Shown here one piece after another: positions 1 through 59,494 of a stretch of DNA of 59,494 bases. Source of the stretch: Ectothiorhodospiraceae bacterium WFHF3C12 (lineage in GTDB: Bacteria > Pseudomonadota > Gammaproteobacteria > Nitrococcales > Nitrococcaceae); assembly GCA_013519935.1 (NCBI GenBank), contig JACDUA010000021.1, positions 1-59,494 on the forward strand, read 5' to 3'. The position numbers and the translations under genes were made by a program. The notes under the pieces are model-generated. The model worked only from the letters and a program-made list of their open reading frames with translations, was not told the origin of the DNA and ran no database searches. Numbering within the stretch: position 1 is the first letter of the stretch; each line of letters starts with the position of its first letter.

Positions 1-734
1 ACGGCGACGGCCTGACCGCCGTGGGGCGGCACGAATACGGCGCCGTTCACGCCGGTGGCGACGAACGTCTCGCCGAGGCTCACCCCCTGGCCGTACAGCC
101 AGGCCACCGGGTCGCCGAGTTGCCCCCGGCCTGCGAGAACGGCGGCCAGGTCACCGCGAACCTCGCCGCCGGAATCCATCCATATCAGGGGGTAGGCCCC
201 CTCCGCCGCGGCGGATGGAAACGCCTCCACCACCAGGTTCACGACTCGGGGCTGACCGAGCCGGGCGGCGGGATGCAGCAACCAGCTGCCGGGAACGGCC
301 TGCACGTAGGCATCCAGCGCCGTCGGCTGCGTTGGCAACGCCGCGTAAGGGCCGCCCCAGGACGGTGCACGGGAAGCGGCGACGCCCAGCACCGCGCCGC
401 GCTCGCGCAGCTGCCGCTGCAGCGCGCGCCCCTCCGGAGTCCAGTTCAGGGCCGGCAGCCAGTGGGACGGAATGACCACCGCCAGGGCGGCGGCGTCGGC
501 AAGGGCCTCCACGCGGCCGCTCGCCGCTTCCAGCCACTGCGGGTCAGCGCCAGGCGGGGCGGGCAGTTCCGCGAGAATGACCCGGTCGTCGGGCACCGAC
601 GGGTTGAGCGCAGCCGCCTGTCGGTAGGACCAGGCATCGGCCCGGGACAGCCATGGGAACAGCCCCGGCGCCAGCCCCAGGAACAGCCCCAGGAGAATGA
701 CCAGGCCGCGCGTGCTGAAGATCAAGCGGTCCAT
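1..734 (-). CDS. N-terminal part of an exported or membrane-anchored protein, CHASE2-like sensor region (runs off the window start)
   Basis: An open frame on the minus strand reads from an ATG at 734 to the window edge without a stop, giving 244 codons. The first residues (MDRLIFSTRGLVILLGLFLG) form one hydrophobic segment at about 5-28, a signal anchor. Then comes a soluble stretch with a VPDDRVILAELPAP motif and several alternating beta/alpha segments. This layout resembles the extracytoplasmic CHASE2 sensor domain that usually precedes kinase or cyclase domains, but the output domain would lie outside the window. An in-frame ATG at 785 is an alternative start. The gene diverges from the peptidase gene at 896, so 735-895 must hold both promoters. 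The frame is credible from its codon pattern and signal anchor; the family call is weak. Confidence 0.5.
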   Translation of the reverse strand, partial: MDRLIFSTRGLVILLGLFLGLAPGLFPWLSRADAWSYRQAAALNPSVPDDRVILAELPAPPGADPQWLEAASGRVEALADAAALAVVIPSHWLPALNWTPEGRALQRQLRERGAVLGVAASRAPSWGGPYAALPTQPTALDAYVQAVPGSWLLHPAARLGQPRVVNLVVEAFPSAAAEGAYPLIWMDSGGEVRGDLAAVLAGRGQLGDPVAWLYGQGVSLGETFVATGVNGAVFVPPHGGQAVA

Positions 735-895
735 GCCCAGTGTGACCACGTTCCCACTCGCCCACCGATGGCCGGAGTCTATCATCGGCCTTCATGATGG
801 ATAGGGCCCGGTTCGCATTTTGCGGCCCCGGCAAGGGCGCGGGGCAAGGCCTTTCCCTAGTATGCTGCGCACTCGAACGGAGGAAGGAAGCCCGC

Positions 896-3727
896 ATGGA
901 CCGTCTGTGCCGACTCTGCCTCGCCCTCGCCGGGATGCTCCTGCTGCTGCCCTCTGCCCGGGCCGTGGACCCGGCGCTGGACTGGCGGACACTGACGACC
1001 GCGCATTTCGAGGTCCACTTCGCCGCCGGACAGGAGCGCCTGGCACGGGAGGCGGCCGGCCGGGCCGAGGCCATCCACGACCGGCTGAGCAGCGACCTGG
1101 GCTGGCTGCCCGGCAGCCGGACCCAGCTGGTGCTGACCGACGAATCGGATCTCGCCAACGGCTGGGCCACGCCATTCCCCTTCAACCGCTCCCAGCTCTA
1201 CCTGGTGCCGCCGGACGCCGTGGACGGCCTGGAGGACTACGGCGACTGGCTGTCGCTGCTCATTGCCCACGAGTACACCCACGTCCTGCACCTGGACAAG
1301 GCCGAAGGCGTCCCCTGGGCGTTGCGCTACGGCCTGGGCCGGCACCCCCTGCTGTTCCCCAACGTCTTTCAGCCCACCTGGATGACGGAGGGGATCGCCA
1401 CCTGGGTGGAGACCGATGTCGCCCGCGGCACCGGCCGCGGCCAGAGCGCCTACTACGAGATGCTGATGCGCATGGAGGTGGTGGACGGCATCAAGCCCTT
1501 CGACCAGGTCAGCATGAGCGGCATTCGCAGCTGGCCGGCGGGGACGGTGCCCTACCTCTACGGCGTGCATTTCTTCCAGTTCCTGGAACGGCGTTTCGGC
1601 CGCGGCGCGATCCGACAGCTGGTGGAGGAATACAGCGACAACCTCATTCCATTCCTGCTGCAGAGCAACTTCCGCAGCGTGCTGGGCTGGGACAGCCCCA
1701 CCCTGTGGCCGGCTTTCGAGCGCTATCTGTGGACCCGCTACGACCCACAGATAGCCGCCGCGCGGAGCACCGGCATCAGGACGGGGGAACGCATCACCGA
1801 GCACGGCTACCGTACCGACGCGCCGCGGGTCGGCGCCGACGGGCGCCTCTACTACCTGCGCAGCGACAGCCTCCAGCGCCCGGCCATCGTCGTGCGCGAG
1901 CCGGACGGGCACACTCGCGAGCTCGTGGAGGTCCATCCCTACGCCCGTCTGGCGGTACCTCACGAGGCGGCCGGACTGCTGCTGGTACAGCCGGAGCTGT
2001 GCGAGAGCCGTTACCTCTACTACGACCTCTACAGAGTCGATCCGGATACCGGCGGAACGCGCCGGCTTACCCACTGCGGCCGTTACCATTTCGCGCAATG
2101 GGCCCCGGACGGCACACGCATCGCCGCGGTTCGCATCGCCGCCGACCGCAGCGAGCTCGTCATGCTCGATGACGAAGGCGAAGCCTTGGAGACGCTCTGG
2201 CGCGGCGCCCCGGGCGTGGTGCTCTCCCACCTGACCTGGACGCCGGACGGTCACCATCTGATCGCCGCGCTGTTCCGTCCCGGCAGCGGCTGGGACCTGG
2301 AGCGTTTCGACCTGAAAACCCGGCAATGGCGGGCGATCACCGACGATCCGATTATCGAGACCGAGCCGGTGGTCGGGCCCGAGGGCCGGTACCTCTATTA
2401 CAGCTCCGCCCACGGGGGCATCTACAACCTGCGCCGGCGGAATCTGCGCACCGGCGAGACCGTGACCTTGACCAACGTCCTGGGCGGGGCGTTTGCACCG
2501 GCACCCGCCGCGGACGGCAGTCTCTACTACCGGGGCTATACCGCCGGCGGTTTCGATATCTTCCACCTGCGAAATCCATTGCAGGCCGGCGTGCCTGCCA
2601 GCAACGCGCCGCCGCTGCCCGCGCCTGAGTCTGCGTCCGGGAACGCCGGCGACGCTCCGGTTACGGATTACAACCCGTGGGGCTCACTGCTGCCCCGCTG
2701 GTGGATGCCGACCCTCTACGCCACCGAGGACGTCCTGCAACTCGGCGGCTACACCACCGGCCAGGACGCGCTCGGGGTACACCAGTACCTTCTGGCCGCG
2801 GATTACGAGTTCGAGCATGAACTGTTGGGTGGCGGCTTCAGTTACGCCTACGACGGCCGCTACCGGCTCAGCCTGCAACGCTGGCACAGCTTCGACTACG
2901 CGGACGACGACCTGGACGAGCTGGAGTCCATTCGCCGCCACGATCAGGCGGAGCTGGTGGCGTCATTCCCGCTGGTGCGCCTGGATTACCTGCTCGCCGC
3001 ACACCTGGGCATTGGCTGGTCCTGGGAGGAGGACGTTGAACGCCCGGCCGGCGGCCCGGCCGAGCGCCCCGAGGAAGACGGCATTCTCGGCCTGGCCGTG
3101 ACCTGGGACGACACGGTGTCGCCATCGCGGGCCATCAGCCCCCTGGACGGGCGCACGCTTCGCGTAGCCGCGGAGACCAGTGAAGCGCTGGAGAGCGACT
3201 TCAGCGGCGAGGTCTACAGCCTCGACTGGCAGGAATTCATCGGCCTGTGGGGCAAGCATGTATTGGCGCTGCGCATCGCCGGCGGCTGGGGCACGGAGTG
3301 GCCGCGGCCCTTCGAGCTCGGCGGCAGCGCGCCGGCCCAGGAAGGACCGCTTGGCAGCAGCTTCCTGTTCAACCGCCGCGCCTATCCCCTTCGCGGCTAC
3401 CCGACGGGCCTCGCCGAGCTCACGGGACGGCGCATGCAGCTTGGCAGCGCGGAATGGCGCTTCCCCATCGCCACGGTGGAACGGGCCATCACGACGCCCT
3501 TCGTTGGCGTCCACCGGCTCCACGGCCGGGTGTTCGCCGACACCGGCGCGGCCTGGACCTTCGGCAACGAGCCGGACGGCTACCAGACCGGCGCTGGCAC
3601 GGAGCTCTACGCCGACCTGAACGCCCTGTACATCATCAACCTGCGGGTGGGACTGGGCTACGCCTACGGCTTCGACGAGGGCGGCGAGCACCGGGTTTAT
3701 CTGTCTCTCGCAACGCCGCTGTTCTGA
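896..3727 (+). CDS. secreted HExxH metallopeptidase with TolB-like beta-propeller and C-terminal outer-membrane beta-barrel
   Basis: This 943-residue protein has a signal peptide (about 1-23, hydrophobic LALAGMLLLLPSARA). A gluzincin-type peptidase domain follows, with HEYTH at 125-129 as zinc ligands and catalytic Glu, and a downstream WMTEGIATW segment (Glu165) typical of the peptidase MA/M1-like fold. About 320-590 carries repeated YYLRSD / YLYYS / LYYRG strands like the TolB/WD40 six-bladed propeller. From about 630 the sequence alternates short amphipathic beta strands and ends LSLATPLF, with a terminal Phe as in Omp85/surface-antigen barrels. The ATG at 896 follows a GGAGGAAGG ribosome site; in-frame upstream codons back to 794 lack one. 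It would act at the outer membrane facing the periplasm or surface; the substrate is unknown. The three-part fusion is unusual. Confidence 0.8.
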   Translation: MDRLCRLCLALAGMLLLLPSARAVDPALDWRTLTTAHFEVHFAAGQERLAREAAGRAEAIHDRLSSDLGWLPGSRTQLVLTDESDLANGWATPFPFNRSQLYLVPPDAVDGLEDYGDWLSLLIAHEYTHVLHLDKAEGVPWALRYGLGRHPLLFPNVFQPTWMTEGIATWVETDVARGTGRGQSAYYEMLMRMEVVDGIKPFDQVSMSGIRSWPAGTVPYLYGVHFFQFLERRFGRGAIRQLVEEYSDNLIPFLLQSNFRSVLGWDSPTLWPAFERYLWTRYDPQIAAARSTGIRTGERITEHGYRTDAPRVGADGRLYYLRSDSLQRPAIVVREPDGHTRELVEVHPYARLAVPHEAAGLLLVQPELCESRYLYYDLYRVDPDTGGTRRLTHCGRYHFAQWAPDGTRIAAVRIAADRSELVMLDDEGEALETLWRGAPGVVLSHLTWTPDGHHLIAALFRPGSGWDLERFDLKTRQWRAITDDPIIETEPVVGPEGRYLYYSSAHGGIYNLRRRNLRTGETVTLTNVLGGAFAPAPAADGSLYYRGYTAGGFDIFHLRNPLQAGVPASNAPPLPAPESASGNAGDAPVTDYNPWGSLLPRWWMPTLYATEDVLQLGGYTTGQDALGVHQYLLAADYEFEHELLGGGFSYAYDGRYRLSLQRWHSFDYADDDLDELESIRRHDQAELVASFPLVRLDYLLAAHLGIGWSWEEDVERPAGGPAERPEEDGILGLAVTWDDTVSPSRAISPLDGRTLRVAAETSEALESDFSGEVYSLDWQEFIGLWGKHVLALRIAGGWGTEWPRPFELGGSAPAQEGPLGSSFLFNRRAYPLRGYPTGLAELTGRRMQLGSAEWRFPIATVERAITTPFVGVHRLHGRVFADTGAAWTFGNEPDGYQTGAGTELYADLNALYIINLRVGLGYAYGFDEGGEHRVYLSLATPLF

Positions 3728-3738
3728 AAAGGCGTTTA

Positions 3739-3900
3739 GCCACAGATGAACACGGATAAACACAGATTCTGTTGCTGAGAGATCGCGCCGGGCCAGCCGC
3801 TCCCAAGTTGCCGGTGATTCGATCCATGGCCGATGCCTGCGTGGGAGCGCAGAATCTGACGCGAATCCCTAATCTGTGTCCATCTGTGTTCATCTGTGGC
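3739..3900. repeat. 30-bp imperfect inverted repeat built from CACAGATGAA-type decamers
   Basis: The arms at 3739-3768 and 3871-3900 are inverted copies with three mismatches in 30 bases. Each arm is about three tandem decamers of the CACAGATGAACAC kind. The element sits between two convergent genes and its right arm ends 7 bases before the stop of the permease gene, so the transcript of either strand could fold there. No T-tract follows the stem closely. Similar CACAGATGAACACAGAT tracts are scattered in many proteobacterial genomes; its function is unknown. Confidence 0.7.
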
Positions 3901-3907
3901 AAAAAAA

Positions 3908-5008
3908 TCATTCCTCGGTCGTTCCCGTCTGCTCCGGCGGCGCTCTGTCATACAGCCCGGAGGCGCGGTAGCGGTCGTGCGCATGGCGCAGGAGCACCAT
4001 GATCACCGCCGCAGCGGGCAGGGCCAGCAGCACGCCGACAAAGCCGAACAGCTGACCGCCGGCGAGGACGGCGAAGATTACCGCCACCGGGTGCAGGCCG
4101 ATCCGGTCGCCCACCAGCAGCGGCGTGAGCACGGTGCCTTCCAGCAGCTGACCCGCCATGAAGACCACGGCCACCAGCACCAGCGGGATGAGCGGCTCGC
4201 CGAACTGCACCAGGGTGGCGACGACGGCCGCGGCGATGCCGACGACGAAGCCCAGGTAAGGCACCACGTTGGCAATGCCGGCCACGATGCCGATAAGCAG
4301 TCCCAGCTTCAGCCCCACCAACCAGAGACCGGAGGAATAGATCACGCCCAGACTGATCATCACCATCAGCTGGCCGCGGATAAAGGCCCCGAGCACTTCG
4401 TCGCACTCCCGGGCCAGCCGCACCGTCACGGGCTGGATGTCCCGCGGCAGGAGGTCCCGGATGGCCTCCATCAGCACGTCCCAGTCGCGCAGCAGATAGA
4501 ACGTCACCACGGGGATGAGGGCGATGTTCGCCGCCCAGCCCACCAGCGCCAGGCTCGACCGCGTGGTTTCGCTGATTACAGTGGCGGCCACGGAGCCGGT
4601 GGTCTGCCAGTTGCCGGTCACCACTCTCCTGATCTCTTCGAGCCCGACCTCGGCGACATCGACCCCCAGGGTCGATTCCAGCCATGGCACGGCGCTGACC
4701 CGAACCCAGTCGATGAGCAGCGGCAACTGCTCGCGCAGGTAATCCACCTGCTGCCCGAGGCCGGGTATGAGCAGCAGCAGTGCGCCGAGCACCAGCAAGG
4801 TCAGACTCACGAACACCACGACCACGGCCAGGGTCCGGCTCAGCCCCCATTCCTCCAGGCGGTCGGTGATGGGATCGCCCAGATAGGCGAGCGCCGCGCC
4901 AACCAGGAACGGCATGAGAATGGGCGAGAGCAGGTAGACGAGAAACCCGGCAACGACCAGAAGCGCCAGGCCCAGCATCGCCCGGCTATCGCCGCTCAGT
5001 TTCAGCAC
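3908..5008 (-). CDS. perM: AI-2E / PerM family permease
   Basis: This 366-residue protein has about eight hydrophobic segments in the PerM/AI-2E arrangement: two close N-terminal helices, a long extracytoplasmic loop rich in amphipathic helices (about 85-150), then a VGWAANIALIPVVTFYLLRDW segment and paired C-terminal helices including GLKLGLLIGIVAGIANVVPY. Length and the VPYLGF / ALPAAAVI motifs fit the family. Members export small molecules or ions (AI-2 in some, sodium-linked in others), and the substrate cannot be read here. The start is a GTG at 5008, four bases beyond the stop of the small protein gene upstream, so the two are translationally coupled. Confidence 0.88.
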   Translation of the reverse strand: MLKLSGDSRAMLGLALLVVAGFLVYLLSPILMPFLVGAALAYLGDPITDRLEEWGLSRTLAVVVVFVSLTLLVLGALLLLIPGLGQQVDYLREQLPLLIDWVRVSAVPWLESTLGVDVAEVGLEEIRRVVTGNWQTTGSVAATVISETTRSSLALVGWAANIALIPVVTFYLLRDWDVLMEAIRDLLPRDIQPVTVRLARECDEVLGAFIRGQLMVMISLGVIYSSGLWLVGLKLGLLIGIVAGIANVVPYLGFVVGIAAAVVATLVQFGEPLIPLVLVAVVFMAGQLLEGTVLTPLLVGDRIGLHPVAVIFAVLAGGQLFGFVGVLLALPAAAVIMVLLRHAHDRYRASGLYDRAPPEQTGTTEE

Positions 5009-5012
5009 GTGA

Positions 5013-5231
5013 TTACTCCAGGGCCTTCTTGACGGATTCGGTGGCCTTGTCCACGCCTTCCTTGAGCTTCTCTCCGGCGTGGTCGGCGCTTTCGCGCACC
5101 TGGTCGGACAGGGTGTACTCCGTGAAAGGATTGGTCAGCAGCGGCGCACCCCGGCCATGGTTGTAGCCCAAAGCGAAGCCAACGGCGCCGACGATGACGG
5201 CACCGACGATAAATCCCTTGATGGTCTTCAT
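5013..5231 (-). CDS. small membrane-anchored protein, YtxH-like layout
   Basis: This 72-residue protein has one N-terminal transmembrane helix (KGFIVGAVIVGAVGFALGY, about 5-23) and a short amphipathic C-terminal tail (about 43-72, heptad-like ADHAGEKLKEGVDKATESVKK). A helix plus a charged tail recalls YtxH-type stress envelope proteins, but I cannot assign a named family. The ATG at 5231 lies just downstream of an AGGAT-like sequence. It is the first gene of a two-gene unit with the PerM permease, whose start codon is four bases downstream, so it may be an accessory subunit. Confidence 0.7.
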   Translation of the reverse strand: MKTIKGFIVGAVIVGAVGFALGYNHGRGAPLLTNPFTEYTLSDQVRESADHAGEKLKEGVDKATESVKKALE

Positions 5232-5333
5232 CCCTAATCCTCGTTTTATTATGGCCAGTCCCGCCCGGAGTCGCCCTGGACGGCACCCCCGGGCCCGCTT
5301 TCGCCACGCGCCCGGTGGATCGGGCCTCGCCCG

Positions 5334-5409
5334 TCGCCGCGGGGACGCGCCTCCCACAAGAGATCCACGGCTTCGGGGCGCTCCCGTGGGAGGCGCGTCC
5401 CCGCGGCGA
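5334..5409. repeat. 24-bp perfect inverted repeat (REP-like)
   Basis: The left arm at 5334-5357 and the right arm at 5386-5409 are exact reverse complements over 24 bases, separated by 28 bases. The core reads GTGGGAGGCGCGTCCCCGCG in the right arm. One more copy with a single mismatch lies at 16012-16035. Dispersed, palindromic, GC-rich and intergenic: this is the pattern of REP/BIME elements in gammaproteobacteria. Here it lies beyond the 3' end of the glutamate-synthase-like gene and upstream of the small membrane protein gene. Confidence 0.8.
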
Positions 5410-5490
5410 TAGGCGGATCGTCCTCATACCCACCCAGACACCCCGCTAGCGGCCCAGCATAACGGCGCACCCTGGCGCGGGCCACCAGGC

Positions 5491-7017
5491 TTAACCCATC
5501 AGTTCGCGTAGCGCGTCCTGGTCCGCCGCCGATGGCAGCCCCCACCCGGCCTTGTAGTCGAACACCTCGGCCATGCCCCGCGCACCGAAGCGACCATCCA
5601 GGATTTCCAGATGGGCCGGTGTCACCAGCGCCGGGTGCTGCTGGCCGCAGACCCGGCTCAGGCGGATCAACTCCTTGCGCAGGTTGATCAGGTAATTGGC
5701 CGTGCGCTCACCCTTGAGCACCGGCTCGATGCCGCGGACCCGCCACGGATGATGGCTGGTCACGCCGGTCGGGCAATGGCCCGTATGGCACTTCTTGGAC
5801 TGCACGCAGCCGATGGCGAGCATGGCCTCGCGGCCCAGGTTGACCATGTCGCAGCCCAGCCCGAAGGCGAACAGGGCCGTCTCCGGGAAGCCCAGCTTGC
5901 CGGAGCCGATAAAGGCCACCCGCTCCTGGACGCCCTGCTCCGCGAAGGCGCGGTAAACCCGGGCGAAACCGAGCTTGAAGGGCAGGGCCACGTGATCGCT
6001 GAACACCAGCGGCGCCGCGCCGGTACCGCCCTCGCCGCCGTCCACGGTGATGAAGTCCACGCCCCGGTCGCCGGCGGCCATGAGCCGGGCAAGCTCTGTC
6101 CAGAAGGCCTCCTGGCCCACCGCGGATTTGATACCCACCGGCAGCCCGGTCGCTTCACCGAGCCGTTCCGCGAAATCCAGCAACCCGTCGGCGTCATGAA
6201 AGGCACTGTGGGTTGCCGGGCTGACGCAGTCCCGACCCATGGGCACGCCCCGGATCCGGGCGATCTCCGGCGTCACCTTGGCCGCGGGCAGAATGCCGCC
6301 GACCCCCGGCTTGGCCCCCTGGCTGAGCTTGATCTCCAGCGCCCGGATCCGGGGCTGGCGTTCCAGGGTCTGCTGCAGCCGCTCCAGGCTGAAGCCGCCG
6401 TCGGCGTCGCGGCAACCGAAATAGCCCGTCCCGATCTGCCAGATCAGCTCGCCGCCGTGGTCGTGGTGCGGGGTGATGCCGCCCTCGCCCGTGTTCTGCA
6501 GACAATCCGCCGCCGCGGCACCGCGGTTCAGCGCCTCCACCGCGGGAGCGCTCAGCGAGCCGTAGCTCATGGCGGAGAGATTGACCACCGACGCCGGCCG
6601 GAAGGCCTTCGGCCGGCCACGCGCACCGCCGAGCACCTTGGCCGCCGGCAACGGATAGGTCTGCCGCTCGTCGCTGCGCGCCGGGTGTGGCATCTCCAGG
6701 GCCAGCGTGTCCTGCTTGATGATGAGGTAGTGCGGCGAGCGCTCCAGCTCGTTGTCGGTGCCGAAACCGAAGTAGTCGTTCTCCTTCTTCGCCGAGGCAT
6801 AGACCCAGCTCCGCTGGTCGCGGGTGAAGGGGCGCTCCTGGTCGTTGGAGGCGATAACGTACTGGCGCAGCTGCGGGCCGATTCCCTCGATGAAGTAACG
6901 CAGATGCCCGAGCAGCGGATACACGCGCAGTATGGTGTGCCGCGGCTGCAGGACATCATGGAGCGCGAGCACCGCCAGCGCCGCGAGCACGACACCCAGG
7001 ACCACCCACCCGGACAT
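5491..7017 (-). CDS. FMN-binding glutamate-synthase-like flavoprotein, membrane anchored
   Basis: This 508-residue protein starts with one transmembrane helix (VVLGVVLAALAVLALHDVLQ, about 4-23). The remainder matches the FMN-binding barrel of the glutamate synthase large subunit: LIWQIGTGYFGCRDADG, KLSQGAKPGVGG, KSAVGQEAFWTEL, VDGGEGGTGAAPLVFSDH and a C-terminal cysteine cluster in SKKCHTGHCPTG that in GltB ligates an iron-sulfur cluster. It lacks the amidotransferase N-terminus of true GltB, so it is the stand-alone family of unknown reaction often called FMN-binding glutamate synthase family protein. It presumably is a redox enzyme on the inner membrane. There is no obvious operon partner. 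Confidence 0.9.
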   Translation of the reverse strand: MSGWVVLGVVLAALAVLALHDVLQPRHTILRVYPLLGHLRYFIEGIGPQLRQYVIASNDQERPFTRDQRSWVYASAKKENDYFGFGTDNELERSPHYLIIKQDTLALEMPHPARSDERQTYPLPAAKVLGGARGRPKAFRPASVVNLSAMSYGSLSAPAVEALNRGAAAADCLQNTGEGGITPHHDHGGELIWQIGTGYFGCRDADGGFSLERLQQTLERQPRIRALEIKLSQGAKPGVGGILPAAKVTPEIARIRGVPMGRDCVSPATHSAFHDADGLLDFAERLGEATGLPVGIKSAVGQEAFWTELARLMAAGDRGVDFITVDGGEGGTGAAPLVFSDHVALPFKLGFARVYRAFAEQGVQERVAFIGSGKLGFPETALFAFGLGCDMVNLGREAMLAIGCVQSKKCHTGHCPTGVTSHHPWRVRGIEPVLKGERTANYLINLRKELIRLSRVCGQQHPALVTPAHLEILDGRFGARGMAEVFDYKAGWGLPSAADQDALRELMG

Positions 7018-7190
7018 GCATTACCTCCCCTTCTATCCGATGCCCGCCGTTCGCGCCGAACAAGAGCGATGATCGCGGGATTAGTCACTGAAACCCAATG
7101 ACGTTATGGTAACTGTTCAAGATCAATAACCCGTATGTACTAACCTTTCGGGAAGTAGAAGAACGGGCCCAGGAACATTGGGAGGGGGCT

Positions 7191-8342
7191 GTGCGCAAAC
7201 CAAGCCGTATATTGGTGTGGATGTCCTTGGTGTTGGCGGCGGTGATTGTCATCTGCCTGCTGCTGGCCCAACCCCTGGCTCAGGCCTTCATGTCCAACGC
7301 CATCTTCAATGGCATGATCCTCGCCGTGCTGGCCCTGGGGGTGATCATCAATTTCCGCCAGGTCTGGATCCTCAGCCCCGAGGCCCGCTGGTTCCGGGCC
7401 TTCGCCAGCGATGACGTGGAGGCCGTGCCGGAGCCGCCGCGCACCGGTCTGCTGGCCCCCGCGGCCCGGCTGCTCACCAGCCGCCGAGGCGAACAGCGCA
7501 GTCTGTCCACGCTGTCCATGCAGGCGGTGCTGGACGGCATCCGCAACCGGCTGGACGAGTCCCGGGACCTGTCGCGCTACATGACCGGGCTGCTGATCTT
7601 CCTCGGCCTGCTGGGCACGTTCTGGGGCCTGCTGGACACCCTGCGCTCGGTGGGCGACGTCATCAGCGCCCTGGACGTGGGCACCGGGAACGTCGGCGAG
7701 ATGTTCCGCCAGCTCAAGGGCGGGCTGGCGGAGCCCCTGGCCGGCATGGGCACCGCCTTCAGCTCCTCGCTGTTCGGCCTGGCCGGCGCCCTGGTGCTGG
7801 GGCTGTTCGACCTGCAGGCCGGCCATGCCCAGAACCGCTTCTACAACGATCTGGAGGAATGGCTGGCCGGCCAGACGCGGCTGTCCAGCGGCGGCCTGGG
7901 CGGCGAGGGCGAGCAGTCCGTCCCCGCCTATATCCAGGCGCTTCTGGAGAACACCGCCGACAGCCTGGACAAGCTGCAGCGGGTGATGTCCCAGAGCGAG
8001 ACGGAACGGCGCAGCGCCGATCAGCGGCTGCTGGATCTCACCGAGCAGATCGCCAACCTCGCCGAGCAGGCGCGCAGCGAGCAGAAAGGGCTGCTCAACC
8101 TCACCCGCGCCCAGGGCGAGCTGCAGGGCACGCTGACCGAGCTCAGCGACACCCTGGCCGGCAAGCGCGAGAGCGACGACGCCCTCAGTCACGCGCTTCG
8201 CAGCATCGACGGCCACCTGGGCGCCATCTACGAGGAGGTGAGCAAGGGCCGCCAGCAGACCGTCAACGAGCTGCGCGACGAGCTGCGACTGCTCAGCCGC
8301 ACCCTGGCCCGATCGTCCCACGATAGCGGCGACAGGGGGTAG
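7191..8342 (+). CDS. MotA/TolQ/ExbB-type proton channel subunit with cytoplasmic coiled-coil tail
   Basis: This 383-residue protein begins with GTG behind GGGAGGGGG. Predicted membrane helices are at about 7-29, 37-55, 132-150 and 186-208. The third and fourth (GLLIFLGLLGTFWGLLDTL and FSSSLFGLAGALVLGLFDLQ) carry the Gly/Thr-rich MotA_ExbB signature. Residues about 230-383 are a charged, leucine-heptad tail (SLDKLQRVMSQSETERRSAD), much longer than in TolQ/ExbB. The OmpA-domain gene starts 5 bases after its stop, so the two surely form one complex: this is the channel and the neighbour the peptidoglycan-binding plug. Such pairs occur in Zorya defence and in uncharacterised envelope motors; here no Zorya effector follows. 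Confidence 0.87.
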   Translation: MRKPSRILVWMSLVLAAVIVICLLLAQPLAQAFMSNAIFNGMILAVLALGVIINFRQVWILSPEARWFRAFASDDVEAVPEPPRTGLLAPAARLLTSRRGEQRSLSTLSMQAVLDGIRNRLDESRDLSRYMTGLLIFLGLLGTFWGLLDTLRSVGDVISALDVGTGNVGEMFRQLKGGLAEPLAGMGTAFSSSLFGLAGALVLGLFDLQAGHAQNRFYNDLEEWLAGQTRLSSGGLGGEGEQSVPAYIQALLENTADSLDKLQRVMSQSETERRSADQRLLDLTEQIANLAEQARSEQKGLLNLTRAQGELQGTLTELSDTLAGKRESDDALSHALRSIDGHLGAIYEEVSKGRQQTVNELRDELRLLSRTLARSSHDSGDRG

Positions 8343-8347
8343 ACGGT

Positions 8348-9691
8348 TTGTTCGAAGGCCGCAGACGCGCCCGTCAGGCGCCCAACATCTGGCCCGGATT
8401 CGTCGACGTGCTGGCCACGGTACTGCTGGTGTTCGTGTTCACCCTGATGATGTTCACCCTGGCACAGCTCTATCTCAGCAACGTGGTCAGCGGCCAGAAC
8501 CAGGCCCTGGCCTCGCTGCAGGAGCAGGTGGACGAGCTCGCCAAGACCCTGGCGCTGAAGCGCTCCGAGAGCCGCGAGCTGCGCCGGCAGCTGGAGCAGC
8601 TGCGCGGCCGGCTGGAGGCGACCATCACCGAGCGGGACCAGCTCCGTGCCCAGCTGCGCGGCAGCCGCGAGCAGCTGGCCATGACCGAGCAGCAGGTCGA
8701 GTCGCTCAGGGAAGAAATCGAGGGGCTGGAAGAGGAGCTCTCGGTCTCGAAGGAGACCCTCGAAGTGAAGCTGCGCGAGCTGGCCTCGCTGCAGGAGGAC
8801 ATTGACGCCCTGCGCAAGGTCAAGGACGACCTGGAACAGCGGGTCGGCGAGCTGGCGGCCGCCCTGGAGGAGCAGGAAGCGGCCACCGCTCAGGCCCGGG
8901 ACCGCAGCAAGGCCTTGCAGGCCCAGCTGGCGGAAGCCGAAGAGACCACCCAGCTCAAACAGGAAACCATCGAGGAAAAGGACATCCGCATTCAGGAGCT
9001 GCTGGCGCAGATCGAGGAGCGCGACGAGGCTCTGGCCAAGCGCGAGGAACTCACAGCCGAGCAGCGCTCGCAAATCGCCACCCTGCGACAGGAAATCCAG
9101 GCGTTGCGGGATCAGCTCGCCGCCCTGTCCGAGGCCCTGGAGATCTCCAAGGAGACGGTCGCCGAGCAGCAGGAGACCATCGAGGACCTGGGCGAGCGGC
9201 TCAACCTGGCCCTGGTGGAGAAGGTCCGCGAGCTCAACCGCTACCGCTCGGAGTTCTTCGGCCGGCTGCGGGAGATCCTGGGCGACCGCGAGGATATCCG
9301 CATCGTCGGCGACCGGTTCATGTTCCAGTCGGAGCTGTTCTTCGCCACGGCCTCGGCCGAGATCGGCCCCAACGGCAAGGACAAGTTGCAGAGCGTGGCC
9401 CGGACGCTCAAGGACGTCATGGCCGAAATGCCCGGCGACCTGCCGTGGGTGCTGATGGTTGAGGGCCACACCGACCGACGGCCCATCGATACGGATGAGT
9501 TTCCCTCCAACTGGGAGCTGTCCACCGCGCGGGCAAACTCCATCGTCCACTTCCTGGTCGAACAGGGCGGCATTCCGCCGGACCGCCTGGCCGCCGCCGG
9601 CTATGCCGAGCACCAGCCGCTGGTGGACGAGAACACGGCCGAGGCCTACGCCCGGAACCGACGGATCGAGCTCAAGTTCACGAGCCGTTGA
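8348..9691 (+). CDS. MotB/TolR-like motor subunit with long coiled-coil stalk and OmpA peptidoglycan-binding domain
   Basis: This 447-residue protein starts at a TTG with an AGGGGG ribosome site inside the end of the previous gene. The N-terminus has one transmembrane helix (about 18-45) with Asp20 in WPGFVDVLATVLLV, placed like the proton-carrying Asp of MotB or TolR. About 47-310 is an almost unbroken coiled coil of roughly 260 residues. The C-terminal OmpA-like domain (about 320-447) has VEGHTDRRP, NWELSTARA and NRRIELKF motifs for meso-diaminopimelate binding. A continuous 260-residue helix would be about 39 nm long, so the stalk must cross or fold within the periplasm. It should anchor the stator to peptidoglycan. 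Confidence 0.87.
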   Translation: MFEGRRRARQAPNIWPGFVDVLATVLLVFVFTLMMFTLAQLYLSNVVSGQNQALASLQEQVDELAKTLALKRSESRELRRQLEQLRGRLEATITERDQLRAQLRGSREQLAMTEQQVESLREEIEGLEEELSVSKETLEVKLRELASLQEDIDALRKVKDDLEQRVGELAAALEEQEAATAQARDRSKALQAQLAEAEETTQLKQETIEEKDIRIQELLAQIEERDEALAKREELTAEQRSQIATLRQEIQALRDQLAALSEALEISKETVAEQQETIEDLGERLNLALVEKVRELNRYRSEFFGRLREILGDREDIRIVGDRFMFQSELFFATASAEIGPNGKDKLQSVARTLKDVMAEMPGDLPWVLMVEGHTDRRPIDTDEFPSNWELSTARANSIVHFLVEQGGIPPDRLAAAGYAEHQPLVDENTAEAYARNRRIELKFTSR

Positions 9692-9746
9692 TTTGGCGGC
9701 GTACGGGAATGCGCCTCCCGGCGCCGGGTCGGCCAGGAGAGATCGA

Positions 9747-10097
9747 GTGTCCCCATCAACGGCGCTGGTGTCGATCAAGCTGGCTCACACCGTGATCTGG
9801 GCTTTCTTCGCCGGCTGCATCGTCGCGATACCGTTTTTCGCCCATGCCGGGCGACCGGGCTCGGCGGGCATCCTCATCGCCGTGGTGATGGTCGAGGTCC
9901 TGGTCATCCTCCTCAATCGCTGGAGCTGCCCGCTGACAGGGGTTGCCGCGCGCTACACGGATGACCGGCGGGACAACTTCGACATTTACCTCCCGGGCTG
10001 GCTCGCCAGGTACAACAAGATCATTTTCGGCAGCCTGTTTGCCATCGGCACGGTCTATACGCTCCTGCAATGGCTGACGGCCGGCGCGGGCGGCTGA
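9747..10097 (+). CDS. small multi-pass membrane protein of unknown function
   Basis: This 116-residue protein is read from the GTG at 9747, which has an AGGAGA ribosome site 7 bases upstream; earlier in-frame codons overlap the OmpA gene and look non-coding. It contains three or four hydrophobic segments (VIWAFFAGCIVAIPFFAHAG, AGILIAVVMVEVLVILLN, IIFGSLFAIGTVYTLLQWL) and a conserved-looking loop RWSCPLTGVAARYTDD. The CPLT motif recalls the CPLT of DUF2784-type proteins, but the fit is only partial. It begins 55 bases after the motor gene on the same strand and could be a third cistron of that operon. I do not recognise its function. Confidence 0.65.
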   Translation: MSPSTALVSIKLAHTVIWAFFAGCIVAIPFFAHAGRPGSAGILIAVVMVEVLVILLNRWSCPLTGVAARYTDDRRDNFDIYLPGWLARYNKIIFGSLFAIGTVYTLLQWLTAGAGG

Positions 10098-10648
10098 CGG
10101 CCCGGCCTCCCGGGCACGCCCTGGTCAGCTGAACACGCCGTCGCGGTGCCAAGCGGGTTCACGACCGCGATGGCCCGAAAGGTCTTCCGGGGCGGCTACT
10201 CCGGTTCTTTCGCGTAGCCGGACGGCCATCTCCGAGGAGTGGCCCACGATCCGTCCTTCCGATCGGCCCGGGCGACGCGGCCTGTTCCGATGCCCCTGCA
10301 GGAGCGCCGCGATGCGCGATACCGGGCAAGCCCGTGAGCCGTGACCGGCGGATTGCGGCTTCGCCCATTCCAATCTCCGCGCCGGCGATTTGTCGCAAGT
10401 GGCTGATACGGCAACGCGGCACCTGCGATGAAACCCGACATGCCACCTTTCCGCATTTAGCGTCGCTGCTGTTATAGAAAGATTTCAGTGGGTGTTCCTA
10501 GAATTGCCTATCCGACCCGACACATGTGTCGGGTCGGAACGGGAGGAGGATAAACGACCTCAGGGAGGAGGCGGCCCCGACCGCCGCACCGCGGCGGCTG
10601 GGCACGATCATGTGGCGCAAGATCACGAAATTATTGGGAGTAACAATC
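10098..10648. other. 551-bp intergenic region between the motor operon and the secreted hydrolase
   Basis: No open frame here has convincing codon use or a ribosome site. Just after the preceding stop is a GC hairpin (GCCCGG 10100-10105 with CCGGGC 10110-10115) lacking a T-tract. The main feature is the 26-bp perfect palindrome described separately. The last 120 bases must hold the promoter of the hydrolase gene, whose ATG at 10649 follows TTGGGAGTAACAATC. Confidence 0.6.
10512..10537. promoter_or_regulatory. 26-bp perfect palindrome, candidate operator or hairpin
   Basis: Positions 10512-10537 read identically on both strands without any spacer; the centre is GACACATGTGTC. The palindrome is 111 bases upstream of the start of the secreted hydrolase and is followed by GGGAGGAGG at 10540-10548. 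As RNA it would form a 13-bp stem with no loop bases to spare, so as DNA it is more likely a binding site for a dimeric regulator. No T-tract follows, which argues against a terminator. Confidence 0.55.
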
Positions 10649-11512
10649 ATGAACTGGACAATGAAGCGACTGGCACTGGGAAGTGCCGCGATGATGGCCT
10701 GTCTGTTCTTCTCCACCAGCGCGTTCGCCCTGAACGGTGGTGGTGGCGGCGGCGAGGGTTTCGCCGAGCTGTTCAACGAAGCCGAGGACGACGGCCCCTG
10801 CAGCGTCAACCGCGTCAGCGGGCTGAGCTCGACCTACTACATCCCCAGCGGCGGTTCCGGACAATACAACGTGCTGGTCTGGGGTAACGGCACCGGCGGC
10901 ACCTCGCTCACCTATTCCAGCCTCCTTGAGTCGGTGGCCTCCCACTGCATCGCCGTTGCCGCGGCCAACACCTCCAACTCCGGCACCGGGGAGGAAATGC
11001 AGTCCGCCCTCAACGGCATCCGCTCGCGCTACGGCAGCATCCTGGGCCAGAAGGTCTGCACCGCTGGACACTCCCAGGGCGGCGGGGGCTCATTCAACGC
11101 CGCCAACCGTATCGGTGCCGACTGCGTGATCCCGGTACAGCCGGACACCGTGTTCACCACACGCATCTACAGCGATCTGGCCTCTCACGTGGAAGTCATC
11201 ACGCTGTGGGGTGAGAGCGACACCCTCGCCCCGGCAAGCACCAACCGCGGCAACGTCGAGGACGCCTCCAGCATCCTCACCCAGGTGGAGACCGACGGCG
11301 AGGGCCACTTCGCGCCCACCAGCGGCCGCGGCGGCGACATCGGCACCATGTTCCGCATGGCCAACATCGCCCAGTTGAGCAACGACGCGAGCCGCGCCAC
11401 CCGGTTCCGGCAGGCCTTCTGGGGTCCGGACACGGACTTCACGGTGACGGAGAGCAACTCCGCCATCAGTGACGTGCGGCGCGATTCCGGCGCCCGGGCG
11501 ACCCAGCCCTAA
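10649..11512 (+). CDS. secreted alpha/beta hydrolase (lipase/cutinase-like)
   Basis: This 287-residue protein has a signal peptide (about 1-27, MMACLFFSTSAFA) followed by a glycine run. The nucleophile elbow is GHSQG at 140-144 (Ser142); Asp191 in WGESDTLAP and His220 in DGEGHFAP are well placed to complete the triad. The mature N-terminus YNVLVWGNGTGG provides an oxyanion-type loop after the first strands. The size and GHSQGG motif match polyester or lipid hydrolases of the cutinase/PET-hydrolase-like superfamily; the substrate is not determined. Cys51, Cys100, Cys137 and Cys159 could form disulfides in the periplasm or medium. The start is supported by GGGAG 8 bases upstream. It is a single-gene unit. 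Confidence 0.82.
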   Translation: MNWTMKRLALGSAAMMACLFFSTSAFALNGGGGGGEGFAELFNEAEDDGPCSVNRVSGLSSTYYIPSGGSGQYNVLVWGNGTGGTSLTYSSLLESVASHCIAVAAANTSNSGTGEEMQSALNGIRSRYGSILGQKVCTAGHSQGGGGSFNAANRIGADCVIPVQPDTVFTTRIYSDLASHVEVITLWGESDTLAPASTNRGNVEDASSILTQVETDGEGHFAPTSGRGGDIGTMFRMANIAQLSNDASRATRFRQAFWGPDTDFTVTESNSAISDVRRDSGARATQP

Positions 11513-11713
11513 GGCGACCGATGGCTGACAGGCGCCGCTGGATACGGCGGCGCTGCCCGGAGCACCATACCGCCGCGTCCGGCCGGGCGCGGCGGTTCTA
11601 CCGATACGCTCGGCGAGGTCGAGTTCCCGCCGGACAACCCGGGAGCGGATGGATTTCCCGCGGCGGACGCCGGCGGCTGATCGTTACCCCTTGACCCCGA
11701 TCCGCCAGACCCG

Positions 11714-14167
11714 CTAGCCAAAGGCGCCCGGCCAATGCTCCGCCGGCGCCGGGCGGCCATAAAGAAATCCCTGGACTTCACTGCAACCCTGTTCCCGCAG
11801 GAAGTCCCGTTGAGCTGGCGTCTCCACGCCCTCGGCAATGACGGTCAGGCCCAGACTGCCGGCCATGGCCACCACGGCGGCCGATATGGCCATGTCGTTG
11901 CTGTCCGCGGGGATATCCCGAACGAAGGATTTGTCCAGCTTCAGTTTCTGAACCGGCAATGACTTGAGGTAGCTCAGTGACGAGTAGCCCGTGCCGAAAT
12001 CGTCGATGGCCAGCGTTATGCCCCGTTCCCGGAGTGCCTGGAGCTGGCTTATCGCGCTGTCCGCCTGCTGCATGATGAAGCTCTCGGTGACTTCCAGCTC
12101 CAGGTAGCGTGCCGGCAGGCCGGACGCCTCCAGGGCGGCGTTGACCTCATTCGCGAGCGTACCCAGCTGAATCTGGGGCCCCGCCACGTTGACGGCGACC
12201 TTGCCGAACGCGAAGCCGCCATCCAGCCAGCGTCTCGCCTGCTCACAGGCGGTCATGAGGACCCACCGGCCAATCGGGTGTATCAACCCGGAATCCTCGG
12301 CAAGCGGTATGAACTCGGCGGGCGAAACCTGCGCGTGCTCCGGATGTGACCAGCGCAGCAGCGCTTCCATACCCACGATACTTTCGCTGGCCAGCGCTAT
12401 CTGCGGCTGAAACACCAGGGAGAATTCGTCGTGCTCCAGCCCCCGTCGCATGTCGTTGATGAGCGTCAGACGCCGGTGTGCTTCCCGGGTCAGGCGCTCG
12501 GTATAGAAATGGTAGTTGTTCCGCCCGGCCTCCTTGGCCCGGTACATGGCGGCTTCCGCGTTTCTGAGCAGCTCATCGGCGTCCGTTCCGTCCCTGGGGC
12601 AGACGCAGATTCCCATGCTGGCGGTCAGGCGTATCTCACGAGCGTCCACCGTGAAGGGGCGTTCGAAGAGGGTCAGGAGCTTGTCGCCGATGCGGGCGGC
12701 ACCATCGGCCTCGGCGATGCCTTCGAACAGCAGCACGAACTCGTCGCCGCCTACGCGGGCAACCGTATCGTCGGCGCGCAGTGCCTCGGTCAGGGCCTCG
12801 CCAACCGCGGCCAGCAGCTCGTCGCCCCGGCTGTGCCCAAGGCTGTCGTTGATGTTCTTGAACCGGTCCAGATCCAGGCACACGACGACCAGATGATCTC
12901 CGCGACGGACAACCTGGGTCACGGCATGGCGCAGCCGCTCCTGCAGCAACACGCGATTCGGCAGCTTCGTCAGGACATCGTTGTGGGCCAGGAACTCCAG
13001 CTGCTCCTGGGAGCGCTTGAGCTGCGTGATATCCGAGAATACGACCACGTAGTGCGTCAGCGCGCCACTGTCGGAGATGACGCTGCTGATGGTGAGCTGC
13101 TGCGGGTAAACCGACCCATCCTTGCGGCGGTTCCAGACCTCGCCGCGCCAGACGCCGCTGTCCCGCAGGTGCTGGCGCATTCGCAGGAAGAATTCGTCGT
13201 CCTGGTCACCGGTGCGAAAGGCCCTGGAGTTTCGGCCGACAACGTCCGCGCGGTCGAACCCGGTAATGCGCAGGAACGCCGGATTGACGTCGATGATCCG
13301 CCAATCCCGGTCCATGATGATCACGCCTTCGTGGGTGTTCTCGAAGACGCTCGCCGACAGCCGTAGCCTCTGTTCGGCCTCCTTGCGCTCGGTGATGTCC
13401 GTCTGGGAGCCCCACACCCGAACCAGTGCTCCGTCCTCGATGACGCCGACCACCGAGTTGGCGAACCACACCGTCCGCCCATTGGCGTCGACCTCGCGGG
13501 ACTCCACGTTGGCCACCCGGTACCCCGACTCGATGACCTGGCGCAGAAACGCCAGGTTCGCCGGATCGTCCCGGCTGCCGTGGGCCTCCTCCAGGGTCAG
13601 GCCGATGAGCTGCTTCTCGTCATCGAGGCCGTACATCGCCGCCATGGCCCTGTTGCAGTCCACGATGCACCCGTCGTAGAACCGCTCGATCTGCTCCTCT
13701 GCCGGCAGATGAACGGGAACGGGGCTCTGCGGCTCGAAGGAATACACCCCTTCCGTCGTGTTGTCGATGAAGCTCCTGAGCCGCGCCTCGCTTTCCCGCA
13801 GCGCGGTCTCGGCCTCGGTCCGGTCGGACAAGTCCACGCCGTGACCCACGATGTATCGGGTGCCGCCGGAAACAAGCAGCCGCGCCGTGAAGAGATGGGG
13901 CGCGCTCGCCTCGCCGCTGGATAGCAGGCGGGCCTCCACCGTCGCCTCGCCCTGGCTGAGCGCGCGCCCAATGGCCCTGTTGACGCTGGCGTGATCGGCC
14001 GCATCGATGAAATCGAGCGGGCCCATGCCACTTATGGCGCTCTCGGGTATCCCGGTCGCCGCCGCCAGCCCGGCGTTCCAGCGGACAATCTCCATATGCT
14101 CGCTGAAGAGGTAGAAGACCCCGGGCAGCTTATCGATCGCCTGATCGACGAGGGATGTTCCTGTCAT
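11714..14167 (-). CDS. PAS-PAS-PAS-GGDEF-EAL cyclic-di-GMP signalling protein
   Basis: This 817-residue protein has three PAS/PAC-like regions (about 10-125, 130-270, 275-390; note WRIIDVNPAFLRITGF and RRKDGSVYPQQLTIS). A GGDEF domain with an intact RVGGDEFVLLF site follows at about 400-560. The EAL domain at about 570-815 has EALLRW, and DDFGTGYSSLSYLKSLPVQKLK is an intact loop-6 region. Both cyclase and phosphodiesterase signatures look complete, so it may be bifunctional or nucleotide-controlled. No transmembrane segments are seen, so it is cytosolic and senses through PAS ligands or redox state. The ATG at 14167 begins MTGTSLVDQA; the frame continues upstream to 14308 but with poor coding character. 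Confidence 0.92.
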   Translation of the reverse strand: MTGTSLVDQAIDKLPGVFYLFSEHMEIVRWNAGLAAATGIPESAISGMGPLDFIDAADHASVNRAIGRALSQGEATVEARLLSSGEASAPHLFTARLLVSGGTRYIVGHGVDLSDRTEAETALRESEARLRSFIDNTTEGVYSFEPQSPVPVHLPAEEQIERFYDGCIVDCNRAMAAMYGLDDEKQLIGLTLEEAHGSRDDPANLAFLRQVIESGYRVANVESREVDANGRTVWFANSVVGVIEDGALVRVWGSQTDITERKEAEQRLRLSASVFENTHEGVIIMDRDWRIIDVNPAFLRITGFDRADVVGRNSRAFRTGDQDDEFFLRMRQHLRDSGVWRGEVWNRRKDGSVYPQQLTISSVISDSGALTHYVVVFSDITQLKRSQEQLEFLAHNDVLTKLPNRVLLQERLRHAVTQVVRRGDHLVVVCLDLDRFKNINDSLGHSRGDELLAAVGEALTEALRADDTVARVGGDEFVLLFEGIAEADGAARIGDKLLTLFERPFTVDAREIRLTASMGICVCPRDGTDADELLRNAEAAMYRAKEAGRNNYHFYTERLTREAHRRLTLINDMRRGLEHDEFSLVFQPQIALASESIVGMEALLRWSHPEHAQVSPAEFIPLAEDSGLIHPIGRWVLMTACEQARRWLDGGFAFGKVAVNVAGPQIQLGTLANEVNAALEASGLPARYLELEVTESFIMQQADSAISQLQALRERGITLAIDDFGTGYSSLSYLKSLPVQKLKLDKSFVRDIPADSNDMAISAAVVAMAGSLGLTVIAEGVETPAQRDFLREQGCSEVQGFLYGRPAPAEHWPGAFG

Positions 14168-14778
14168 GATCCGCGACTCAAACGGCAGGGAGGAAGGCGT
14201 GATCGAGCGAGGCACCGGCGAAACGGGCGTACCGGTGTACCGCTGACCGTCGTCAGTCCGGACTTCGGGGGCACGATCGACGCGGCCGCCGGTCGTGGGC
14301 CCGACCACTCACCAGCCAAGATTGTTGACAGTCTCGGGCCGGGGCGGACATCCCGGTCGCGGCCCTCCGGGTCCGAGGATTATTGATTCGCACCAGTGTG
14401 AAAGCTTTGAGATTATTGGCTTGTTCTTGGGTTGCGAACCACGGTGCTGCAATTTGGACACAGGCGCAAGGTTTCTGACCCGGTACCGCGACCAGGTCGG
14501 CAGAACGTAACTGATTGAAAAGAGGCATTGAACCGGACCAGATCCCTGCGGGGCGCCTGAATTACCGCTTCCGGGGTAGGCGGACCCCCAGGGGCGGAGC
14601 TGCCCCAACGTCGTGGCTCAATGGCCGCCCAGGCAGCGCAACCGAGCATGGAATACGACCCGGCACCGCCGTACGATTGCGGGTCGCCAGCAAAAGCGCC
14701 GGAAGCCATCCGGGAATTGGCACGGAACGGCTTCGGCGCCTGGATGCGTTATTTCGAAAAGCCTGGAGGAGGCGACGG
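14168..14778. other. 611-bp intergenic region with a lower-GC core
   Basis: This is the divergent spacer between the PAS-GGDEF-EAL gene and yaiI. About 14380-14530 is clearly less GC-rich than its surroundings (runs such as GATTATTGATTCG and GAGATTATTGG). No open frame in it is credible. It may hold promoters or a small RNA, but I can show no terminator or conserved fold. Confidence 0.4.
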
Positions 14779-15228
14779 ATGAGAATCTGGGTCGATGCCG
14801 ACGCCTGCCCGGGCGTCATCAAGGAAATCCTTTTCCGTGCGGCACAGCGTACGGGACTGGAGCTGACCCTGGTCGCCAATCATGCCCTCAAGACACCGCC
14901 CGCGCCGAACATCCGCGCCGTGCAGGTGGCTTCCGGCTTCGACGTGGCCGACAGCGAAATCGTGCGGCAGGTGAAGACGGGTGATCTTGTCGTCACCGCG
15001 GACATACCGCTGGCGGCCGAGGTCATCGAGGCCGGCGGCCACGCTTTGAGCCCGCGCGGCGAGCTGTTCACCGCCGATACCATCAAGGCCAAGCTCACCA
15101 TGCGGGACTTCATGGAGACCATGCGCGCCAGCGGCGTCGACACCGGCGGCCCGCCGGCCATCGGCCAGGCGGACCGGCAGAAGTTCGCCAATCAGCTCGA
15201 CCGGTTTCTGGCGCAGCGGCGCGAGTGA
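14779..15228 (+). CDS. yaiI: YaiI/YqxD family protein (DUF188)
   Basis: This 149-residue protein has the full family signature: an N-terminal IWVDADACP motif, [37 protein letters not shown], and [18 protein letters not shown] near the middle. The family resembles PIN/NYN-like nucleases, with clustered Asp residues (DADACP, TADIPL), but its biochemical activity is not established. The ATG at 14779 follows GGAGGAGGCG. The usual length is about 150, so the gene is complete. It is not obviously in an operon. Confidence 0.93.
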
Positions 15229-15278
15229 GGTTGGCAAGGCGGGGTACGCTGCGCTATTCCATCATTCCTTCCAGGCGC

Positions 15279-15908
15279 TCAGGCGCCGGCTCGGGCCTGG
15301 GTGGCCGCCTGGGCGGCGTCACGAAGCACGCCGCGCGATGAATTCAGGAACAGAATCGCGATGCCGACGCCCACGATGATGTCCGGCCACATGCTGTCCA
15401 GATACCACACCGCACCGGCGGCAACCAGGACGCCGCTGTTGGCGACAAGATCGTTACGCGAGCAGATCCACGTCGAGCGCATGTTCACGCCGGCATCGCG
15501 GTAACGGTACAGCAGGGCGAAACACACGGTGTTCACGGCCAGCGCCAGAGCGCCGACCACCGCCATCCAGCCCGGCAGGGGCGGGAGCCCGTGAGCCAAC
15601 TTGTTCAGCACCTCGGCGAACACGACGACGCCGAAGAGCAGCATGACCACGCCCTTGAACATGGACGCCCGCGCCTGCCAGAGCAGACCGCGGTGCAGCG
15701 CGAACAGGGTCACGCCATAGATCAGGGCATCGCCCAGCATGTCCAGGGAGTCGCCGACCAGCGCGGTGGAACGAACCAGCCAGCCGGCGGTGAACTCGAC
15801 GCCGAACATGACGGCGTTCAGCGCCAGCACCCAGTAGAGCACCCGGGCCTGGCCGGCCCGCGCCAGCTCCACGCCACCGCACTGGTCTTCGCTGCAGCAA
15901 CTCGACAT
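15279..15908 (-). CDS. cation diffusion facilitator-type transporter, membrane domain only
   Basis: This 209-residue protein has about six transmembrane helices. The second carries GDSLDMLGDALIYG and the fifth CSRNDLVANSGVLVAAG, the positions of the metal-binding Asp/Asn residues of CDF transporters. The N-terminus SSCCSEDQCGG holds three cysteines that could bind metal. It lacks the cytoplasmic C-terminal domain typical of 300-residue CDF proteins, so it is a short form. It would move divalent cations (Zn, Co, Cd or Fe) out of the cytoplasm. It is convergent with yaiI (51 bases apart). Confidence 0.82.
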   Translation of the reverse strand: MSSCCSEDQCGGVELARAGQARVLYWVLALNAVMFGVEFTAGWLVRSTALVGDSLDMLGDALIYGVTLFALHRGLLWQARASMFKGVVMLLFGVVVFAEVLNKLAHGLPPLPGWMAVVGALALAVNTVCFALLYRYRDAGVNMRSTWICSRNDLVANSGVLVAAGAVWYLDSMWPDIIVGVGIAILFLNSSRGVLRDAAQAATQARAGA

Positions 15909-16264
15909 GCTTCGCGGCCCTCCTCATGTGGGGCCAACATGATACGACCGACCGGTGCCTTACGACACCGTGCGGGCGATCAGGCTCCCGCGGCGACCCG
16001 GCCGTGGCACCGTGGGAGGCGCGTCCTCGCGGCGATCAGCTCGACGCAGGCAATACGTATTGCCGACCTCGGAAGACCACACTGGCATGCGCCCGGTCGG
16101 TGACGGCGAAGGTTTCGAAGGGGCCGGCCACGTCGTTCCATGACGCGGCGGAAGAAAAAAGATACCCCGGCGGACGGCGACGACGAGAATCCCACCGCCG
16201 CCGGGGGGAGGAGGAAGAACACTGCGCCTTACCTGTCAGGCGAACGGTCCCGAAGGCCCGTCAC
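15909..16264. other. 356-bp intergenic region holding a single REP-like copy
   Basis: Apart from the repeat copy at 16012-16035 I see no gene. A purine-rich tract (GCGGAAGAAAAAAGATACC, around 16145-16163) and a run GCCGCCGGGGGGAGGAGG lie downstream of the ABC operon end. No stem with a T-tract is evident. Confidence 0.45.
16012..16035. repeat. dispersed copy of the 24-bp REP-like element
   Basis: These 24 bases match the right arm at 5386-5409 with one substitution (CCCC to CCTC in the centre). Unlike the first locus there is no clear inverted partner within 100 bases. The recurrence more than 10 kb away shows that the element is dispersed. Confidence 0.7.
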
Positions 16265-17017
16265 CTATACGGCAAGGTATTCTTCTCGTAGTTCCTTGTT
16301 GTCGAGCACTTCCTGGGCGTCACCCTGATAGGCCACCTCGCCCATGTCCACGATGACCGCGGTATCCGCCAGCCGGAGGGCGGCGATGGCGTTCTGCTCC
16401 ACCATGACGGTGGTGATGCCCAGGCTCTTGACGTGTTCGACGATCCGCTCGATCTCCTGGACGATCTGCGGCGCCAGGCCCTCGTAGGGCTCGTCCAGGA
16501 GCAGCAGCTTGACCTCCCGCGCCATGGCTCGGGCGACGGCAAGCATCTGCTGCTCGCCGCCGGAAAGCGTCACGGCGTCCTGCCGACGCCGCTCCGCCAG
16601 CCGCGGGAAGTGCTCATAGACCTCCTCGATGCTCCAGCCGGTGCCCGGCGCGACCTGGGCAACGATGAGGTTCTCTTCCACGGTGATGCCGGGGATGATC
16701 CGCCGATCCTCCGGGACCAGCTGTACGCCGGCACGAGCCGCCTTGTTGGCGTTCATCTTGTGTAGCGGCTGCCCGGCGAGCCAGATCTCGCCCTGCTTCA
16801 GCGTGGGTTCGTGGGCGCGGGCAATAGTACGCAGCGTTGTCGTTTTGCCCGCGCCGTTGCGGCCCAGCAGGGCCATGATCCCGCCCTCCGGCACGTCGAA
16901 GCTCATGCCCTGGACGATGTAGCTCTCGCCATAGTAGGCGTGCATGTCGCGGCAGGAGAGGAAGGCCTGATTCTGGCCCGCACCCGCGGCCGCGGCGTTC
17001 TCTGCGGTAGCGCTCAT
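16265..17017 (-). CDS. livF: branched-chain amino acid-type ABC transporter ATPase, LivF family
   Basis: This 250-residue protein has Walker A GRNGAGKTT, signature LSGGEQQM, Walker B LLLLDEPYEGLAP and a terminal EYLAV as in LivF. An N-terminal extension of about 20 Ala-rich residues precedes the domain. It energises uptake with LivG. It is the last gene of the operon: its ATG overlaps the LivG stop by four bases (ATGA). The substrate is set by the binding protein, not by this subunit. Confidence 0.93.
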   Translation of the reverse strand: MSATAENAAAAGAGQNQAFLSCRDMHAYYGESYIVQGMSFDVPEGGIMALLGRNGAGKTTTLRTIARAHEPTLKQGEIWLAGQPLHKMNANKAARAGVQLVPEDRRIIPGITVEENLIVAQVAPGTGWSIEEVYEHFPRLAERRRQDAVTLSGGEQQMLAVARAMAREVKLLLLDEPYEGLAPQIVQEIERIVEHVKSLGITTVMVEQNAIAALRLADTAVIVDMGEVAYQGDAQEVLDNKELREEYLAV

Positions 17018-17790
17018 TCCTTCGGTCCCCCTCCGAGATAAGCCTCGATAACTTTCGGATCGCCCTTCACATCCGCCGGTGCGCCGCTGGCGATGACCTG
17101 GCCCTGGGCCAGCACGGTCATCTGCTCCGCCAGGCTGAACACCACGTGCATGTCATGCTCGATGACGATCTTGGTCATGCCCCGTTCCGAGATCCGCTGC
17201 AGCAGCTCCACGGTGCGGTTGGTGTCGTGCCGGGACATGCCGGCGGTGGGCTCGTCCAGCAGTAGCAGCTTGGGGTGGGCCGCCAGGCACACCGCCAGCT
17301 CCAGCCGGCGCTTGTCGCCGCGGGCGAGGTTCTGGGCGGACTCGTAGACGTGATCGCCCAATCCCACCTCAGTGAGGATCTCGGCGGCCTCGTCGCTCAC
17401 CTCGTTGCCGGGGCCGAGGTTCTCCACGCACTTGATGGCGAACTTGCCGTCGCGCTTGGCGAGGCGGGCGATGGCCACGTTCTCCAGAAGGCTCAGGGCC
17501 GGAAAGATCTGCGGCGTCTGGAACACCCGGGCGATGCCCCGCTGGATGATGTCGTGGGGCTTCATGCCGCGCAGCTCCCGGCCGTCGAACCGGACGGTGC
17601 CCTCGTCGGCCTCGATGAGGCCGATGAGCACATTGAGCAGTGTCGACTTACCGGCGCCGTTGGGCCCGATGATGGCGTGCACCGAGCCCTCCGGAATCTG
17701 CAGCGTGACGTTGTTCAGAGCCTGGAGCCCGCTGAAGCGCTTGGACACCCCCTGGACATCCAGCAGGAAATTGGAATCGGTCTGAGTCAT
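17014..17790 (-). CDS. livG: branched-chain amino acid-type ABC transporter ATPase, LivG family
   Basis: This 258-residue protein has Walker A GPNGAGKST, a Q-loop RVFQTPQIFPALS, Walker B LLLLDEPTAGMS and the C-terminal AYLGGG typical of LivG. The signature region reads LARGDKRRLE instead of LSGGQ-like, as in several LivG proteins. I start it at the ATG 17790, which has an AGGAGGAGA ribosome site after the LivM stop; the frame extends to 17850 but would overlap livM. It works with LivF as the ATPase pair. Confidence 0.93.
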   Translation of the reverse strand: MTQTDSNFLLDVQGVSKRFSGLQALNNVTLQIPEGSVHAIIGPNGAGKSTLLNVLIGLIEADEGTVRFDGRELRGMKPHDIIQRGIARVFQTPQIFPALSLLENVAIARLAKRDGKFAIKCVENLGPGNEVSDEAAEILTEVGLGDHVYESAQNLARGDKRRLELAVCLAAHPKLLLLDEPTAGMSRHDTNRTVELLQRISERGMTKIVIEHDMHVVFSLAEQMTVLAQGQVIASGAPADVKGDPKVIEAYLGGGPKE

Positions 17791-17809
17791 GGATGCGGTC
17801 TCCTCCTGC

Positions 17810-18874
17810 TTAATCGGTGCGGCCGGCCTCGGCGGTTCTGCCACGCTCACGCAGCTTGCGCATGGACTCCGGGGAGTCCGGCACGTTGTGCCGGCGGCTG
17901 GGTACCTTCTGACCCAGCACCTTGCGCACGCGGTTGTAACCGTCGACGAAACCGCCCGGCAGGAAGATAACGATCAGCACGAAGATCGCACCCAGAACGA
18001 GCTTCCACAGCTCGCCGATTTCCGACTGCACCACGTTCTCGAAGTACATCATGAACGCGGCACCGATCATCGGACCGATGAGGGTGTTCACGCCGCCAAT
18101 GACGGACATGATCACAACCTCGCCGGAGGTGGACCAGTGCAGGAACTTGGTCGCCACGTAGGGCTCGTAGACCACCATCAGCCATCCGGCCGTACCGGCG
18201 TAGATGGCACTGATCAGGTAGGCGGTCATCTTGTAGGCCATGACGTTGACGCCCGTGTACTCCAGGCGCATCTGGTTCTCCTTGATGGAGCGCAGCATGA
18301 GCCCCAACGGCGAGCGGCGTATCTGGCGTGCCATGGCGAACCCGATAACCACCAGCACTGCGGCCAGATAGAAGACGTTGAGGCCATCCATGGGCAGGCC
18401 GAAGAGATTGGGCTGGGCGCTCATGGTCAGACCGTTGTCGCCGCCGGTCCACTCCTGGAATATCGACAGTGCCGCGGCGTGGAGCATCTGCGCGAAAGCC
18501 AGCGTGAGAATGGCGAAATAGATGCCGGTGCGCCGCAACGTGAGAAAGCCCAGCACCAGCGCCAGCACGATGGACACGACCAGGCAGGCCAGCAGCGCGG
18601 GGATGATGCTCTCCGAGTAGTGCAGAAACATCAGCCCGGCCACATAGCCCGAAGTGCCGAAGAAGGCCGCGTGGCCGAAGGACAGGTAGCCGGTGAAGCC
18701 CAGCAGGATGTCGAAACCCAGAGCGAATATGGCCCAGATGACGATCTTGGTCGCCAACGCCTCGTAGCCGCCGATCCAGGTGAGCCACCAGGGCATGGCG
18801 AAAACGACGACTGCGAAGACACCGAGCACGATACCCTCGCGCGGCCAGGAATGCGGTCGATACTCGGTGCTCAT
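17810..18874 (-). CDS. livM: branched-chain amino acid-type ABC transporter permease, LivM family
   Basis: This 354-residue inner-membrane protein has about nine or ten helices, with the LivM motifs ALGFDILLGFTGYLSFGHAAFFGTS and the late MSVIGGVNTLIGPMIGAAF loop that contacts the ATPase. The ATG overlaps the LivH stop by four bases. The C-terminal tail (about 318-354) is long, Arg-rich and predicted cytoplasmic. Length and layout fit LivM and exclude the longer urea-type permeases. Confidence 0.93.
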   Translation of the reverse strand: MSTEYRPHSWPREGIVLGVFAVVVFAMPWWLTWIGGYEALATKIVIWAIFALGFDILLGFTGYLSFGHAAFFGTSGYVAGLMFLHYSESIIPALLACLVVSIVLALVLGFLTLRRTGIYFAILTLAFAQMLHAAALSIFQEWTGGDNGLTMSAQPNLFGLPMDGLNVFYLAAVLVVIGFAMARQIRRSPLGLMLRSIKENQMRLEYTGVNVMAYKMTAYLISAIYAGTAGWLMVVYEPYVATKFLHWSTSGEVVIMSVIGGVNTLIGPMIGAAFMMYFENVVQSEIGELWKLVLGAIFVLIVIFLPGGFVDGYNRVRKVLGQKVPSRRHNVPDSPESMRKLRERGRTAEAGRTD

Positions 18875-19815
18875 TCCAATACTCCTTTCTTGCCCATCAG
18901 CCCGCGTGGGCGGACCAGCAACACGACGACGGCCACCAGGTAGATGACGATCTGCTGCACGGCCGAGTACTCGGCCGAGAACGACAGCGCCATGCCCAGC
19001 AGCATGGCCGACAGTAGCGCGCCGGGCAGGGAGCCCATGCCGCCTATCACCACCACCAGGAACGACGGCACCAGCAGATGCATGCCCACGTCCGGGGTCA
19101 CCTGGGTAATGGGCCCCCCGAACACGCCGGCAATGCCGGCGATGAGTGCGCCGAGGCCGAAGACGATTGCGAAACGGGCCGTGATATTGATGCCGAGGAA
19201 TCGCAGCATCTCGGAGTCGCGCATGCCCGCGCGGACCACCAGGCCGAATCGAGTGAACTGCAGCAGGGCGAAGAGCCCGCCGATGGCCAGGAACGACACG
19301 GCGATGAGGATGATCCGCCAGCTCGGGTAGAACAGCATGCCCTCGATGAACGGCATCCAGACCTGGGGCATTTCCTCGAAACGGGGCACCCCCGGTATGG
19401 TCGCGCCGGTGCCATAGAAGAGCATCTGTCCCGTACCCCAGTCCGGAATGGGATAGGGGATGTTGTTGGCGCCGAAGATCGCCTTGGCCCCTTCCTCGAT
19501 GACCAGGGCCAGGCCAAAGGTCACCAGTATCTGGTCGGTATGCGGTCGGTCATAGAAATACTGAATGATGCCGCGCTCCATGAGGATGCCCACCACGAAG
19601 AGCAGCAGCGGCACCAGGATCACCGCCGCCCAGAAACCGATCTGGCCGCCGATGACCACCGCCGCGTAGATGGCGATGACATAAAGCGCACCGTGGGCGA
19701 AATTGACGACGCCCAGGGTGCCGAAAATAAGGGTGAGGCCCAGTGCGATGAGGGCGTAAATGGCCCCCAGCTGCAGCCCCGTCACCAATTGCAGGAAAAC
19801 GTCGTTAACGGACAT
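18871..19815 (-). CDS. livH: branched-chain amino acid-type ABC transporter permease, LivH family
   Basis: This 314-residue permease has about eight helices. It shows LGAIYALIALGLTLIFGTLGVVNFAHGALY near the N-terminus and VVVIGGMGSLPGALLSAMLLG near the C-terminus, both LivH hallmarks. A roughly 110-base spacer separates it from the binding-protein gene upstream, and it overlaps livM by four bases. The central insert TIPGVPRFEEMPQVWMPFIEG is an extracytoplasmic loop not seen in E. coli LivH. Confidence 0.92.
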   Translation of the reverse strand: MSVNDVFLQLVTGLQLGAIYALIALGLTLIFGTLGVVNFAHGALYVIAIYAAVVIGGQIGFWAAVILVPLLLFVVGILMERGIIQYFYDRPHTDQILVTFGLALVIEEGAKAIFGANNIPYPIPDWGTGQMLFYGTGATIPGVPRFEEMPQVWMPFIEGMLFYPSWRIILIAVSFLAIGGLFALLQFTRFGLVVRAGMRDSEMLRFLGINITARFAIVFGLGALIAGIAGVFGGPITQVTPDVGMHLLVPSFLVVVIGGMGSLPGALLSAMLLGMALSFSAEYSAVQQIVIYLVAVVVLLVRPRGLMGKKGVLE

Positions 19816-19928
19816 GGTCTCACCTGTTGATACGCCGCCCGCGCCTCCTTGCTGGGGTCAGCGTGGCTAAGCCGGCAGGGAACAGACGATCCGGCCCCAT
19901 GGGGACCGGACCGTGGTTGCAGTTGGAC

Positions 19929-21323
19929 TTAGGCCGGCTTGTACGGGCCGAGCTCCCCGGGGAAGGTATCCACCGGGTACATCACGTCGTCCCGCTTGAC
20001 CTGCTGATGGATCTTGAGCAGATCGTACTCGCCCTGCTTCTCGTCCGGGCCCTTGCCCTGCACCACCAGGATGTCCTTGAAGCACTGGTGGTCGGCACCG
20101 CGGTAAATGGCCTCGCCCGGACCGGCACCGGTGAACTTGAAGTCCTCCAGGGCCTTGATGACCTCGGGCGGGTAGAAGGTGCCGGCACGCTCGCAGGCGT
20201 TGGCGTAGAGCAGGGTCTGCACGTAGCAGGTCTGCGCCGCCTGGGAGGGCGGGAAGCCGTATTCGTCCTCGAAGGACTTCACGAAGGCCTGGGAACCCGG
20301 ATCCTGCAGGGTCCAGTTCCAGTTGGTGGAACCGAACACGCCGTCGATGTTGGCGGCGCCGGCACCCTGGGCCATCAGGCGGCTGTACAGCGGCACCACC
20401 ACCTGGACGTCCTTGCCGTTCTTCTGCATGTCGCGGACGCCGAACTGCACGGCCTGGGTCAACGAGTTGACCATGTCCTTGCCGTAGTGGTTGAGCACCA
20501 GGACGTCGGCATCGGAGTTGAGGAACGCCGTCAGGAACTGGGAATAGTCCGTGGTACCCAGCGGCGTCATGATGTTGTTCACCGTCGTCCAGCCCTCGGC
20601 CTCGGTGAACTGCTTGATGGAATCGTACTGGGTATGACCCCAGGTGTAGTCGGCCGTGAGATGGAAGGCACGGCGGTCCTCACCATAGGTGCCCGCGAGG
20701 ACGGGCCCCAGCGCCTTGCCCGACATGTAGGCATTGAAGAAATGCCGGAAGCCGTAGCGACGCTTGTCCTTGCCCGTGGTGTCGTTGGAGTGGGTCAGGC
20801 CGCACATGAAGATGATACCCATCTCCTGGGCCAGGTACTGCTGGGCGATGGCCGTGGCCGAAGACGAGCCACCGGAGTACATGATGACGCCATCGCGCTC
20901 GACCATGCGGCGGGCGCTGGTGCGGGCAGCGTCAGGGTTGGTCTGGGTATCACCCGTGACGTAGTCCACCTTCTTGCCCAGCACGCCCTGCCCGGTGAGA
21001 GAGCTTGGCGCCAGGGTCTCCAGCATGCCGCCGCCACCGTTGAGATGCTTGACGGCCAGCTTGTAGGCACGGAGCTCGTCGGCACCCTCGTCGGCGTAGG
21101 CACCGGTCTGCGGCACGTTGAAGCCGAAGGTCACGGTCTTGCCCTTTACCGGGAAGTTGCCGATGGGCTCCATGTGCTTCTCGGCCCAGGCACCACGAAC
21201 GAAGAACATCGGTGCCGTACCGGCGACGACGGCGGTCGTAGTGCCGGCCTTGAGGAAGTCGCGGCGGCTGATACCCGCCTGGGTCGACTTCTTGTCGTTA
21301 CGATCGTCGTTCTGGTCGGTCAT
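19929..21323 (-). CDS. Tat-exported periplasmic substrate-binding protein of the Liv/amide family
   Basis: This 464-residue protein begins with a twin-arginine signal: SRRDFLK at 19-25, a hydrophobic stretch and AWA-type cleavage near 47. The mature part is a type I periplasmic binding protein (ANF-receptor fold): NVPQTGAYADEGADELRAY, YSGGSSSATAIAQQYLAQE, DVLVLNHYGKDM. It is longer than LivJ/K (about 370), closer to the extended amide or urea binders, so the ligand is uncertain. The Tat route implies folding in the cytoplasm, usual for some halophile and haloalkaliphile exporters. It is the promoter-proximal gene; the sigma-54 site at 21501-21515 lies 178 bases upstream. Confidence 0.9.
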   Translation of the reverse strand: MTDQNDDRNDKKSTQAGISRRDFLKAGTTTAVVAGTAPMFFVRGAWAEKHMEPIGNFPVKGKTVTFGFNVPQTGAYADEGADELRAYKLAVKHLNGGGGMLETLAPSSLTGQGVLGKKVDYVTGDTQTNPDAARTSARRMVERDGVIMYSGGSSSATAIAQQYLAQEMGIIFMCGLTHSNDTTGKDKRRYGFRHFFNAYMSGKALGPVLAGTYGEDRRAFHLTADYTWGHTQYDSIKQFTEAEGWTTVNNIMTPLGTTDYSQFLTAFLNSDADVLVLNHYGKDMVNSLTQAVQFGVRDMQKNGKDVQVVVPLYSRLMAQGAGAANIDGVFGSTNWNWTLQDPGSQAFVKSFEDEYGFPPSQAAQTCYVQTLLYANACERAGTFYPPEVIKALEDFKFTGAGPGEAIYRGADHQCFKDILVVQGKGPDEKQGEYDLLKIHQQVKRDDVMYPVDTFPGELGPYKPA

Positions 21324-21500
21324 GGTTCTCTCCTCTCACTCCCTTCGGATGGGTGTGTTCTTTTTTGATCGACGCTGACCGGTTCCCCTCGGGTTGCCGG
21401 CTGCGCCGTGAGACTCCGCCATGCGTTGATTGCCGCCCACGGCCGCGATCCCCGGTCGGCCGCGGGCGGCCCAACGCTCGCTCGGGCAGCAATCACCCAA

Positions 21501-21515
21501 GCAACGCCGGTGCCA
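21501..21515 (-). promoter_or_regulatory. sigma-54 (RpoN) promoter, -24/-12
   Basis: On the minus strand the bases read TGGCACCGGCGTTGC, i.e. TGGCAC-N5-TTGC, an exact match to the -24/-12 consensus with the required spacing. Transcription would start near 21489 and run into the binding-protein gene at 21323, leaving a leader of about 165 bases. RpoN promoters need an enhancer-binding activator, often NtrC for nitrogen compounds; none is encoded in this window. Confidence 0.75.
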
Positions 21516-21692
21516 ACGGGCACTGTCTCCCGCGAAAACAAGGCATTAAAAAGTGACGCGCTGCAGCAATAAAATTCGCCGTCGGTCAGCCTGTTACGCA
21601 GAGAAACAAAACCTTCGGGCAACAGCGACAGAAATGGCGAAGGTCTGCGCCGTGAGGGGAAGAAAACGGCACCACGCGGCGCTTTCCGGAGC

Positions 21693-21711
21693 GCGTTACC
21701 TTGAGTAACGC
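21693..21711. promoter_or_regulatory. palindrome GCGTTAC-N5-GTAACGC, candidate enhancer site
   Basis: The arms are exact over 7 bases with a 5-base spacer (CTTGA). It lies about 190 bases upstream of the -24 element, within the usual distance of enhancer-binding proteins of RpoN promoters. It does not match the NtrC consensus (GCACC-N5-GGTGC), so another activator is possible. It could be chance in a GC-rich genome. Confidence 0.35.
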
Positions 21712-21869
21712 CCTCGAAACTCATTGCTCAACCACCTGACACAGCGCAAAAATCGGGGCCATTAACGGGTGATTTTTCACACAGCTGACAGATCGCCCGG
21801 CAACATGCTCTATTGCACCGCAACAAAAACGAGGCTCCGAGCGGGCACGCTGGAACCGTCCAACGAGCG

Positions 21870-22370
21870 CTAGTCTTCAACTGTCGCGAGGAAAGCCTCG
21901 AAGAGCACGCCGAGCAGGGGCAGCTGGTCGTTGAGGGTGTGGCCGCTGTCCAGCAGATGGCACTCGGCGCGGTAGCGGCGGGCGTACTCCAGGGATTTGT
22001 CGACCGGAACGATGTCGTCGCGCCAGCCATGGACCACCGCCACATGCTCGGCTCGCGGCGCGACGTCCGCCTCGTAGCCCGGCATATAAAGCGCCGGGGC
22101 CATGAGAAAGAGCCCGGCCGGACGCCACTGGTTGCTCACCACCGCGGACACGTACCCGCCCATGCTGGAGCCGACCAGCACCAGGGGCGCCTCGCCGCCA
22201 TAGTCCAGGGACTGGAGATGCGCGACACGCTCGTCGGGATCGCGGGTGAAACGGTAATCGGGACTATCCACCCGCCATCCGCGCCGCTGGGCCACCTCCC
22301 CCAGGCGGGTAATCTTCTTGCCCCACGGCCCGCTTTCCTTGCCATGGGCGAAACAGACCAGTCCAGTCAT
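21870..22370 (-). CDS. small alpha/beta hydrolase, YqiA/YcfP-like
   Basis: This 166-residue cytosolic protein has FAHGKESGPWG at the N-terminus, a nucleophile elbow VGSSMGGYV (Ser69), Asp118 or Asp119 in VHGWRDDIVP and His144 in LDSGHTLN, giving a full catalytic triad. The lack of a lid domain and the size fit the YqiA/YcfP-type esterases. The biological substrate is unknown. The ATG at 22370 begins MTGLVCF. It stands alone, transcribed in the same direction as the Liv operon. Confidence 0.85.
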   Translation of the reverse strand: MTGLVCFAHGKESGPWGKKITRLGEVAQRRGWRVDSPDYRFTRDPDERVAHLQSLDYGGEAPLVLVGSSMGGYVSAVVSNQWRPAGLFLMAPALYMPGYEADVAPRAEHVAVVHGWRDDIVPVDKSLEYARRYRAECHLLDSGHTLNDQLPLLGVLFEAFLATVED

Positions 22371-22543
22371 AGCCGTGATATGTCCTTGCCGTGCCGCGCC
22401 GACGCCAACGCGCTGGATCCGAGTGATCCAGGGGCGCCGGTGTCGCTGAAATCAGTGAGAAAACGGGTCCGGCGCGATGACGCCGGGCCACGGCGCCGGA
22501 CCGATCCCCCGGGGCAACTTCCATGATGGACGCCACCCCGTGC

Positions 22544-22795
22544 TCAGGCAACCGCGCGCAGGGCCCGCCGGCAGGGCTCGGGCGGCTCCTTGCCGTCGTG
22601 CCCCGGGCAGAGGATGTAGCGCTCCACTGCCCGACGCACCTGCTCGACACCCAGATGCGGGTAAAGCCGCAGCAGCGCACCGGCATCGCGGCGGTACACC
22701 GCCCAGTGCGCAATCTCGGCGACACCGACACCACCAACCCGGTAGCGGCACCCACCCGGCACCGGGCAGTGGCCACAAACCGTCTCGTACAGCAT
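22544..22795 (-). CDS. small cysteine-rich protein of unknown function
   Basis: This 83-residue protein begins MLYETVCGHCPVPGGCRYR with a CxxC-x5-C arrangement, and later CPGHDGKEPPEPC, so five cysteines could bind zinc or an iron-sulfur centre. The ATG at 22795 has GGGAG 8 bases upstream; an in-frame GTG at 22804 is an alternative. The gene is short but shows coding bias and a plausible start. I do not recognise the family. Confidence 0.55.
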   Translation of the reverse strand: MLYETVCGHCPVPGGCRYRVGGVGVAEIAHWAVYRRDAGALLRLYPHLGVEQVRRAVERYILCPGHDGKEPPEPCRRALRAVA

Positions 22796-22925
22796 TTCGA
22801 ACACTCCCGATCCTCGCCGGCCCGTTCCGGCCGGGCGCGCATATTTCAGGGGTTGGGGATGGCAGGCTTATGACAGTGCGATGGCGATTCGGCAACGCGA
22901 CAGCTAAATCGCGAGGCCGCTCACA

Positions 22926-23369
22926 CTATTCGCCCGGCTGGACGCGGACCCGGCTGCCGACGTCCAGGCCCAGCGCGTCGAGCCGGGCCGGGTGGAGCTC
23001 CAGAGCGGCGGTGATGGGGCCCGGTGGCACATAGCCGCTGCCGCCCGGCTCCATGATATCGATGCCGATTACCCGGCCGTCGGCGTCGATCCAGGCGATG
23101 GCCAGCGGGGCGGCGACGTTGCGCATGTGAAAGCGTGGCACCACCGGCCGCGGAAAATGGAAGTAGATCATGGCCTCGCGGATCCGGTCGGCCGGGACAT
23201 GCTGGAATCCCTGGCCGCGCTCACGGCTATCGTCGGCAATGTGCGCGGCATGGGCCTCGCCGTCGACGAGCACGCGCCCGACGGGCAGATCGGCCAGGCC
23301 GGCCGCCCCGGCACCGCCCGCGCATGCGAGCAGGACAAGCACCGCCAGTATGCAACTCGTTCTGACCAC
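22926..23369 (-). CDS. DUF192 family exported protein
   Basis: This 147-residue protein starts at a GTG behind GGGAGAGCG and has a signal peptide (about 1-22, CILAVLVLLACAGGAGA; the LLAC could be a lipobox). The rest matches DUF192: SRERGQGFQHVPADRIREAMIYFHFPRPVVPRFHMRNVAAPLAIAWIDADGRVI, where the RGLM/MLF-type motifs are altered but recognisable. The family is a small beta-barrel domain of unknown role, often periplasmic. Confidence 0.85.
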   Translation of the reverse strand: MVRTSCILAVLVLLACAGGAGAAGLADLPVGRVLVDGEAHAAHIADDSRERGQGFQHVPADRIREAMIYFHFPRPVVPRFHMRNVAAPLAIAWIDADGRVIGIDIMEPGGSGYVPPGPITAALELHPARLDALGLDVGSRVRVQPGE

Positions 23370-23469
23370 GCGCGCTCTCCCGATGGCAACCAGGGTCCCT
23401 TTTGCGGCAAGGGCGCCGCGGGATCAAGCCCTCGCGCCCCAGCCAGGCCTCGAAAAAGACCACATGGTC

Positions 23470-23505
23470 TTTTCCTGTTTCTAAATAGCCCATATAGCCT
23501 ACAAT
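23470..23505 (+). promoter_or_regulatory. candidate promoter of the Xre-RES operon with direct repeats
   Basis: A TACAAT -10 element lies at 23500-23505, 29 bases before the antitoxin ATG; the -35 region (about 23477) is poor. Just upstream is the direct repeat ATAGCC-N3-ATAGCC (23485-23499), a plausible binding site for the autorepressing antitoxin. The tract is AT-rich relative to its surroundings. Confidence 0.4.
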
Positions 23506-23534
23506 AGGGGTCATTACCAAACGGAGGCGCCGTC

Positions 23535-23933
23535 ATGCCGAACGCCAATGCCCGCCCGATGCCCGGCAGCGATCAGGCCAACATGGCCGCTGCGGGCCTG
23601 CGGACCTTTTTCAACATCGTCCGGGAGTGGGGCCTCAAGGACGTCGAGGCCCAGCGCCTGCTCGCCGTGCCCGCCACCACCTACAAGCGCTGGAAGCGCG
23701 CCCCGGAGCGGGCGACTCTGGATCAGGACAAGCTCGAGCGTCTGTCCTACGTCCTGGGCATCTACAAGGCGCTGCAGATCCTGCTGCCGCGGGCGGACGC
23801 GGCTGCCGGATGGATCAAACGGCCCAATGCCGGTTCACCGTTCGGAGGCGCGGCGCCTGTGCAGCGGATGCTCTCCGGACAGGTGTCCGACCTGTTCGTG
23901 GTTCGGAACTGGCTTGACGCCCAGCGCGGCTGA
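23535..23933 (+). CDS. Xre/MbcA/ParS-type antitoxin
   Basis: This 132-residue protein has an Xre-like helix-turn-helix in residues about 20-60 (FFNIVREWGLKDVEAQRLLAVPATTYKRWK). A C-terminal toxin-binding domain of the DUF2384 kind follows (about 75-132, LPRADAAAGWIKRPNAGSPFGGAAPVQRML), with the family motif W-x-P-N...F-x-G-x-x-P. It would neutralise the RES toxin encoded immediately downstream and repress the operon. GGAGG lies 8 bases before the ATG. The length is normal for the family. Confidence 0.9.
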   Translation: MPNANARPMPGSDQANMAAAGLRTFFNIVREWGLKDVEAQRLLAVPATTYKRWKRAPERATLDQDKLERLSYVLGIYKALQILLPRADAAAGWIKRPNAGSPFGGAAPVQRMLSGQVSDLFVVRNWLDAQRG

Positions 23934-23937
23934 GCGC

Positions 23938-24645
23938 GTGTTCTCGATAGAGGACATTCCCGTCACGAGGATCGAGTGGCGCCCGAGCTACCGCGTGGTC
24001 GCCTCGCGCTTCCCGCCCGTGGGCGTATTCGACCGCGTCGCCGACCCGGCCGACCTGGAGGCCGTCTACCAGCTGGAGGCCATAACCAACCCGCGGGTAC
24101 GCCAGGAAGCCGGGGATATCAGCCTCGTACCACCCCAGGAGCGGGTAACCGGCCCCGGCAGCACCCCGATCATGGCCGCGTTCACCCACCTCAACCCGGA
24201 CGGGTCGCGTTTCTCCGACGGGTCTTTCGGCGTGTACTACTGCGCCCGGGTCGAGGAGACCGCCATACGCGAATCCGTCTACCACACGGAACGCTTCCTC
24301 GGGCTGAGCGACGAGCCGCCCATCGACGTGCAGAAGCGGGTTTACTGCGTGGACCTGCAGGCCCAGCTCCACGACATTCGGGGACTGGGACGGGAACGCC
24401 CCCAGTGGTATGACCCGGAGAGCTATGCCGGCTCCCAGCCCCTGGGCATGGCGCTGCGTTCCGCCGGGGCAACCGGCGTGGTCTACGACAGCGTCCGCCA
24501 CGGCGGCGGGCAGTGCGCCGGCGCGTTCCGGCCCCGGGCGCTGATCCCACCGGCGCGCCAGTCCCGCCATCTCGCCCTGCGCTGGGACGGGCGTCGCATT
24601 ACCGAGGTGCTGGAGCTGCGCAGCACCGGCGTGCTGCTGGACTGA
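23938..24645 (+). CDS. RES-domain toxin
   Basis: This protein of about 235 residues contains the RES domain: YRVVASRFPPVGVFDRVAD at the N-terminus, DGSFGVYYCARVEETAIRESVYH in the middle and the C-terminal GATGVVYDSVRHGGGQCAGAFRP. RES toxins act on NAD+ (degradation or NAD-dependent modification), so activation would deplete NAD. The start is uncertain: GTG 23938 is 4 bases after the antitoxin stop, and an in-frame TTG at 23914 would overlap the antitoxin gene; neither has a strong ribosome site, consistent with translational coupling. The gene looks intact. Confidence 0.87.
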   Translation: MFSIEDIPVTRIEWRPSYRVVASRFPPVGVFDRVADPADLEAVYQLEAITNPRVRQEAGDISLVPPQERVTGPGSTPIMAAFTHLNPDGSRFSDGSFGVYYCARVEETAIRESVYHTERFLGLSDEPPIDVQKRVYCVDLQAQLHDIRGLGRERPQWYDPESYAGSQPLGMALRSAGATGVVYDSVRHGGGQCAGAFRPRALIPPARQSRHLALRWDGRRITEVLELRSTGVLLD

Positions 24646-24723
24646 CAAGGGCGTGGCCAAACCGACGTGACTCACCTATGCTGAACGCGTCGGCGCCGCA
24701 AACACGGTCAATGGATCCATAGA

Positions 24724-25467
24724 ATGAAGTCACAGGCGACCCTGGCGCCGTTGCTTTACGTCGCTTTCGGCGGCGATACCCGCGGCCGCAACCTGCCTGG
24801 CGAAGTCATGGACGAGCTCATCGCCATCGCCCAGGTGCTGCCTTCGCAGCAGCCGGGCGAGAGGCTGTTCGATCAGGGCGGCAGGACCGACCGCATCTAC
24901 ATGGCCCGCACCGGCCTGCTCAAGGGTGAGGTCAACAACGCCAACGGCCAGCGTCAGGTCATGGATTTCTATCTCGCCGGGGATTTCCTGGACATCCAGT
25001 CCCTGTTTACCCTGCGCCACCAGTGCCGGGTGGAGACCATAACCACCGCGACGGTGATCAGCCTGCCGTTGCGCGAGGTCCTGGCAATTGCAAGGCACTA
25101 CCCGGCCCTACAGGATGGCCTGCACAAGGCGATCGGCCGGGAGCTGCTAAAGCTGGACCAGGTTATATATCAGCTGTGCCGTCGCCCCGTGGGCGCTCGC
25201 ATCGCGTCCTTCTTCCTCGACCTCTCGGAGCGTTTCCAGGCGCTGGGCAACGAGCCGAGACGCTTCTACTTTCCGGCCCGCCGGGCGGACATCGCATCAC
25301 TGTTAATGATGGATCGAGCCACTTTCACACGCGGCTTCCGTGAACTGGAACGGGACGGTCTCGTCACTGCCGATGGGAGCGAGTTCCGGTTGCTGGATCC
25401 GGAGGGGCTGCGCCACCTTTCACTGGACGACGAGCTCACGGAAACCCGACAGGCCCGTAAGAACTGA
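24724..25467 (+). CDS. Crp/Fnr family transcriptional regulator
   Basis: This 247-residue protein has a cyclic-nucleotide-binding-type beta-roll (about 30-150, ERLFDQGGRTDRIYMARTGLLKGE) and a C-terminal winged helix-turn-helix (about 185-235, RRADIASLLMMDRATFTRGFRELERDGLV). It lacks an N-terminal cysteine cluster, so it is not an oxygen-sensing Fnr with a [4Fe-4S] cluster. The recognition helix reads ATFTRGF rather than the ETVSR of Fnr, so it should bind a different DNA site. It may respond to a ligand or redox signal. Confidence 0.85.
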   Translation: MKSQATLAPLLYVAFGGDTRGRNLPGEVMDELIAIAQVLPSQQPGERLFDQGGRTDRIYMARTGLLKGEVNNANGQRQVMDFYLAGDFLDIQSLFTLRHQCRVETITTATVISLPLREVLAIARHYPALQDGLHKAIGRELLKLDQVIYQLCRRPVGARIASFFLDLSERFQALGNEPRRFYFPARRADIASLLMMDRATFTRGFRELERDGLVTADGSEFRLLDPEGLRHLSLDDELTETRQARKN

Positions 25468-25486
25468 GGAGTGCTGCGCCGCGTGG

Positions 25487-25822
25487 TCAGCCGCGGCCGC
25501 CCCCGGCCAGCCGGTTCACCGATGGCACGCTCTGGCGGGAATCGGCGTCGTCCTCGCCACCGGACCCACCTTCGCTGATGTAACGCGCCACCAGCAGACA
25601 GTCCCATTCGCGGCGCGGAATGCCGGCCTCGGCCAGTGACTGTGCACCCACTTCCACGTGCGCGCCCTGATCCGGCTCGCCGTCGCGCACCAGCACCAGC
25701 GCCGGAACCAGCACCTTGACCATGTCGCCGAGCAGGCCCGCCTGATGACGCCGTAGCTCGAGAATCGCGTATTGATCGCGGCGCTTGTGGAGCGCCTCCA
25801 CCCGTCCGACTAGCTGAAACAT
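25487..25822 (-). CDS. hypothetical protein
   Basis: This 111-residue protein starts at ATG 25822, which has GGGAG 8 bases upstream (GGGAGAGCAAGCGC). Sequence: an N-terminal beta/alpha-like part (VGRVEALHKRRDQYAILELRRHQAG) then VKVLVPALVLVRDG, an acidic middle, and a disordered tail rich in Gly, Asp and Arg. It is convergent with the Crp/Fnr gene, whose stop is 20 bases away. I do not recognise the family. Confidence 0.5.
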   Translation of the reverse strand: MFQLVGRVEALHKRRDQYAILELRRHQAGLLGDMVKVLVPALVLVRDGEPDQGAHVEVGAQSLAEAGIPRREWDCLLVARYISEGGSGGEDDADSRQSVPSVNRLAGGGRG

Positions 25823-25960
25823 GCGCTTGCTCTCCCTGAATCCGAGGCCGGAGGCCATCCCTGTCACTCGGAAGCCTGCCAAAAGAAGCAGACGAAAACT
25901 GTGATAATCGTCAAGCCGCGATGCTTCTCACCAGGTGGCCGGGTCGGATGGGAGAGACCG

Positions 25961-26422
25961 CTAACCCGTGGCGGCCCGCGACTGCCCGGCGACGACGATC
26001 TCCGGCTCCAGGTCCACGCGCGCGTTCAGTGAATTGGTGATCAGGCAATGCCGCTTGGCCTTGTCCAGGCATTTCTCCGCCCGCTCCCGGTCCTCGTCGG
26101 CGGCGAGCGTGAGCCGCGGCCGGACCGAAAAGGCCACGAACCGCGTCACGCGCTCGTCGTCACGGTCCAGAACCGCGTCGACGTCGCAGCGCAGCCCGGC
26201 CCACTCAAGCCGGCTGGCGCGGGCCACGGCCCTGAAGGACAACACGAAGCAGTCGGCAACCGAGGCGACCAGCAGGTGCTCGGGCGACCACTCGCCTTCC
26301 GGGCCGCCGAACTCCGGCGGCGGTGCCGTATCCAGCCCGATCCGGTCGCCGGCGGTGACGCGCACGGTGCCCTCGGCGGCGCCATCGGCCGCGGCACTGT
26401 AATGATGGGGAAATGACTGCAT
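25961..26422 (-). CDS. OsmC family peroxiredoxin-like protein
   Basis: This 153-residue protein matches OsmC/Ohr: GEWSPEHLLVASVADCFVLSF (Glu48, reactive Cys58) and EKCLDKAKRHCLITNSLNARVDLEPEI (resolving Cys126). It has the typical size. The family reduces organic hydroperoxides or reacts with sulfide-derived species through the cysteine pair. The ATG at 26422 follows CTGGAGCCAAT. A CsoR/CstR-like operator sits about 40-50 bases upstream (26457-26472), which hints at a sulfide- or metal-linked role. Confidence 0.9.
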   Translation of the reverse strand: MQSFPHHYSAAADGAAEGTVRVTAGDRIGLDTAPPPEFGGPEGEWSPEHLLVASVADCFVLSFRAVARASRLEWAGLRCDVDAVLDRDDERVTRFVAFSVRPRLTLAADEDRERAEKCLDKAKRHCLITNSLNARVDLEPEIVVAGQSRAATG

Positions 26423-26456
26423 ATTGGCTCCAGATCCTCGCGTGTTGTCCGTGCCA

Positions 26457-26472
26457 TATACCCTACGGGGTA
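26457..26472 (-). promoter_or_regulatory. candidate CsoR/CstR-family operator upstream of osmC
   Basis: The minus strand reads TACCCCGTAGGGTATA, a nearly palindromic G/C tract flanked by T/A, the pattern bound by the tetrameric CsoR/CstR/FrmR repressors. It lies 37-50 bases upstream of the OsmC start, where a repressor would overlap the promoter. No CsoR-like gene is in the window, so the regulator would act in trans. Confidence 0.4.
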
Positions 26473-26540
26473 ATGGCCACCCGGGTACTTGATCCAGGTC
26501 AGGACGCGCCGGCATCAACGCGCGCCCGCCAAGGCCGGCC

Positions 26541-26981
26541 TCATCCGCAGCAGGACGCCTCACCCTGGCCCTGGCGGGCTTCGTCGCCGGCACAGCAATT
26601 CGCCGGGGCGTGATACACGGCCGCCTCGCCCATGGTCCGGAAGCCCTCCCAGGCCAGACCGTCCGGATCCTCGGACCAGTGCTTGTCAGAATGGGCATAG
26701 CAGCAGACCGCGTCGTTCTCTGGGCGATTCGCCGTGCTCGCCGCCACCGCCCGCTCGCGAAAGGCGTCCAGATCGTCCTCGTCGTCGAACTGGAAACCCA
26801 GGTGATCGACGCCCGTCCCGGCGCCCCGGGTGGAGATCGCGAAATTCACCGCCGGATCGTCCAGCATCCACTTCGCGTAGTCCGGTTTGGTCACGCTCGG
26901 CGCCTGGCCGAATAGCGCGGTGTAAAACGCGACCGAGCGATCGAGGTCGCGAACACTGTTATGCACGTGCAATCGCTTCAT
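26541..26981 (-). CDS. arsI: ArsI-like C-As lyase / CadI family glyoxalase-fold protein
   Basis: This 146-residue protein is a vicinal-oxygen-chelate protein starting MKRLHVHNSVRDLDRSVAFY. Metal ligands of the ArsI family are visible (His5, His60 in VDHLGF, Glu112 in WEGF), and the substrate-binding vicinal pair is Cys93-Cys94 (AVCCYAHSDKHW). The C-terminus has further CC pairs (NCCAG, SCCG). ArsI cleaves the C-As bond of trivalent methylarsenicals. The ATG overlaps the ArsR stop by four bases, so arsR-arsI is one operon. The start fits the family N-terminus. Confidence 0.92.
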   Translation of the reverse strand: MKRLHVHNSVRDLDRSVAFYTALFGQAPSVTKPDYAKWMLDDPAVNFAISTRGAGTGVDHLGFQFDDEDDLDAFRERAVAASTANRPENDAVCCYAHSDKHWSEDPDGLAWEGFRTMGEAAVYHAPANCCAGDEARQGQGEASCCG

Positions 26982-27316
26982 GATGCTTCTCCCTCTGTGA
27001 TGGCGCATTCGCCGCCGGGCGCCGCGGCGCCTTCACCGCGGCAGCAGTTCTCGGTCAGGTAACCGATGAGCTCGTTCATGGCCTGGTAGCGGGCACGGCA
27101 GCGAATCCGCCGACCCTCCCGGCAGGTGTCGACCAGCCCCGCCGCCTGCAGCTCCTTGAGATGGAAGGACAGGGTGGCGGGCGCCGCCGCCACCGCCTCG
27201 CGTATCTCGCCGACGCTGGCGCCGCCCGGTCCCGCCTCGACCAGATAGCGGAATACCGAGAGCCGCAGGGGCTGTGCGAGAGCCGCCAGTCTGGCAACTG
27301 CTGAATTCATTTCCAT
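26978..27316 (-). CDS. arsR: ArsR/SmtB family repressor, C-terminal Cys-pair type
   Basis: This 112-residue protein is a winged helix-turn-helix: RLSVFRYLVEAGPGGASVGEIREA, then the recognition helix ATLSFHLKELQAAGLV. The alpha-3 CxC As-binding motif of E. coli ArsR is absent; instead Cys91-Cys92 and Cys104 sit at the C-terminus, like the Acidithiobacillus-type ArsR. It should repress arsR-arsI and release on arsenite or methylarsenite. The start could be 27316 or 27310 (MEM). Confidence 0.92.
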   Translation of the reverse strand: MEMNSAVARLAALAQPLRLSVFRYLVEAGPGGASVGEIREAVAAAPATLSFHLKELQAAGLVDTCREGRRIRCRARYQAMNELIGYLTENCCRGEGAAAPGGECAITEGEAS

Positions 27317-27342
27317 ATTTCTAGAATACTCGAATTAAAGGC
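27317..27342 (-). promoter_or_regulatory. candidate ArsR operator
   Basis: The 8-base palindrome TTCTAGAA (27319-27326) lies immediately upstream of the ArsR start, in an AT-rich island (CTTTAATTCGAGTATTC on the minus strand). ArsR/SmtB sites are imperfect AT-rich palindromes near the start, so this is a reasonable autoregulatory site, but the match is short. Confidence 0.4.
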
Positions 27343-27381
27343 CGCGTCAAGCGGCAACGAACACATGTGACTAAGCGTGGC

Positions 27382-27399
27382 TGTATCGTCAGTGATACA
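27382..27399. promoter_or_regulatory. palindromic operator TGTATC-N6-GATACA upstream of qsdR-like gene
   Basis: Positions 27382-27387 and 27394-27399 are exact inverted repeats around GTCAGT. It lies 156 bases before the QsdR-like start and 60-80 bases upstream of the candidate -10, a typical size and symmetry for TetR-family dimers or another helix-turn-helix regulator. Confidence 0.4.
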
Positions 27400-27437
27400 T
27401 TATTCGGCAATCAACGCTGGTCGCGACGTCGTCCATG

Positions 27438-27465
27438 CTGGACACGCTCTGAATAACTGTATAAT
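27438..27465 (+). promoter_or_regulatory. candidate sigma-70 promoter of the QsdR-like gene
   Basis: A TATAAT at 27460-27465 is preceded by TG (extended -10) and, 16 bases upstream, by CTGGAC as a weak -35. The start would be near 27472, leaving an 80-base leader before ATG 27555. Confidence 0.45.
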
Positions 27466-27554
27466 TGACGCACGGGGGCGGTCGGAAATGCCCGACGCCC
27501 GCCCCGGGCCAGCCCGACAGCGGATCCACATCCGCCTCAGCAAGGGGGAATTCC

Positions 27555-28178
27555 ATGGCGAGCCGTCTTACGCCGCTATCCGTAGCCCTGAACGAAGACG
27601 GCAAGGAAGCCCGTCCCACGCCCCTGACCGCCTTCCGGGAAGCCCGGCGGTGGTGGCTGAAAGGCAAGCGCCTGAATCTCTCGGCCCTGGCCGAGGAACT
27701 GGGCGTGGGCCGCGCCACGCTCATGCGCTGGGTAGGCAACAAGGAGCTGCTGCTCGGCGAGATCATCTGGTCGCTCTACAAGCAGCTCTTCGACGAAGCC
27801 GTTGCCCGGGCGGACCAGGACCCCAACCTGAAGGGGGTCGATTATCTGGCCAGCATCTACTACGAGCTCAACGTGGAGATCATGCAGGCCGAGCCTCTGC
27901 GCCGGTTTCTGCAGGAGGACCCCCGCTTCGGGCTACAGGTGCTCACGTCCAACGTCAACCCGCTTCAGCAGCGGCTGGTGGACACCTGGCGGGACCTGCT
28001 GGATCAGCAGGTGGCCGCGGGGCACATCAAACCGCAGATGAAGACGGACGACCTTGCCTATTTCATCATTCGCATCGGCGAGGGCACGGTCTACAGCGAC
28101 TTCATCTGCGACCGCCATCCCGACCCGGCGGCCGCCAACACGGCATTCCGGCTGCTGCTCACTGGCAAGGCCTCGTAA
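27555..28178 (+). CDS. TetR/QsdR-like transcriptional regulator
   Basis: This 207-residue protein has a TetR-type helix-turn-helix at about 22-65 (LTAFREARRWWLKGKRLNLSALAEELGVGRATLMRWVGNKELLLGE). A helical ligand domain like the QsdR family follows (RRFLQEDPRFGLQVLTSN). It probably represses a nearby or distant catabolic or efflux gene. The start at 27555 has GGGGGAA upstream; the frame reaches back to 27465 but starts at a poor context. It stands alone. Confidence 0.85.
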   Translation: MASRLTPLSVALNEDGKEARPTPLTAFREARRWWLKGKRLNLSALAEELGVGRATLMRWVGNKELLLGEIIWSLYKQLFDEAVARADQDPNLKGVDYLASIYYELNVEIMQAEPLRRFLQEDPRFGLQVLTSNVNPLQQRLVDTWRDLLDQQVAAGHIKPQMKTDDLAYFIIRIGEGTVYSDFICDRHPDPAAANTAFRLLLTGKAS

Positions 28179-28223
28179 GCCATCCCGGCGGGACCGGCCG
28201 CCCGTCGTCTCCCCCCGGAAGGA

Positions 28224-29399
28224 TCAGGCGGCGCGAACCTGGTTGCGGCCGGTGCGCTTGCCCTCGTAGAGCGCCTCGTCCGCGCGCAGCACCAGATCAT
28301 TGATGCTCCGGTCGCCCTCGGCGAGCTGCGTCACGCCGAAAGTGGCAGTGAGGCGAAACCGCTGCTGACTGGCCACCACATCCGTGCGCTCAAGCTGCAC
28401 CCGCAGCCGTTCGGCGACATGGGCCGCCGCGGCCGCCGTCGTCTCCGGGAGTATCACGACGAACTCCTCGCCACCGAGGCGCCCCAGGATGTCGCTCTCG
28501 CGCAGCTCCGCCCTGCAGATGTCCGCGGTCAGCACCAGCGCGGCATCGCCGGCATTGTGACCATAGGTGTCGTTGACATGCTTGAAGTGGTCGAGATCCA
28601 GGACGCAGATGGCGAGCGGCCGGTCGTGCCGACGTGCCCGATGCACCTCCTGCTCGAAGCGCCGTTCGTACTCCCGGCGATTGCAGGCCCCGGTGAGGGG
28701 GTCGGTGGCGGCCTGGCGCTGAAGCTCCTTTTCCAGCGCCCGGCGCTGCTCGATCTCCGCCTGGGCGCGTTCCAGGGCCGCGAACTCCCGGCGCCGAACC
28801 GCCTCGAAGCGGTAGGCCGCGAACAGCCCCGAGACGACCGGCACCATCAGGATCAACGCGAGAACCGTCATACCCGACCAGGTCGTATCGGGCGTGACCG
28901 CCGCCACGCTCAACAGCGTACCGGCCATGGCATAGACCGCCACGCCCGCCGATAGCACGAGCCGGTTCGGCAACAGCACGAACAGGCCGATGATCATGAC
29001 CATGGTCAGGCCGACGATCCAGGGAATGTCTTCCGCCGGCGTGACGAAATAGAACAGGAAGAACAGCGTGAAGCCCAGCGCCTCCAACGGCGTAACCACC
29101 ACGCCGGCCGTGGCAAGCCTCGGCCGGCGGCTGACCAGGGCGCCGCCGAGCGCGATAAGCCCGGCGAGAATCCCCCGTACCACCAGCGCCTCCACGAAGG
29201 TCTCGCTCAGACCGAACTGATAGAGATCGGTTAGGGCGAAGGCCATCCAGAGGCTGGCCCAGATCAAGAGCGCGTTGCGCAGGTACCGGGCGACGGTGGG
29301 CTCGACATACTGGCGATAGCGCCGCTCGGTCAGGGGGTCGATGAACTCGGCGGTCCACAGCGACAGCTGATAGCGCGGATTGATCTCTGTCTCTGCCAT
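28224..29399 (-). CDS. membrane-bound diguanylate cyclase
   Basis: This 391-residue protein has about six transmembrane helices (residues about 25-190) and a short coiled linker. The C-terminal GGDEF domain (about 220-385) has DPLTGACNRREYE, DLDHFKHVNDTYGHNAGDAAL and an intact active site GGEEF. A functional cyclase making c-di-GMP is expected. No RxxD inhibitory site is obvious. An ATG at 29441 is an alternative start (14 more residues). Confidence 0.92.
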   Translation of the reverse strand: MAETEINPRYQLSLWTAEFIDPLTERRYRQYVEPTVARYLRNALLIWASLWMAFALTDLYQFGLSETFVEALVVRGILAGLIALGGALVSRRPRLATAGVVVTPLEALGFTLFFLFYFVTPAEDIPWIVGLTMVMIIGLFVLLPNRLVLSAGVAVYAMAGTLLSVAAVTPDTTWSGMTVLALILMVPVVSGLFAAYRFEAVRRREFAALERAQAEIEQRRALEKELQRQAATDPLTGACNRREYERRFEQEVHRARRHDRPLAICVLDLDHFKHVNDTYGHNAGDAALVLTADICRAELRESDILGRLGGEEFVVILPETTAAAAAHVAERLRVQLERTDVVASQQRFRLTATFGVTQLAEGDRSINDLVLRADEALYEGKRTGRNQVRAA

Positions 29400-29709
29400 G
29401 TTCCTCTCGATCGGCGGCTGATCGGAATGCGCCGGATCCATGGCCTGGCTGCGTGATTCTTATTTCTCAGATTGTGACGCACGGACGCGCGAGATACGCG
29501 AAGGCCATCACAAAACGTCAGGCGCGCACCGTTTTGGGGCGCTCCGTGACCAGGCCCGGAGCAGCCGCGATGCTGGACTGTCTCGGCGCTCCCGCCCATG
29601 CCAGGTAGAATGGCGGGCCTTCGGGGAGCTGGAGCGGCGCGTGCGCCGGCGCCGGGGACTCGCGCTCCCGCCTGCCCGAGCAATCCGATAGACGCGGAGA
29701 ACCCACGCC

Positions 29710-31269
29710 ATGAGCCTCGCCGAACTGATCCAACAGCCCTTCGCCAGCGTACCGGAGCTGATCCGGGCGGCCGCCGCCGAGCACCCGGAAGCCATCGCGC
29801 TGATCCAGGACGATGAGCGCGTCACCTACCGCGACCTGGATGGTTGGATGGACCGGATCGCCGCCACGCTGCAGCGTGACGGCCTGCGGCCGAAGGACGT
29901 CATCGCCATCTGCGCCGGCACCTCGCCGGCATACGCGGCGGTCTACCTCGGGGCGCTCCGCGCCGGGGTCACCGTGGCGCCGCTGGCGCCCTCCGCCACT
30001 GCCGAAAGCCTGGCCACGATGATCGACGACGCCTCGGCGGCGCTGCTCTTCGTGGACGAAGCGATGGCGGAGAAGCTCGCGGGCGTCCGGGAGCGCATCG
30101 GCGCCGGCTGGATCACCCTGGATGGCAGCAACGCCGGCCGTGCGCTCGACGACTGGCTGCTGCCCGAGGGCGCCGGCCCCGAGCCGGTGGAGATCCAGCC
30201 CGAGTGGCCGTTCAACATCATTTACTCCTCGGGCACCACCGGCACACCCAAGGGCATCGTCCAGCCGCACCAGATGCGCTTCGGCCACGTGCGCCGCGGG
30301 GCAACGCCGCTTTACGGCATCGGCCCGGGTGCCGTCACGCTGATCTCCACGCCGCTGTACTCCAACACCACGCTGGTGCCGTTCTTCCAGACGATCTGCC
30401 TGGGCGGCACCGCGCTCATGATGGCCCGGTTCGACGCCCGCCGTTACCTGGAGCTGGCCGAGCGGCATCGCGTCACCCACACGATTCTGGTGCCCGTGCA
30501 GTACCAGCGCATCATGGCCGTGCCGGATTTCGACGATTTCGACCTCTCGAGCTTCCGGCTCAAGCTCAGCACCAGCGCGCCCTTCCCGGCGGAGCTCATG
30601 CGGGATGTCCTGGCGCGCTGGCCAGGCGGGCTGATCGACGTCTACGGCATGACCGAGGGCGGGGGCACGATGATGCTGCTGGCCCACGAGCATCCGGACA
30701 AGCTGCACACCGTGGGCCAGCCGTCGGAAGGCCACGACGTCCGCCTGATCGACGATGACGGCAACGAAGTCGGCCCGGGCGGGATGGGCGAGGTGGTGGG
30801 CCATTCCCCGGCCACCATGATCGGCTATCACAATCAGCCGGAGAAAACCGCCGAGACCGAGTGGTACTCACCGGAGGGCAAGCGCTTCATCCGCACGGGC
30901 GACGTGGGCCGCTTCGATGAAGACGGCTTCCTGGTGCTGATGGACCGCAAGAAAGACATGATCATCAGCGGCGGCTTCAACGTTTACCCCTCGGATATCG
31001 AGGCGGTGCTGCGCGACCACCCGGCGATCGCCGACGTGGCCGTGGTCGGCGTGGCCAGCGAGCGCTGGGGCGAGACGCCCGTGGCCTTCGTGGTCCCGGC
31101 CGCCGGCGCCGACGCCCGGCCCGCCGACATCATGAGCTGGGCGAATGAACGGCTGGGCAAGACCCAGCGCCTGGCGGCGGTGGAGCTGGTGGAGGAGCTG
31201 CCCCGCAGCGCCATCGGCAAGGTCCTCAAGCGCGAGCTGCGCGACGGCTATACCGGCCAGCCGGCCTGA
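29710..31269 (+). CDS. class I adenylate-forming enzyme, acyl-CoA ligase
   Basis: This 519-residue protein has the P-loop motif IIYSSGTTGTPKGI, the A5 motif YGMTEGGG, the A7 motif RTGDVGRFDEDGF, and the C-terminal hinge and catalytic Lys in SAIGKVLKREL. It activates a carboxylate to the acyl-AMP and then CoA thioester. It is close to the long- and medium-chain or aryl-CoA ligases of size 510-550; the substrate is unclear. The gene stands alone between a divergent cyclase and a convergent exporter. The start at 29710 begins MSLAELIQQPF, preceded by a GGAGAACCC sequence. Confidence 0.9.
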   Translation: MSLAELIQQPFASVPELIRAAAAEHPEAIALIQDDERVTYRDLDGWMDRIAATLQRDGLRPKDVIAICAGTSPAYAAVYLGALRAGVTVAPLAPSATAESLATMIDDASAALLFVDEAMAEKLAGVRERIGAGWITLDGSNAGRALDDWLLPEGAGPEPVEIQPEWPFNIIYSSGTTGTPKGIVQPHQMRFGHVRRGATPLYGIGPGAVTLISTPLYSNTTLVPFFQTICLGGTALMMARFDARRYLELAERHRVTHTILVPVQYQRIMAVPDFDDFDLSSFRLKLSTSAPFPAELMRDVLARWPGGLIDVYGMTEGGGTMMLLAHEHPDKLHTVGQPSEGHDVRLIDDDGNEVGPGGMGEVVGHSPATMIGYHNQPEKTAETEWYSPEGKRFIRTGDVGRFDEDGFLVLMDRKKDMIISGGFNVYPSDIEAVLRDHPAIADVAVVGVASERWGETPVAFVVPAAGADARPADIMSWANERLGKTQRLAAVELVEELPRSAIGKVLKRELRDGYTGQPA

Positions 31270-31302
31270 CCGGAGGGACGTGACGGTTCTCCGGGCGCCG
31301 TG

Positions 31303-32208
31303 TCAGCGGCGCTCGGCGAGGGCGATGAAGCAGCCACTGCCGATGATCAGCGCGATGCCGGACCAGGTCCAGGGATCGGGGAAGTCGCCGAAGGCGACCC
31401 AGCCCAGGGCCGTTGCGGCGACGATCTCCACGTAGTTCACCGGCGCGAGCACCGGTGCGGCGGCGTGCTCAAAGGCGCGGATGATCAGGAAATGCGCCAG
31501 CGCGCCGAATCCGCCCATGGCCGCCATCAGCACCCAGCCGGCGGCATCCGGCATCGTCCAGAAAGCCGGCACCATCACGCTCAGCACCACCACGCCGAAC
31601 ACGGCGGTGTAGAGCGGCGTGATGACCGGGCGGCCGCTGCCCGACAGGCGCCGCGTGGCCAGCTGATAGCTGCCATAGAAGAAGCCCGCGCCGAGCCCCA
31701 GCACCGAGGCCCAGTGGAAAACGCCCAGCCCGGGCCGGATCACCACCAGGGCGCCGGCGAACCCCAGCGCCACCGCCACCCAGCGCCGCCCGCCCACGTG
31801 CTCGCCGAGCACCAGTGGCGCCAGCGCCGTGCTCACCACGGGCGATATGAAGGCGAGCGCCAGCACGTCCGCCAACGGCAGATACGACACCGCCCCGAAG
31901 TAACACAGCGTGGTCCCCAGCAGGAGGGCGCTGCGCAGCAGCTGCAGCCCCCACTGGCGCGGGATCAGCTCCGCCGGACGCAGGCGCCCGGCGAGCAGGA
32001 GCGAAAGCAGCAGTAGATGGAACAGATAGCGTGCCCAGGTGACCTGGACGACGTGATACTCGCTGCTCAGGTACTTCGCCAGCCCGTCCATCAGCGGCAG
32101 CGTGCTCACGCCCAGGGCCATGAGCGCCACCCCGGCGAGGGGACGGACCGCCGGGCCGCTCGCGCCGGAGCTCGCGCTCGCTCCCGTTGCCGCTTCGCCG
32201 TCTGCCAT
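31303..32208 (-). CDS. EamA/DMT family transporter
   Basis: This 301-residue protein has ten predicted transmembrane helices in two EamA repeats (about 25-155 and 165-300). Characteristic sequences are SVGTTLC-like LLLGTTLCYFGAVSYLPLADVLALAFISPV and the second-repeat end WSGIALIIGSGCFIALAE. The N-terminus is an Ala/Ser-rich cytoplasmic tail. It probably exports metabolites; the substrate is unknown. It is convergent with the acyl-CoA ligase. Confidence 0.9.
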   Translation of the reverse strand: MADGEAATGASASSGASGPAVRPLAGVALMALGVSTLPLMDGLAKYLSSEYHVVQVTWARYLFHLLLLSLLLAGRLRPAELIPRQWGLQLLRSALLLGTTLCYFGAVSYLPLADVLALAFISPVVSTALAPLVLGEHVGGRRWVAVALGFAGALVVIRPGLGVFHWASVLGLGAGFFYGSYQLATRRLSGSGRPVITPLYTAVFGVVVLSVMVPAFWTMPDAAGWVLMAAMGGFGALAHFLIIRAFEHAAAPVLAPVNYVEIVAATALGWVAFGDFPDPWTWSGIALIIGSGCFIALAERR

Positions 32209-32304
32209 GTCGTGATACCGCCCCCGAGGTCTCGAGAGCCGACACTCTACAACAGGCGAACCGCATCGGCAGCGGAGCGTGCAAGCCCGCCACGCCGGCG
32301 CGAG

Positions 32305-32610
32305 CTAGTAGAGCATGTGGAGCTTCTCGCCCGCCCGCACCACGCAGGTGCGATTGCGCGCCATGTAGGCCTCGGTGATGACCCAGTCGCGGTTGTCCCG
32401 CTCCCAGACCTGAAGCTTCACGGGCCGCGCCTGACCGCTCTCGAAGCCGCCGGAGGCCACCACCCGGAATCCCGCACGCCCCAGGGCGCGCTCGATGGAC
32501 TTGCCCTCTTCACAGTGCAGCGTCGGCTTGGTGTTGGCGGCCAGCATCTCCGGCAACAGCGTCAGACCCAGCACGCCGGCAACCGCCAGCCCCATCAACT
32601 TGCGTCTCAT
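32305..32610 (-). CDS. small secreted protein of unknown function
   Basis: This 101-residue protein has a signal peptide (RRKLMGLAVAGVLGLTLLPEMLA, cleavage near 24) and a mature part of about 75 residues with two cysteines (LHCEEG and NRTCVV) that may form a disulfide. The start at 32610 begins MRRKLMGLAV. It diverges from the ABC amino-acid operon at 32803. No family recognised. Confidence 0.65.
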   Translation of the reverse strand: MRRKLMGLAVAGVLGLTLLPEMLAANTKPTLHCEEGKSIERALGRAGFRVVASGGFESGQARPVKLQVWERDNRDWVITEAYMARNRTCVVRAGEKLHMLY

Positions 32611-32802
32611 GGCATCGCCCCCGCTCTGGCTCGTGCCTGATACCGACACTAGGCCAGCCGGGCCGTCGGCACAACGGCGTTTCGTCGGCCTGCGCATGAG
32701 GCGGTCGGCGGGCGCGTGGATTTGACACGCCCCGCGCAGTCGGCAAGGGTAGAGAAAGCTTCCTTGCGGCCCCCTGCCGCGCAACCGCGAGAGGATCTGG
32801 CC

Positions 32803-33546
32803 ATGAAGACGCGGATAGTCAGTTTGCTGATGATCCTGGTCCTGGCGTGCGCAGCGCCGTTCTCCTTATCCGCCCAGGACAAGCTCACCATCGCCATTCC
32901 ACCGTCGTTCGTGCCGTTCATGTTCAAGAAGGACGGCGAGTGGACCGGCTTCGAGATCGAGCTCTGGCGCGCCGTGGCCGAGGCGAACGACTGGGAATAC
33001 CAGTTCACCACCATGAACTTCTCCGGCATTCTCACGGCCCTGCAGACCGCCCGCGTGGACGGCGCCATCGCCGCGATCACCATCACCTCCAAGCGCGAGG
33101 AGGTCATGGACTTCTCCCATCCCTACTACGACAGCGGCCTGATGTTGATGGTCCGCGCGAACAACGACAGCGTTGAAGGTCCCGACGACATCGAAGGCAA
33201 GACGCTGGCCGTGACCCAGGGGACCACCGCCGCCGAGTACGCCCCCAAGCTCGACCCGGCGGATATCAAGCGCTTCCCGCGCGCCGAGCAGGCGTACCTG
33301 GAGGTGCGTACCGGCCGGGCCGACGCCGCTCTCCACGACACGCCCAACGTCCAGTACTACATCCGCACGGCAGGTAGCGGCCAGGTCAAGGCCGTCGGTC
33401 CCAACCTGGAAGCCCAGTCCTACGGCATGGCCTTCCCCCAGGGCAGCGACCTGCGCGAGGCGTTCAACATCACGCTGCTGGCCATGATGGAAGACGGCCG
33501 CTACGACAAGCTCTACAAGGAGTGGTTCGGCCAGACGTCGGACTGA
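32803..33546 (+). CDS. polar amino acid ABC transporter substrate-binding protein (GlnH-like)
   Basis: This 247-residue protein has a signal peptide (about 1-24, LLMILVLACAAPFSLSA). The rest is the two-lobed SBP fold: LTIAIPPSFVPFMFKKDGEWTGFEIEL, RVDGAIAAITITSKREEVMDFSHPYYDSG, and EDGRYDKLYKEWFG at the end. It belongs to the glutamine/histidine/arginine group (family 3). The conserved Arg-Asp (SKREEVMDF) binds the ligand amino group. It heads an operon with the permease (69-base gap) and ATPase. Confidence 0.93.
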   Translation: MKTRIVSLLMILVLACAAPFSLSAQDKLTIAIPPSFVPFMFKKDGEWTGFEIELWRAVAEANDWEYQFTTMNFSGILTALQTARVDGAIAAITITSKREEVMDFSHPYYDSGLMLMVRANNDSVEGPDDIEGKTLAVTQGTTAAEYAPKLDPADIKRFPRAEQAYLEVRTGRADAALHDTPNVQYYIRTAGSGQVKAVGPNLEAQSYGMAFPQGSDLREAFNITLLAMMEDGRYDKLYKEWFGQTSD

Positions 33547-33615
33547 CCCCGCCCGACGGGGGCGCCCGCACCCACGCCGGGGCGGGCGCCGACCCGCTAG
33601 CCAGGAGCCCCCGGG

Positions 33616-34283
33616 ATGAACTTCAGCTGGGACGTCATCTGGGCCTCGGTGCCGCAGTTGCTGCAGGGTGCGGAGCTCACGGCCTACATCACGCTGCTGG
33701 GCATCGGCGGCGGCATGGTCATCGGCACCCTGAGCGGGCTCGCTCTGGCGTTCCAGGTGCCGCTGCTGCGCTGGGTGCTGTTCGTCTACGTCTCGGTGAT
33801 CCGCGGCACGCCCATCGTGGTGCAGGCCATGTTCATCTACTTCGCCGTGCCGATGATCGCCCTCGGATTCGGCACCCAGCTCACCTTTTCCGCCTTCACC
33901 GCGGCCTCGGTGTGCCTGGCCCTCAACGCCGGCGCCTACATCACCGAGATCATCCGTGGCGCGGTGCTGTCGGTGAACCGCGGGCTGATCGACGCCGCCC
34001 TGGCCCTGGGACTGTCCCGCCGACAGGTGCTGGCCGACGTGGTCGGCCCCATCGCGTTCCGCCGCTCGGTGCCGCCGCTGGGCAACCAGTTCATCATCAG
34101 CCTCAAGGACTCGGCCCTGTTCATCGTCATTGGCGTGGGCGAGCTGGCCCAGCAGGGTGACCGGCTGGTGGCGGAGACCGGCCGCGCCATCGAGGTCTGG
34201 ACCACGGTCGGCGTGATCTACCTGGCCATGACCTTCACGCTGGCGATGATCATGAAGCTGATCGAGAAGAGGATGCGCATCCT

Positions 34284-34287
<4 letters not shown>
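33616..34287 (+). CDS. polar amino acid ABC transporter permease (GlnP-like)
   Basis: This 223-residue protein has five predicted helices. The EAA loop reads AALALGLSRRQVLADVVGPIAFRRSVPPLGNQF. Motifs of the HisMQ/GlnP family such as TAYITLLGIGGGMVIG and VYVSVIRGTPIVVQ are present. A single permease gene suggests a homodimeric channel. The stop overlaps the next start (GTGA). Confidence 0.93.
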
Positions 34288-35015
<728 letters not shown>

Positions 35016-35021
35016 AGACGC

Positions 35022-35366
35022 TCAACCCGCCCGTGACAGTAACCGCGGCGGTTCGGCAGTCATGCGCTGCCTGCGCCGGCTCTCGGCCCGCCGGGCCACG
35101 GCGCCGGCGCGCAGACAGGCGCTGGATATGGCCGCGTAGAGGTCGCGGTCAGTCGCCCTGGCGACGATGGGCGGCAACCCCGGCAGGGTTACCTGTATAT
35201 TGCAGCCCTTGAGCTCGGCACCCGGCTGGGCGTTGCGCTGCAGGGTCACCCGGATGGCTTCGGCCCCGGCGGCCACCCGCCCCAGCGCGCCGCGGACGCG
35301 CGCCTCGACGAACAGGGCCACGGCCCGGGTCATACGCATGTTCAACGGCCTGATGGTCAGCTTCAC
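35022..35366 (-). CDS. HPF/RaiA-like ribosome-associated protein
   Basis: This 114-residue protein is read from the GTG at 35366 (GGAGGAG upstream). It shows the S30EA/sigma-54-modulation domain in weakly conserved form: VALFVEARVRGALGRV, VTLQRNAQPG, LPGLPPIVARATDRDLYAAISSA. The missing conserved HMDIDE-like segment suggests a divergent member; it may be a stress or starvation factor that binds ribosomes. It is convergent with the ABC ATPase gene. Confidence 0.7.
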   Translation of the reverse strand: MKLTIRPLNMRMTRAVALFVEARVRGALGRVAAGAEAIRVTLQRNAQPGAELKGCNIQVTLPGLPPIVARATDRDLYAAISSACLRAGAVARRAESRRRQRMTAEPPRLLSRAG

Positions 35367-35459
35367 GGCGGTCTCCTCCCGTCTCCCGTGTCGTCCGAAC
35401 ACATTAGCCGCAACCGGCGTTCAGAAGAATCCGAATACCCTTTGATTTGAATTCGACAT

Positions 35460-36776
35460 TTACGAACTATTGGCGACCCGCTTCCCTTCTTCGACGTCCG
35501 GCAGACGCGCCCGCACCGCCCGGTCCTTGCCCGCCTGCTTGGCCTCGTACAGGGCCTGGTCCGCACGGCTCAGGCTGATCCGCCAGTCATCGTCGCGGAG
35601 CAGTGCGAACCCCATGCTCGCGCCCACCTGCAGTCCGGGGGCCTCGGACAGCCGTATGGCCCGAACGGCCTCGCCGAGGCGTTCAGCCAGGCCCCGCAGC
35701 GCGACATCGTCCGCTTCACCCACCAGCACCAGGAACTCGTCGCCACCCCAGCGGCAAGCCATGTCGCCGGCACGGACGTGCTCAGTCAAAACCCGGCCCA
35801 CCGCCGCGATGCCGGCGTCGCCGGCATGGTGACCATGGCGGTCATTGATAGCCTTGAAATCGTCCAGGTCCAGGAACAGCAGGCCGGCCCCCGTCACTGC
35901 CCCTTCGTCCAGCAGCGGCTCCAGGTAGCGGCGGGCGTAAAGGCCGGATAGCTTGTCCCGGGCCACCGCCTGGGTCAGCTGCTCGATCTGGCGCTCCTGC
36001 CGGCCGCGCTCGCGCAGGGTGTTGGCATAGTGCAGGCCGATGAACGCAAAGGCACCGATCTGGAAGCACATATACCCCAGCCCCAGGGTGCTGAACGGCA
36101 ACAGATAAACCCCGAACTCGCGCAGCGAGTCGTGGACGCCGGCAACCAGCAGCAGGGCGAATCCGGCCAGATTCACCACCCGACCGAGCCCGCCGACACG
36201 GTCAAACATGACCCTGACGATGCCCAGACAGAACCCCAGAAACAGCACCAACCCGGCGCCGAAGAACCATGGCGCCGCCGCCCCGTAGTCGGCGAATACG
36301 GACATGTCGCGCACGGTCAACGCCTCGCTGGCGATGATCAGCGACGGATGCTCCACCCAGATGGACGCCACGACGGTGCCGGCGAATGCCCAGAGTACGT
36401 ACCGAATCCAGTGCCGGCCGTGATGGCGCCGATCCATGGCCCAGTACAGGTTGATGTAGGCAGCGAGAGACAGGTAGACCGCGCTGAGCGCCAACCGGTA
36501 CCAGAACAGGGTGTCGCCCAGGTCGCCCGTGAGGACGTCGAAGCGCACGGCCGCATCGGAGCCGATATAGAGCACGGCGAAGAGGTTCGCCAGCGCGAAC
36601 TGCGCAGCCACCCCGGCATAGCCGTCACGCTGGCGCAGGGCCGCGGCCGTGAACACCGCCACGAAGACGAACAGCGTGAAGCTGATACCGGTGGCCATGA
36701 CCTTGAGCCACAGCACGGCCATATCGCTCGTGGGAAAGGCGGCGAGACTGGCAGCCAGGTCGTCCTGTGGGGTCAT
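35460..36776 (-). CDS. seven-helix membrane diguanylate cyclase
   Basis: This 438-residue protein has about seven transmembrane segments (residues about 25-235, e.g. ISFTLFVFVAVFTAAAL), then a coiled linker. The GGDEF domain at about 260-425 has RDKLSGLYARRYLE, LDLDDFKAINDRHGHHAGD and an intact WGGDEF. It is an active cyclase by motif. Its start has no strong ribosome site. Confidence 0.92.
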   Translation of the reverse strand: MTPQDDLAASLAAFPTSDMAVLWLKVMATGISFTLFVFVAVFTAAALRQRDGYAGVAAQFALANLFAVLYIGSDAAVRFDVLTGDLGDTLFWYRLALSAVYLSLAAYINLYWAMDRRHHGRHWIRYVLWAFAGTVVASIWVEHPSLIIASEALTVRDMSVFADYGAAAPWFFGAGLVLFLGFCLGIVRVMFDRVGGLGRVVNLAGFALLLVAGVHDSLREFGVYLLPFSTLGLGYMCFQIGAFAFIGLHYANTLRERGRQERQIEQLTQAVARDKLSGLYARRYLEPLLDEGAVTGAGLLFLDLDDFKAINDRHGHHAGDAGIAAVGRVLTEHVRAGDMACRWGGDEFLVLVGEADDVALRGLAERLGEAVRAIRLSEAPGLQVGASMGFALLRDDDWRISLSRADQALYEAKQAGKDRAVRARLPDVEEGKRVANSS

Positions 36777-37003
36777 GATGGCAGTGGCCCGAACTGGGAT
36801 AAGCGGCGCTGTTTATACCATCGTAACCAGGCAATGTGACCGCGTCGGCGCATTCAATCGCATTTTCAGGCACCGGGCCCCGAACGCAGGTCATGGCGGC
36901 CTGTCAGGCATCAGACAGGGGAATCGAGGCACGATCCCGTGGGCGGCGAGACGGATTCCAACCCACCCGTTACAGCGCCTTCCGGGGCGCCTCGCGCGGC
37001 TTC

Positions 37004-37714
37004 CTAGTCAGCTTCCCCGGAGCGTTCGGCCGGGGCCGGTTCCAGCGCCATCCCGCTGGTATCGAACTCCCGGGGCGCTTCCTTCGGCCGCTGGCTCAGC
37101 GGCGCATCGTCCTCGGCGAGGCTCAGCCCGCTGATGTCCACCTGGGGCGGCGGGACGTCCTCGTGGGGCTGGTGGGGCCGGTCGGACTCGTCGATGGACA
37201 GGCTGGAAACATTGCTGGAGATGCTGCGCTCCAGCACCGTGCCGTTGGGGTCACCGGAACGGGCGATGGAAGCGGCCTCGTCGTCACCCGCGGGGGTCGA
37301 TGCCCCTTCGGCTGCCGGTTCCTCGGCCGGGGGCGGAGGGGCCGCGGCCACCTCCTCGACGCCGGATTCCGGCGCAGCCGTCTCACGCTCTGCCTCTGGC
37401 GGCCGCGGCTGCTCGGCCTGCGGTCCAGGCTCGGACCCGGCATCCGCCTCGTCCCGGGGCGCCGGGGTATCGCCGGCATCGTCCGCCTTGACGAGCTCGC
37501 AGAAGGCGCCGGCACGTTCGAAGGCCGCGCGGAACTTGGTCGCCGTGGCGGCGTCCACGTTGCGCTTGACCACCACCGGCTTGCCGCTGAACAGCGCCTC
37601 GATCTTCTCCGCCGAGGCGTTGAACAGCGCCCCCAGCTCGAACTTCACCTCGTCTTCCGGCTTGGCGCCGGTCAGCGCCCCCCGGAAGACCACGTTATAG
37701 AGACTCTGGGTCAT
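37004..37714 (-). CDS. hypothetical protein with small N-terminal alpha/beta domain and long disordered tail
   Basis: This 236-residue protein starts at ATG 37714, with a GGGGGAGG ribosome site. An N-terminal domain (1-75, YNVVFRGALTGAKPEDEVKF...LFSGKPVVVKRNVDAATATKFRAAFERAGAFCEL) resembles the ribosomal L7/L12 C-terminal-like or ferredoxin-like fold that occurs in several gammaproteobacterial membrane or regulatory proteins. The rest is low-complexity Pro/Glu/Ala-rich sequence. No partner genes. Function unknown. Confidence 0.6.
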   Translation of the reverse strand: MTQSLYNVVFRGALTGAKPEDEVKFELGALFNASAEKIEALFSGKPVVVKRNVDAATATKFRAAFERAGAFCELVKADDAGDTPAPRDEADAGSEPGPQAEQPRPPEAERETAAPESGVEEVAAAPPPPAEEPAAEGASTPAGDDEAASIARSGDPNGTVLERSISSNVSSLSIDESDRPHQPHEDVPPPQVDISGLSLAEDDAPLSQRPKEAPREFDTSGMALEPAPAERSGEAD

Positions 37715-37925
37715 GTCTGCCTCCCCCTCCCGTGCCTGCAGGCACACGGTTACACGCGGGTGATGAGGCCGAGTCTACTAGAGAGCATGCCGGGTTTGCC
37801 GCACCGGACCGGACCGGCTGTAGCGGCGTCCCGAAAAACGGCGGCCCGTCCCCGCGGGCGCGGTTGAAGTCCCTGCCCGCGCACCAGACGTTGTAGACAC
37901 GGACGATCGCGGCCGAAACCGACTC

Positions 37926-38666
37926 ATGGTCCACCTCGGATGCGCAACCTGGCGGTTGCCGAAGACCCTGCAGCCAGACTTCCCCGGCGAGGGCACCCAC
38001 CTCGCGCGGTATGCGGCGCGACTACCGGCCGTGGAGCTCAACAGCAGCTTCTACCGCCGTCACCGCCGCAGTCTCTATGAAAAGTGGGCCTCCGAGGTGC
38101 CGGAGGGCTTCCGCTTCTGCGTGAAGTTGCCGCGCGGCCTGACCCACGACCAGCGCCTGCGGAGCACGGAGGGCCTGGAACAGTTTCTCGGCGAGACGGC
38201 TGGCCTGGGCGGAAAACTCGGGGCCATCCTTGTACAGCTTCCACCCTCCCTGACATTCGAAGCCAAGCCCGCTGCACATTTCCTGGAACAACTGCGCGCG
38301 GGCTTCGGCGGCCGCATCATCTGCGAGCCCCGGCACGCCAGCTGGTTCGCGGACGAGGCGGAGGCGCTGTTGAAGGAGCAGGGGGTCAGCCGCGCGGCCG
38401 TCGACCCGCCGCCGGCGGACGGCGCCGAAAACCCGGGCGGCGACCCGGACTGCGTCTACCTGCGTCTGCACGGCAGCCCGCGCCGGTTCTACTCCGCCTA
38501 CTCGGAAGCCTTTCTGGAGGATCTCGCCAACAAGCTCCGCGAGTACGCGGAGCATTCGGAAACCTGGTGCATCTTCAACAACACCGCCTCGGACGCGGGG
38601 CTTGCCAACGCAATGACGCTGCTCGGAACGCTGGACGACTTCGCCCCTGGCGTCGGCGGCCGTTAG
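37926..38666 (+). CDS. DUF72 family protein
   Basis: This 246-residue protein begins VHLGCATWRLPKTLQPDFPGEGTHLARYAARLPAVELNSSFYR and has FRFCVKLPRGLTHDQRL, LGAILVQLPPSLTFE and YLRLHGSP, the DUF72 signature with Tyr/His/Arg residues in a TIM-barrel-like fold. Function is unknown. The frame begins at ATG 37926. It lies between a convergent acidic protein gene and ompW, with 140 bases to ompW. Confidence 0.9.
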   Translation: MVHLGCATWRLPKTLQPDFPGEGTHLARYAARLPAVELNSSFYRRHRRSLYEKWASEVPEGFRFCVKLPRGLTHDQRLRSTEGLEQFLGETAGLGGKLGAILVQLPPSLTFEAKPAAHFLEQLRAGFGGRIICEPRHASWFADEAEALLKEQGVSRAAVDPPPADGAENPGGDPDCVYLRLHGSPRRFYSAYSEAFLEDLANKLREYAEHSETWCIFNNTASDAGLANAMTLLGTLDDFAPGVGGR

Positions 38667-38710
38667 CCCCATCAATGCCTCCGAGGGAAAGCCGCCATAC
38701 GGTCTGTCGA

Positions 38711-38749
38711 TTGATTAATGTCAACAGGATTCATCGACCCCGTTACTAG
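38711..38749 (+). promoter_or_regulatory. FNR/Anr-type box and -10 upstream of ompW
   Basis: TTGATTAATGTCAA at 38711-38724 matches TTGAT-N4-ATCAA with one mismatch. A TACTAG -10 (preceded by T) lies at 38744-38749, so the box centre is at about -39 to -41 from the start, the class II activator position. The start would be near 38756 and the ompW ATG at 38807. OmpW genes in several gammaproteobacteria are FNR-regulated. Confidence 0.7.
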
Positions 38750-38806
38750 ACTCTCCCACGGTGCAGCAGCCTGATCGGGCAAGCATTTCCAAACAGGGAG
38801 AGAACC

Positions 38807-39454
38807 ATGAGAGCAAGCACATTATCCTCGGCTCTGGCGATCGCCATCGCCGCCACGGGGGTTTCCGGTACCGCCATGGCTGCGGAGAAACCGTGGATCG
38901 TCCGCGGCACCATGAGCGCCATGGCAACGGACAACGAGAGCGACAGCCTCCGCCGGATCTCCGGTACCCAGATCCGCCTGGACAACGCCACCAGCCTGGC
39001 ACTGAACGCCAGCTACCTGTTCGGCGAGTACTTCGGCGTGGAGTTCGCCACGGCCCTGCCCTATGAGCACGACCTTGAGGGCAACAACCGCCTCCAGGGG
39101 CTGGGCGTGGAGGAACTGGCAGACGTGAAGCAGCTGCCGGCGACCCTGAGCCTTCAGGTACACCTGCCCACCGGCACCGCGTTCAAGCCTTATGTCGGGG
39201 CAGGCGTCAACTACACCTACTTCTACGACGAGGACTCGAGCGTCACCGGTCTCGACGTGGACATGGAGGACACCTGGGGCGCGGCCGGCCAGCTGGGCCT
39301 GGACGTCTTCCTGGAAGAGGACCTGCTGCTCAACGCCGAGGCGCGGTACATCCAGATGGAGAGCACGGCGGAATTCTCCGGCGCCATCAATCAGGACGTG
39401 GATATGGACATCAATCCCTGGGTCTTCAGCGCGGGGCTCGGCTACCGCTTCTGA
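38807..39454 (+). CDS. ompW: OmpW family outer-membrane protein
   Basis: This 215-residue protein has a signal peptide (about 1-26, LAIAIAATGVSGTAMA) and a mature 189-residue eight-strand barrel. OmpW motifs are WIVRGTMSAMATDNES, ALNASYLFGEYFGVEFATALP, GTAFKPYVGAGVNYTYFYDEDSS, and a terminal Phe (GLGYRF). OmpW forms a hydrophobic channel for small lipophilic molecules and is often induced under low oxygen. The promoter carries an FNR-type box. A GC hairpin and then a strong terminator follow. Confidence 0.93.
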   Translation: MRASTLSSALAIAIAATGVSGTAMAAEKPWIVRGTMSAMATDNESDSLRRISGTQIRLDNATSLALNASYLFGEYFGVEFATALPYEHDLEGNNRLQGLGVEELADVKQLPATLSLQVHLPTGTAFKPYVGAGVNYTYFYDEDSSVTGLDVDMEDTWGAAGQLGLDVFLEEDLLLNAEARYIQMESTAEFSGAINQDVDMDINPWVFSAGLGYRF

Positions 39455-39470
39455 ACGAATCCGCCACGGG

Positions 39471-39487
39471 GCCCGGCAACGCCGGGC
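39471..39487 (+). terminator. hairpin just after ompW
   Basis: GCCCGGC at 39471-39477 pairs with GCCGGGC at 39481-39487 around an AAC loop, 17 bases after the ompW stop. There is no T-tract, so it may stabilise the mRNA end or act with the stronger terminator further down. Confidence 0.4.
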
Positions 39488-39690
39488 TCCGGCGTGCCCT
39501 GGCGACGCTACGACACACCGCCACGACGCCCCCGGATGCAAACGCCGGCAGGGTGGGAAAGCGAAGCGCTTTCCACCACGTGGCCTACCTGAAATGCCCT
39601 GCAGAGATCATCCTCGGCGTTTGGGTTGCCGGGCTCGCCACTGTCCTGACTGCCGTTCGGCACAGCCACCGCCCGGACGATTCGGGTCAC

Positions 39691-39721
39691 AAAAAAAGGC
39701 CGGGCAATGCCCGGCCTTTTT
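39691..39721. terminator. bidirectional intrinsic terminator
   Basis: An exact 8-bp stem GGCCGGGC / GCCCGGCC with AAT loop (39698-39716) is flanked by seven A on the left and five T on the right. It therefore terminates both the ompW transcript (+) and the propeller-lipoprotein transcript (-), whose stop is at 39744. Confidence 0.9.
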
Positions 39722-39743
39722 CGTTGGAGCCTTGAGGCCTCGG

Positions 39744-42698
39744 TTAGCGGAAGAACACCAGTCCGCCCTCGTGGTCGGAGACGTACACCCGGCCGTGGGC
39801 GATGGCCGTGCCCGTGGCCTCGCCGACGGTGTCCTGATGCTGCATCAGGGTCGGGTTGGCCGGGTCGCTCCAGTCGATCTTGGCGACGCCCTCGGCACCG
39901 TAAGCGACGTAGAACAGCAGACGCGGCTCGTCGAGGACGTACCACTCGCCGTTGTCGTCGATCAGCAGCCGGTCGGCCGGGAAGTACTGCGGCGTCATGT
40001 ACAGCGCCTCGGGATCAGAACCCTCCATACCCGGCTCGTCCTGCATACGGTAGGCGCCGACCGCTTCCGGTCGATAGTCGTAGTCGTGCATCTCCCAGAT
40101 GTTGTCGGGAGCGATGCCATCCGGCAGGGGCGCCAGCATGTCCTCGATGCTGTAGGCGAGCAGACCGAAGCCGCCGTAGCTGTAGTAGACGTGGTCACCG
40201 ACTATGTCGACATCGATGCTGCGGCTGTCCGCCTTGCCGACATGCAGCGTGCCGTCATCCTCCAGCTCCAGCTTGATGGGCTCGAACAGCTTCACCAGCT
40301 CCATGCCGTCCGGATCACCGTCCACCAGCAGGCCGGTCATGTCCACGACACCCACGCCGGCATGTCCGGCGGCGACGAAGGCATAGACGCGGCCGTTGTC
40401 CGAATTGGTCCACAGCTCGACGCCGGAGGTACGCCCCAGGCCGGGCCTGCCGGACTCGGAACCCAGGTTCGCGACCACGTGGGCGCCGCCGAGGGTCGGA
40501 TCGACGGTAAGGTCATAGACGGTCAGACCGTTACTTCCGTCGGCCACGACCGCGTAGTCGCCGTGGAAGTCCACGTCGTAGACGTGGTCCTGCCGGCTGA
40601 TACCGCCGACCGAGCCGCTCGCGGTGTTGTGCTCGTAGAAGTCCGAGGGCTGCGGGGTCAGCAGCAGCGGCGCTCCCGGAACACCGTTGCCGGCTTCGGC
40701 ACCGCTGATGTCCACCCGGCGCATGCCGAGGCTCTGGGACATTACGAACGCCAGGCCGTTCTCCGGCTGGAGGACGTTGTTGTAGGCGTGCGGGGTCGGA
40801 TAGACCGTGGTACCGCCCGCGTCCTCCGGATACTCCTCCATCAGCGTGTTGGCCACCAGGTGGACGTCATCCACGGGGCTGCCGGCGTCGTCGGCAATCC
40901 GCCACACGCTCATGCCGTGCGGCCCGTCGGAGACGTACAGGTACTGATCCGTGGTCGCCACACCCTGGGTATGGCCGATGGATACGTCAGCCGTCGCGGT
41001 ACCGTCCGCCGCGGCGCCCACCTCGTCGGTGGTGGCGAAATGCACCGGGACGCTGAACCGGTCCGCCAGATCGGCCTGACCGAGATCGCCGAGGTCGAGG
41101 AAGTCCATGCCGCCGGAGCCGTTCGCCATGATCACGTCCACGTTGCCGGTGGCCGGATCGATTGTCGGCATCAGCTCGAAGGCGTTGCCGTGGCCGCTGA
41201 TCTCGCCGGTCACCAGCAGGCTGGGCGCCTCGTACATCCACACGGGCAGGGACTCGTTGTCCTCCGGATCGTAGTCGCCCATGTCATAGGAGGTGACGAA
41301 CTCGTAATCCGGCCAGTGATCGCCCAGGTCGCCAATGGTGTCGTTGTCGTAGGGCGCGCCGGCCTGCTGCCAGTTGGCGGCCGGATCACTGGCGCCGTCC
41401 AGAATGACCAGCCCCGCGAAGTGGTCGGAATAGAACACGCGGTCGTTGGCCGGATCGGCCATCACGTCGACCGTGCCAGCCTCCTTGAGCATGCCGGCCC
41501 CGAAGTAGGGGAACAGGCTTTGCGACTGCTGGCCGGTGGGCGCGTCCGGACCATGGGCCGGCACCGCCGGCGCGTAGCCCAGGTAGCTCAGGCTGGTCGG
41601 GTCGTTGGCGTCCAGCGCGACCAGGCCGCCCAGACCGTAGGCAACGAACACCCGCGTATCCGTGCCGAAGTCGGCGACGTCCAGCGAGCGGGCGTCGTAG
41701 TAGTACTTGCCGTAACGGTCGAAGTTCGCCCAGGGGGTCGGCGCGTCCGTATCGCCATGCCAAACCTCCAGGATCTCGAAGGAGGCCTGATCGTAATTGG
41801 GCATGCCGGTTTCCGGATCCAGGTTCCCGGTCTGGACTTCAGTGGCCACATCCATGTCCACGAACCAGTCCTCGGTCACCGAGGTGTCCGTGTACATGTT
41901 GTAGTAGCCGACCTTCGCCAGCGTGTCGGGATTGAACACGCCCACGCCGAGAAAGCCCTGGGCGGCGTACAGGTTCCCGTCATGCAGCTGGAGATCCTCC
42001 GGCCCGCCCCAGGGATGCTCACCGGCGAACTGCAGCGTGTAGACCTCGCTGTCGATCTGGAGCGTACCGTCGGCCTCGGTCACGGGCGTGGTGCCGAGCA
42101 CGTTGGACAGGGCGGTGCGCTGAATACCGTAAGCCTCGTTGCCGATCCACAGCGTGGTACCGTCTGTCGCCAACGCCACGACGGGCCCGTTGGTGCCCTC
42201 GATCACCGCGTCCTCGACCAGGCCGCCGCCGCCCTCGGCGAAGGTAATGCCGTCCTGGTAGTAGTTCACGGGCACGGTATGGAGCAAGGTCGGCGCCGTC
42301 GGGCTGCTGATGTCCACCACGGCAACGCCGGCGCCGCCCAGGGCCACCAGCGCATAGCGCACCCCGCCGGACTCCACCAGCTCGATGTCGTGAATGTATT
42401 CATCCAGCGAGACACGGGAAACCGCACCCTTCGTGACCTGGACCGGTGTCAGGGACAGGTGATTGGCGACGTTGAACACCGTCCAGTCGGTGCCGCTGTC
42501 GTCCGTGAACCGGGCCGTGGCGGTGGTGTCGCCGCCGATCTGGCCCGCCTGCTCATTGAGATACGCCTCCTGGATATGCAGGGGCTCCACGGAGCTCCCG
42601 GAACTGCTGTTGCCGCCGCACCCTGCGAGTCCCGCCGTAAGCAACGCGGAGGTCAGGACCACGCCCAGCGTGCGTCGACTGTAATTTGACTTACCCAT
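39744..42698 (-). CDS. large LVIVD-repeat beta-propeller lipoprotein
   Basis: This 984-residue protein starts with a lipoprotein signal: VLTSALLTAGLAGC, lipidation at Cys27, then GGNSSSGSS. It is composed of repeated strands like GVAVVDISSPTAPTLLHTV, GLVALDANDPTSLSYLG, GVGVVDMTGL, and GVAKIDWSDPANPTLMQH. These are LVIVD-type blades, which in other proteins stack as beta-propellers. Acidic residues dominate, consistent with a secreted halophile surface protein. No catalytic motif is seen. GGGAGGG precedes the ATG at 42698. The tandem FNR boxes at 42793-42806 and 42843-42856 suggest induction at low oxygen. The gene ends 23 bases before a strong terminator. Confidence 0.85.
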   Translation of the reverse strand: MGKSNYSRRTLGVVLTSALLTAGLAGCGGNSSSGSSVEPLHIQEAYLNEQAGQIGGDTTATARFTDDSGTDWTVFNVANHLSLTPVQVTKGAVSRVSLDEYIHDIELVESGGVRYALVALGGAGVAVVDISSPTAPTLLHTVPVNYYQDGITFAEGGGGLVEDAVIEGTNGPVVALATDGTTLWIGNEAYGIQRTALSNVLGTTPVTEADGTLQIDSEVYTLQFAGEHPWGGPEDLQLHDGNLYAAQGFLGVGVFNPDTLAKVGYYNMYTDTSVTEDWFVDMDVATEVQTGNLDPETGMPNYDQASFEILEVWHGDTDAPTPWANFDRYGKYYYDARSLDVADFGTDTRVFVAYGLGGLVALDANDPTSLSYLGYAPAVPAHGPDAPTGQQSQSLFPYFGAGMLKEAGTVDVMADPANDRVFYSDHFAGLVILDGASDPAANWQQAGAPYDNDTIGDLGDHWPDYEFVTSYDMGDYDPEDNESLPVWMYEAPSLLVTGEISGHGNAFELMPTIDPATGNVDVIMANGSGGMDFLDLGDLGQADLADRFSVPVHFATTDEVGAAADGTATADVSIGHTQGVATTDQYLYVSDGPHGMSVWRIADDAGSPVDDVHLVANTLMEEYPEDAGGTTVYPTPHAYNNVLQPENGLAFVMSQSLGMRRVDISGAEAGNGVPGAPLLLTPQPSDFYEHNTASGSVGGISRQDHVYDVDFHGDYAVVADGSNGLTVYDLTVDPTLGGAHVVANLGSESGRPGLGRTSGVELWTNSDNGRVYAFVAAGHAGVGVVDMTGLLVDGDPDGMELVKLFEPIKLELEDDGTLHVGKADSRSIDVDIVGDHVYYSYGGFGLLAYSIEDMLAPLPDGIAPDNIWEMHDYDYRPEAVGAYRMQDEPGMEGSDPEALYMTPQYFPADRLLIDDNGEWYVLDEPRLLFYVAYGAEGVAKIDWSDPANPTLMQHQDTVGEATGTAIAHGRVYVSDHEGGLVFFR

Positions 42699-42767
42699 CT
42701 ATTTCCCTCCCGGGAATCCGGAGTTATTCAAGTGTCCTGCGGGCCATGCGCGCCCGTAGCGCGGAAT

Positions 42768-42806
42768 GTAGTAATCCGTCCGGGAGACTCGGTTGATACC
42801 AGTCAA
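42768..42806 (-). promoter_or_regulatory. FNR/Anr box with -10 upstream of the propeller lipoprotein
   Basis: The box is TTGATACCAGTCAA at 42793-42806 (one mismatch from TTGAT-N4-ATCAA). On the minus strand a TTACTAC -10-like sequence is at 42773-42768. The distance box centre to -10 is 26.5 bases, exactly as before ompW. The start would lie near 42761. Confidence 0.65.
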
Positions 42807-42842
42807 CTGATGGAAGCCGAAGCGAAACAATCAGACACAAAC

Positions 42843-42856
42843 TTGATTTTCATCAA
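42843..42856. promoter_or_regulatory. second, perfect FNR/Anr box
   Basis: TTGATTTTCATCAA matches TTGAT-N4-ATCAA without mismatch. Its centre is 50 bases upstream of the first box, about five helical turns, so a second dimer could bind on the same face of the DNA as in tandem FNR/CRP promoters. Confidence 0.75.
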
Positions 42857-42927
42857 CGGAACCCGGGCAGGCAGCGGTTGCCAGCGGCGAGCTGACCCAC
42901 CCTTCACGGCCATTCGAAAACGTGGGA

Positions 42928-43389
42928 TCAGGCGAGGGCGAAGCCGAGAAAGAGCGCGATGTTGTGCACGGCGTGCTGCAGGAAGGGCACGGCCACCCCG
43001 CCGTATCGCTCCCGGCTGTGGCCGTAGATCAGGGAGGGGACGACGACCAGGGCCGCGGTCAGGGGCGGCCGGTGGATCAGGTGCAGCAGCGCGAAGGCCA
43101 CCGTGGCCAGGGCGTTGGCGCCGCTGACACCCAGCCGGCGCCTCGCCAACCGGGGCTTGTCCAGCAATTGCCCCTGAATGACCCCGCGAAAGAGCAGCTC
43201 CTCCAGGGCCGGCTGTACCAGCCCGGCCCCGAGCAGCAGCCAGATCAGCCCGTCCGCCGGCCGCGATGCGCCGGCGACCAGCCCGATGGACAGGCCGATG
43301 AGGCCGCCGCCGAGAATCACGACAAGGTTGAACGGCTCAGTGAGCTCGCGCAGCGACGGGCGCCGACCGATGACCAGGGCACACATCAT
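42928..43389 (-). CDS. CPBP family intramembrane glutamic protease
   Basis: This 153-residue membrane protein has about four to five helices. It carries the CPBP/Abi motif EELLFRG (Glu63-Glu64, Arg68), a second motif FALLHLI (His103) and FLQHAVHN (His139), the three conserved sites of the family. It lies 64 bases downstream of the cytochrome gene on the same strand. It could process a neighbouring protein, although the cytochrome C-terminus (LAEASASVE) has no sorting tail. The position between the cytochrome and propeller genes suggests a shared role. Confidence 0.82.
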   Translation of the reverse strand: MMCALVIGRRPSLRELTEPFNLVVILGGGLIGLSIGLVAGASRPADGLIWLLLGAGLVQPALEELLFRGVIQGQLLDKPRLARRRLGVSGANALATVAFALLHLIHRPPLTAALVVVPSLIYGHSRERYGGVAVPFLQHAVHNIALFLGFALA

Positions 43390-43453
43390 CGCCGTATGAT
43401 GCCAAAAGGAGGCGGCCGGCGTTCATGACGCGATGACCGCCTCGACGGCGCGT

Positions 43454-45634
43454 CTATTCCACGCTGGCCGAGGCCTCGGCCAGCACTTCCACCACGGGCG
43501 GCACGTTTAGGTAGAGCGTCTTGAACCGGCTCACCCGCCAGTCCTCGCCGTGGACCGCCTCGGCGAAGGCGGGACGAATGGACTGGTACAACAGGCGCAC
43601 CGAGACGGTAAACGGCGGTGTAGCCCCGGTTACCGGCAGCGCGTAGTGCACCGTGTCCGTGCCGCTGCCCTCGGTACCGCCGGCCCGATTGAAGTCGGGG
43701 TCCCCTTCGACGCCGGCGGGCGCCGTATCCGGCTCGAATGTGGGGGCATCGGTGCGGAAGCCGGCGGGCGGTATGCGGTTGTCCTTGAGATAGTGGTCGG
43801 CCTTGAGCAGCACATAGTTGATGCTGCCATTGGTGTCCGCCATCACGGGCTCGTAGATAGCCACTTGCCCCGATGCGGTGATCCGGTCCCGATGGGGCTC
43901 GTAGCAGCCGCCGTTGTCGAAGCCCGCTGGCTTGTCGGGCGCCAGGCACCGCTCCGCCACGTGCGCCGCGTCCACGCCCAATCGGCCCCGGTCGTCGGGC
44001 ACCCCGGAGGCGAAGACACGGGCGCCGCCGGCATCACGGACGACGACCTCCAGCCACATCCGGCGGCTCGGGTAGCTGGTCGGGAGCTTGTGGCCCGTGT
44101 GGTTCGTGATGGTCACCGAGAAGTCCAGGCCATCGCCGCTAACGCCGCCTATCCCCACATCCAGGCTCGCGGCGGTCCCAAGCATCCGCCGGGTATCCTC
44201 GATCTTGCGGTCGAAGCCGGCCACGCTGGTCCCCGTGTCGATGGCGAGCTCCTCGCGGTATTCCCGCAGCATGGTCAGGACGTGGGTGTTGCCCCCGGTG
44301 AAATCGTGGGGCGAAAAAGGGTTACGCTCCGGCCAGGCCGTGTTCACCGAGCCATTGGGACGCACGGCGATACGGGTCGTGAAACCGTCCTCGTCCGGCG
44401 AGGCCATGTGGCAATCCTGACAGCTGGATGCCCGGGGCCCGCCATCGCGGTAGTCGCTGTTCAGCCACTCGAAGTACGGCCCCTGCTCCAGGAACTCCTC
44501 GCCGGTGGGCTGGCCGGTATCCGCGTCCAGGGTGGGAGTGCGCAGGTTATGGCAGGTCGCGCACACCGCCGAGCTCCCCAGATGTTCGCCATGCGCGGGC
44601 GTATAGCCACTAACCTGCTCCATCGGCTGACTGACGGGGTTCTGGAACGGCCCGTAGATGGTCGGCGATTCGGCGTCGGCGTCGATGGTGTAACTGCCCG
44701 AGAACGCGGTTCCCAGGTTGCCGTCGTCCTGGATCTGGTGGCAGACCGTGCAGCTCACTCCCTCCCGCGCATGCATATCGTCCAGCGCGCTCTCGGCGCG
44801 GTAATAGCCGTCCGGGCCCAGGCCCTCGCCGGTCTGATGGGCGTGGGTCCGGGCCATGGGCGAGTGGCAGGTCAGGCATTTGTCCTCGATGAAGCCGGCC
44901 AGCTCGGGGAAACGCTCGCTCTCCTGGGCCATCACCGCCTGGAAATAGGGATCGTCGAAGCTGTGCGCCATCATGGAATGCCGCCATCCGGCATAGGGAC
45001 TGATGTCTTCCCCCTCCGGCGAGGGCGAGACGCCGCCCGGCGCCGGCTCGCGCATCACCGCCGGCGACTCGCCCCGCGGGCTGGCGCGATGGCAATCAGC
45101 GCAGACGGAGGCGGGCGCGAACGCGCCCACGGCGTCCCAATCGGAGTCGAACTCGTCCAGCGCGTGGAAATCGTCGTCGCGAATGGTGCCGATCGCCGCG
45201 CTCTCGGGCATCGAAGCACCCTGAATGCCGGTGACGGTGAGCGTGAACGCTTCCAGGGACTCCGCGACAGCATCGTCAATGAGGCCGACCTCCACGGTCC
45301 TGGTGCTCTCGCCGGGATCGAAGACGAGCGTTGCGGCTTCTGCGCTGAAATCGATACCGGCCTCCGCCGTGGCACCCTCCGGCTCGACCGTGAAGCTGAC
45401 CGGCTCAGCGGCCGGCTCGCTCAGCGTGGCGGTGAATGCCAGCGTATCCGACGACTCCACGGCCTCGGCGTCGGCGATCGAGAGCACAGGGAGCCCGGAC
45501 GAATCGCCCGGTATCTCGCTCCCGGAATCATCGTCACCCGTGCCACCGCCCCCACCGCCACAGCCGGCGAGGGACGCGGAGAGAGAGAAAGCGGCGAATG
45601 CAATCAGCAGACGGGATAGGTGTCTTGAAGTCAT
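43454..45634 (-). CDS. five-heme c-type cytochrome lipoprotein with Calx-beta domain
   Basis: This 726-residue protein starts at ATG 45634 (a TTG at 45637 is in frame). Lipidation would be at Cys25 of LAGCGGGGGG, after a signal peptide. Residues about 48-155 are a Calx-beta-like domain (GIDFSAEAATLVFDPGESTRTVEVGLIDD). Five CxxCH motifs lie at about 178, 253, 295, 358 and 405, separated by His/Met-bearing loops that could give bis-His hemes. The C-terminal third has SVTITNHTGHKLPTSYPSRR and resembles a cytochrome c554-like domain. It should sit on the outer leaflet or the outer membrane and move electrons. It is the first gene of the CPBP unit. It may export electrons to an external acceptor or take part in nitrogen or sulfur chemistry. 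Confidence 0.88.
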   Translation of the reverse strand: MTSRHLSRLLIAFAAFSLSASLAGCGGGGGGTGDDDSGSEIPGDSSGLPVLSIADAEAVESSDTLAFTATLSEPAAEPVSFTVEPEGATAEAGIDFSAEAATLVFDPGESTRTVEVGLIDDAVAESLEAFTLTVTGIQGASMPESAAIGTIRDDDFHALDEFDSDWDAVGAFAPASVCADCHRASPRGESPAVMREPAPGGVSPSPEGEDISPYAGWRHSMMAHSFDDPYFQAVMAQESERFPELAGFIEDKCLTCHSPMARTHAHQTGEGLGPDGYYRAESALDDMHAREGVSCTVCHQIQDDGNLGTAFSGSYTIDADAESPTIYGPFQNPVSQPMEQVSGYTPAHGEHLGSSAVCATCHNLRTPTLDADTGQPTGEEFLEQGPYFEWLNSDYRDGGPRASSCQDCHMASPDEDGFTTRIAVRPNGSVNTAWPERNPFSPHDFTGGNTHVLTMLREYREELAIDTGTSVAGFDRKIEDTRRMLGTAASLDVGIGGVSGDGLDFSVTITNHTGHKLPTSYPSRRMWLEVVVRDAGGARVFASGVPDDRGRLGVDAAHVAERCLAPDKPAGFDNGGCYEPHRDRITASGQVAIYEPVMADTNGSINYVLLKADHYLKDNRIPPAGFRTDAPTFEPDTAPAGVEGDPDFNRAGGTEGSGTDTVHYALPVTGATPPFTVSVRLLYQSIRPAFAEAVHGEDWRVSRFKTLYLNVPPVVEVLAEASASVE

Positions 45635-45906
45635 CAATACCTGCCGGGGCTTTCCAACCCCTTGGTCCAGCGATCCTTTATTGAGCAGCCACCCGATCTG
45701 GTACGCCCGGGAGTATGCTGCTGGCGTGACACATTTTTAGCACGCCGCCGGACGGGAAAATGTGAGCGGGGTCAACCACCGCCGGAAAACACCACCCTCG
45801 CGGGGCTGGACTGGACAAAGGGAGGGCATGGTGAATCCCGTGTCATGGGATCGCCGTTACCGGCCAGACGACCTGGCCTAACGAGAGATGCTCCGCGACG
45901 GGCGCG

Positions 45907-46464
45907 CTAGACGGCCTGTCCCAGCTCGGAGCGCAGGCGGATGATCTCCAGGTAGACGCCCTCCATGTGGGGATTGACGTCCAGCGCCGACTCGAACGCC
46001 TGCAACGCCTCGCGCTTGCGATCCAGCGCCTTCAGGCAGAGCCCGCGCCCGGCAAGGGCCCCGAAGTGCCGGGGCTCGAGCTCGAGCACCCGCTCGATGT
46101 CCGAAAGCGATTCCTCGTACCGGTCCATGACGTAGTAGGTGGTCGCACGGCGATTCCAGGCCTCGGCGAACCCGGGGTCCAGCTCGATGACCCGGCTGAA
46201 TGCCGCCACCGCGTCCTCGTGCCGGTCCTGGGCCAGCGCCTTCAGGCCACGCTCCATGGCCTCGTTCACCTCGGCATCGTCGTGGAGATACCAGATGTGC
46301 CAGATCTGCGCCTGGATGGCGCCGGCCCGCTGGTCCCGGCGGGTATCGAGCTGCTGCAGTTCCTCGAAGAGGTCATCCAGCCGGGGATCATCCTGGTCCG
46401 CCGGCAACGGCAGGGATGCTGCCAGAGACAGCACCGCGAGGAGGGCAATGATCGACGACCGCAT
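45907..46464 (-). CDS. exported tetratricopeptide-repeat protein
   Basis: This 185-residue protein has a signal peptide (about 1-22, IIALLAVLSLAASLPLPA) and about three or four TPR repeats: EAMERGLKALAQDRHEDAVAAFSRVIELDPGFAEAWNRRATTYYVMDRYEESLSDIERVLELEPRHFGALAGRGLCLKALDRKREALQAFESALDVNPH. It is a periplasmic scaffold. The ATG at 46464 has GGGAGG 8 bases upstream. It ends with RSELGQAV. Confidence 0.9.
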   Translation of the reverse strand: MRSSIIALLAVLSLAASLPLPADQDDPRLDDLFEELQQLDTRRDQRAGAIQAQIWHIWYLHDDAEVNEAMERGLKALAQDRHEDAVAAFSRVIELDPGFAEAWNRRATTYYVMDRYEESLSDIERVLELEPRHFGALAGRGLCLKALDRKREALQAFESALDVNPHMEGVYLEIIRLRSELGQAV

Positions 46465-46559
46465 GGCGTTACCTCCCGGGCCCGCGCCGGGATGAGCCCC
46501 GGCGTTGCCCTACCTGCACGGTAGTCCAGCCATGGAACGCATGCCAACCAATGGCGAAC

Positions 46560-46592
46560 TTGCACGCCCATTCTGTACCTACTAGTATGTAC
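46560..46592 (+). promoter_or_regulatory. tetR promoter with overlapping GTAC-type operator
   Basis: TTGCAC (46560-46565), 17 bases and TAGTAT (46583-46588) form a strong sigma-70 promoter. The predicted start is at about 46595, the A of the ATG, and there is no ribosome site, so the mRNA is probably leaderless. The palindrome GTACCTACTAGTATGTAC (46575-46592) covers the -10 and would block polymerase when bound. Confidence 0.75.
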
Positions 46593-46594
46593 TC

Positions 46595-47161
46595 ATGAGC
46601 AAGCGTGAAGCCATACTGGAAGCCACCAAGGCCCTGCTCTGGGAGAAGGGTTTCGAGGCCACCAGCCCGCGGGACATCCAGCAGCGCAGCGGCGCGGGCC
46701 AGGGCAGCTTCTACCATCACTTCCGGAGCAAGCGGGAGCTGGCCGCCGAGGCCATGGACGAGGTGGTCGAGGACCGCATCCAGCGTTTCGAGGCCATCAT
46801 GGCGGGCGACGCTCCGGCGGTGGAGCGCATCGGCAATTTCCTGGTGGATCGCTCGGATGCGCTGGCCGGCTGCCGCGTCGGCCGGATGGTCTGGGACGCC
46901 GCCGTTGGCGACGAACGCCTGCGCCGCCCGGTGGAGCGGTATTTCCGGCACCTGGAGCGCCGGTTCACCGAAGAGCTCCGGGGCGCCGCCGAGGCCGGCG
47001 AGATCCGCGCGGACGTGGACTGCGAGCGCACGGCCGCGCTCATCGTGGCGGCGATCCAGGGCGGATACACCATGGCCCGCGCCGAGCAGAGCCCGGAGGC
47101 GCTCAATCGCGCGACCGAGGGGGCCCGGATGCTGCTTCGGGCGCTTGCCAAGCAGGAATAA
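46595..47161 (+). CDS. TetR family transcriptional repressor
   Basis: This 188-residue protein has a helix-turn-helix at about 5-50 (AILEATKALLWEKGFEATSPRDIQQRSGAGQGSFYHHFRSK) and a TetR C-terminal ligand domain with a Cys (AGCRVGRMVWDAA). It is typical in length. The operator overlaps its own promoter and a nearly identical copy lies right behind it, before the small downstream gene, so it probably controls itself and that gene. Confidence 0.9.
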   Translation: MSKREAILEATKALLWEKGFEATSPRDIQQRSGAGQGSFYHHFRSKRELAAEAMDEVVEDRIQRFEAIMAGDAPAVERIGNFLVDRSDALAGCRVGRMVWDAAVGDERLRRPVERYFRHLERRFTEELRGAAEAGEIRADVDCERTAALIVAAIQGGYTMARAEQSPEALNRATEGARMLLRALAKQE

Positions 47162-47199
47162 CGCGGGACGCACCGGCGCCCTTTTTTTGGCCCGGAATT

Positions 47200-47217
47200 G
47201 TACCTAGTGGTATGTAC
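47200..47217. promoter_or_regulatory. second copy of the TetR operator
   Basis: GTACCTAGTGGTATGTAC at 47200-47217 differs from the tetR operator (GTACCTACTAGTATGTAC) only at the central positions. It lies 20 bases before the start of the small gene 47237, in the position to repress it. Two sites of this length recurring at random are very unlikely. Confidence 0.75.
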
Positions 47218-47236
47218 ATTCCCTGGAGTGCGCGGT

Positions 47237-47491
47237 ATGGATGACCAACGGCTACTGGACAAGCTGACACAGGAGCTCGACGACCTGGCGGAACCGGGCT
47301 ACCCCACCGATCGGGCCGATTACTCACCGCAGATGCTCGCCCATTACCAGGCCCGGGCCCGCGAGCTGCGTGCGGCGACATTCACGACGACGCTGCGCTG
47401 GCTCCTCGTCCGGCTTAAGGCTGTCGGCCGGCGACGCCGGCGTCGGAAAGATCAGGTCGGGGCGACATCGCCGGACTCTCCCGAACGGTGA
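47237..47491 (+). CDS. small protein probably controlled by the upstream TetR regulator
   Basis: This 84-residue protein begins MDDQRLLDKLTQELDDLAEPGYPTD, then a helical segment (MLAHYQARARELRAATFTTTLRWLLVRLKAVG) and a very basic RRRRRRKD tail. A CTGGAG ribosome site precedes the ATG at 47237. The amphipathic helix and basic tail could be membrane-associated. The operator before it is the second copy of the TetR site. I do not recognise a family. Confidence 0.6.
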   Translation: MDDQRLLDKLTQELDDLAEPGYPTDRADYSPQMLAHYQARARELRAATFTTTLRWLLVRLKAVGRRRRRRKDQVGATSPDSPER

Positions 47492-47580
47492 TGGCGCAGC
47501 GCGGCGGCGTTCCCTCGACACCGGGCGCCCGGCTGCGAAAGCCGGGAATCAGCGGCGTTTGTCCGACACGGCTACCGCCG

Positions 47581-48603
47581 CTAAAGGAGCACCTCGGACA
47601 CGGGCCGGCGCACCGCCGGATCGGTGACGGGACCGTAGCCGAAGCGCAGCAGCAGCTGCGGGACACGCTGCACGCCCGAAACCGAGGCGAGCCGGGTTCG
47701 AAGCTCCGGCGTCTCGATGGGCTGGTTGAGATAGGACGAGCGCACGCCCTCCGCCGTGGCGCTCAGCAGGACGCGGGCCAGGGCCCGGCCGGTGTTGAGC
47801 CATGAAGGGCCATCGTCCCCAGCCGTGGAAAGCAGGCCGAGCGCGGGCGCGCCGGCGGCGATCTCCCGGTCCTGTTCCGCCACCTTGTTGCCCATGTCGA
47901 AGGTGCGCACCACCGCCGCGCCCACCGGCGAGAGCAGATCGGGCATGCCGAAGGCCGCACCCGATATGCCATCCCGCGAGTCGGCCCGCCGGGAGTGGAT
48001 CCAGGCGGCCAGCTCCCGCCGGAAGCTGCGGTTGGCGAACTGGATGCGGTCCCCCTCCGCCACGAGGCCAGAGATGGCGGTTCGGGTGGGCTCGTCGGTG
48101 AAGGCGTCGAAGGACACCGCCAGCTCGTTGGCGGCGGCGCTCATGCGGTTGAGCAACGCGTCCGGCACGGGCCGGTCCTCGTACTGCCGGCGCACCGTTC
48201 GGCGCTCGGCAATGGCCTGGAACAGACCGTCGACAGCCGCCGGATCGGCGGATTCACCGCTCAGGCTCACCCGCGCGACGAGGTCGCCCTCACCCTCTTC
48301 CGGAAACGCCGCCACCCGGGCTCCGAGCCCGAAGTGCTGCAGGGCCACGACCAGTGTCTCGGCGGCGGCACCGCAGGACATGGTCAGCTCCCGGTCCTCC
48401 GGGTCCACCACGGGCAGGGCGCGGCGGCGGTCGGCGTAGACGTCGACGGTGTCCGCCGACACCCGGAACAGCCAGGGCTGGGTGTTGTGTCCGGAAGGCG
48501 CCAGCACCGCGTACTGCAGCGCAAAGCGCAATTGCTCCGCGCTGTCGCCGCCGGCCGGGAAGGCGGACTCGTCGATCCGCCACGCCTCGTCGAATGCACT
48601 CAT
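47581..48603 (-). CDS. Acg-family nitroreductase-like flavoprotein
   Basis: This 340-residue protein matches the Acg subgroup: AVLAPSGHNTQPWLFRVSADTVDVYADRRRALPVVDPEDRELTMSCGAA in the N-terminal flavin-binding half and VSGVQRVPQLLLRFGYG at the C-terminus, where the family binds FMN in a deep pocket (often as a storage fold). Acg proteins are hypoxia-induced in mycobacteria. The start at 48603 begins MSAFDEAWRID; frames further upstream to 48693 have poor context. A partial FNR-like site lies upstream at 48714. Confidence 0.88.
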   Translation of the reverse strand: MSAFDEAWRIDESAFPAGGDSAEQLRFALQYAVLAPSGHNTQPWLFRVSADTVDVYADRRRALPVVDPEDRELTMSCGAAAETLVVALQHFGLGARVAAFPEEGEGDLVARVSLSGESADPAAVDGLFQAIAERRTVRRQYEDRPVPDALLNRMSAAANELAVSFDAFTDEPTRTAISGLVAEGDRIQFANRSFRRELAAWIHSRRADSRDGISGAAFGMPDLLSPVGAAVVRTFDMGNKVAEQDREIAAGAPALGLLSTAGDDGPSWLNTGRALARVLLSATAEGVRSSYLNQPIETPELRTRLASVSGVQRVPQLLLRFGYGPVTDPAVRRPVSEVLL

Positions 48604-48930
48604 GCTGTCACTCCTCACACTGACCACTGGCTCTAACGGGACCGGGAACCGAATGCCGGCGACCCGACCACCCACGTTCACGGCCACTATCACAGCAGGC
48701 GCGGTAGACGCCGGTGATCCAGGTCAACGATGGCGCGGCATGCCAGGCGTATTACTCACGCCCTGCCCGCGAAATCCGGCCCGGCGCGGCGGCAAAGCAT
48801 TGCGCGACGACCCTGCCCCGGCGATCCGCTTGATTGCCATCAACACCCATCTCCCGGCAATCTGCGATTTTCCCGGGGCGGACCGCCAGAGTCCGGTTCC
48901 GCACGCCGCTTTCGCCGAGGACCACGGCCG
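48604..48930. other. 327-bp divergent intergenic region with an FNR-like site
   Basis: The region separates the nitroreductase gene from the deacetylase gene. GTGATCCAGGTCAA at 48714-48727 matches 8 of 10 fixed positions of TTGAT-N4-ATCAA. A GATAGT -10 (48691-48686, minus strand) or a TATTAC (48750-48755, plus strand) lies about 29 bases from its centre on each side, so it could serve either gene. No gene is found in it. Confidence 0.4.
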
Positions 48931-49998
48931 ATGACCGACGGGCAACCAACCAGAGACGGTGACACGGAAGAATCGACACCGTACCCCCGTGCGCCGGGGC
49001 GCGCGGTAAAGACCAGCCGTGCCACCTGGCTGATCTCCCACCCGGCATGCCTGGCCCACGACACCGGGCCGAACCATCCGGAAAGCCGGCGACGGCTGGA
49101 GGCGGTCCTCGCGGCGCTGGAGGCGCCCGGCTTCGAGGCCCTGGCGCGGCGTGACGCCGTGCCCGCCACGCGAGAGCAGCTCGGCCGCATCCACGACCCG
49201 GCGTACGTCACCGCCGTGCTGAATGCCGTGCCCTCCAGCGGCTATCGCGTGCTGGACGCGGACACCAGCAAGCCGATGGCCGCGATCGCCGCCCAGGACG
49301 AGTCGGCACTGATACCGGACACCGTCGTCTCGCCGGCCTCGGGCGAGGCGGCCCTGTACGCCGCCGGTGCGGTCTGTCGCGGGGTGGATGCCGTACTGGG
49401 CGGGGAGGCGCGCCGGGTCTTCTGCGCCGTGCGGCCGCCAGGGCACCATGCGCTGCGCGCGCAGGCCCTGGGGTTCTGCCTGTTCAACAACATCGCCGTG
49501 GCCGCGGCCCATGCGGTCGCGGCGCACCACCTCAAGCGCGTGGCCATCGTCGATTTCGACGTCCACCACGGCAACGGCACCCAGTCCATGGCTGACGGCC
49601 GTCCGGAGTATCTCTACGTCTCCATCCATCAGCGCCCGCTTTACCTGGAGAGCGGCGGCCGCGAGGAGAACCGCCCCGGCAACATCTGCAACATCCCGCT
49701 GCCGCCCGGCAGCGGTTCCGCGGCATTCCGCGGCCGCTTCTCCACCGACGGCCTGCCGGCGCTGTTCGATTTCGATCCGGAGCTGATCCTGATATCCGCC
49801 GGGTTCGACGGCCACCGGGACGATCCGCTGGCGGACCTGGGCATCACCGAGGAAGACTACGCCTGGCTGACCGGCGAGCTGGTGGCGGCGGCGAACTACT
49901 CGGCCGGGGGACGCGTTGTCTCGGCCCTGGAAGGGGGCTACAACCTGGAGGCCCTGCAAAGATCCGTGGCGGCCCACGTCCGCGCACTGATGGACTGA
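48931..49998 (+). CDS. histone-deacetylase family protein
   Basis: This 355-residue protein has the arginase/deacetylase fold: ISHPACLAHDTGPNHPESRRRL, RPPGHHALRAQ (tandem catalytic His), IVDFDVHHGNGTQ (zinc ligands Asp, His), ISAGFDGHRDDPL (zinc ligand Asp). It is close to the acetylpolyamine or acetoin-type deacetylases. The ATG at 48931 is preceded by GAGGACC; a frame to 48730 is not coding. The substrate is not known from sequence. Confidence 0.92.
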   Translation: MTDGQPTRDGDTEESTPYPRAPGRAVKTSRATWLISHPACLAHDTGPNHPESRRRLEAVLAALEAPGFEALARRDAVPATREQLGRIHDPAYVTAVLNAVPSSGYRVLDADTSKPMAAIAAQDESALIPDTVVSPASGEAALYAAGAVCRGVDAVLGGEARRVFCAVRPPGHHALRAQALGFCLFNNIAVAAAHAVAAHHLKRVAIVDFDVHHGNGTQSMADGRPEYLYVSIHQRPLYLESGGREENRPGNICNIPLPPGSGSAAFRGRFSTDGLPALFDFDPELILISAGFDGHRDDPLADLGITEEDYAWLTGELVAAANYSAGGRVVSALEGGYNLEALQRSVAAHVRALMD

Positions 49999-50059
49999 CC
50001 CATCGACCGGGGGGGGGCGGCGCATTACGCCGGCCCACGGAGGGGCCGGCGGCCGGAGT

Positions 50060-51262
50060 CTATCCCAGCCCCTGGGCGCGGGCTGCCTCGCTCGCGCCGA
50101 AACGCACCACCCGGTTGCGGCCCTGGCGCTTGGCGTCGTAGAGCGCTCCGTCCGCCTCCGCCATGAGCCGCGCGGCATGGCGGTCCGCCAGGGGGACATC
50201 GTCGTCCACCAGGCGCACGCCGATGGACACCGTCACGATACCCTGATGCGTCCCCTCCGACGGCAGCGCCAGTCCTTCCACGTCCTCGCGGATGGCCTCG
50301 GCGATGGCCTCGGCGTCCTCCGGCGATTCCACCATGAGCAGCGCGCCGAACTCCTCGCCGCCCAGACGGAACACCAGATCGCCCGTGCGGCGCATGCACC
50401 GGCGCATGACCTCGGCGATCTGCTTGAGCACATCGTCGCCGGCGGGATGGCCGTAGTGGTCGTTGTAGGCCTTGAAGAAATCCACATCCAGCATCAGCAG
50501 GCCGAAGTGCCGGCGTTCCCGGTGGGCGCGCTTGATCTCGCCGGGGAAGACGCTCTCGAAGTGGCGCCGGTTGTAGAGTCCGGTGAGCTCGTCGGTGTGA
50601 GAGAGCTGGGTCAGGCGCTCCCGCGCCGCCAGCAGCCGGTCCGCCGCCTCCTCGCGGGTCACCTCGTAGTAGTAAAGGAAGGCGAAGAAGGAGAGCGTTC
50701 CCACCAGGACGTTCAGCACGGAGGTCAGCGCCGCTTCGGCGGACACCGGGTCCACGACGGCGACGTCCACCCCGACGATGAGCACCACCAGCAGCGTGTA
50801 TGCCACGGCGTAGCGGACCCCGGAGCGAACGCCTTTCAGGAAGAACGCGAAGGGGTAATAGAGCGCCGCCCAGATGGCGGCGGCGTCGTTGCGGTACTCC
50901 ACCGCCAGGAAGAACGCCAGGCCGAACAGGGCAAAGAGGTTGATGAGCGTGGCGGTGCGCTCGACCCGGTGGAAGCGGCGCAGGTCGATCATCAGCCCGC
51001 CGGCGGCCACCACCCCGAAGCCATTGACACCCGCGAGCGCATTGAATCGGTCCGCGGTGATCAGGTGGAAGGTGAAAAAGAACGCACAGATGCCCGTGGA
51101 GACCAGCAACAGCACGTTCATCAGGTACACGCGCCGATACTCCGGATGATCCGGATCGGTGTGCCCGTTCAGCGTGACGAAATTGTGCCAGGCCCGTCGA
51201 AACCGACTCAGCGGCACCCGGCCGGGACGGCCAGCGACATATTTACTGTCGAGCTCCGCCAT
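50060..51262 (-). CDS. membrane diguanylate cyclase
   Basis: This 400-residue protein has about five transmembrane segments (about 50-200) and a GGDEF domain at about 230-390 with DELTGLYNRRHFE, LDVDFFKAYNDHYGHPAGDDV and an intact LGGEEF. It has a GGEEF active site and should make c-di-GMP. The start at 51262 (GGAGGCGGG upstream) is preferred to in-frame codons further upstream to 51355. Confidence 0.92.
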   Translation of the reverse strand: MAELDSKYVAGRPGRVPLSRFRRAWHNFVTLNGHTDPDHPEYRRVYLMNVLLLVSTGICAFFFTFHLITADRFNALAGVNGFGVVAAGGLMIDLRRFHRVERTATLINLFALFGLAFFLAVEYRNDAAAIWAALYYPFAFFLKGVRSGVRYAVAYTLLVVLIVGVDVAVVDPVSAEAALTSVLNVLVGTLSFFAFLYYYEVTREEAADRLLAARERLTQLSHTDELTGLYNRRHFESVFPGEIKRAHRERRHFGLLMLDVDFFKAYNDHYGHPAGDDVLKQIAEVMRRCMRRTGDLVFRLGGEEFGALLMVESPEDAEAIAEAIREDVEGLALPSEGTHQGIVTVSIGVRLVDDDVPLADRHAARLMAEADGALYDAKRQGRNRVVRFGASEAARAQGLG

Positions 51263-51564
51263 CCCGCCTCCAACGACCCTGTCCCATAATCGTGAAGTCC
51301 ATTCATTCGTCCAGACGGGCCGGTACCCCCCGGCCCTGGCGCTTCGCGTAATCAACTACCTGGCGAAACGCGCTTTTTTATTGCTTAGCCGCGTGACGAT
51401 ACCTCAATAACGGTCCAATGGCGAAATATTGCGCCCAATGCGCGGCCCGAGACGGTTGCCTCGGCCGCCGACACGGGCCATGCTTTCGCTGAGCGTGACG
51501 ATCCGCGTGGAACGCGGTTCAATCGCGCGAACAAGAACAAGACGGGCAACAGGGAGTGTGCGCC
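51263..51564. other. 302-bp divergent intergenic region
   Basis: Between the cyclase and the papain-like amidase gene I see no gene. A T-tract (CGCTTTTTTATTGC, around 51370-51383) and an AATATTG (51425) give it local AT bias; promoters for both genes presumably lie here. Confidence 0.35.
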
Positions 51565-52176
51565 ATGCCGGCCTATCACGAGATCCGCTCCGAGCTGAAA
51601 ACCGGCGACCTCATCCTCTTCTCGGGCAAGGGCGCGGTATCCAACCTCATCAAGCTCTTCTCCGGCGGCAAATGGTCCCACGTGGGCATGGTCCTGCGGA
51701 TGCCGGCCTTCGATGACGCCGTGTTGCTGTGGGAATCCACCACGCTGGGCGACATCGACCATTTCGAGTTCGACAAACCCACCAAGGGCGTCCAGCTCGT
51801 GCCCCTGAGCCAGCGGCTGAGCACCTATCGGGGCGAAGCCAGCTGGCGGCAACTGAGCAAGCCGCTGGGGGACGACATGGTCAAGGCGCTGGCCCAGCGA
51901 CGAAAGGAGCTCTCCCGCCGGCCCTACGAGCGCAACGAGATCGAGCTGCTGCGCGCGGCCTGGGACCGCGTCGGCGGCACCAGCGGCGGCGAGGACCTCT
52001 CCAGCGTGTTCTGCTCCGAGCTGGTGGCCGAGGCCTACCAGGCCGTCGGCCTGCTGGAGGAATACCCGAAGGGGCTGCCGTCCAACGAATACACCCCCAT
52101 CGACTTCTCCGACCAGCGCGGTTTGAAGCTCAAGGGCGGCTACAACCTTGGCGAGGAAGTCGCCATCAGCGGCTGA
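51565..52176 (+). CDS. permuted papain-like amidase (YiiX/NlpC-P60-type)
   Basis: This 203-residue protein has the permuted papain motifs: LKTGDLILFSG, WSHVGMVLRM (His39), and VFCSELVAEAYQAVG (catalytic Cys150). Glu57 (LLWEST) may complete the site. It has no clear signal peptide, so it may be cytosolic. An AGGGAG ribosome site points to ATG 51565 and not GTG 51556. Members cleave peptide or acyl amide bonds; the substrate is unknown. Confidence 0.82.
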   Translation: MPAYHEIRSELKTGDLILFSGKGAVSNLIKLFSGGKWSHVGMVLRMPAFDDAVLLWESTTLGDIDHFEFDKPTKGVQLVPLSQRLSTYRGEASWRQLSKPLGDDMVKALAQRRKELSRRPYERNEIELLRAAWDRVGGTSGGEDLSSVFCSELVAEAYQAVGLLEEYPKGLPSNEYTPIDFSDQRGLKLKGGYNLGEEVAISG

Positions 52177-52317
52177 CGAACCCGTCGGGAGGGTCAGCGG
52201 CACGAACGTGGTGCGCAATCGCCAAGCGTTGCGCCGAACCGTGCTGGCCCGTTGAACAAGGACAGCCGGAAGGGCGAGGGCCGCGCCCCTGCCCTCCCGG
52301 CGGCGCACCGGTTGCAG

Positions 52318-52920
52318 TCACGCCGCAAGCCGCGCGATCCGCTCGGCTGCCTCGTCGAGGGCGCCCCGGGCGGCGTCCTCGCCCATGGCCAGGCCCTCGG
52401 CGCGGATGAACTCCACGTCCTCGATGCCCAGGAACGCCAGGAAGTGCTTGATGTAGGGCGTGACGAAGTCCGCGTCGGTGCCGCTGTAGCGTCCGCCGCT
52501 GGTCACGAACACGTAGGCCCGTTTGCCGGTGAGCAGACCCTCCGGCCCGTTCGCCGTGTAACGGAACGTGGTCCCGGCCCGCGCCACGTGGTCGAACCAG
52601 GCCTTCAGCGTGGAGGGCACGTGGAAGTTGTAGACCGGCACGCCCAGCACCAGCACGTCGGCATCCAGGAGCTCCTGCACCGCCGCGTCGGCCGGCTCGG
52701 CCTCGCGCTGCTGCCCCGGCGTGCGCTCGGCGGCCGGGGTCAGGGCGGCGCGGAAGCGCTCGTCCGTCAGGTGGGACAGGGGCTCGTCGGACAGAATGCG
52801 CCGCGTAACCGCCAGGTCCGGCGCCTGCCGCCGCCAGCGGGCCACGAAGTCGTCCGCCAGCCGGGACGACTGGCCGTCATTGCCGAATACGCTGCTGTTG
52901 ATCAGAAGAAGCTTGGTCAT
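52318..52920 (-). CDS. azoR: FMN-dependent NADH-azoreductase
   Basis: This 200-residue flavodoxin-like protein has KLLLINSSVFGNDGQSSRL for FMN phosphate binding, VYNFHVPSTLKAWFDHVARAGTTFRYTANGPEG and VFVTSGGRYSG, as in AzoR. It reduces quinones and azo compounds with NAD(P)H. It diverges from the lysR gene, which probably controls it. Confidence 0.92.
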   Translation of the reverse strand: MTKLLLINSSVFGNDGQSSRLADDFVARWRRQAPDLAVTRRILSDEPLSHLTDERFRAALTPAAERTPGQQREAEPADAAVQELLDADVLVLGVPVYNFHVPSTLKAWFDHVARAGTTFRYTANGPEGLLTGKRAYVFVTSGGRYSGTDADFVTPYIKHFLAFLGIEDVEFIRAEGLAMGEDAARGALDEAAERIARLAA

Positions 52921-53017
52921 GGCTCACCTCCATCGAGTTGGTGAGGCCATTTAAGTATTCATTGGAGCGATATAAAATCTCAAAATATTGGCCTTATTCA
53001 TCGAATGGATCGATCCC
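52921..53017. promoter_or_regulatory. azoR-lysR divergent promoter region
   Basis: This AT-rich 97-bp gap has the inverted repeat ATTC-ATC-GAAT at 52998-53008, of the T-N11-A type used by LysR-family regulators, plus a tract GATATAAAATCTCAAAATATTGG around 52969-52991 with -10-like boxes for both directions. The arrangement is typical of a LysR that regulates its divergent neighbour. Confidence 0.5.
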
Positions 53018-53935
53018 ATGACGGCACCCCGGATCTCCCTCGAACAATGGCGGGCCCTGGTGGCGGTGGTGGATACCGGGGGCTACGCCAACGCCGCGGA
53101 GGCGCTGAACAAATCCCAGTCCACGATCAGCTATGCCGTGCGCCGCATCGAGGAGCTGCTCGGGGTAGCGCTTTTCACCATCGAGGGCCGCAAAGCCGTG
53201 CTCACGGCTGCCGGCCGGGTGCTTTACCGCCGCGCGCGGACCCTGGTGGAGGAAGCCGGCCGCGTGGAGGCGGCCGGGGCCGGTCTGGCCGGCGGCTGGG
53301 AGGCGGAGCTGCGGGTGGCCGTGGAGATCCTCTTCCCCACCTGGCTGCTGCTGCGAGTTCTGGATGCCTTCGCCCGGGAGCATCCGGAGATGCGCATCCA
53401 GCTCTTCGAGTCCGTGCTCGGCGGTACGGAGGAACTGCTGGAGCAGCGGGAGGTGGACCTGGCGGTGACCGGGCACCTGCCCGCCAGCTACGCCGCTGAT
53501 CCCATCCGGCACGTACGCTTCCGCGCCGTGGCGGCCCCCTCACATCCCCTGCACAACCTCGGCCGGAGCGTGGCGCTGTCGGACCTGCGCGCCCACCGGC
53601 ATATCGTCATCCGCGACACCGGGGTACGGCGCACCCGAGAGGGGGCCTGGGACTTCGCCGGGGCCCGTTTGACCGTCACCAACAAGGCCACCTCCATCCG
53701 CGCCCTGACCCTGGGCATGGGTTTCGCCTGGGTGGCCGAGGACATCATCCGGGAAGAGCTCGACAGCGGGGCGCTGAAACCGCTGCCCCTGCGCCACGGC
53801 GCCGAGCGCTGGGGCTGCCTCTACCTGGTTCAACCGGACCCGGACGCCGCGGGGCCCGGCGCCCAGCGGTTGGCGACGCTGATTCGGAAAGGGATAGCGG
53901 GCCTGAACCAGGGAGGCGCCCATCCGGCCGGGTAG
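53018..53935 (+). CDS. LysR family transcriptional regulator
   Basis: This 305-residue protein has the N-terminal winged helix-turn-helix (ISLEQWRALVAVVDTGGYANAAEALNKSQSTISYAVRRIEELLG) and a substrate-binding effector domain with LRVAVEILFPTW and RHIVIRDTGVRR. The start at 53018 begins MTAPRIS; the frame reaches 52988. It probably regulates azoR, responding to a quinone or related compound. Confidence 0.9.
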   Translation: MTAPRISLEQWRALVAVVDTGGYANAAEALNKSQSTISYAVRRIEELLGVALFTIEGRKAVLTAAGRVLYRRARTLVEEAGRVEAAGAGLAGGWEAELRVAVEILFPTWLLLRVLDAFAREHPEMRIQLFESVLGGTEELLEQREVDLAVTGHLPASYAADPIRHVRFRAVAAPSHPLHNLGRSVALSDLRAHRHIVIRDTGVRRTREGAWDFAGARLTVTNKATSIRALTLGMGFAWVAEDIIREELDSGALKPLPLRHGAERWGCLYLVQPDPDAAGPGAQRLATLIRKGIAGLNQGGAHPAG

Positions 53936-54154
53936 CATCCCGGTGCCGTTTGCTGGTCGGCGAGGCGTCGGACGGAAACAGCGAGAGACCCCGCAACGGA
54001 CATTGGCCAGCTGAAACGCCGAGCCGGGCCCGGCCAGCATCGCCACCCGCAGGCCGTCTGACGCGCCCGGCGTTCGCGTAAAGCCGCCGGGTAACGGGCA
54101 GGCCGTGGACGCACCGAACACCGGGAACGGGTCACACCGACCCGAGCACGCCGG

Positions 54155-54370
54155 CTAATCCGTGGTCGGCGCGCCCTTCGGTTCACCCTGTCGCAGGCGC
54201 TCGACTTCCGCGGTGAGATCCTCCGCCACGTCCCGGACCTGCAGCAGCTCATCCTGGAGCTGTACCAGCATGTCGCGGACGTCATCGGCAACGCCTTCGA
54301 TCTGTCCGCCCCGGATTATCAACATCGTCGCCTTGGTCGCCGCCAGGGCCCGGTCTATGCGCTCGATCAT
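54155..54370 (-). CDS. small coiled-coil protein
   Basis: This 71-residue protein (MIERIDRALAATKATMLIIRGG..., with a heptad-like C-terminal half VADDVRDMLVQLQDELLQVRDVAEDLTAEVERL) starts at ATG 54370. It has no recognisable domain. The GC content is that of the host genome, but the region right behind it becomes less GC-rich. Real or not cannot be decided from sequence alone. Confidence 0.45.
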   Translation of the reverse strand: MIERIDRALAATKATMLIIRGGQIEGVADDVRDMLVQLQDELLQVRDVAEDLTAEVERLRQGEPKGAPTTD

Positions 54371-55231
54371 ACGGTGCTGTCCCCCACTAACCCCCAAATG
54401 CGAAACAATTCACAGCGACCAAGATACCGAAGGCCGGGCAGCCGGACAAAGATTATTGGGTGTACCTATTTTGATACACGACAGCAGGCACTCAAGATCC
54501 GATGAGCCGGGCCAAATCCGCCAGGCGGATCCGCATGCAGCCGGCGGGTCGTGGAGGCAGACGATACCGCGAGGATTCGGGCCCAGGGAACGCAGGACGC
54601 GCCTGATGCCTTCTTACGCCGGCTGGCACAGTCCTGAGTGCTGAAAAGCAACGATGATAAGTCGGCAGCGCACTAAGACGGTATGGGATGATTTGGTTGA
54701 GACAGGCGAGGACCGGAGAACCTTTCGCCCTGGACCTACCTCGCGAATTTCCCCCTCGAGCTCGCCAGAGGAATGGATCCGTCCCAATCAGGGGCGCCGA
54801 AGCGGCTTGGTCACGCGCGATCGCAGCTAAGGGACCTCTCCCGGGGGCCGGATCGACCGATTTAGCCTGGATGCCCTGGCGAACATTCCCGTGCGAGAAT
54901 GCTAACGCGTCGGGGGTGCGCAGAACCACTAGCGACATACCATCCCCTATTCCGCGATCAGACCTTCTGGTTCACGCACGCCGCCCGAAGGCAGTAGGCG
55001 GGCGCGCTATAATGGCATTCTTCGTATCACAATCGGCCGGCTAAGCGCTAAGAACGGTATTAATCCGGTCGGTAATCACTGCTCTTTCCGCGAGTTGCGT
55101 AGGTCCGACCCCAGCCTTGCAGCCTTGGTCGATCAGGGTGGTGCGCAGAGGCCAATGCCCACCCATAGCGGTCGCTCAATCGGGCTATGGTAATATCATT
55201 GGAACCGAATATCCTGATCACAGAATAGATA
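54371..55231. other. 861-bp spacer at the start of the lower-GC tract
   Basis: The sequence shifts to lower GC and irregular composition here. Frames of 100-150 codons (for instance 54492-54938 minus and 54688-55044 plus) overlap antisense and are Arg/Pro-rich, so I do not trust them. A TATAAT at 55009-55014 is far from the next gene. No integrase, attachment site or tRNA is visible at this boundary. Confidence 0.4.
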
Positions 55232-55873
55232 ATGGATACAAACTCCGACCGATCTACTTGGGCGCGGCAACGTAGGAATTTGGTCACGGTGTCATTGGCA
55301 CTTGGCATTTACGGGCTGGCCGGCGGGCAGATTAATTCGGTTACGCTCGGTGGCGGAGGTGTTGTGCTAGAGACACCGGATACGATCCTCCTGATCGCGC
55401 ATTTGTCATGGCTGTATTTAGTGTGGCGCTACTGGCTGTACTCGCGCGAAGGGCACGCTGAAGTTCAGCGAGTAGTGGAAAACTACTTCCAATCGTCAGA
55501 TTGCTATCAACGCCTCGTACAAGATGAAATCAATAAATTTCAGAGCGAATCAGGAATCAAATATGCGGAGGGCTGGCAACAAGCCGCGATAGAGGACGAC
55601 GACCAGAGCGAATTTCACGCGATTCCAATTGAAGAGTCAATTAGAAAATATTGGTTTAGCCGTACGCTTGTGCTGGAGGTACATAACCCCAGCGGTGAGT
55701 TCCACCCGGACAGAAAGGAAGTTGAGCTTCCATTCCTCAGATACGAGTTCTGTGTGGCTATAGCAGGGTTGAGGGCGGCACTGGGGCACCACTTAGTCTC
55801 AGATATCTACGTGCCGTATGCGGTAGGGACATTTCCAGCGTTTGCGGTTGTCTGGCAGTGGCTATATGTGTGA
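55232..55873 (+). CDS. membrane protein of unknown function
   Basis: This 213-residue protein has two or three hydrophobic segments (LVTVSLALGIYGLAGG, TILLIAHLSWLYLVWRYWLY, and a C-terminal VPYAVGTFPAFAVVWQWLY). The middle 110 residues are soluble and acidic (YFQSSDCYQRLVQDEINKFQ). Codon use is clearly less GC-biased than that of neighbouring genes. I do not recognise it. It may belong to an accessory or defence island together with the AbiC-like gene. Confidence 0.65.
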   Translation: MDTNSDRSTWARQRRNLVTVSLALGIYGLAGGQINSVTLGGGGVVLETPDTILLIAHLSWLYLVWRYWLYSREGHAEVQRVVENYFQSSDCYQRLVQDEINKFQSESGIKYAEGWQQAAIEDDDQSEFHAIPIEESIRKYWFSRTLVLEVHNPSGEFHPDRKEVELPFLRYEFCVAIAGLRAALGHHLVSDIYVPYAVGTFPAFAVVWQWLYV

Positions 55874-55978
55874 CATGTCGTCCACGCAGATGCTCTCAGG
55901 CTCGCCCGGTTTAGGGCCACGTCAAATGGGGCGCTGTTGGCCGCAGATTGACCGCGTGGGCGGCCCCAAGCGGGCGCG

Positions 55979-56060
55979 GGGTCAGTTGTAACACTCCAAC
56001 ACTTGGACTGCCCGCTCCCGGCCGGTCGCTCGCGCGATGTCGGAATGTTACAACTGACCC
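55979..56060. repeat. 19-bp inverted repeat (one mismatch) with 44-bp spacer
   Basis: The arms 55979-55997 and 56042-56060 read GGGTCAGTTGTAACACTCC and its complement with one change. The right arm overlaps the ATG of the next gene (56045). The layout resembles the REP/MITE-like GGGGTCAG elements that often flank mobile genes. Confidence 0.65.
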
Positions 56061-56359
56061 TAGAGCGAACCGCGCTTTATACCTCGCTCCGGTTAGCCCT
56101 CCGGCATGACGATTGCTGGGAAAGGTGGTGGGTGGCGTACTTCATATACGAGAACTGGCAGGCCGGCCCTCATAAGGCAGTTTTGCATACGGGAGCTTGC
56201 GCCTTCTGCAAGGAAGGCCGGGGCCTTGCTGGCGGTTCGGACCCCAGACATGGGCAATGGCACGGCCCCTTTAATTCGTACCCGGAAGCTCGAGCCTGGC
56301 ACATGGAAATGCGAGTGGCCGTGCACAAGGAATGCCGTTGCGTCGCGAGGTACGTGTGA
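56045..56359 (+). CDS. small orphan protein with CxxC and WHGPF motif
   Basis: This 104-residue protein has YFIYENWQAGPHKAVLHTGACAFCKEGRGL and GQWHGPFNSYPEARAW, a motif seen in short uncharacterised proteins of mobile regions. Cys residues (ACAFC, ECRC) could bind metal. Its ATG at 56045 falls inside the right arm of the inverted repeat, so the repeat may have supplied the start, and the gene boundary is uncertain. Confidence 0.5.
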   Translation: MLQLTLERTALYTSLRLALRHDDCWERWWVAYFIYENWQAGPHKAVLHTGACAFCKEGRGLAGGSDPRHGQWHGPFNSYPEARAWHMEMRVAVHKECRCVARYV

Positions 56360-56398
56360 GGGTCGCGATCATTTAATAATTCTAGGGGGGAAGGGTAA

Positions 56399-56887
56399 AT
56401 GAGATGGGGTGTTGCTGCTCTATTAGTCGTCTTGATGGTGTCGGGGTGCGCGGCGCCACGATATTCCGGGACGGCATCGGAGCCATCCGTCACACGGGTG
56501 ACCAAGGAAGTTGTGGTCATCCGTGACGATGCTACAAAGCGTGGTTTCCTTGAGGCTATAGAGCACTGGCTGGCCGAGCACCAATATGACTACACCGTAG
56601 CGCCGGATGGTTCCAAACACGACTTGGATAAGCTCACAATCGAGTATGTCGGCTACTGGAAATGGGATTTGGCCATCTACCTCAGCCGCGCTGAGATCGA
56701 GATGTTTCACGGAGGCCAAAGGGTTGGGCGCGTCAACTACCGTGCGCCGAACACCCTGAATACCAATAAGTTCGGGACAGGGAGCGATAGGGTTGCCTAC
56801 ATGATGGACGTGCTCTTTGGGAAGATGACGCCGGAGGAGGCAACCGAGGTAGTAAACGCGCCGGAAGACGAGGAGCTTGGACGTTGA
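56399..56887 (+). CDS. putative lipoprotein
   Basis: This 162-residue protein has a lipobox VSGC (Cys17) after VAALLVVLMV, a mature part with VTRVTKEVVVIRDDATKRGFLEAIEHWL and YWKWDLAIYLSRAEIEM. A strong GGGGGGAAGGG ribosome site precedes the ATG. The lower GC content suggests recent transfer. The function is unknown. Confidence 0.7.
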   Translation: MRWGVAALLVVLMVSGCAAPRYSGTASEPSVTRVTKEVVVIRDDATKRGFLEAIEHWLAEHQYDYTVAPDGSKHDLDKLTIEYVGYWKWDLAIYLSRAEIEMFHGGQRVGRVNYRAPNTLNTNKFGTGSDRVAYMMDVLFGKMTPEEATEVVNAPEDEELGR

Positions 56888-57222
56888 CGGCCCATTAATG
56901 CTACTGACACCCCGCTAACGATGGTCGCAGCCACGAGATGCCCATGTGAACCGGTCCAAACGCGGGTATTTGGCTGGTGGGGGATCTGCCCCTTTGGCCT
57001 CATTTTGTCGCCGGCAGAAGACTTGGTGCTAGGAGGAAAGTGTCGCTCCTCGACCCAGAGCGGTCAATCGTTCCATTCAATCGTGTTGGCATGTGCGACG
57101 CGACCATTTTTCCATCCTTCTCCTCAAGTTTGCGCAGTCGCTTCAGCTCAGAACGGCTCGACCGAGATCATGCATAAGTTTCGCTTGCCTGTGGATCAAA
57201 TCTACACATGGATACAGGTTGT
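56888..57222. other. 335-bp intergenic region between convergent genes
   Basis: No gene is supported. A frame 56921-57226 has no ribosome site and odd composition. No stem with a T-tract is visible. It separates the lipoprotein gene and the AbiC-like gene, which converge. Confidence 0.35.
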
Positions 57223-58050
57223 TTAGGTCCGCGTTTGGCTCAGGTCAAGTGGATCTACCTTGAAATGCTTCTTAAGTGAAAAGACTTTGGTTTCGTACCA
57301 GCGCTTGACCCGCTCTTCATACTCGCGTTGCGCTGGCTGGCCGGCGCTTGGCACATCACCCACGTTGATATCCTCGAAGAGTCGAAACCACGGATAGACG
57401 GAGTCTCGGAACAGCGTTTGGAAAAGCTGATGATCAATTAAATCCTCGTCAAGGAGCTTGTTGACGTCTGAGAAAAAATGACAAACCTCTGCAAAATGCT
57501 CGAATGTCTTCTTTTCTTCGCGCCGAAAAACGTCTAGATTAACCGTTGCGCGATGGCTTGATTCGTATGACAAAAGTCTCGCATAAAGATAGTCCCATGC
57601 GGTCGTCCTGTGCGCGCGCATTTGTGCACTCGTCCATCGGTCAAGCATATCTATGGTTAGACTCCTTTTTTCTCTAGTATTTTGTGCCTCTCGCTGTGCC
57701 TGTAACTCTTGCAACTGTTGCTGCTGCGCGATCCTGGCATCACGCATTTCATCAGTTGTGTGAGAGAGCTCCTTGCTTTGAATGGAGATGGTAATCATGA
57801 GGGCAACTAAAGTAAGGAATGTTAAAACCGGGTTCACTGTTCCGCCGAAGAAATCGCCAAACTGCGCCCATAATTCTTGGTCTCGACTGATGGGAGCCCA
57901 GAATATGGTCATGTATAGTAACAGAATGCCGATAACGAAAACTAAGGCGAAAGCAGTAATTAGGAGCAAAGAGAAGCCCAGCGCTTCTCCGTTAAAATGC
58001 CCAGAAGTATACTCTTTCCCTCGGCTGGACGTTCCACTTTTTGGAATCAT
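57223..58050 (-). CDS. AbiC-like putative phage abortive-infection membrane protein
   Basis: This 275-residue protein has two transmembrane helices (about 25-48 and 72-92) linked by WAPISRDQELWAQFGDFFGGTVNP, the hallmark of the putAbiC family. A coiled coil (about 93-130, SKELSHTTDEMRDARIAQQQQLQELQAQ) leads to a soluble C-terminal domain (about 130-275) rich in His and aromatic residues. The family includes proteins linked to phage abortive infection, but the mechanism is unproven. The GC content is much lower than that of the host genes, and an insertion sequence lies just beside it, so it is probably acquired. The start at 58050 begins MIPKSGTSS. Confidence 0.8.
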   Translation of the reverse strand: MIPKSGTSSRGKEYTSGHFNGEALGFSLLLITAFALVFVIGILLLYMTIFWAPISRDQELWAQFGDFFGGTVNPVLTFLTLVALMITISIQSKELSHTTDEMRDARIAQQQQLQELQAQREAQNTREKRSLTIDMLDRWTSAQMRAHRTTAWDYLYARLLSYESSHRATVNLDVFRREEKKTFEHFAEVCHFFSDVNKLLDEDLIDHQLFQTLFRDSVYPWFRLFEDINVGDVPSAGQPAQREYEERVKRWYETKVFSLKKHFKVDPLDLSQTRT

Positions 58051-58386
58051 TTGTTTAGACCCTTAGGCATGTGGGATACGGTAAGTAATGGGTGGTGGCT
58101 TCGCGTCTCCCATTGGAGCACTGCATTCCGCTTAGTGGTAGCTTCTGGTCTCGGATCGACCGCGGGGGCGGCGGCCGCGTGCGACAGCATGCTTAGATGA
58201 TTGTCTGTTCGGCTAGCGCGAAAGCTTGGTCGACGTCGACACCCAATTTGTGGATGGTGCTTCGGAGTTTAGTGTGTATGAGCAGTAGCTAGACAGCCAA
58301 GAGGTTGCCTGTCCGTCGATAGATGAGCGTAGCTATTGAACCGCCCCGGCATTCCCGGAGACTCGAGACTTTGAGAGGATCGAGTC
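58051..58386. other. 336-bp region with the left end of the IS3-family element
   Basis: 58051-58334 shows nothing recognisable. The IS left end is at 58335 with TGAACCGCCCCGGCATTCCC, typical of the IS51-type IS3 terminal repeats. The target duplication cannot be verified because the right end is lost. Confidence 0.5.

Positions 58387-59494
<1,108 letters not shown>

Follow-up and report, generated by a model that had tools for sequence, protein, structure and literature searches.

FNR-type boxes and predicted class II promoters of ompW and an adjoining giant lipoprotein gene

Two convergent genes and their FNR-type boxes

The window, by which we mean the whole 59,494-nt stretch of DNA analysed here, contains two convergent genes that encode an outer-membrane barrel of the OmpW family and a large lipoprotein with LVIVD repeats. 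The genes, their predicted promoter elements and the region between them comprise the following features.

38711..38724, plus strand: FNR box of ompW, TTGATTAATGTCAA, with one mismatch to TTGATN4ATCAA; centre at predicted -41.5
38747..38752, plus strand: predicted -10 of ompW, TAGACT, 22 bases past the box; predicted start 38759
38807..39454, plus strand: ompW, encoding an outer-membrane barrel of 215 aa; PF03922, 147.4 bits (cut-off 24)
39695..39719, no strand assigned: inverted repeat between an A run and a T run, located between the convergent genes; likely a shared two-way terminator, identified by eye
39744..42698, minus strand: lipoprotein with LVIVD repeats, 984 aa; PF08309, 52.7 bits (cut-off 20.2); lipobox LAGC
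42765..42770, minus strand: predicted -10 of the lipoprotein gene, TACATT, 22 bases past the proximal box; predicted start 42758
42793..42806, minus strand: proximal FNR box of the lipoprotein gene, TTGACTGGTATCAA, with one mismatch; centre at predicted -41.5
42843..42856, minus strand: distal FNR box of the lipoprotein gene, TTGATGAAAATCAA, perfect; centre at predicted -91.5

The boxes at 38711, 42793 and 42843 are all intergenic, their flanking genes have Pfam support, and the two boxes of the lipoprotein gene are separated by 50 bases. A first-pass annotation of this DNA had placed the three boxes at these same coordinates, with the one at 42843-42856 as the perfect copy, and had considered the agreement between the two genes unlikely by chance. 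The coordinates hold. Within the entire window, TTGATN4ATCAA is matched four times with at most one mismatch, whereas 200 dinucleotide shuffles of the window contained 0.385 such boxes on average and never more than 3.

In class II promoters the centre of the box is 29.5 bases from the first base of the -10. The hexamers found at this distance, TAGACT and TACATT, each agree with TATAAT in 4 of 6 positions, as opposed to 3 of 6 for the hexamers at 26.5. Since the -10 stands at 29.5 in both promoters, the ompW box and the proximal lipoprotein box are centred at -41.5 and the additional lipoprotein box at -91.5 with respect to the predicted starts. On these starts, both promoters combine two features of class II, namely, a TTGATN4ATCAA-like box (0 or 1 mismatch) and a centre at -41.5.

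The same geometry had already been ascribed to both genes, and this part stands, whereas the distance of 26.5 to a TTACTA-type -10, given as that of class II, does not. TTACTA begins 25.5 bases from the box centre; 26.5 reaches TACTAG in the ompW promoter and TACTAC in that of the lipoprotein gene. These two hexamers were rejected as -10 candidates, being 3 bases short of class II and poorer than those at 29.5. TTTACTAGACTCT was found again before the linked ompW genes of three other carriers of the lipoprotein (L117, L121 and L122), which have no box near the start. Since the string of the TTACTA region also occurs in promoters without such a box, the shared TTACTA may be ordinary -10 context rather than a special element. 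The observation is sound once the -10 is corrected, and overall it was partly confirmed. TTACTAGACTCT is common to the -10 region of the window ompW and the linked ompW promoters of L117, L121 and L122.

Two further FNR-type boxes were noticed between 48714 and 48843, near divergent genes for a nitroreductase and a histone-deacetylase-like protein, and at both boxes a -10-like hexamer follows after 22 bases.

48714..48727, minus strand: FNR-like box with two mismatches, before the Acg-family nitroreductase gene (listed at 47581-48693, minus strand)
48830..48843, plus strand: fourth box with at most one mismatch, perfect; upstream of the histone-deacetylase-like gene, with GATTTT 22 bases further

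The histone-deacetylase-like gene is listed as 48730-49998 and has another in-frame ATG at 48931; the listed start would put the perfect box inside the gene. The ATG at 48931 is likelier, and the box is intergenic only if the gene starts there. The nitroreductase matches NF047509 with 328.4 bits (cut-off 199). GATAGT, 22 bases after its box, falls within the listed frame, which makes a start at the ATG at 48603 likelier.

The layout across the genome and at other OmpW loci

Boxes with at most one mismatch occur 90 times in the genome, compared with 9 for the reversed pattern, and the combined layout TTGAYN4RTCAA-N21..23-TANNNT occurs at 17 sites, compared with 0 for the reversed control, which ignores codon use, so that these ratios serve as a guide only. 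The arrangement of box and -10 is thus shared by 17 sites and extends beyond the two genes. In the window, ompW and the lipoprotein gene account for two of these sites, and the 15 other downstream proteins were all scanned with NCBIfam. UbiU was identified downstream of two sites (540.7 and 539.2 bits, cut-off 440), and V-type ATPase subunit B and a PHA granule protein, both over their cut-offs, downstream of one site each. A NarK-family transporter follows another site, with a score below the cut-off (220.4 versus 311.7), as is also the case for proteins matching Hsp20, sulfide-quinone-reductase, P450, acyl-CoA-dehydrogenase and PPOX-class models; the remaining five (L034, L035, L036, L039 and L046) had no NCBIfam match at 1e-8. 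Some of the sites may be chance, since 6 of the 17 lie inside a mechanical frame of at least 150 codons on one strand.

The window OmpW exceeds the Pfam cut-off by far, and is below that of the narrower NCBIfam OmpW equivalog (134.4 versus 287). Of 59 relatives, 12 have an OmpW match, as do 96 of the 369 genomes sampled from the class, the own genome being counted in each. A survey of promoters covered 39 OmpW loci including that of the window, after the partial L069 and L070 had been dropped and class-sample matches beyond 30 left out; 'upstream' was counted from the start of the match and not from the start codon, and the matches of L080, L089 and L102 begin at residues 22, 49 and 56. A box with at most one mismatch is present within 300 bp in 32 of these 39 genes (31 of 38 without the own gene) and absent from this range in the other 7; 15 boxes are perfect, and 34 of the 39 genes have one when two mismatches are allowed. 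In 100 shuffles of the upstream regions, on average 0.59 and at most 3 of the 39 were boxed, and the box rate upstream of OmpW genes is 22 times that in the rest of the same loci. In 23 of the 31 other boxed promoters NANNNT stands at a spacing of 22, and each of the 25 further spacings in the range from 10 to 35 gave 0 to 5 of 31; some of the loci are mutual close relatives, so that these counts are not all independent.

Links of this kind are known. It was shown that FNR binds the E. coli ompW promoter directly at TTGATN4ATCAA-type sites centred at -81.5 and -126.5, which the authors termed unconventional in the accessible part of their report (PMC4886647), and FNR motifs at this promoter have been footprinted across orthologues, according to the available portion of another (PMC13058942). 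The E. coli gene thus resembles the window gene in being an OmpW gene with FNR-type sites and differs from it in their positions, the window box being at -41.5, as in the 23 of 31 promoters above; the accessible part of PMC4886647 mentions no lipoprotein partner. Among the sampled OmpW loci of the own class, these sequences suggest -41.5 as the common position of the box, in place of the arrangement found in E. coli. In Pseudomonas, oprG, an OmpW-family gene (PMC2993939, as far as its accessible text goes), belongs to the core Anr regulon, with an Anr box that five species share, and its expression is lower in anr mutants of PAO1 (PMC6588701, accessible text). Control by an activator of the FNR/Anr type is what is predicted here as well, and the word 'lipoprotein' appears 0 times in the available main text of PMC6588701.

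The lipoprotein and its link to OmpW

Cys27 of the lipobox is the sole cysteine of the window lipoprotein, and a simple lipobox pattern is present in 15 of 18 lipoprotein sequences. The AF2 model has a pLDDT of 68.6 and a pTM of 0.71, with 231 of the 984 residues below a pLDDT of 50. Its alignment to seven-bladed WD40 propellers reaches a Z of about 29 over about 285 residues that are spread over 42-984, and the middle domain is likewise propeller-like by itself (Z about 22, pLDDT 67.0). With moderate confidence, the model may be read as one propeller closed by both ends of the chain with a second one inserted. A search for PDB sequence relatives gave none up to E 0.1, and the two hits of a profile search (E 0.81 and 1.2) were taken as chance. 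The matches listed by Foldseek and VIA-align are generic propellers; copper propellers of the nitrous oxide reductase or SBP56 type were not seen among those listed, which excludes nothing.

Nitrous oxide reductase and SBP56 are propellers with a histidine-ligated metal, in which histidines from several blades meet at the axis. Eight histidines (426, 461, 503, 576, 594, 637, 690 and 705) of the 27 in the window protein are invariant in 17 full-length sequences, and H576, H637 and H705 occupy, by eye, the same place in successive repeats. Such a set, located within residues 426-705, is unusual in a repeat protein; that it holds a metal is a guess. Two other features of this region were noted. 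An open frame of 1165 codons (39192-42689) opposite the lipoprotein strand was regarded as a consequence of GC-rich codon use. Separated from the lipoprotein gene by one other gene, 43454-45637 encodes a protein of 727 aa that combines five CxxCH heme motifs with a Calx-beta domain and a lipobox-like N-terminus; no box with up to two mismatches is present just before this gene.

BtuG of Bacteroides is a propeller. The BtuB-BtuG system (PMC6143338, PMC10404256) likewise combines an outer-membrane barrel with a surface lipoprotein; it involves a TonB-dependent transporter and vitamin B12, whereas the window pair has a small OmpW barrel and a lipoprotein without a PDB sequence relative. LVIVD-repeat surface proteins (PF08309; PMC2447325, available text) belong to the same repeat family as the window protein, for which a propeller is predicted here; the window protein differs from them as a lipoprotein of 984 aa with eight invariant histidines. 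In literature searches that reach few subscription journals, no title on an LVIVD lipoprotein with OmpW was found among the matches listed.

Relatives of the lipoprotein were obtained from a contig search, which gave nine, and from the Marinobacter pelagius family, in which 10 of 163 genomes possess one, two of them being already among the nine. Including the own genome there are at least 18 carriers, a number that is a lower bound because the contig search was built on short peptide patterns and can miss distant relatives. Matches were also obtained in 8 of 369 class-sample and 2 of 398 phylum-sample genomes; except for the own genome these are short, low-scoring stretches only, and such partial matches were not counted as carriers. 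Within the own order, the protein is present in 1 of 54 genomes, the own one, and its absence from the 53 others searched makes transfer likely.

An OmpW gene adjoins the lipoprotein gene in 11 of the 18 carriers, in convergent order in the window and nine others and in divergent order in Mangrovitalea; adjacency was established by Pfam for the window, L049 and L050 and by tblastn to the window OmpW for ten others. In three more MAGs (L052, L054 and L055) a PF13505 barrel, which does not match the OmpW model, follows on the same strand 12 to 25 bases after the lipoprotein stop. L051, L053 and L056 have no barrel neighbour among the listed frames, and L057 is cut by the contig end. The linkage extends over at least three genera, and the linked OmpWs are only 33.6-43.4% identical to the window OmpW. 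In an OmpW tree of 49 rows, from which rows of up to 190 residues (L089 and L102) were left out, a branch with support 100/97 separates the 11 linked OmpWs from the 38 others, among them a second OmpW of the M. pelagius genome and one of the Mangrovitalea genome; the tree is midpoint-rooted, and the term 'clade' hinges on this root. The two genes had been described as unrelated, a view that conflicts with their being conserved neighbours in 11 of the 18 carriers. Overall, the earlier interpretation was supported in part. The relatives show a neighbourhood of long standing, and the two genes may work together when oxygen runs out.

Boxes were sought within 300 bp or 350 bp upstream of the chosen start of the lipoprotein genes. 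A box with at most one mismatch is present in 10 of the 18 carriers (the window, L050, L052, L054, L055, L115, L118, L119, L120 and L121), and L049, L114, L116 and L117 have one with two mismatches; L051 and L053 have two-mismatch matches only, which are out of position, and no box was found upstream of the genes of L056 and L057. All ten Marinobacteraceae genes possess a box with up to two mismatches; its distance to the chosen start is 98 to 151 bases, and the -10 spacing in these promoters is, by reading, 21 to 23 bases, L114 being without a clear hexamer. In Mangrovitalea, a two-mismatch box precedes the proximal box by 49 bases. The linked ompW genes differ among themselves in this respect. 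The boxes of the window, L115, L118 and L120 are credible, and no box is found near the start of the convergent ompW genes of L117, L119, L121 and L122 (4 of 9 in Marinobacteraceae); in L114 and L116 the boxes have two mismatches and resemble coding sequence belonging to the next gene, and the linked ompW of Mangrovitalea (L050) has no class II layout. Since boxes are missing or doubtful at these genes, co-regulation is not kept everywhere, and conservation of the box is better at the lipoprotein gene than at the partner ompW.

Candidate regulators and a proposed low-oxygen unit

FNR and Anr are marked by a cysteine cluster together with an E..SR helix. The window encodes a Crp/Fnr protein at 24724 that scores 75.4 bits on the Fnr model (NCBIfam NF008365, cut-off 228), and its translation has neither the N-terminal cysteine cluster nor the E..SR helix, in agreement with the earlier statement that it lacks the cluster and has a differing recognition helix. 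The expectation of a regulator encoded elsewhere was also borne out: at G000:C114:67215-67925 lies an Fnr (L019) with 287.6 bits, the translation of which contains CGDCSLYQLC and ETMSR, corresponding to the N-terminal cluster and the helix. Across the carriers, an Fnr over the cut-off was identified in 15 of 18, own genome included, and not in L054 (best 184.5 bits), L055 (189.6) and L056 (33.2). L054 and L055 have a lipoprotein box but no Fnr over the cut-off, the Thiomicrorhabdus genomes L051 and L053 have an Fnr over the cut-off but neither a box with at most one mismatch nor a linked barrel, and L056 has neither box nor linked barrel.

In our reading, both genes are probably activated by an FNR/Anr protein from class II sites at -41.5 and are a conserved pair that would form a low-oxygen outer-membrane unit. 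From the boxes and their geometry and conservation, the linkage, the OmpW subfamily and the regulator gene, all read in the DNA itself, we infer binding, activation, oxygen as the signal, a substrate and, from gene neighbourhood only, the physical partnership. The likeliest activator at low oxygen would be the Fnr at G000:C114:67215-67925, a dimer of which, with its iron-sulfur cluster, would bind at -41.5 of each promoter, take over the -35 contact and touch RNA polymerase beside a weak -10, as in class II activation. The distal box at -91.5 would most likely tune the lipoprotein promoter, in the way that tandem sites act at ompW of E. coli. The convergent, separately promoted genes would thus produce in step a distinct OmpW and a lipid-anchored protein of two propellers; the propeller would probably capture or process a substrate (or a metal or redox partner), which the barrel would pass. 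A more specific version, which would amount to a previously undescribed outer-membrane machine, is doubtful: the dedicated OmpW subfamily would be the pore of the double propeller, the second propeller of which would bind a metal through the eight histidines and act, on the cell surface and at low oxygen, on a substrate that is redox-active or bound to a metal.

Several other explanations bear on the regulator and its effect. It is unlikely, though conceivable, that another Crp/Fnr-family protein, either an NO-responsive one of the Dnr type or another cysteine-bearing Fnr-like protein, uses the same boxes, with NO or another cue as signal. PF00027 was found at 16 places in the genome, and four further Crp/Fnr-type proteins (L023, L025, L026 and L031) have an N-terminal CxxCx5C cluster; the scores of L023, L025 and L031 on the Fnr model (169, 126 and 146 bits) all remain under 228, and among the nine matches of this model in the genome only that at C114 is over the cut-off. 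UbiU, whose NCBIfam name includes anaerobic, has the same layout, yet the sites cannot separate these regulators. It is rather improbable that FNR binds and represses, or that the distal box makes activation peak under microaerobic conditions; in E. coli ompW, FNR activates from -81.5 and represses from -126.5, but -41.5 is the class II position of FNR-dependent promoters, both according to the accessible part of PMC4886647. That the boxes are chance matches and the geometry a coincidence is hardly credible at this locus: each -10 agrees with TATAAT in only 4 of 6 positions and the genome contains 90 boxes, but the shuffles of the window and of the 39 OmpW promoters and the single preferred spacing argue against it, and for OmpW promoters in general this preference for 22 makes a chance origin very unlikely as far as sequence can tell.

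The partnership itself has the most plausible of these competitors, which we still regard as improbable, namely, that the neighbourhood is a relic of one transfer and that both genes are simply members of a large FNR regulon, with no joint work. Linked OmpWs that form one group need no more than a single origin, boxes near the start are missing from four of the linked ompW genes, and none of the 53 other genomes searched in the own order contains the lipoprotein. Yet the linkage has been kept across at least three genera despite the low identity of the OmpWs to the window protein, it outlasts a switch from convergent to divergent order, and in three MAGs a different small barrel (PF13505, not the OmpW model) adjoins the lipoprotein.

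OmpW proteins are widespread and repeatedly found to be under FNR or Anr control. As to their cargo, C4-dicarboxylates are one proposal among others (PMC4886647, accessible part). Control of OmpW-family genes by FNR or Anr is already known, and the lipoprotein partner is the new part: a regulatory link of this type is nothing unusual for OmpW, whereas for the lipoprotein, as judged by the literature searches, it has not been described. With an OmpW subfamily tied to one giant lipoprotein, there is a partner open to deletion, pull-down and assay, and the conserved ompW-lipoprotein pair is the part worth following.
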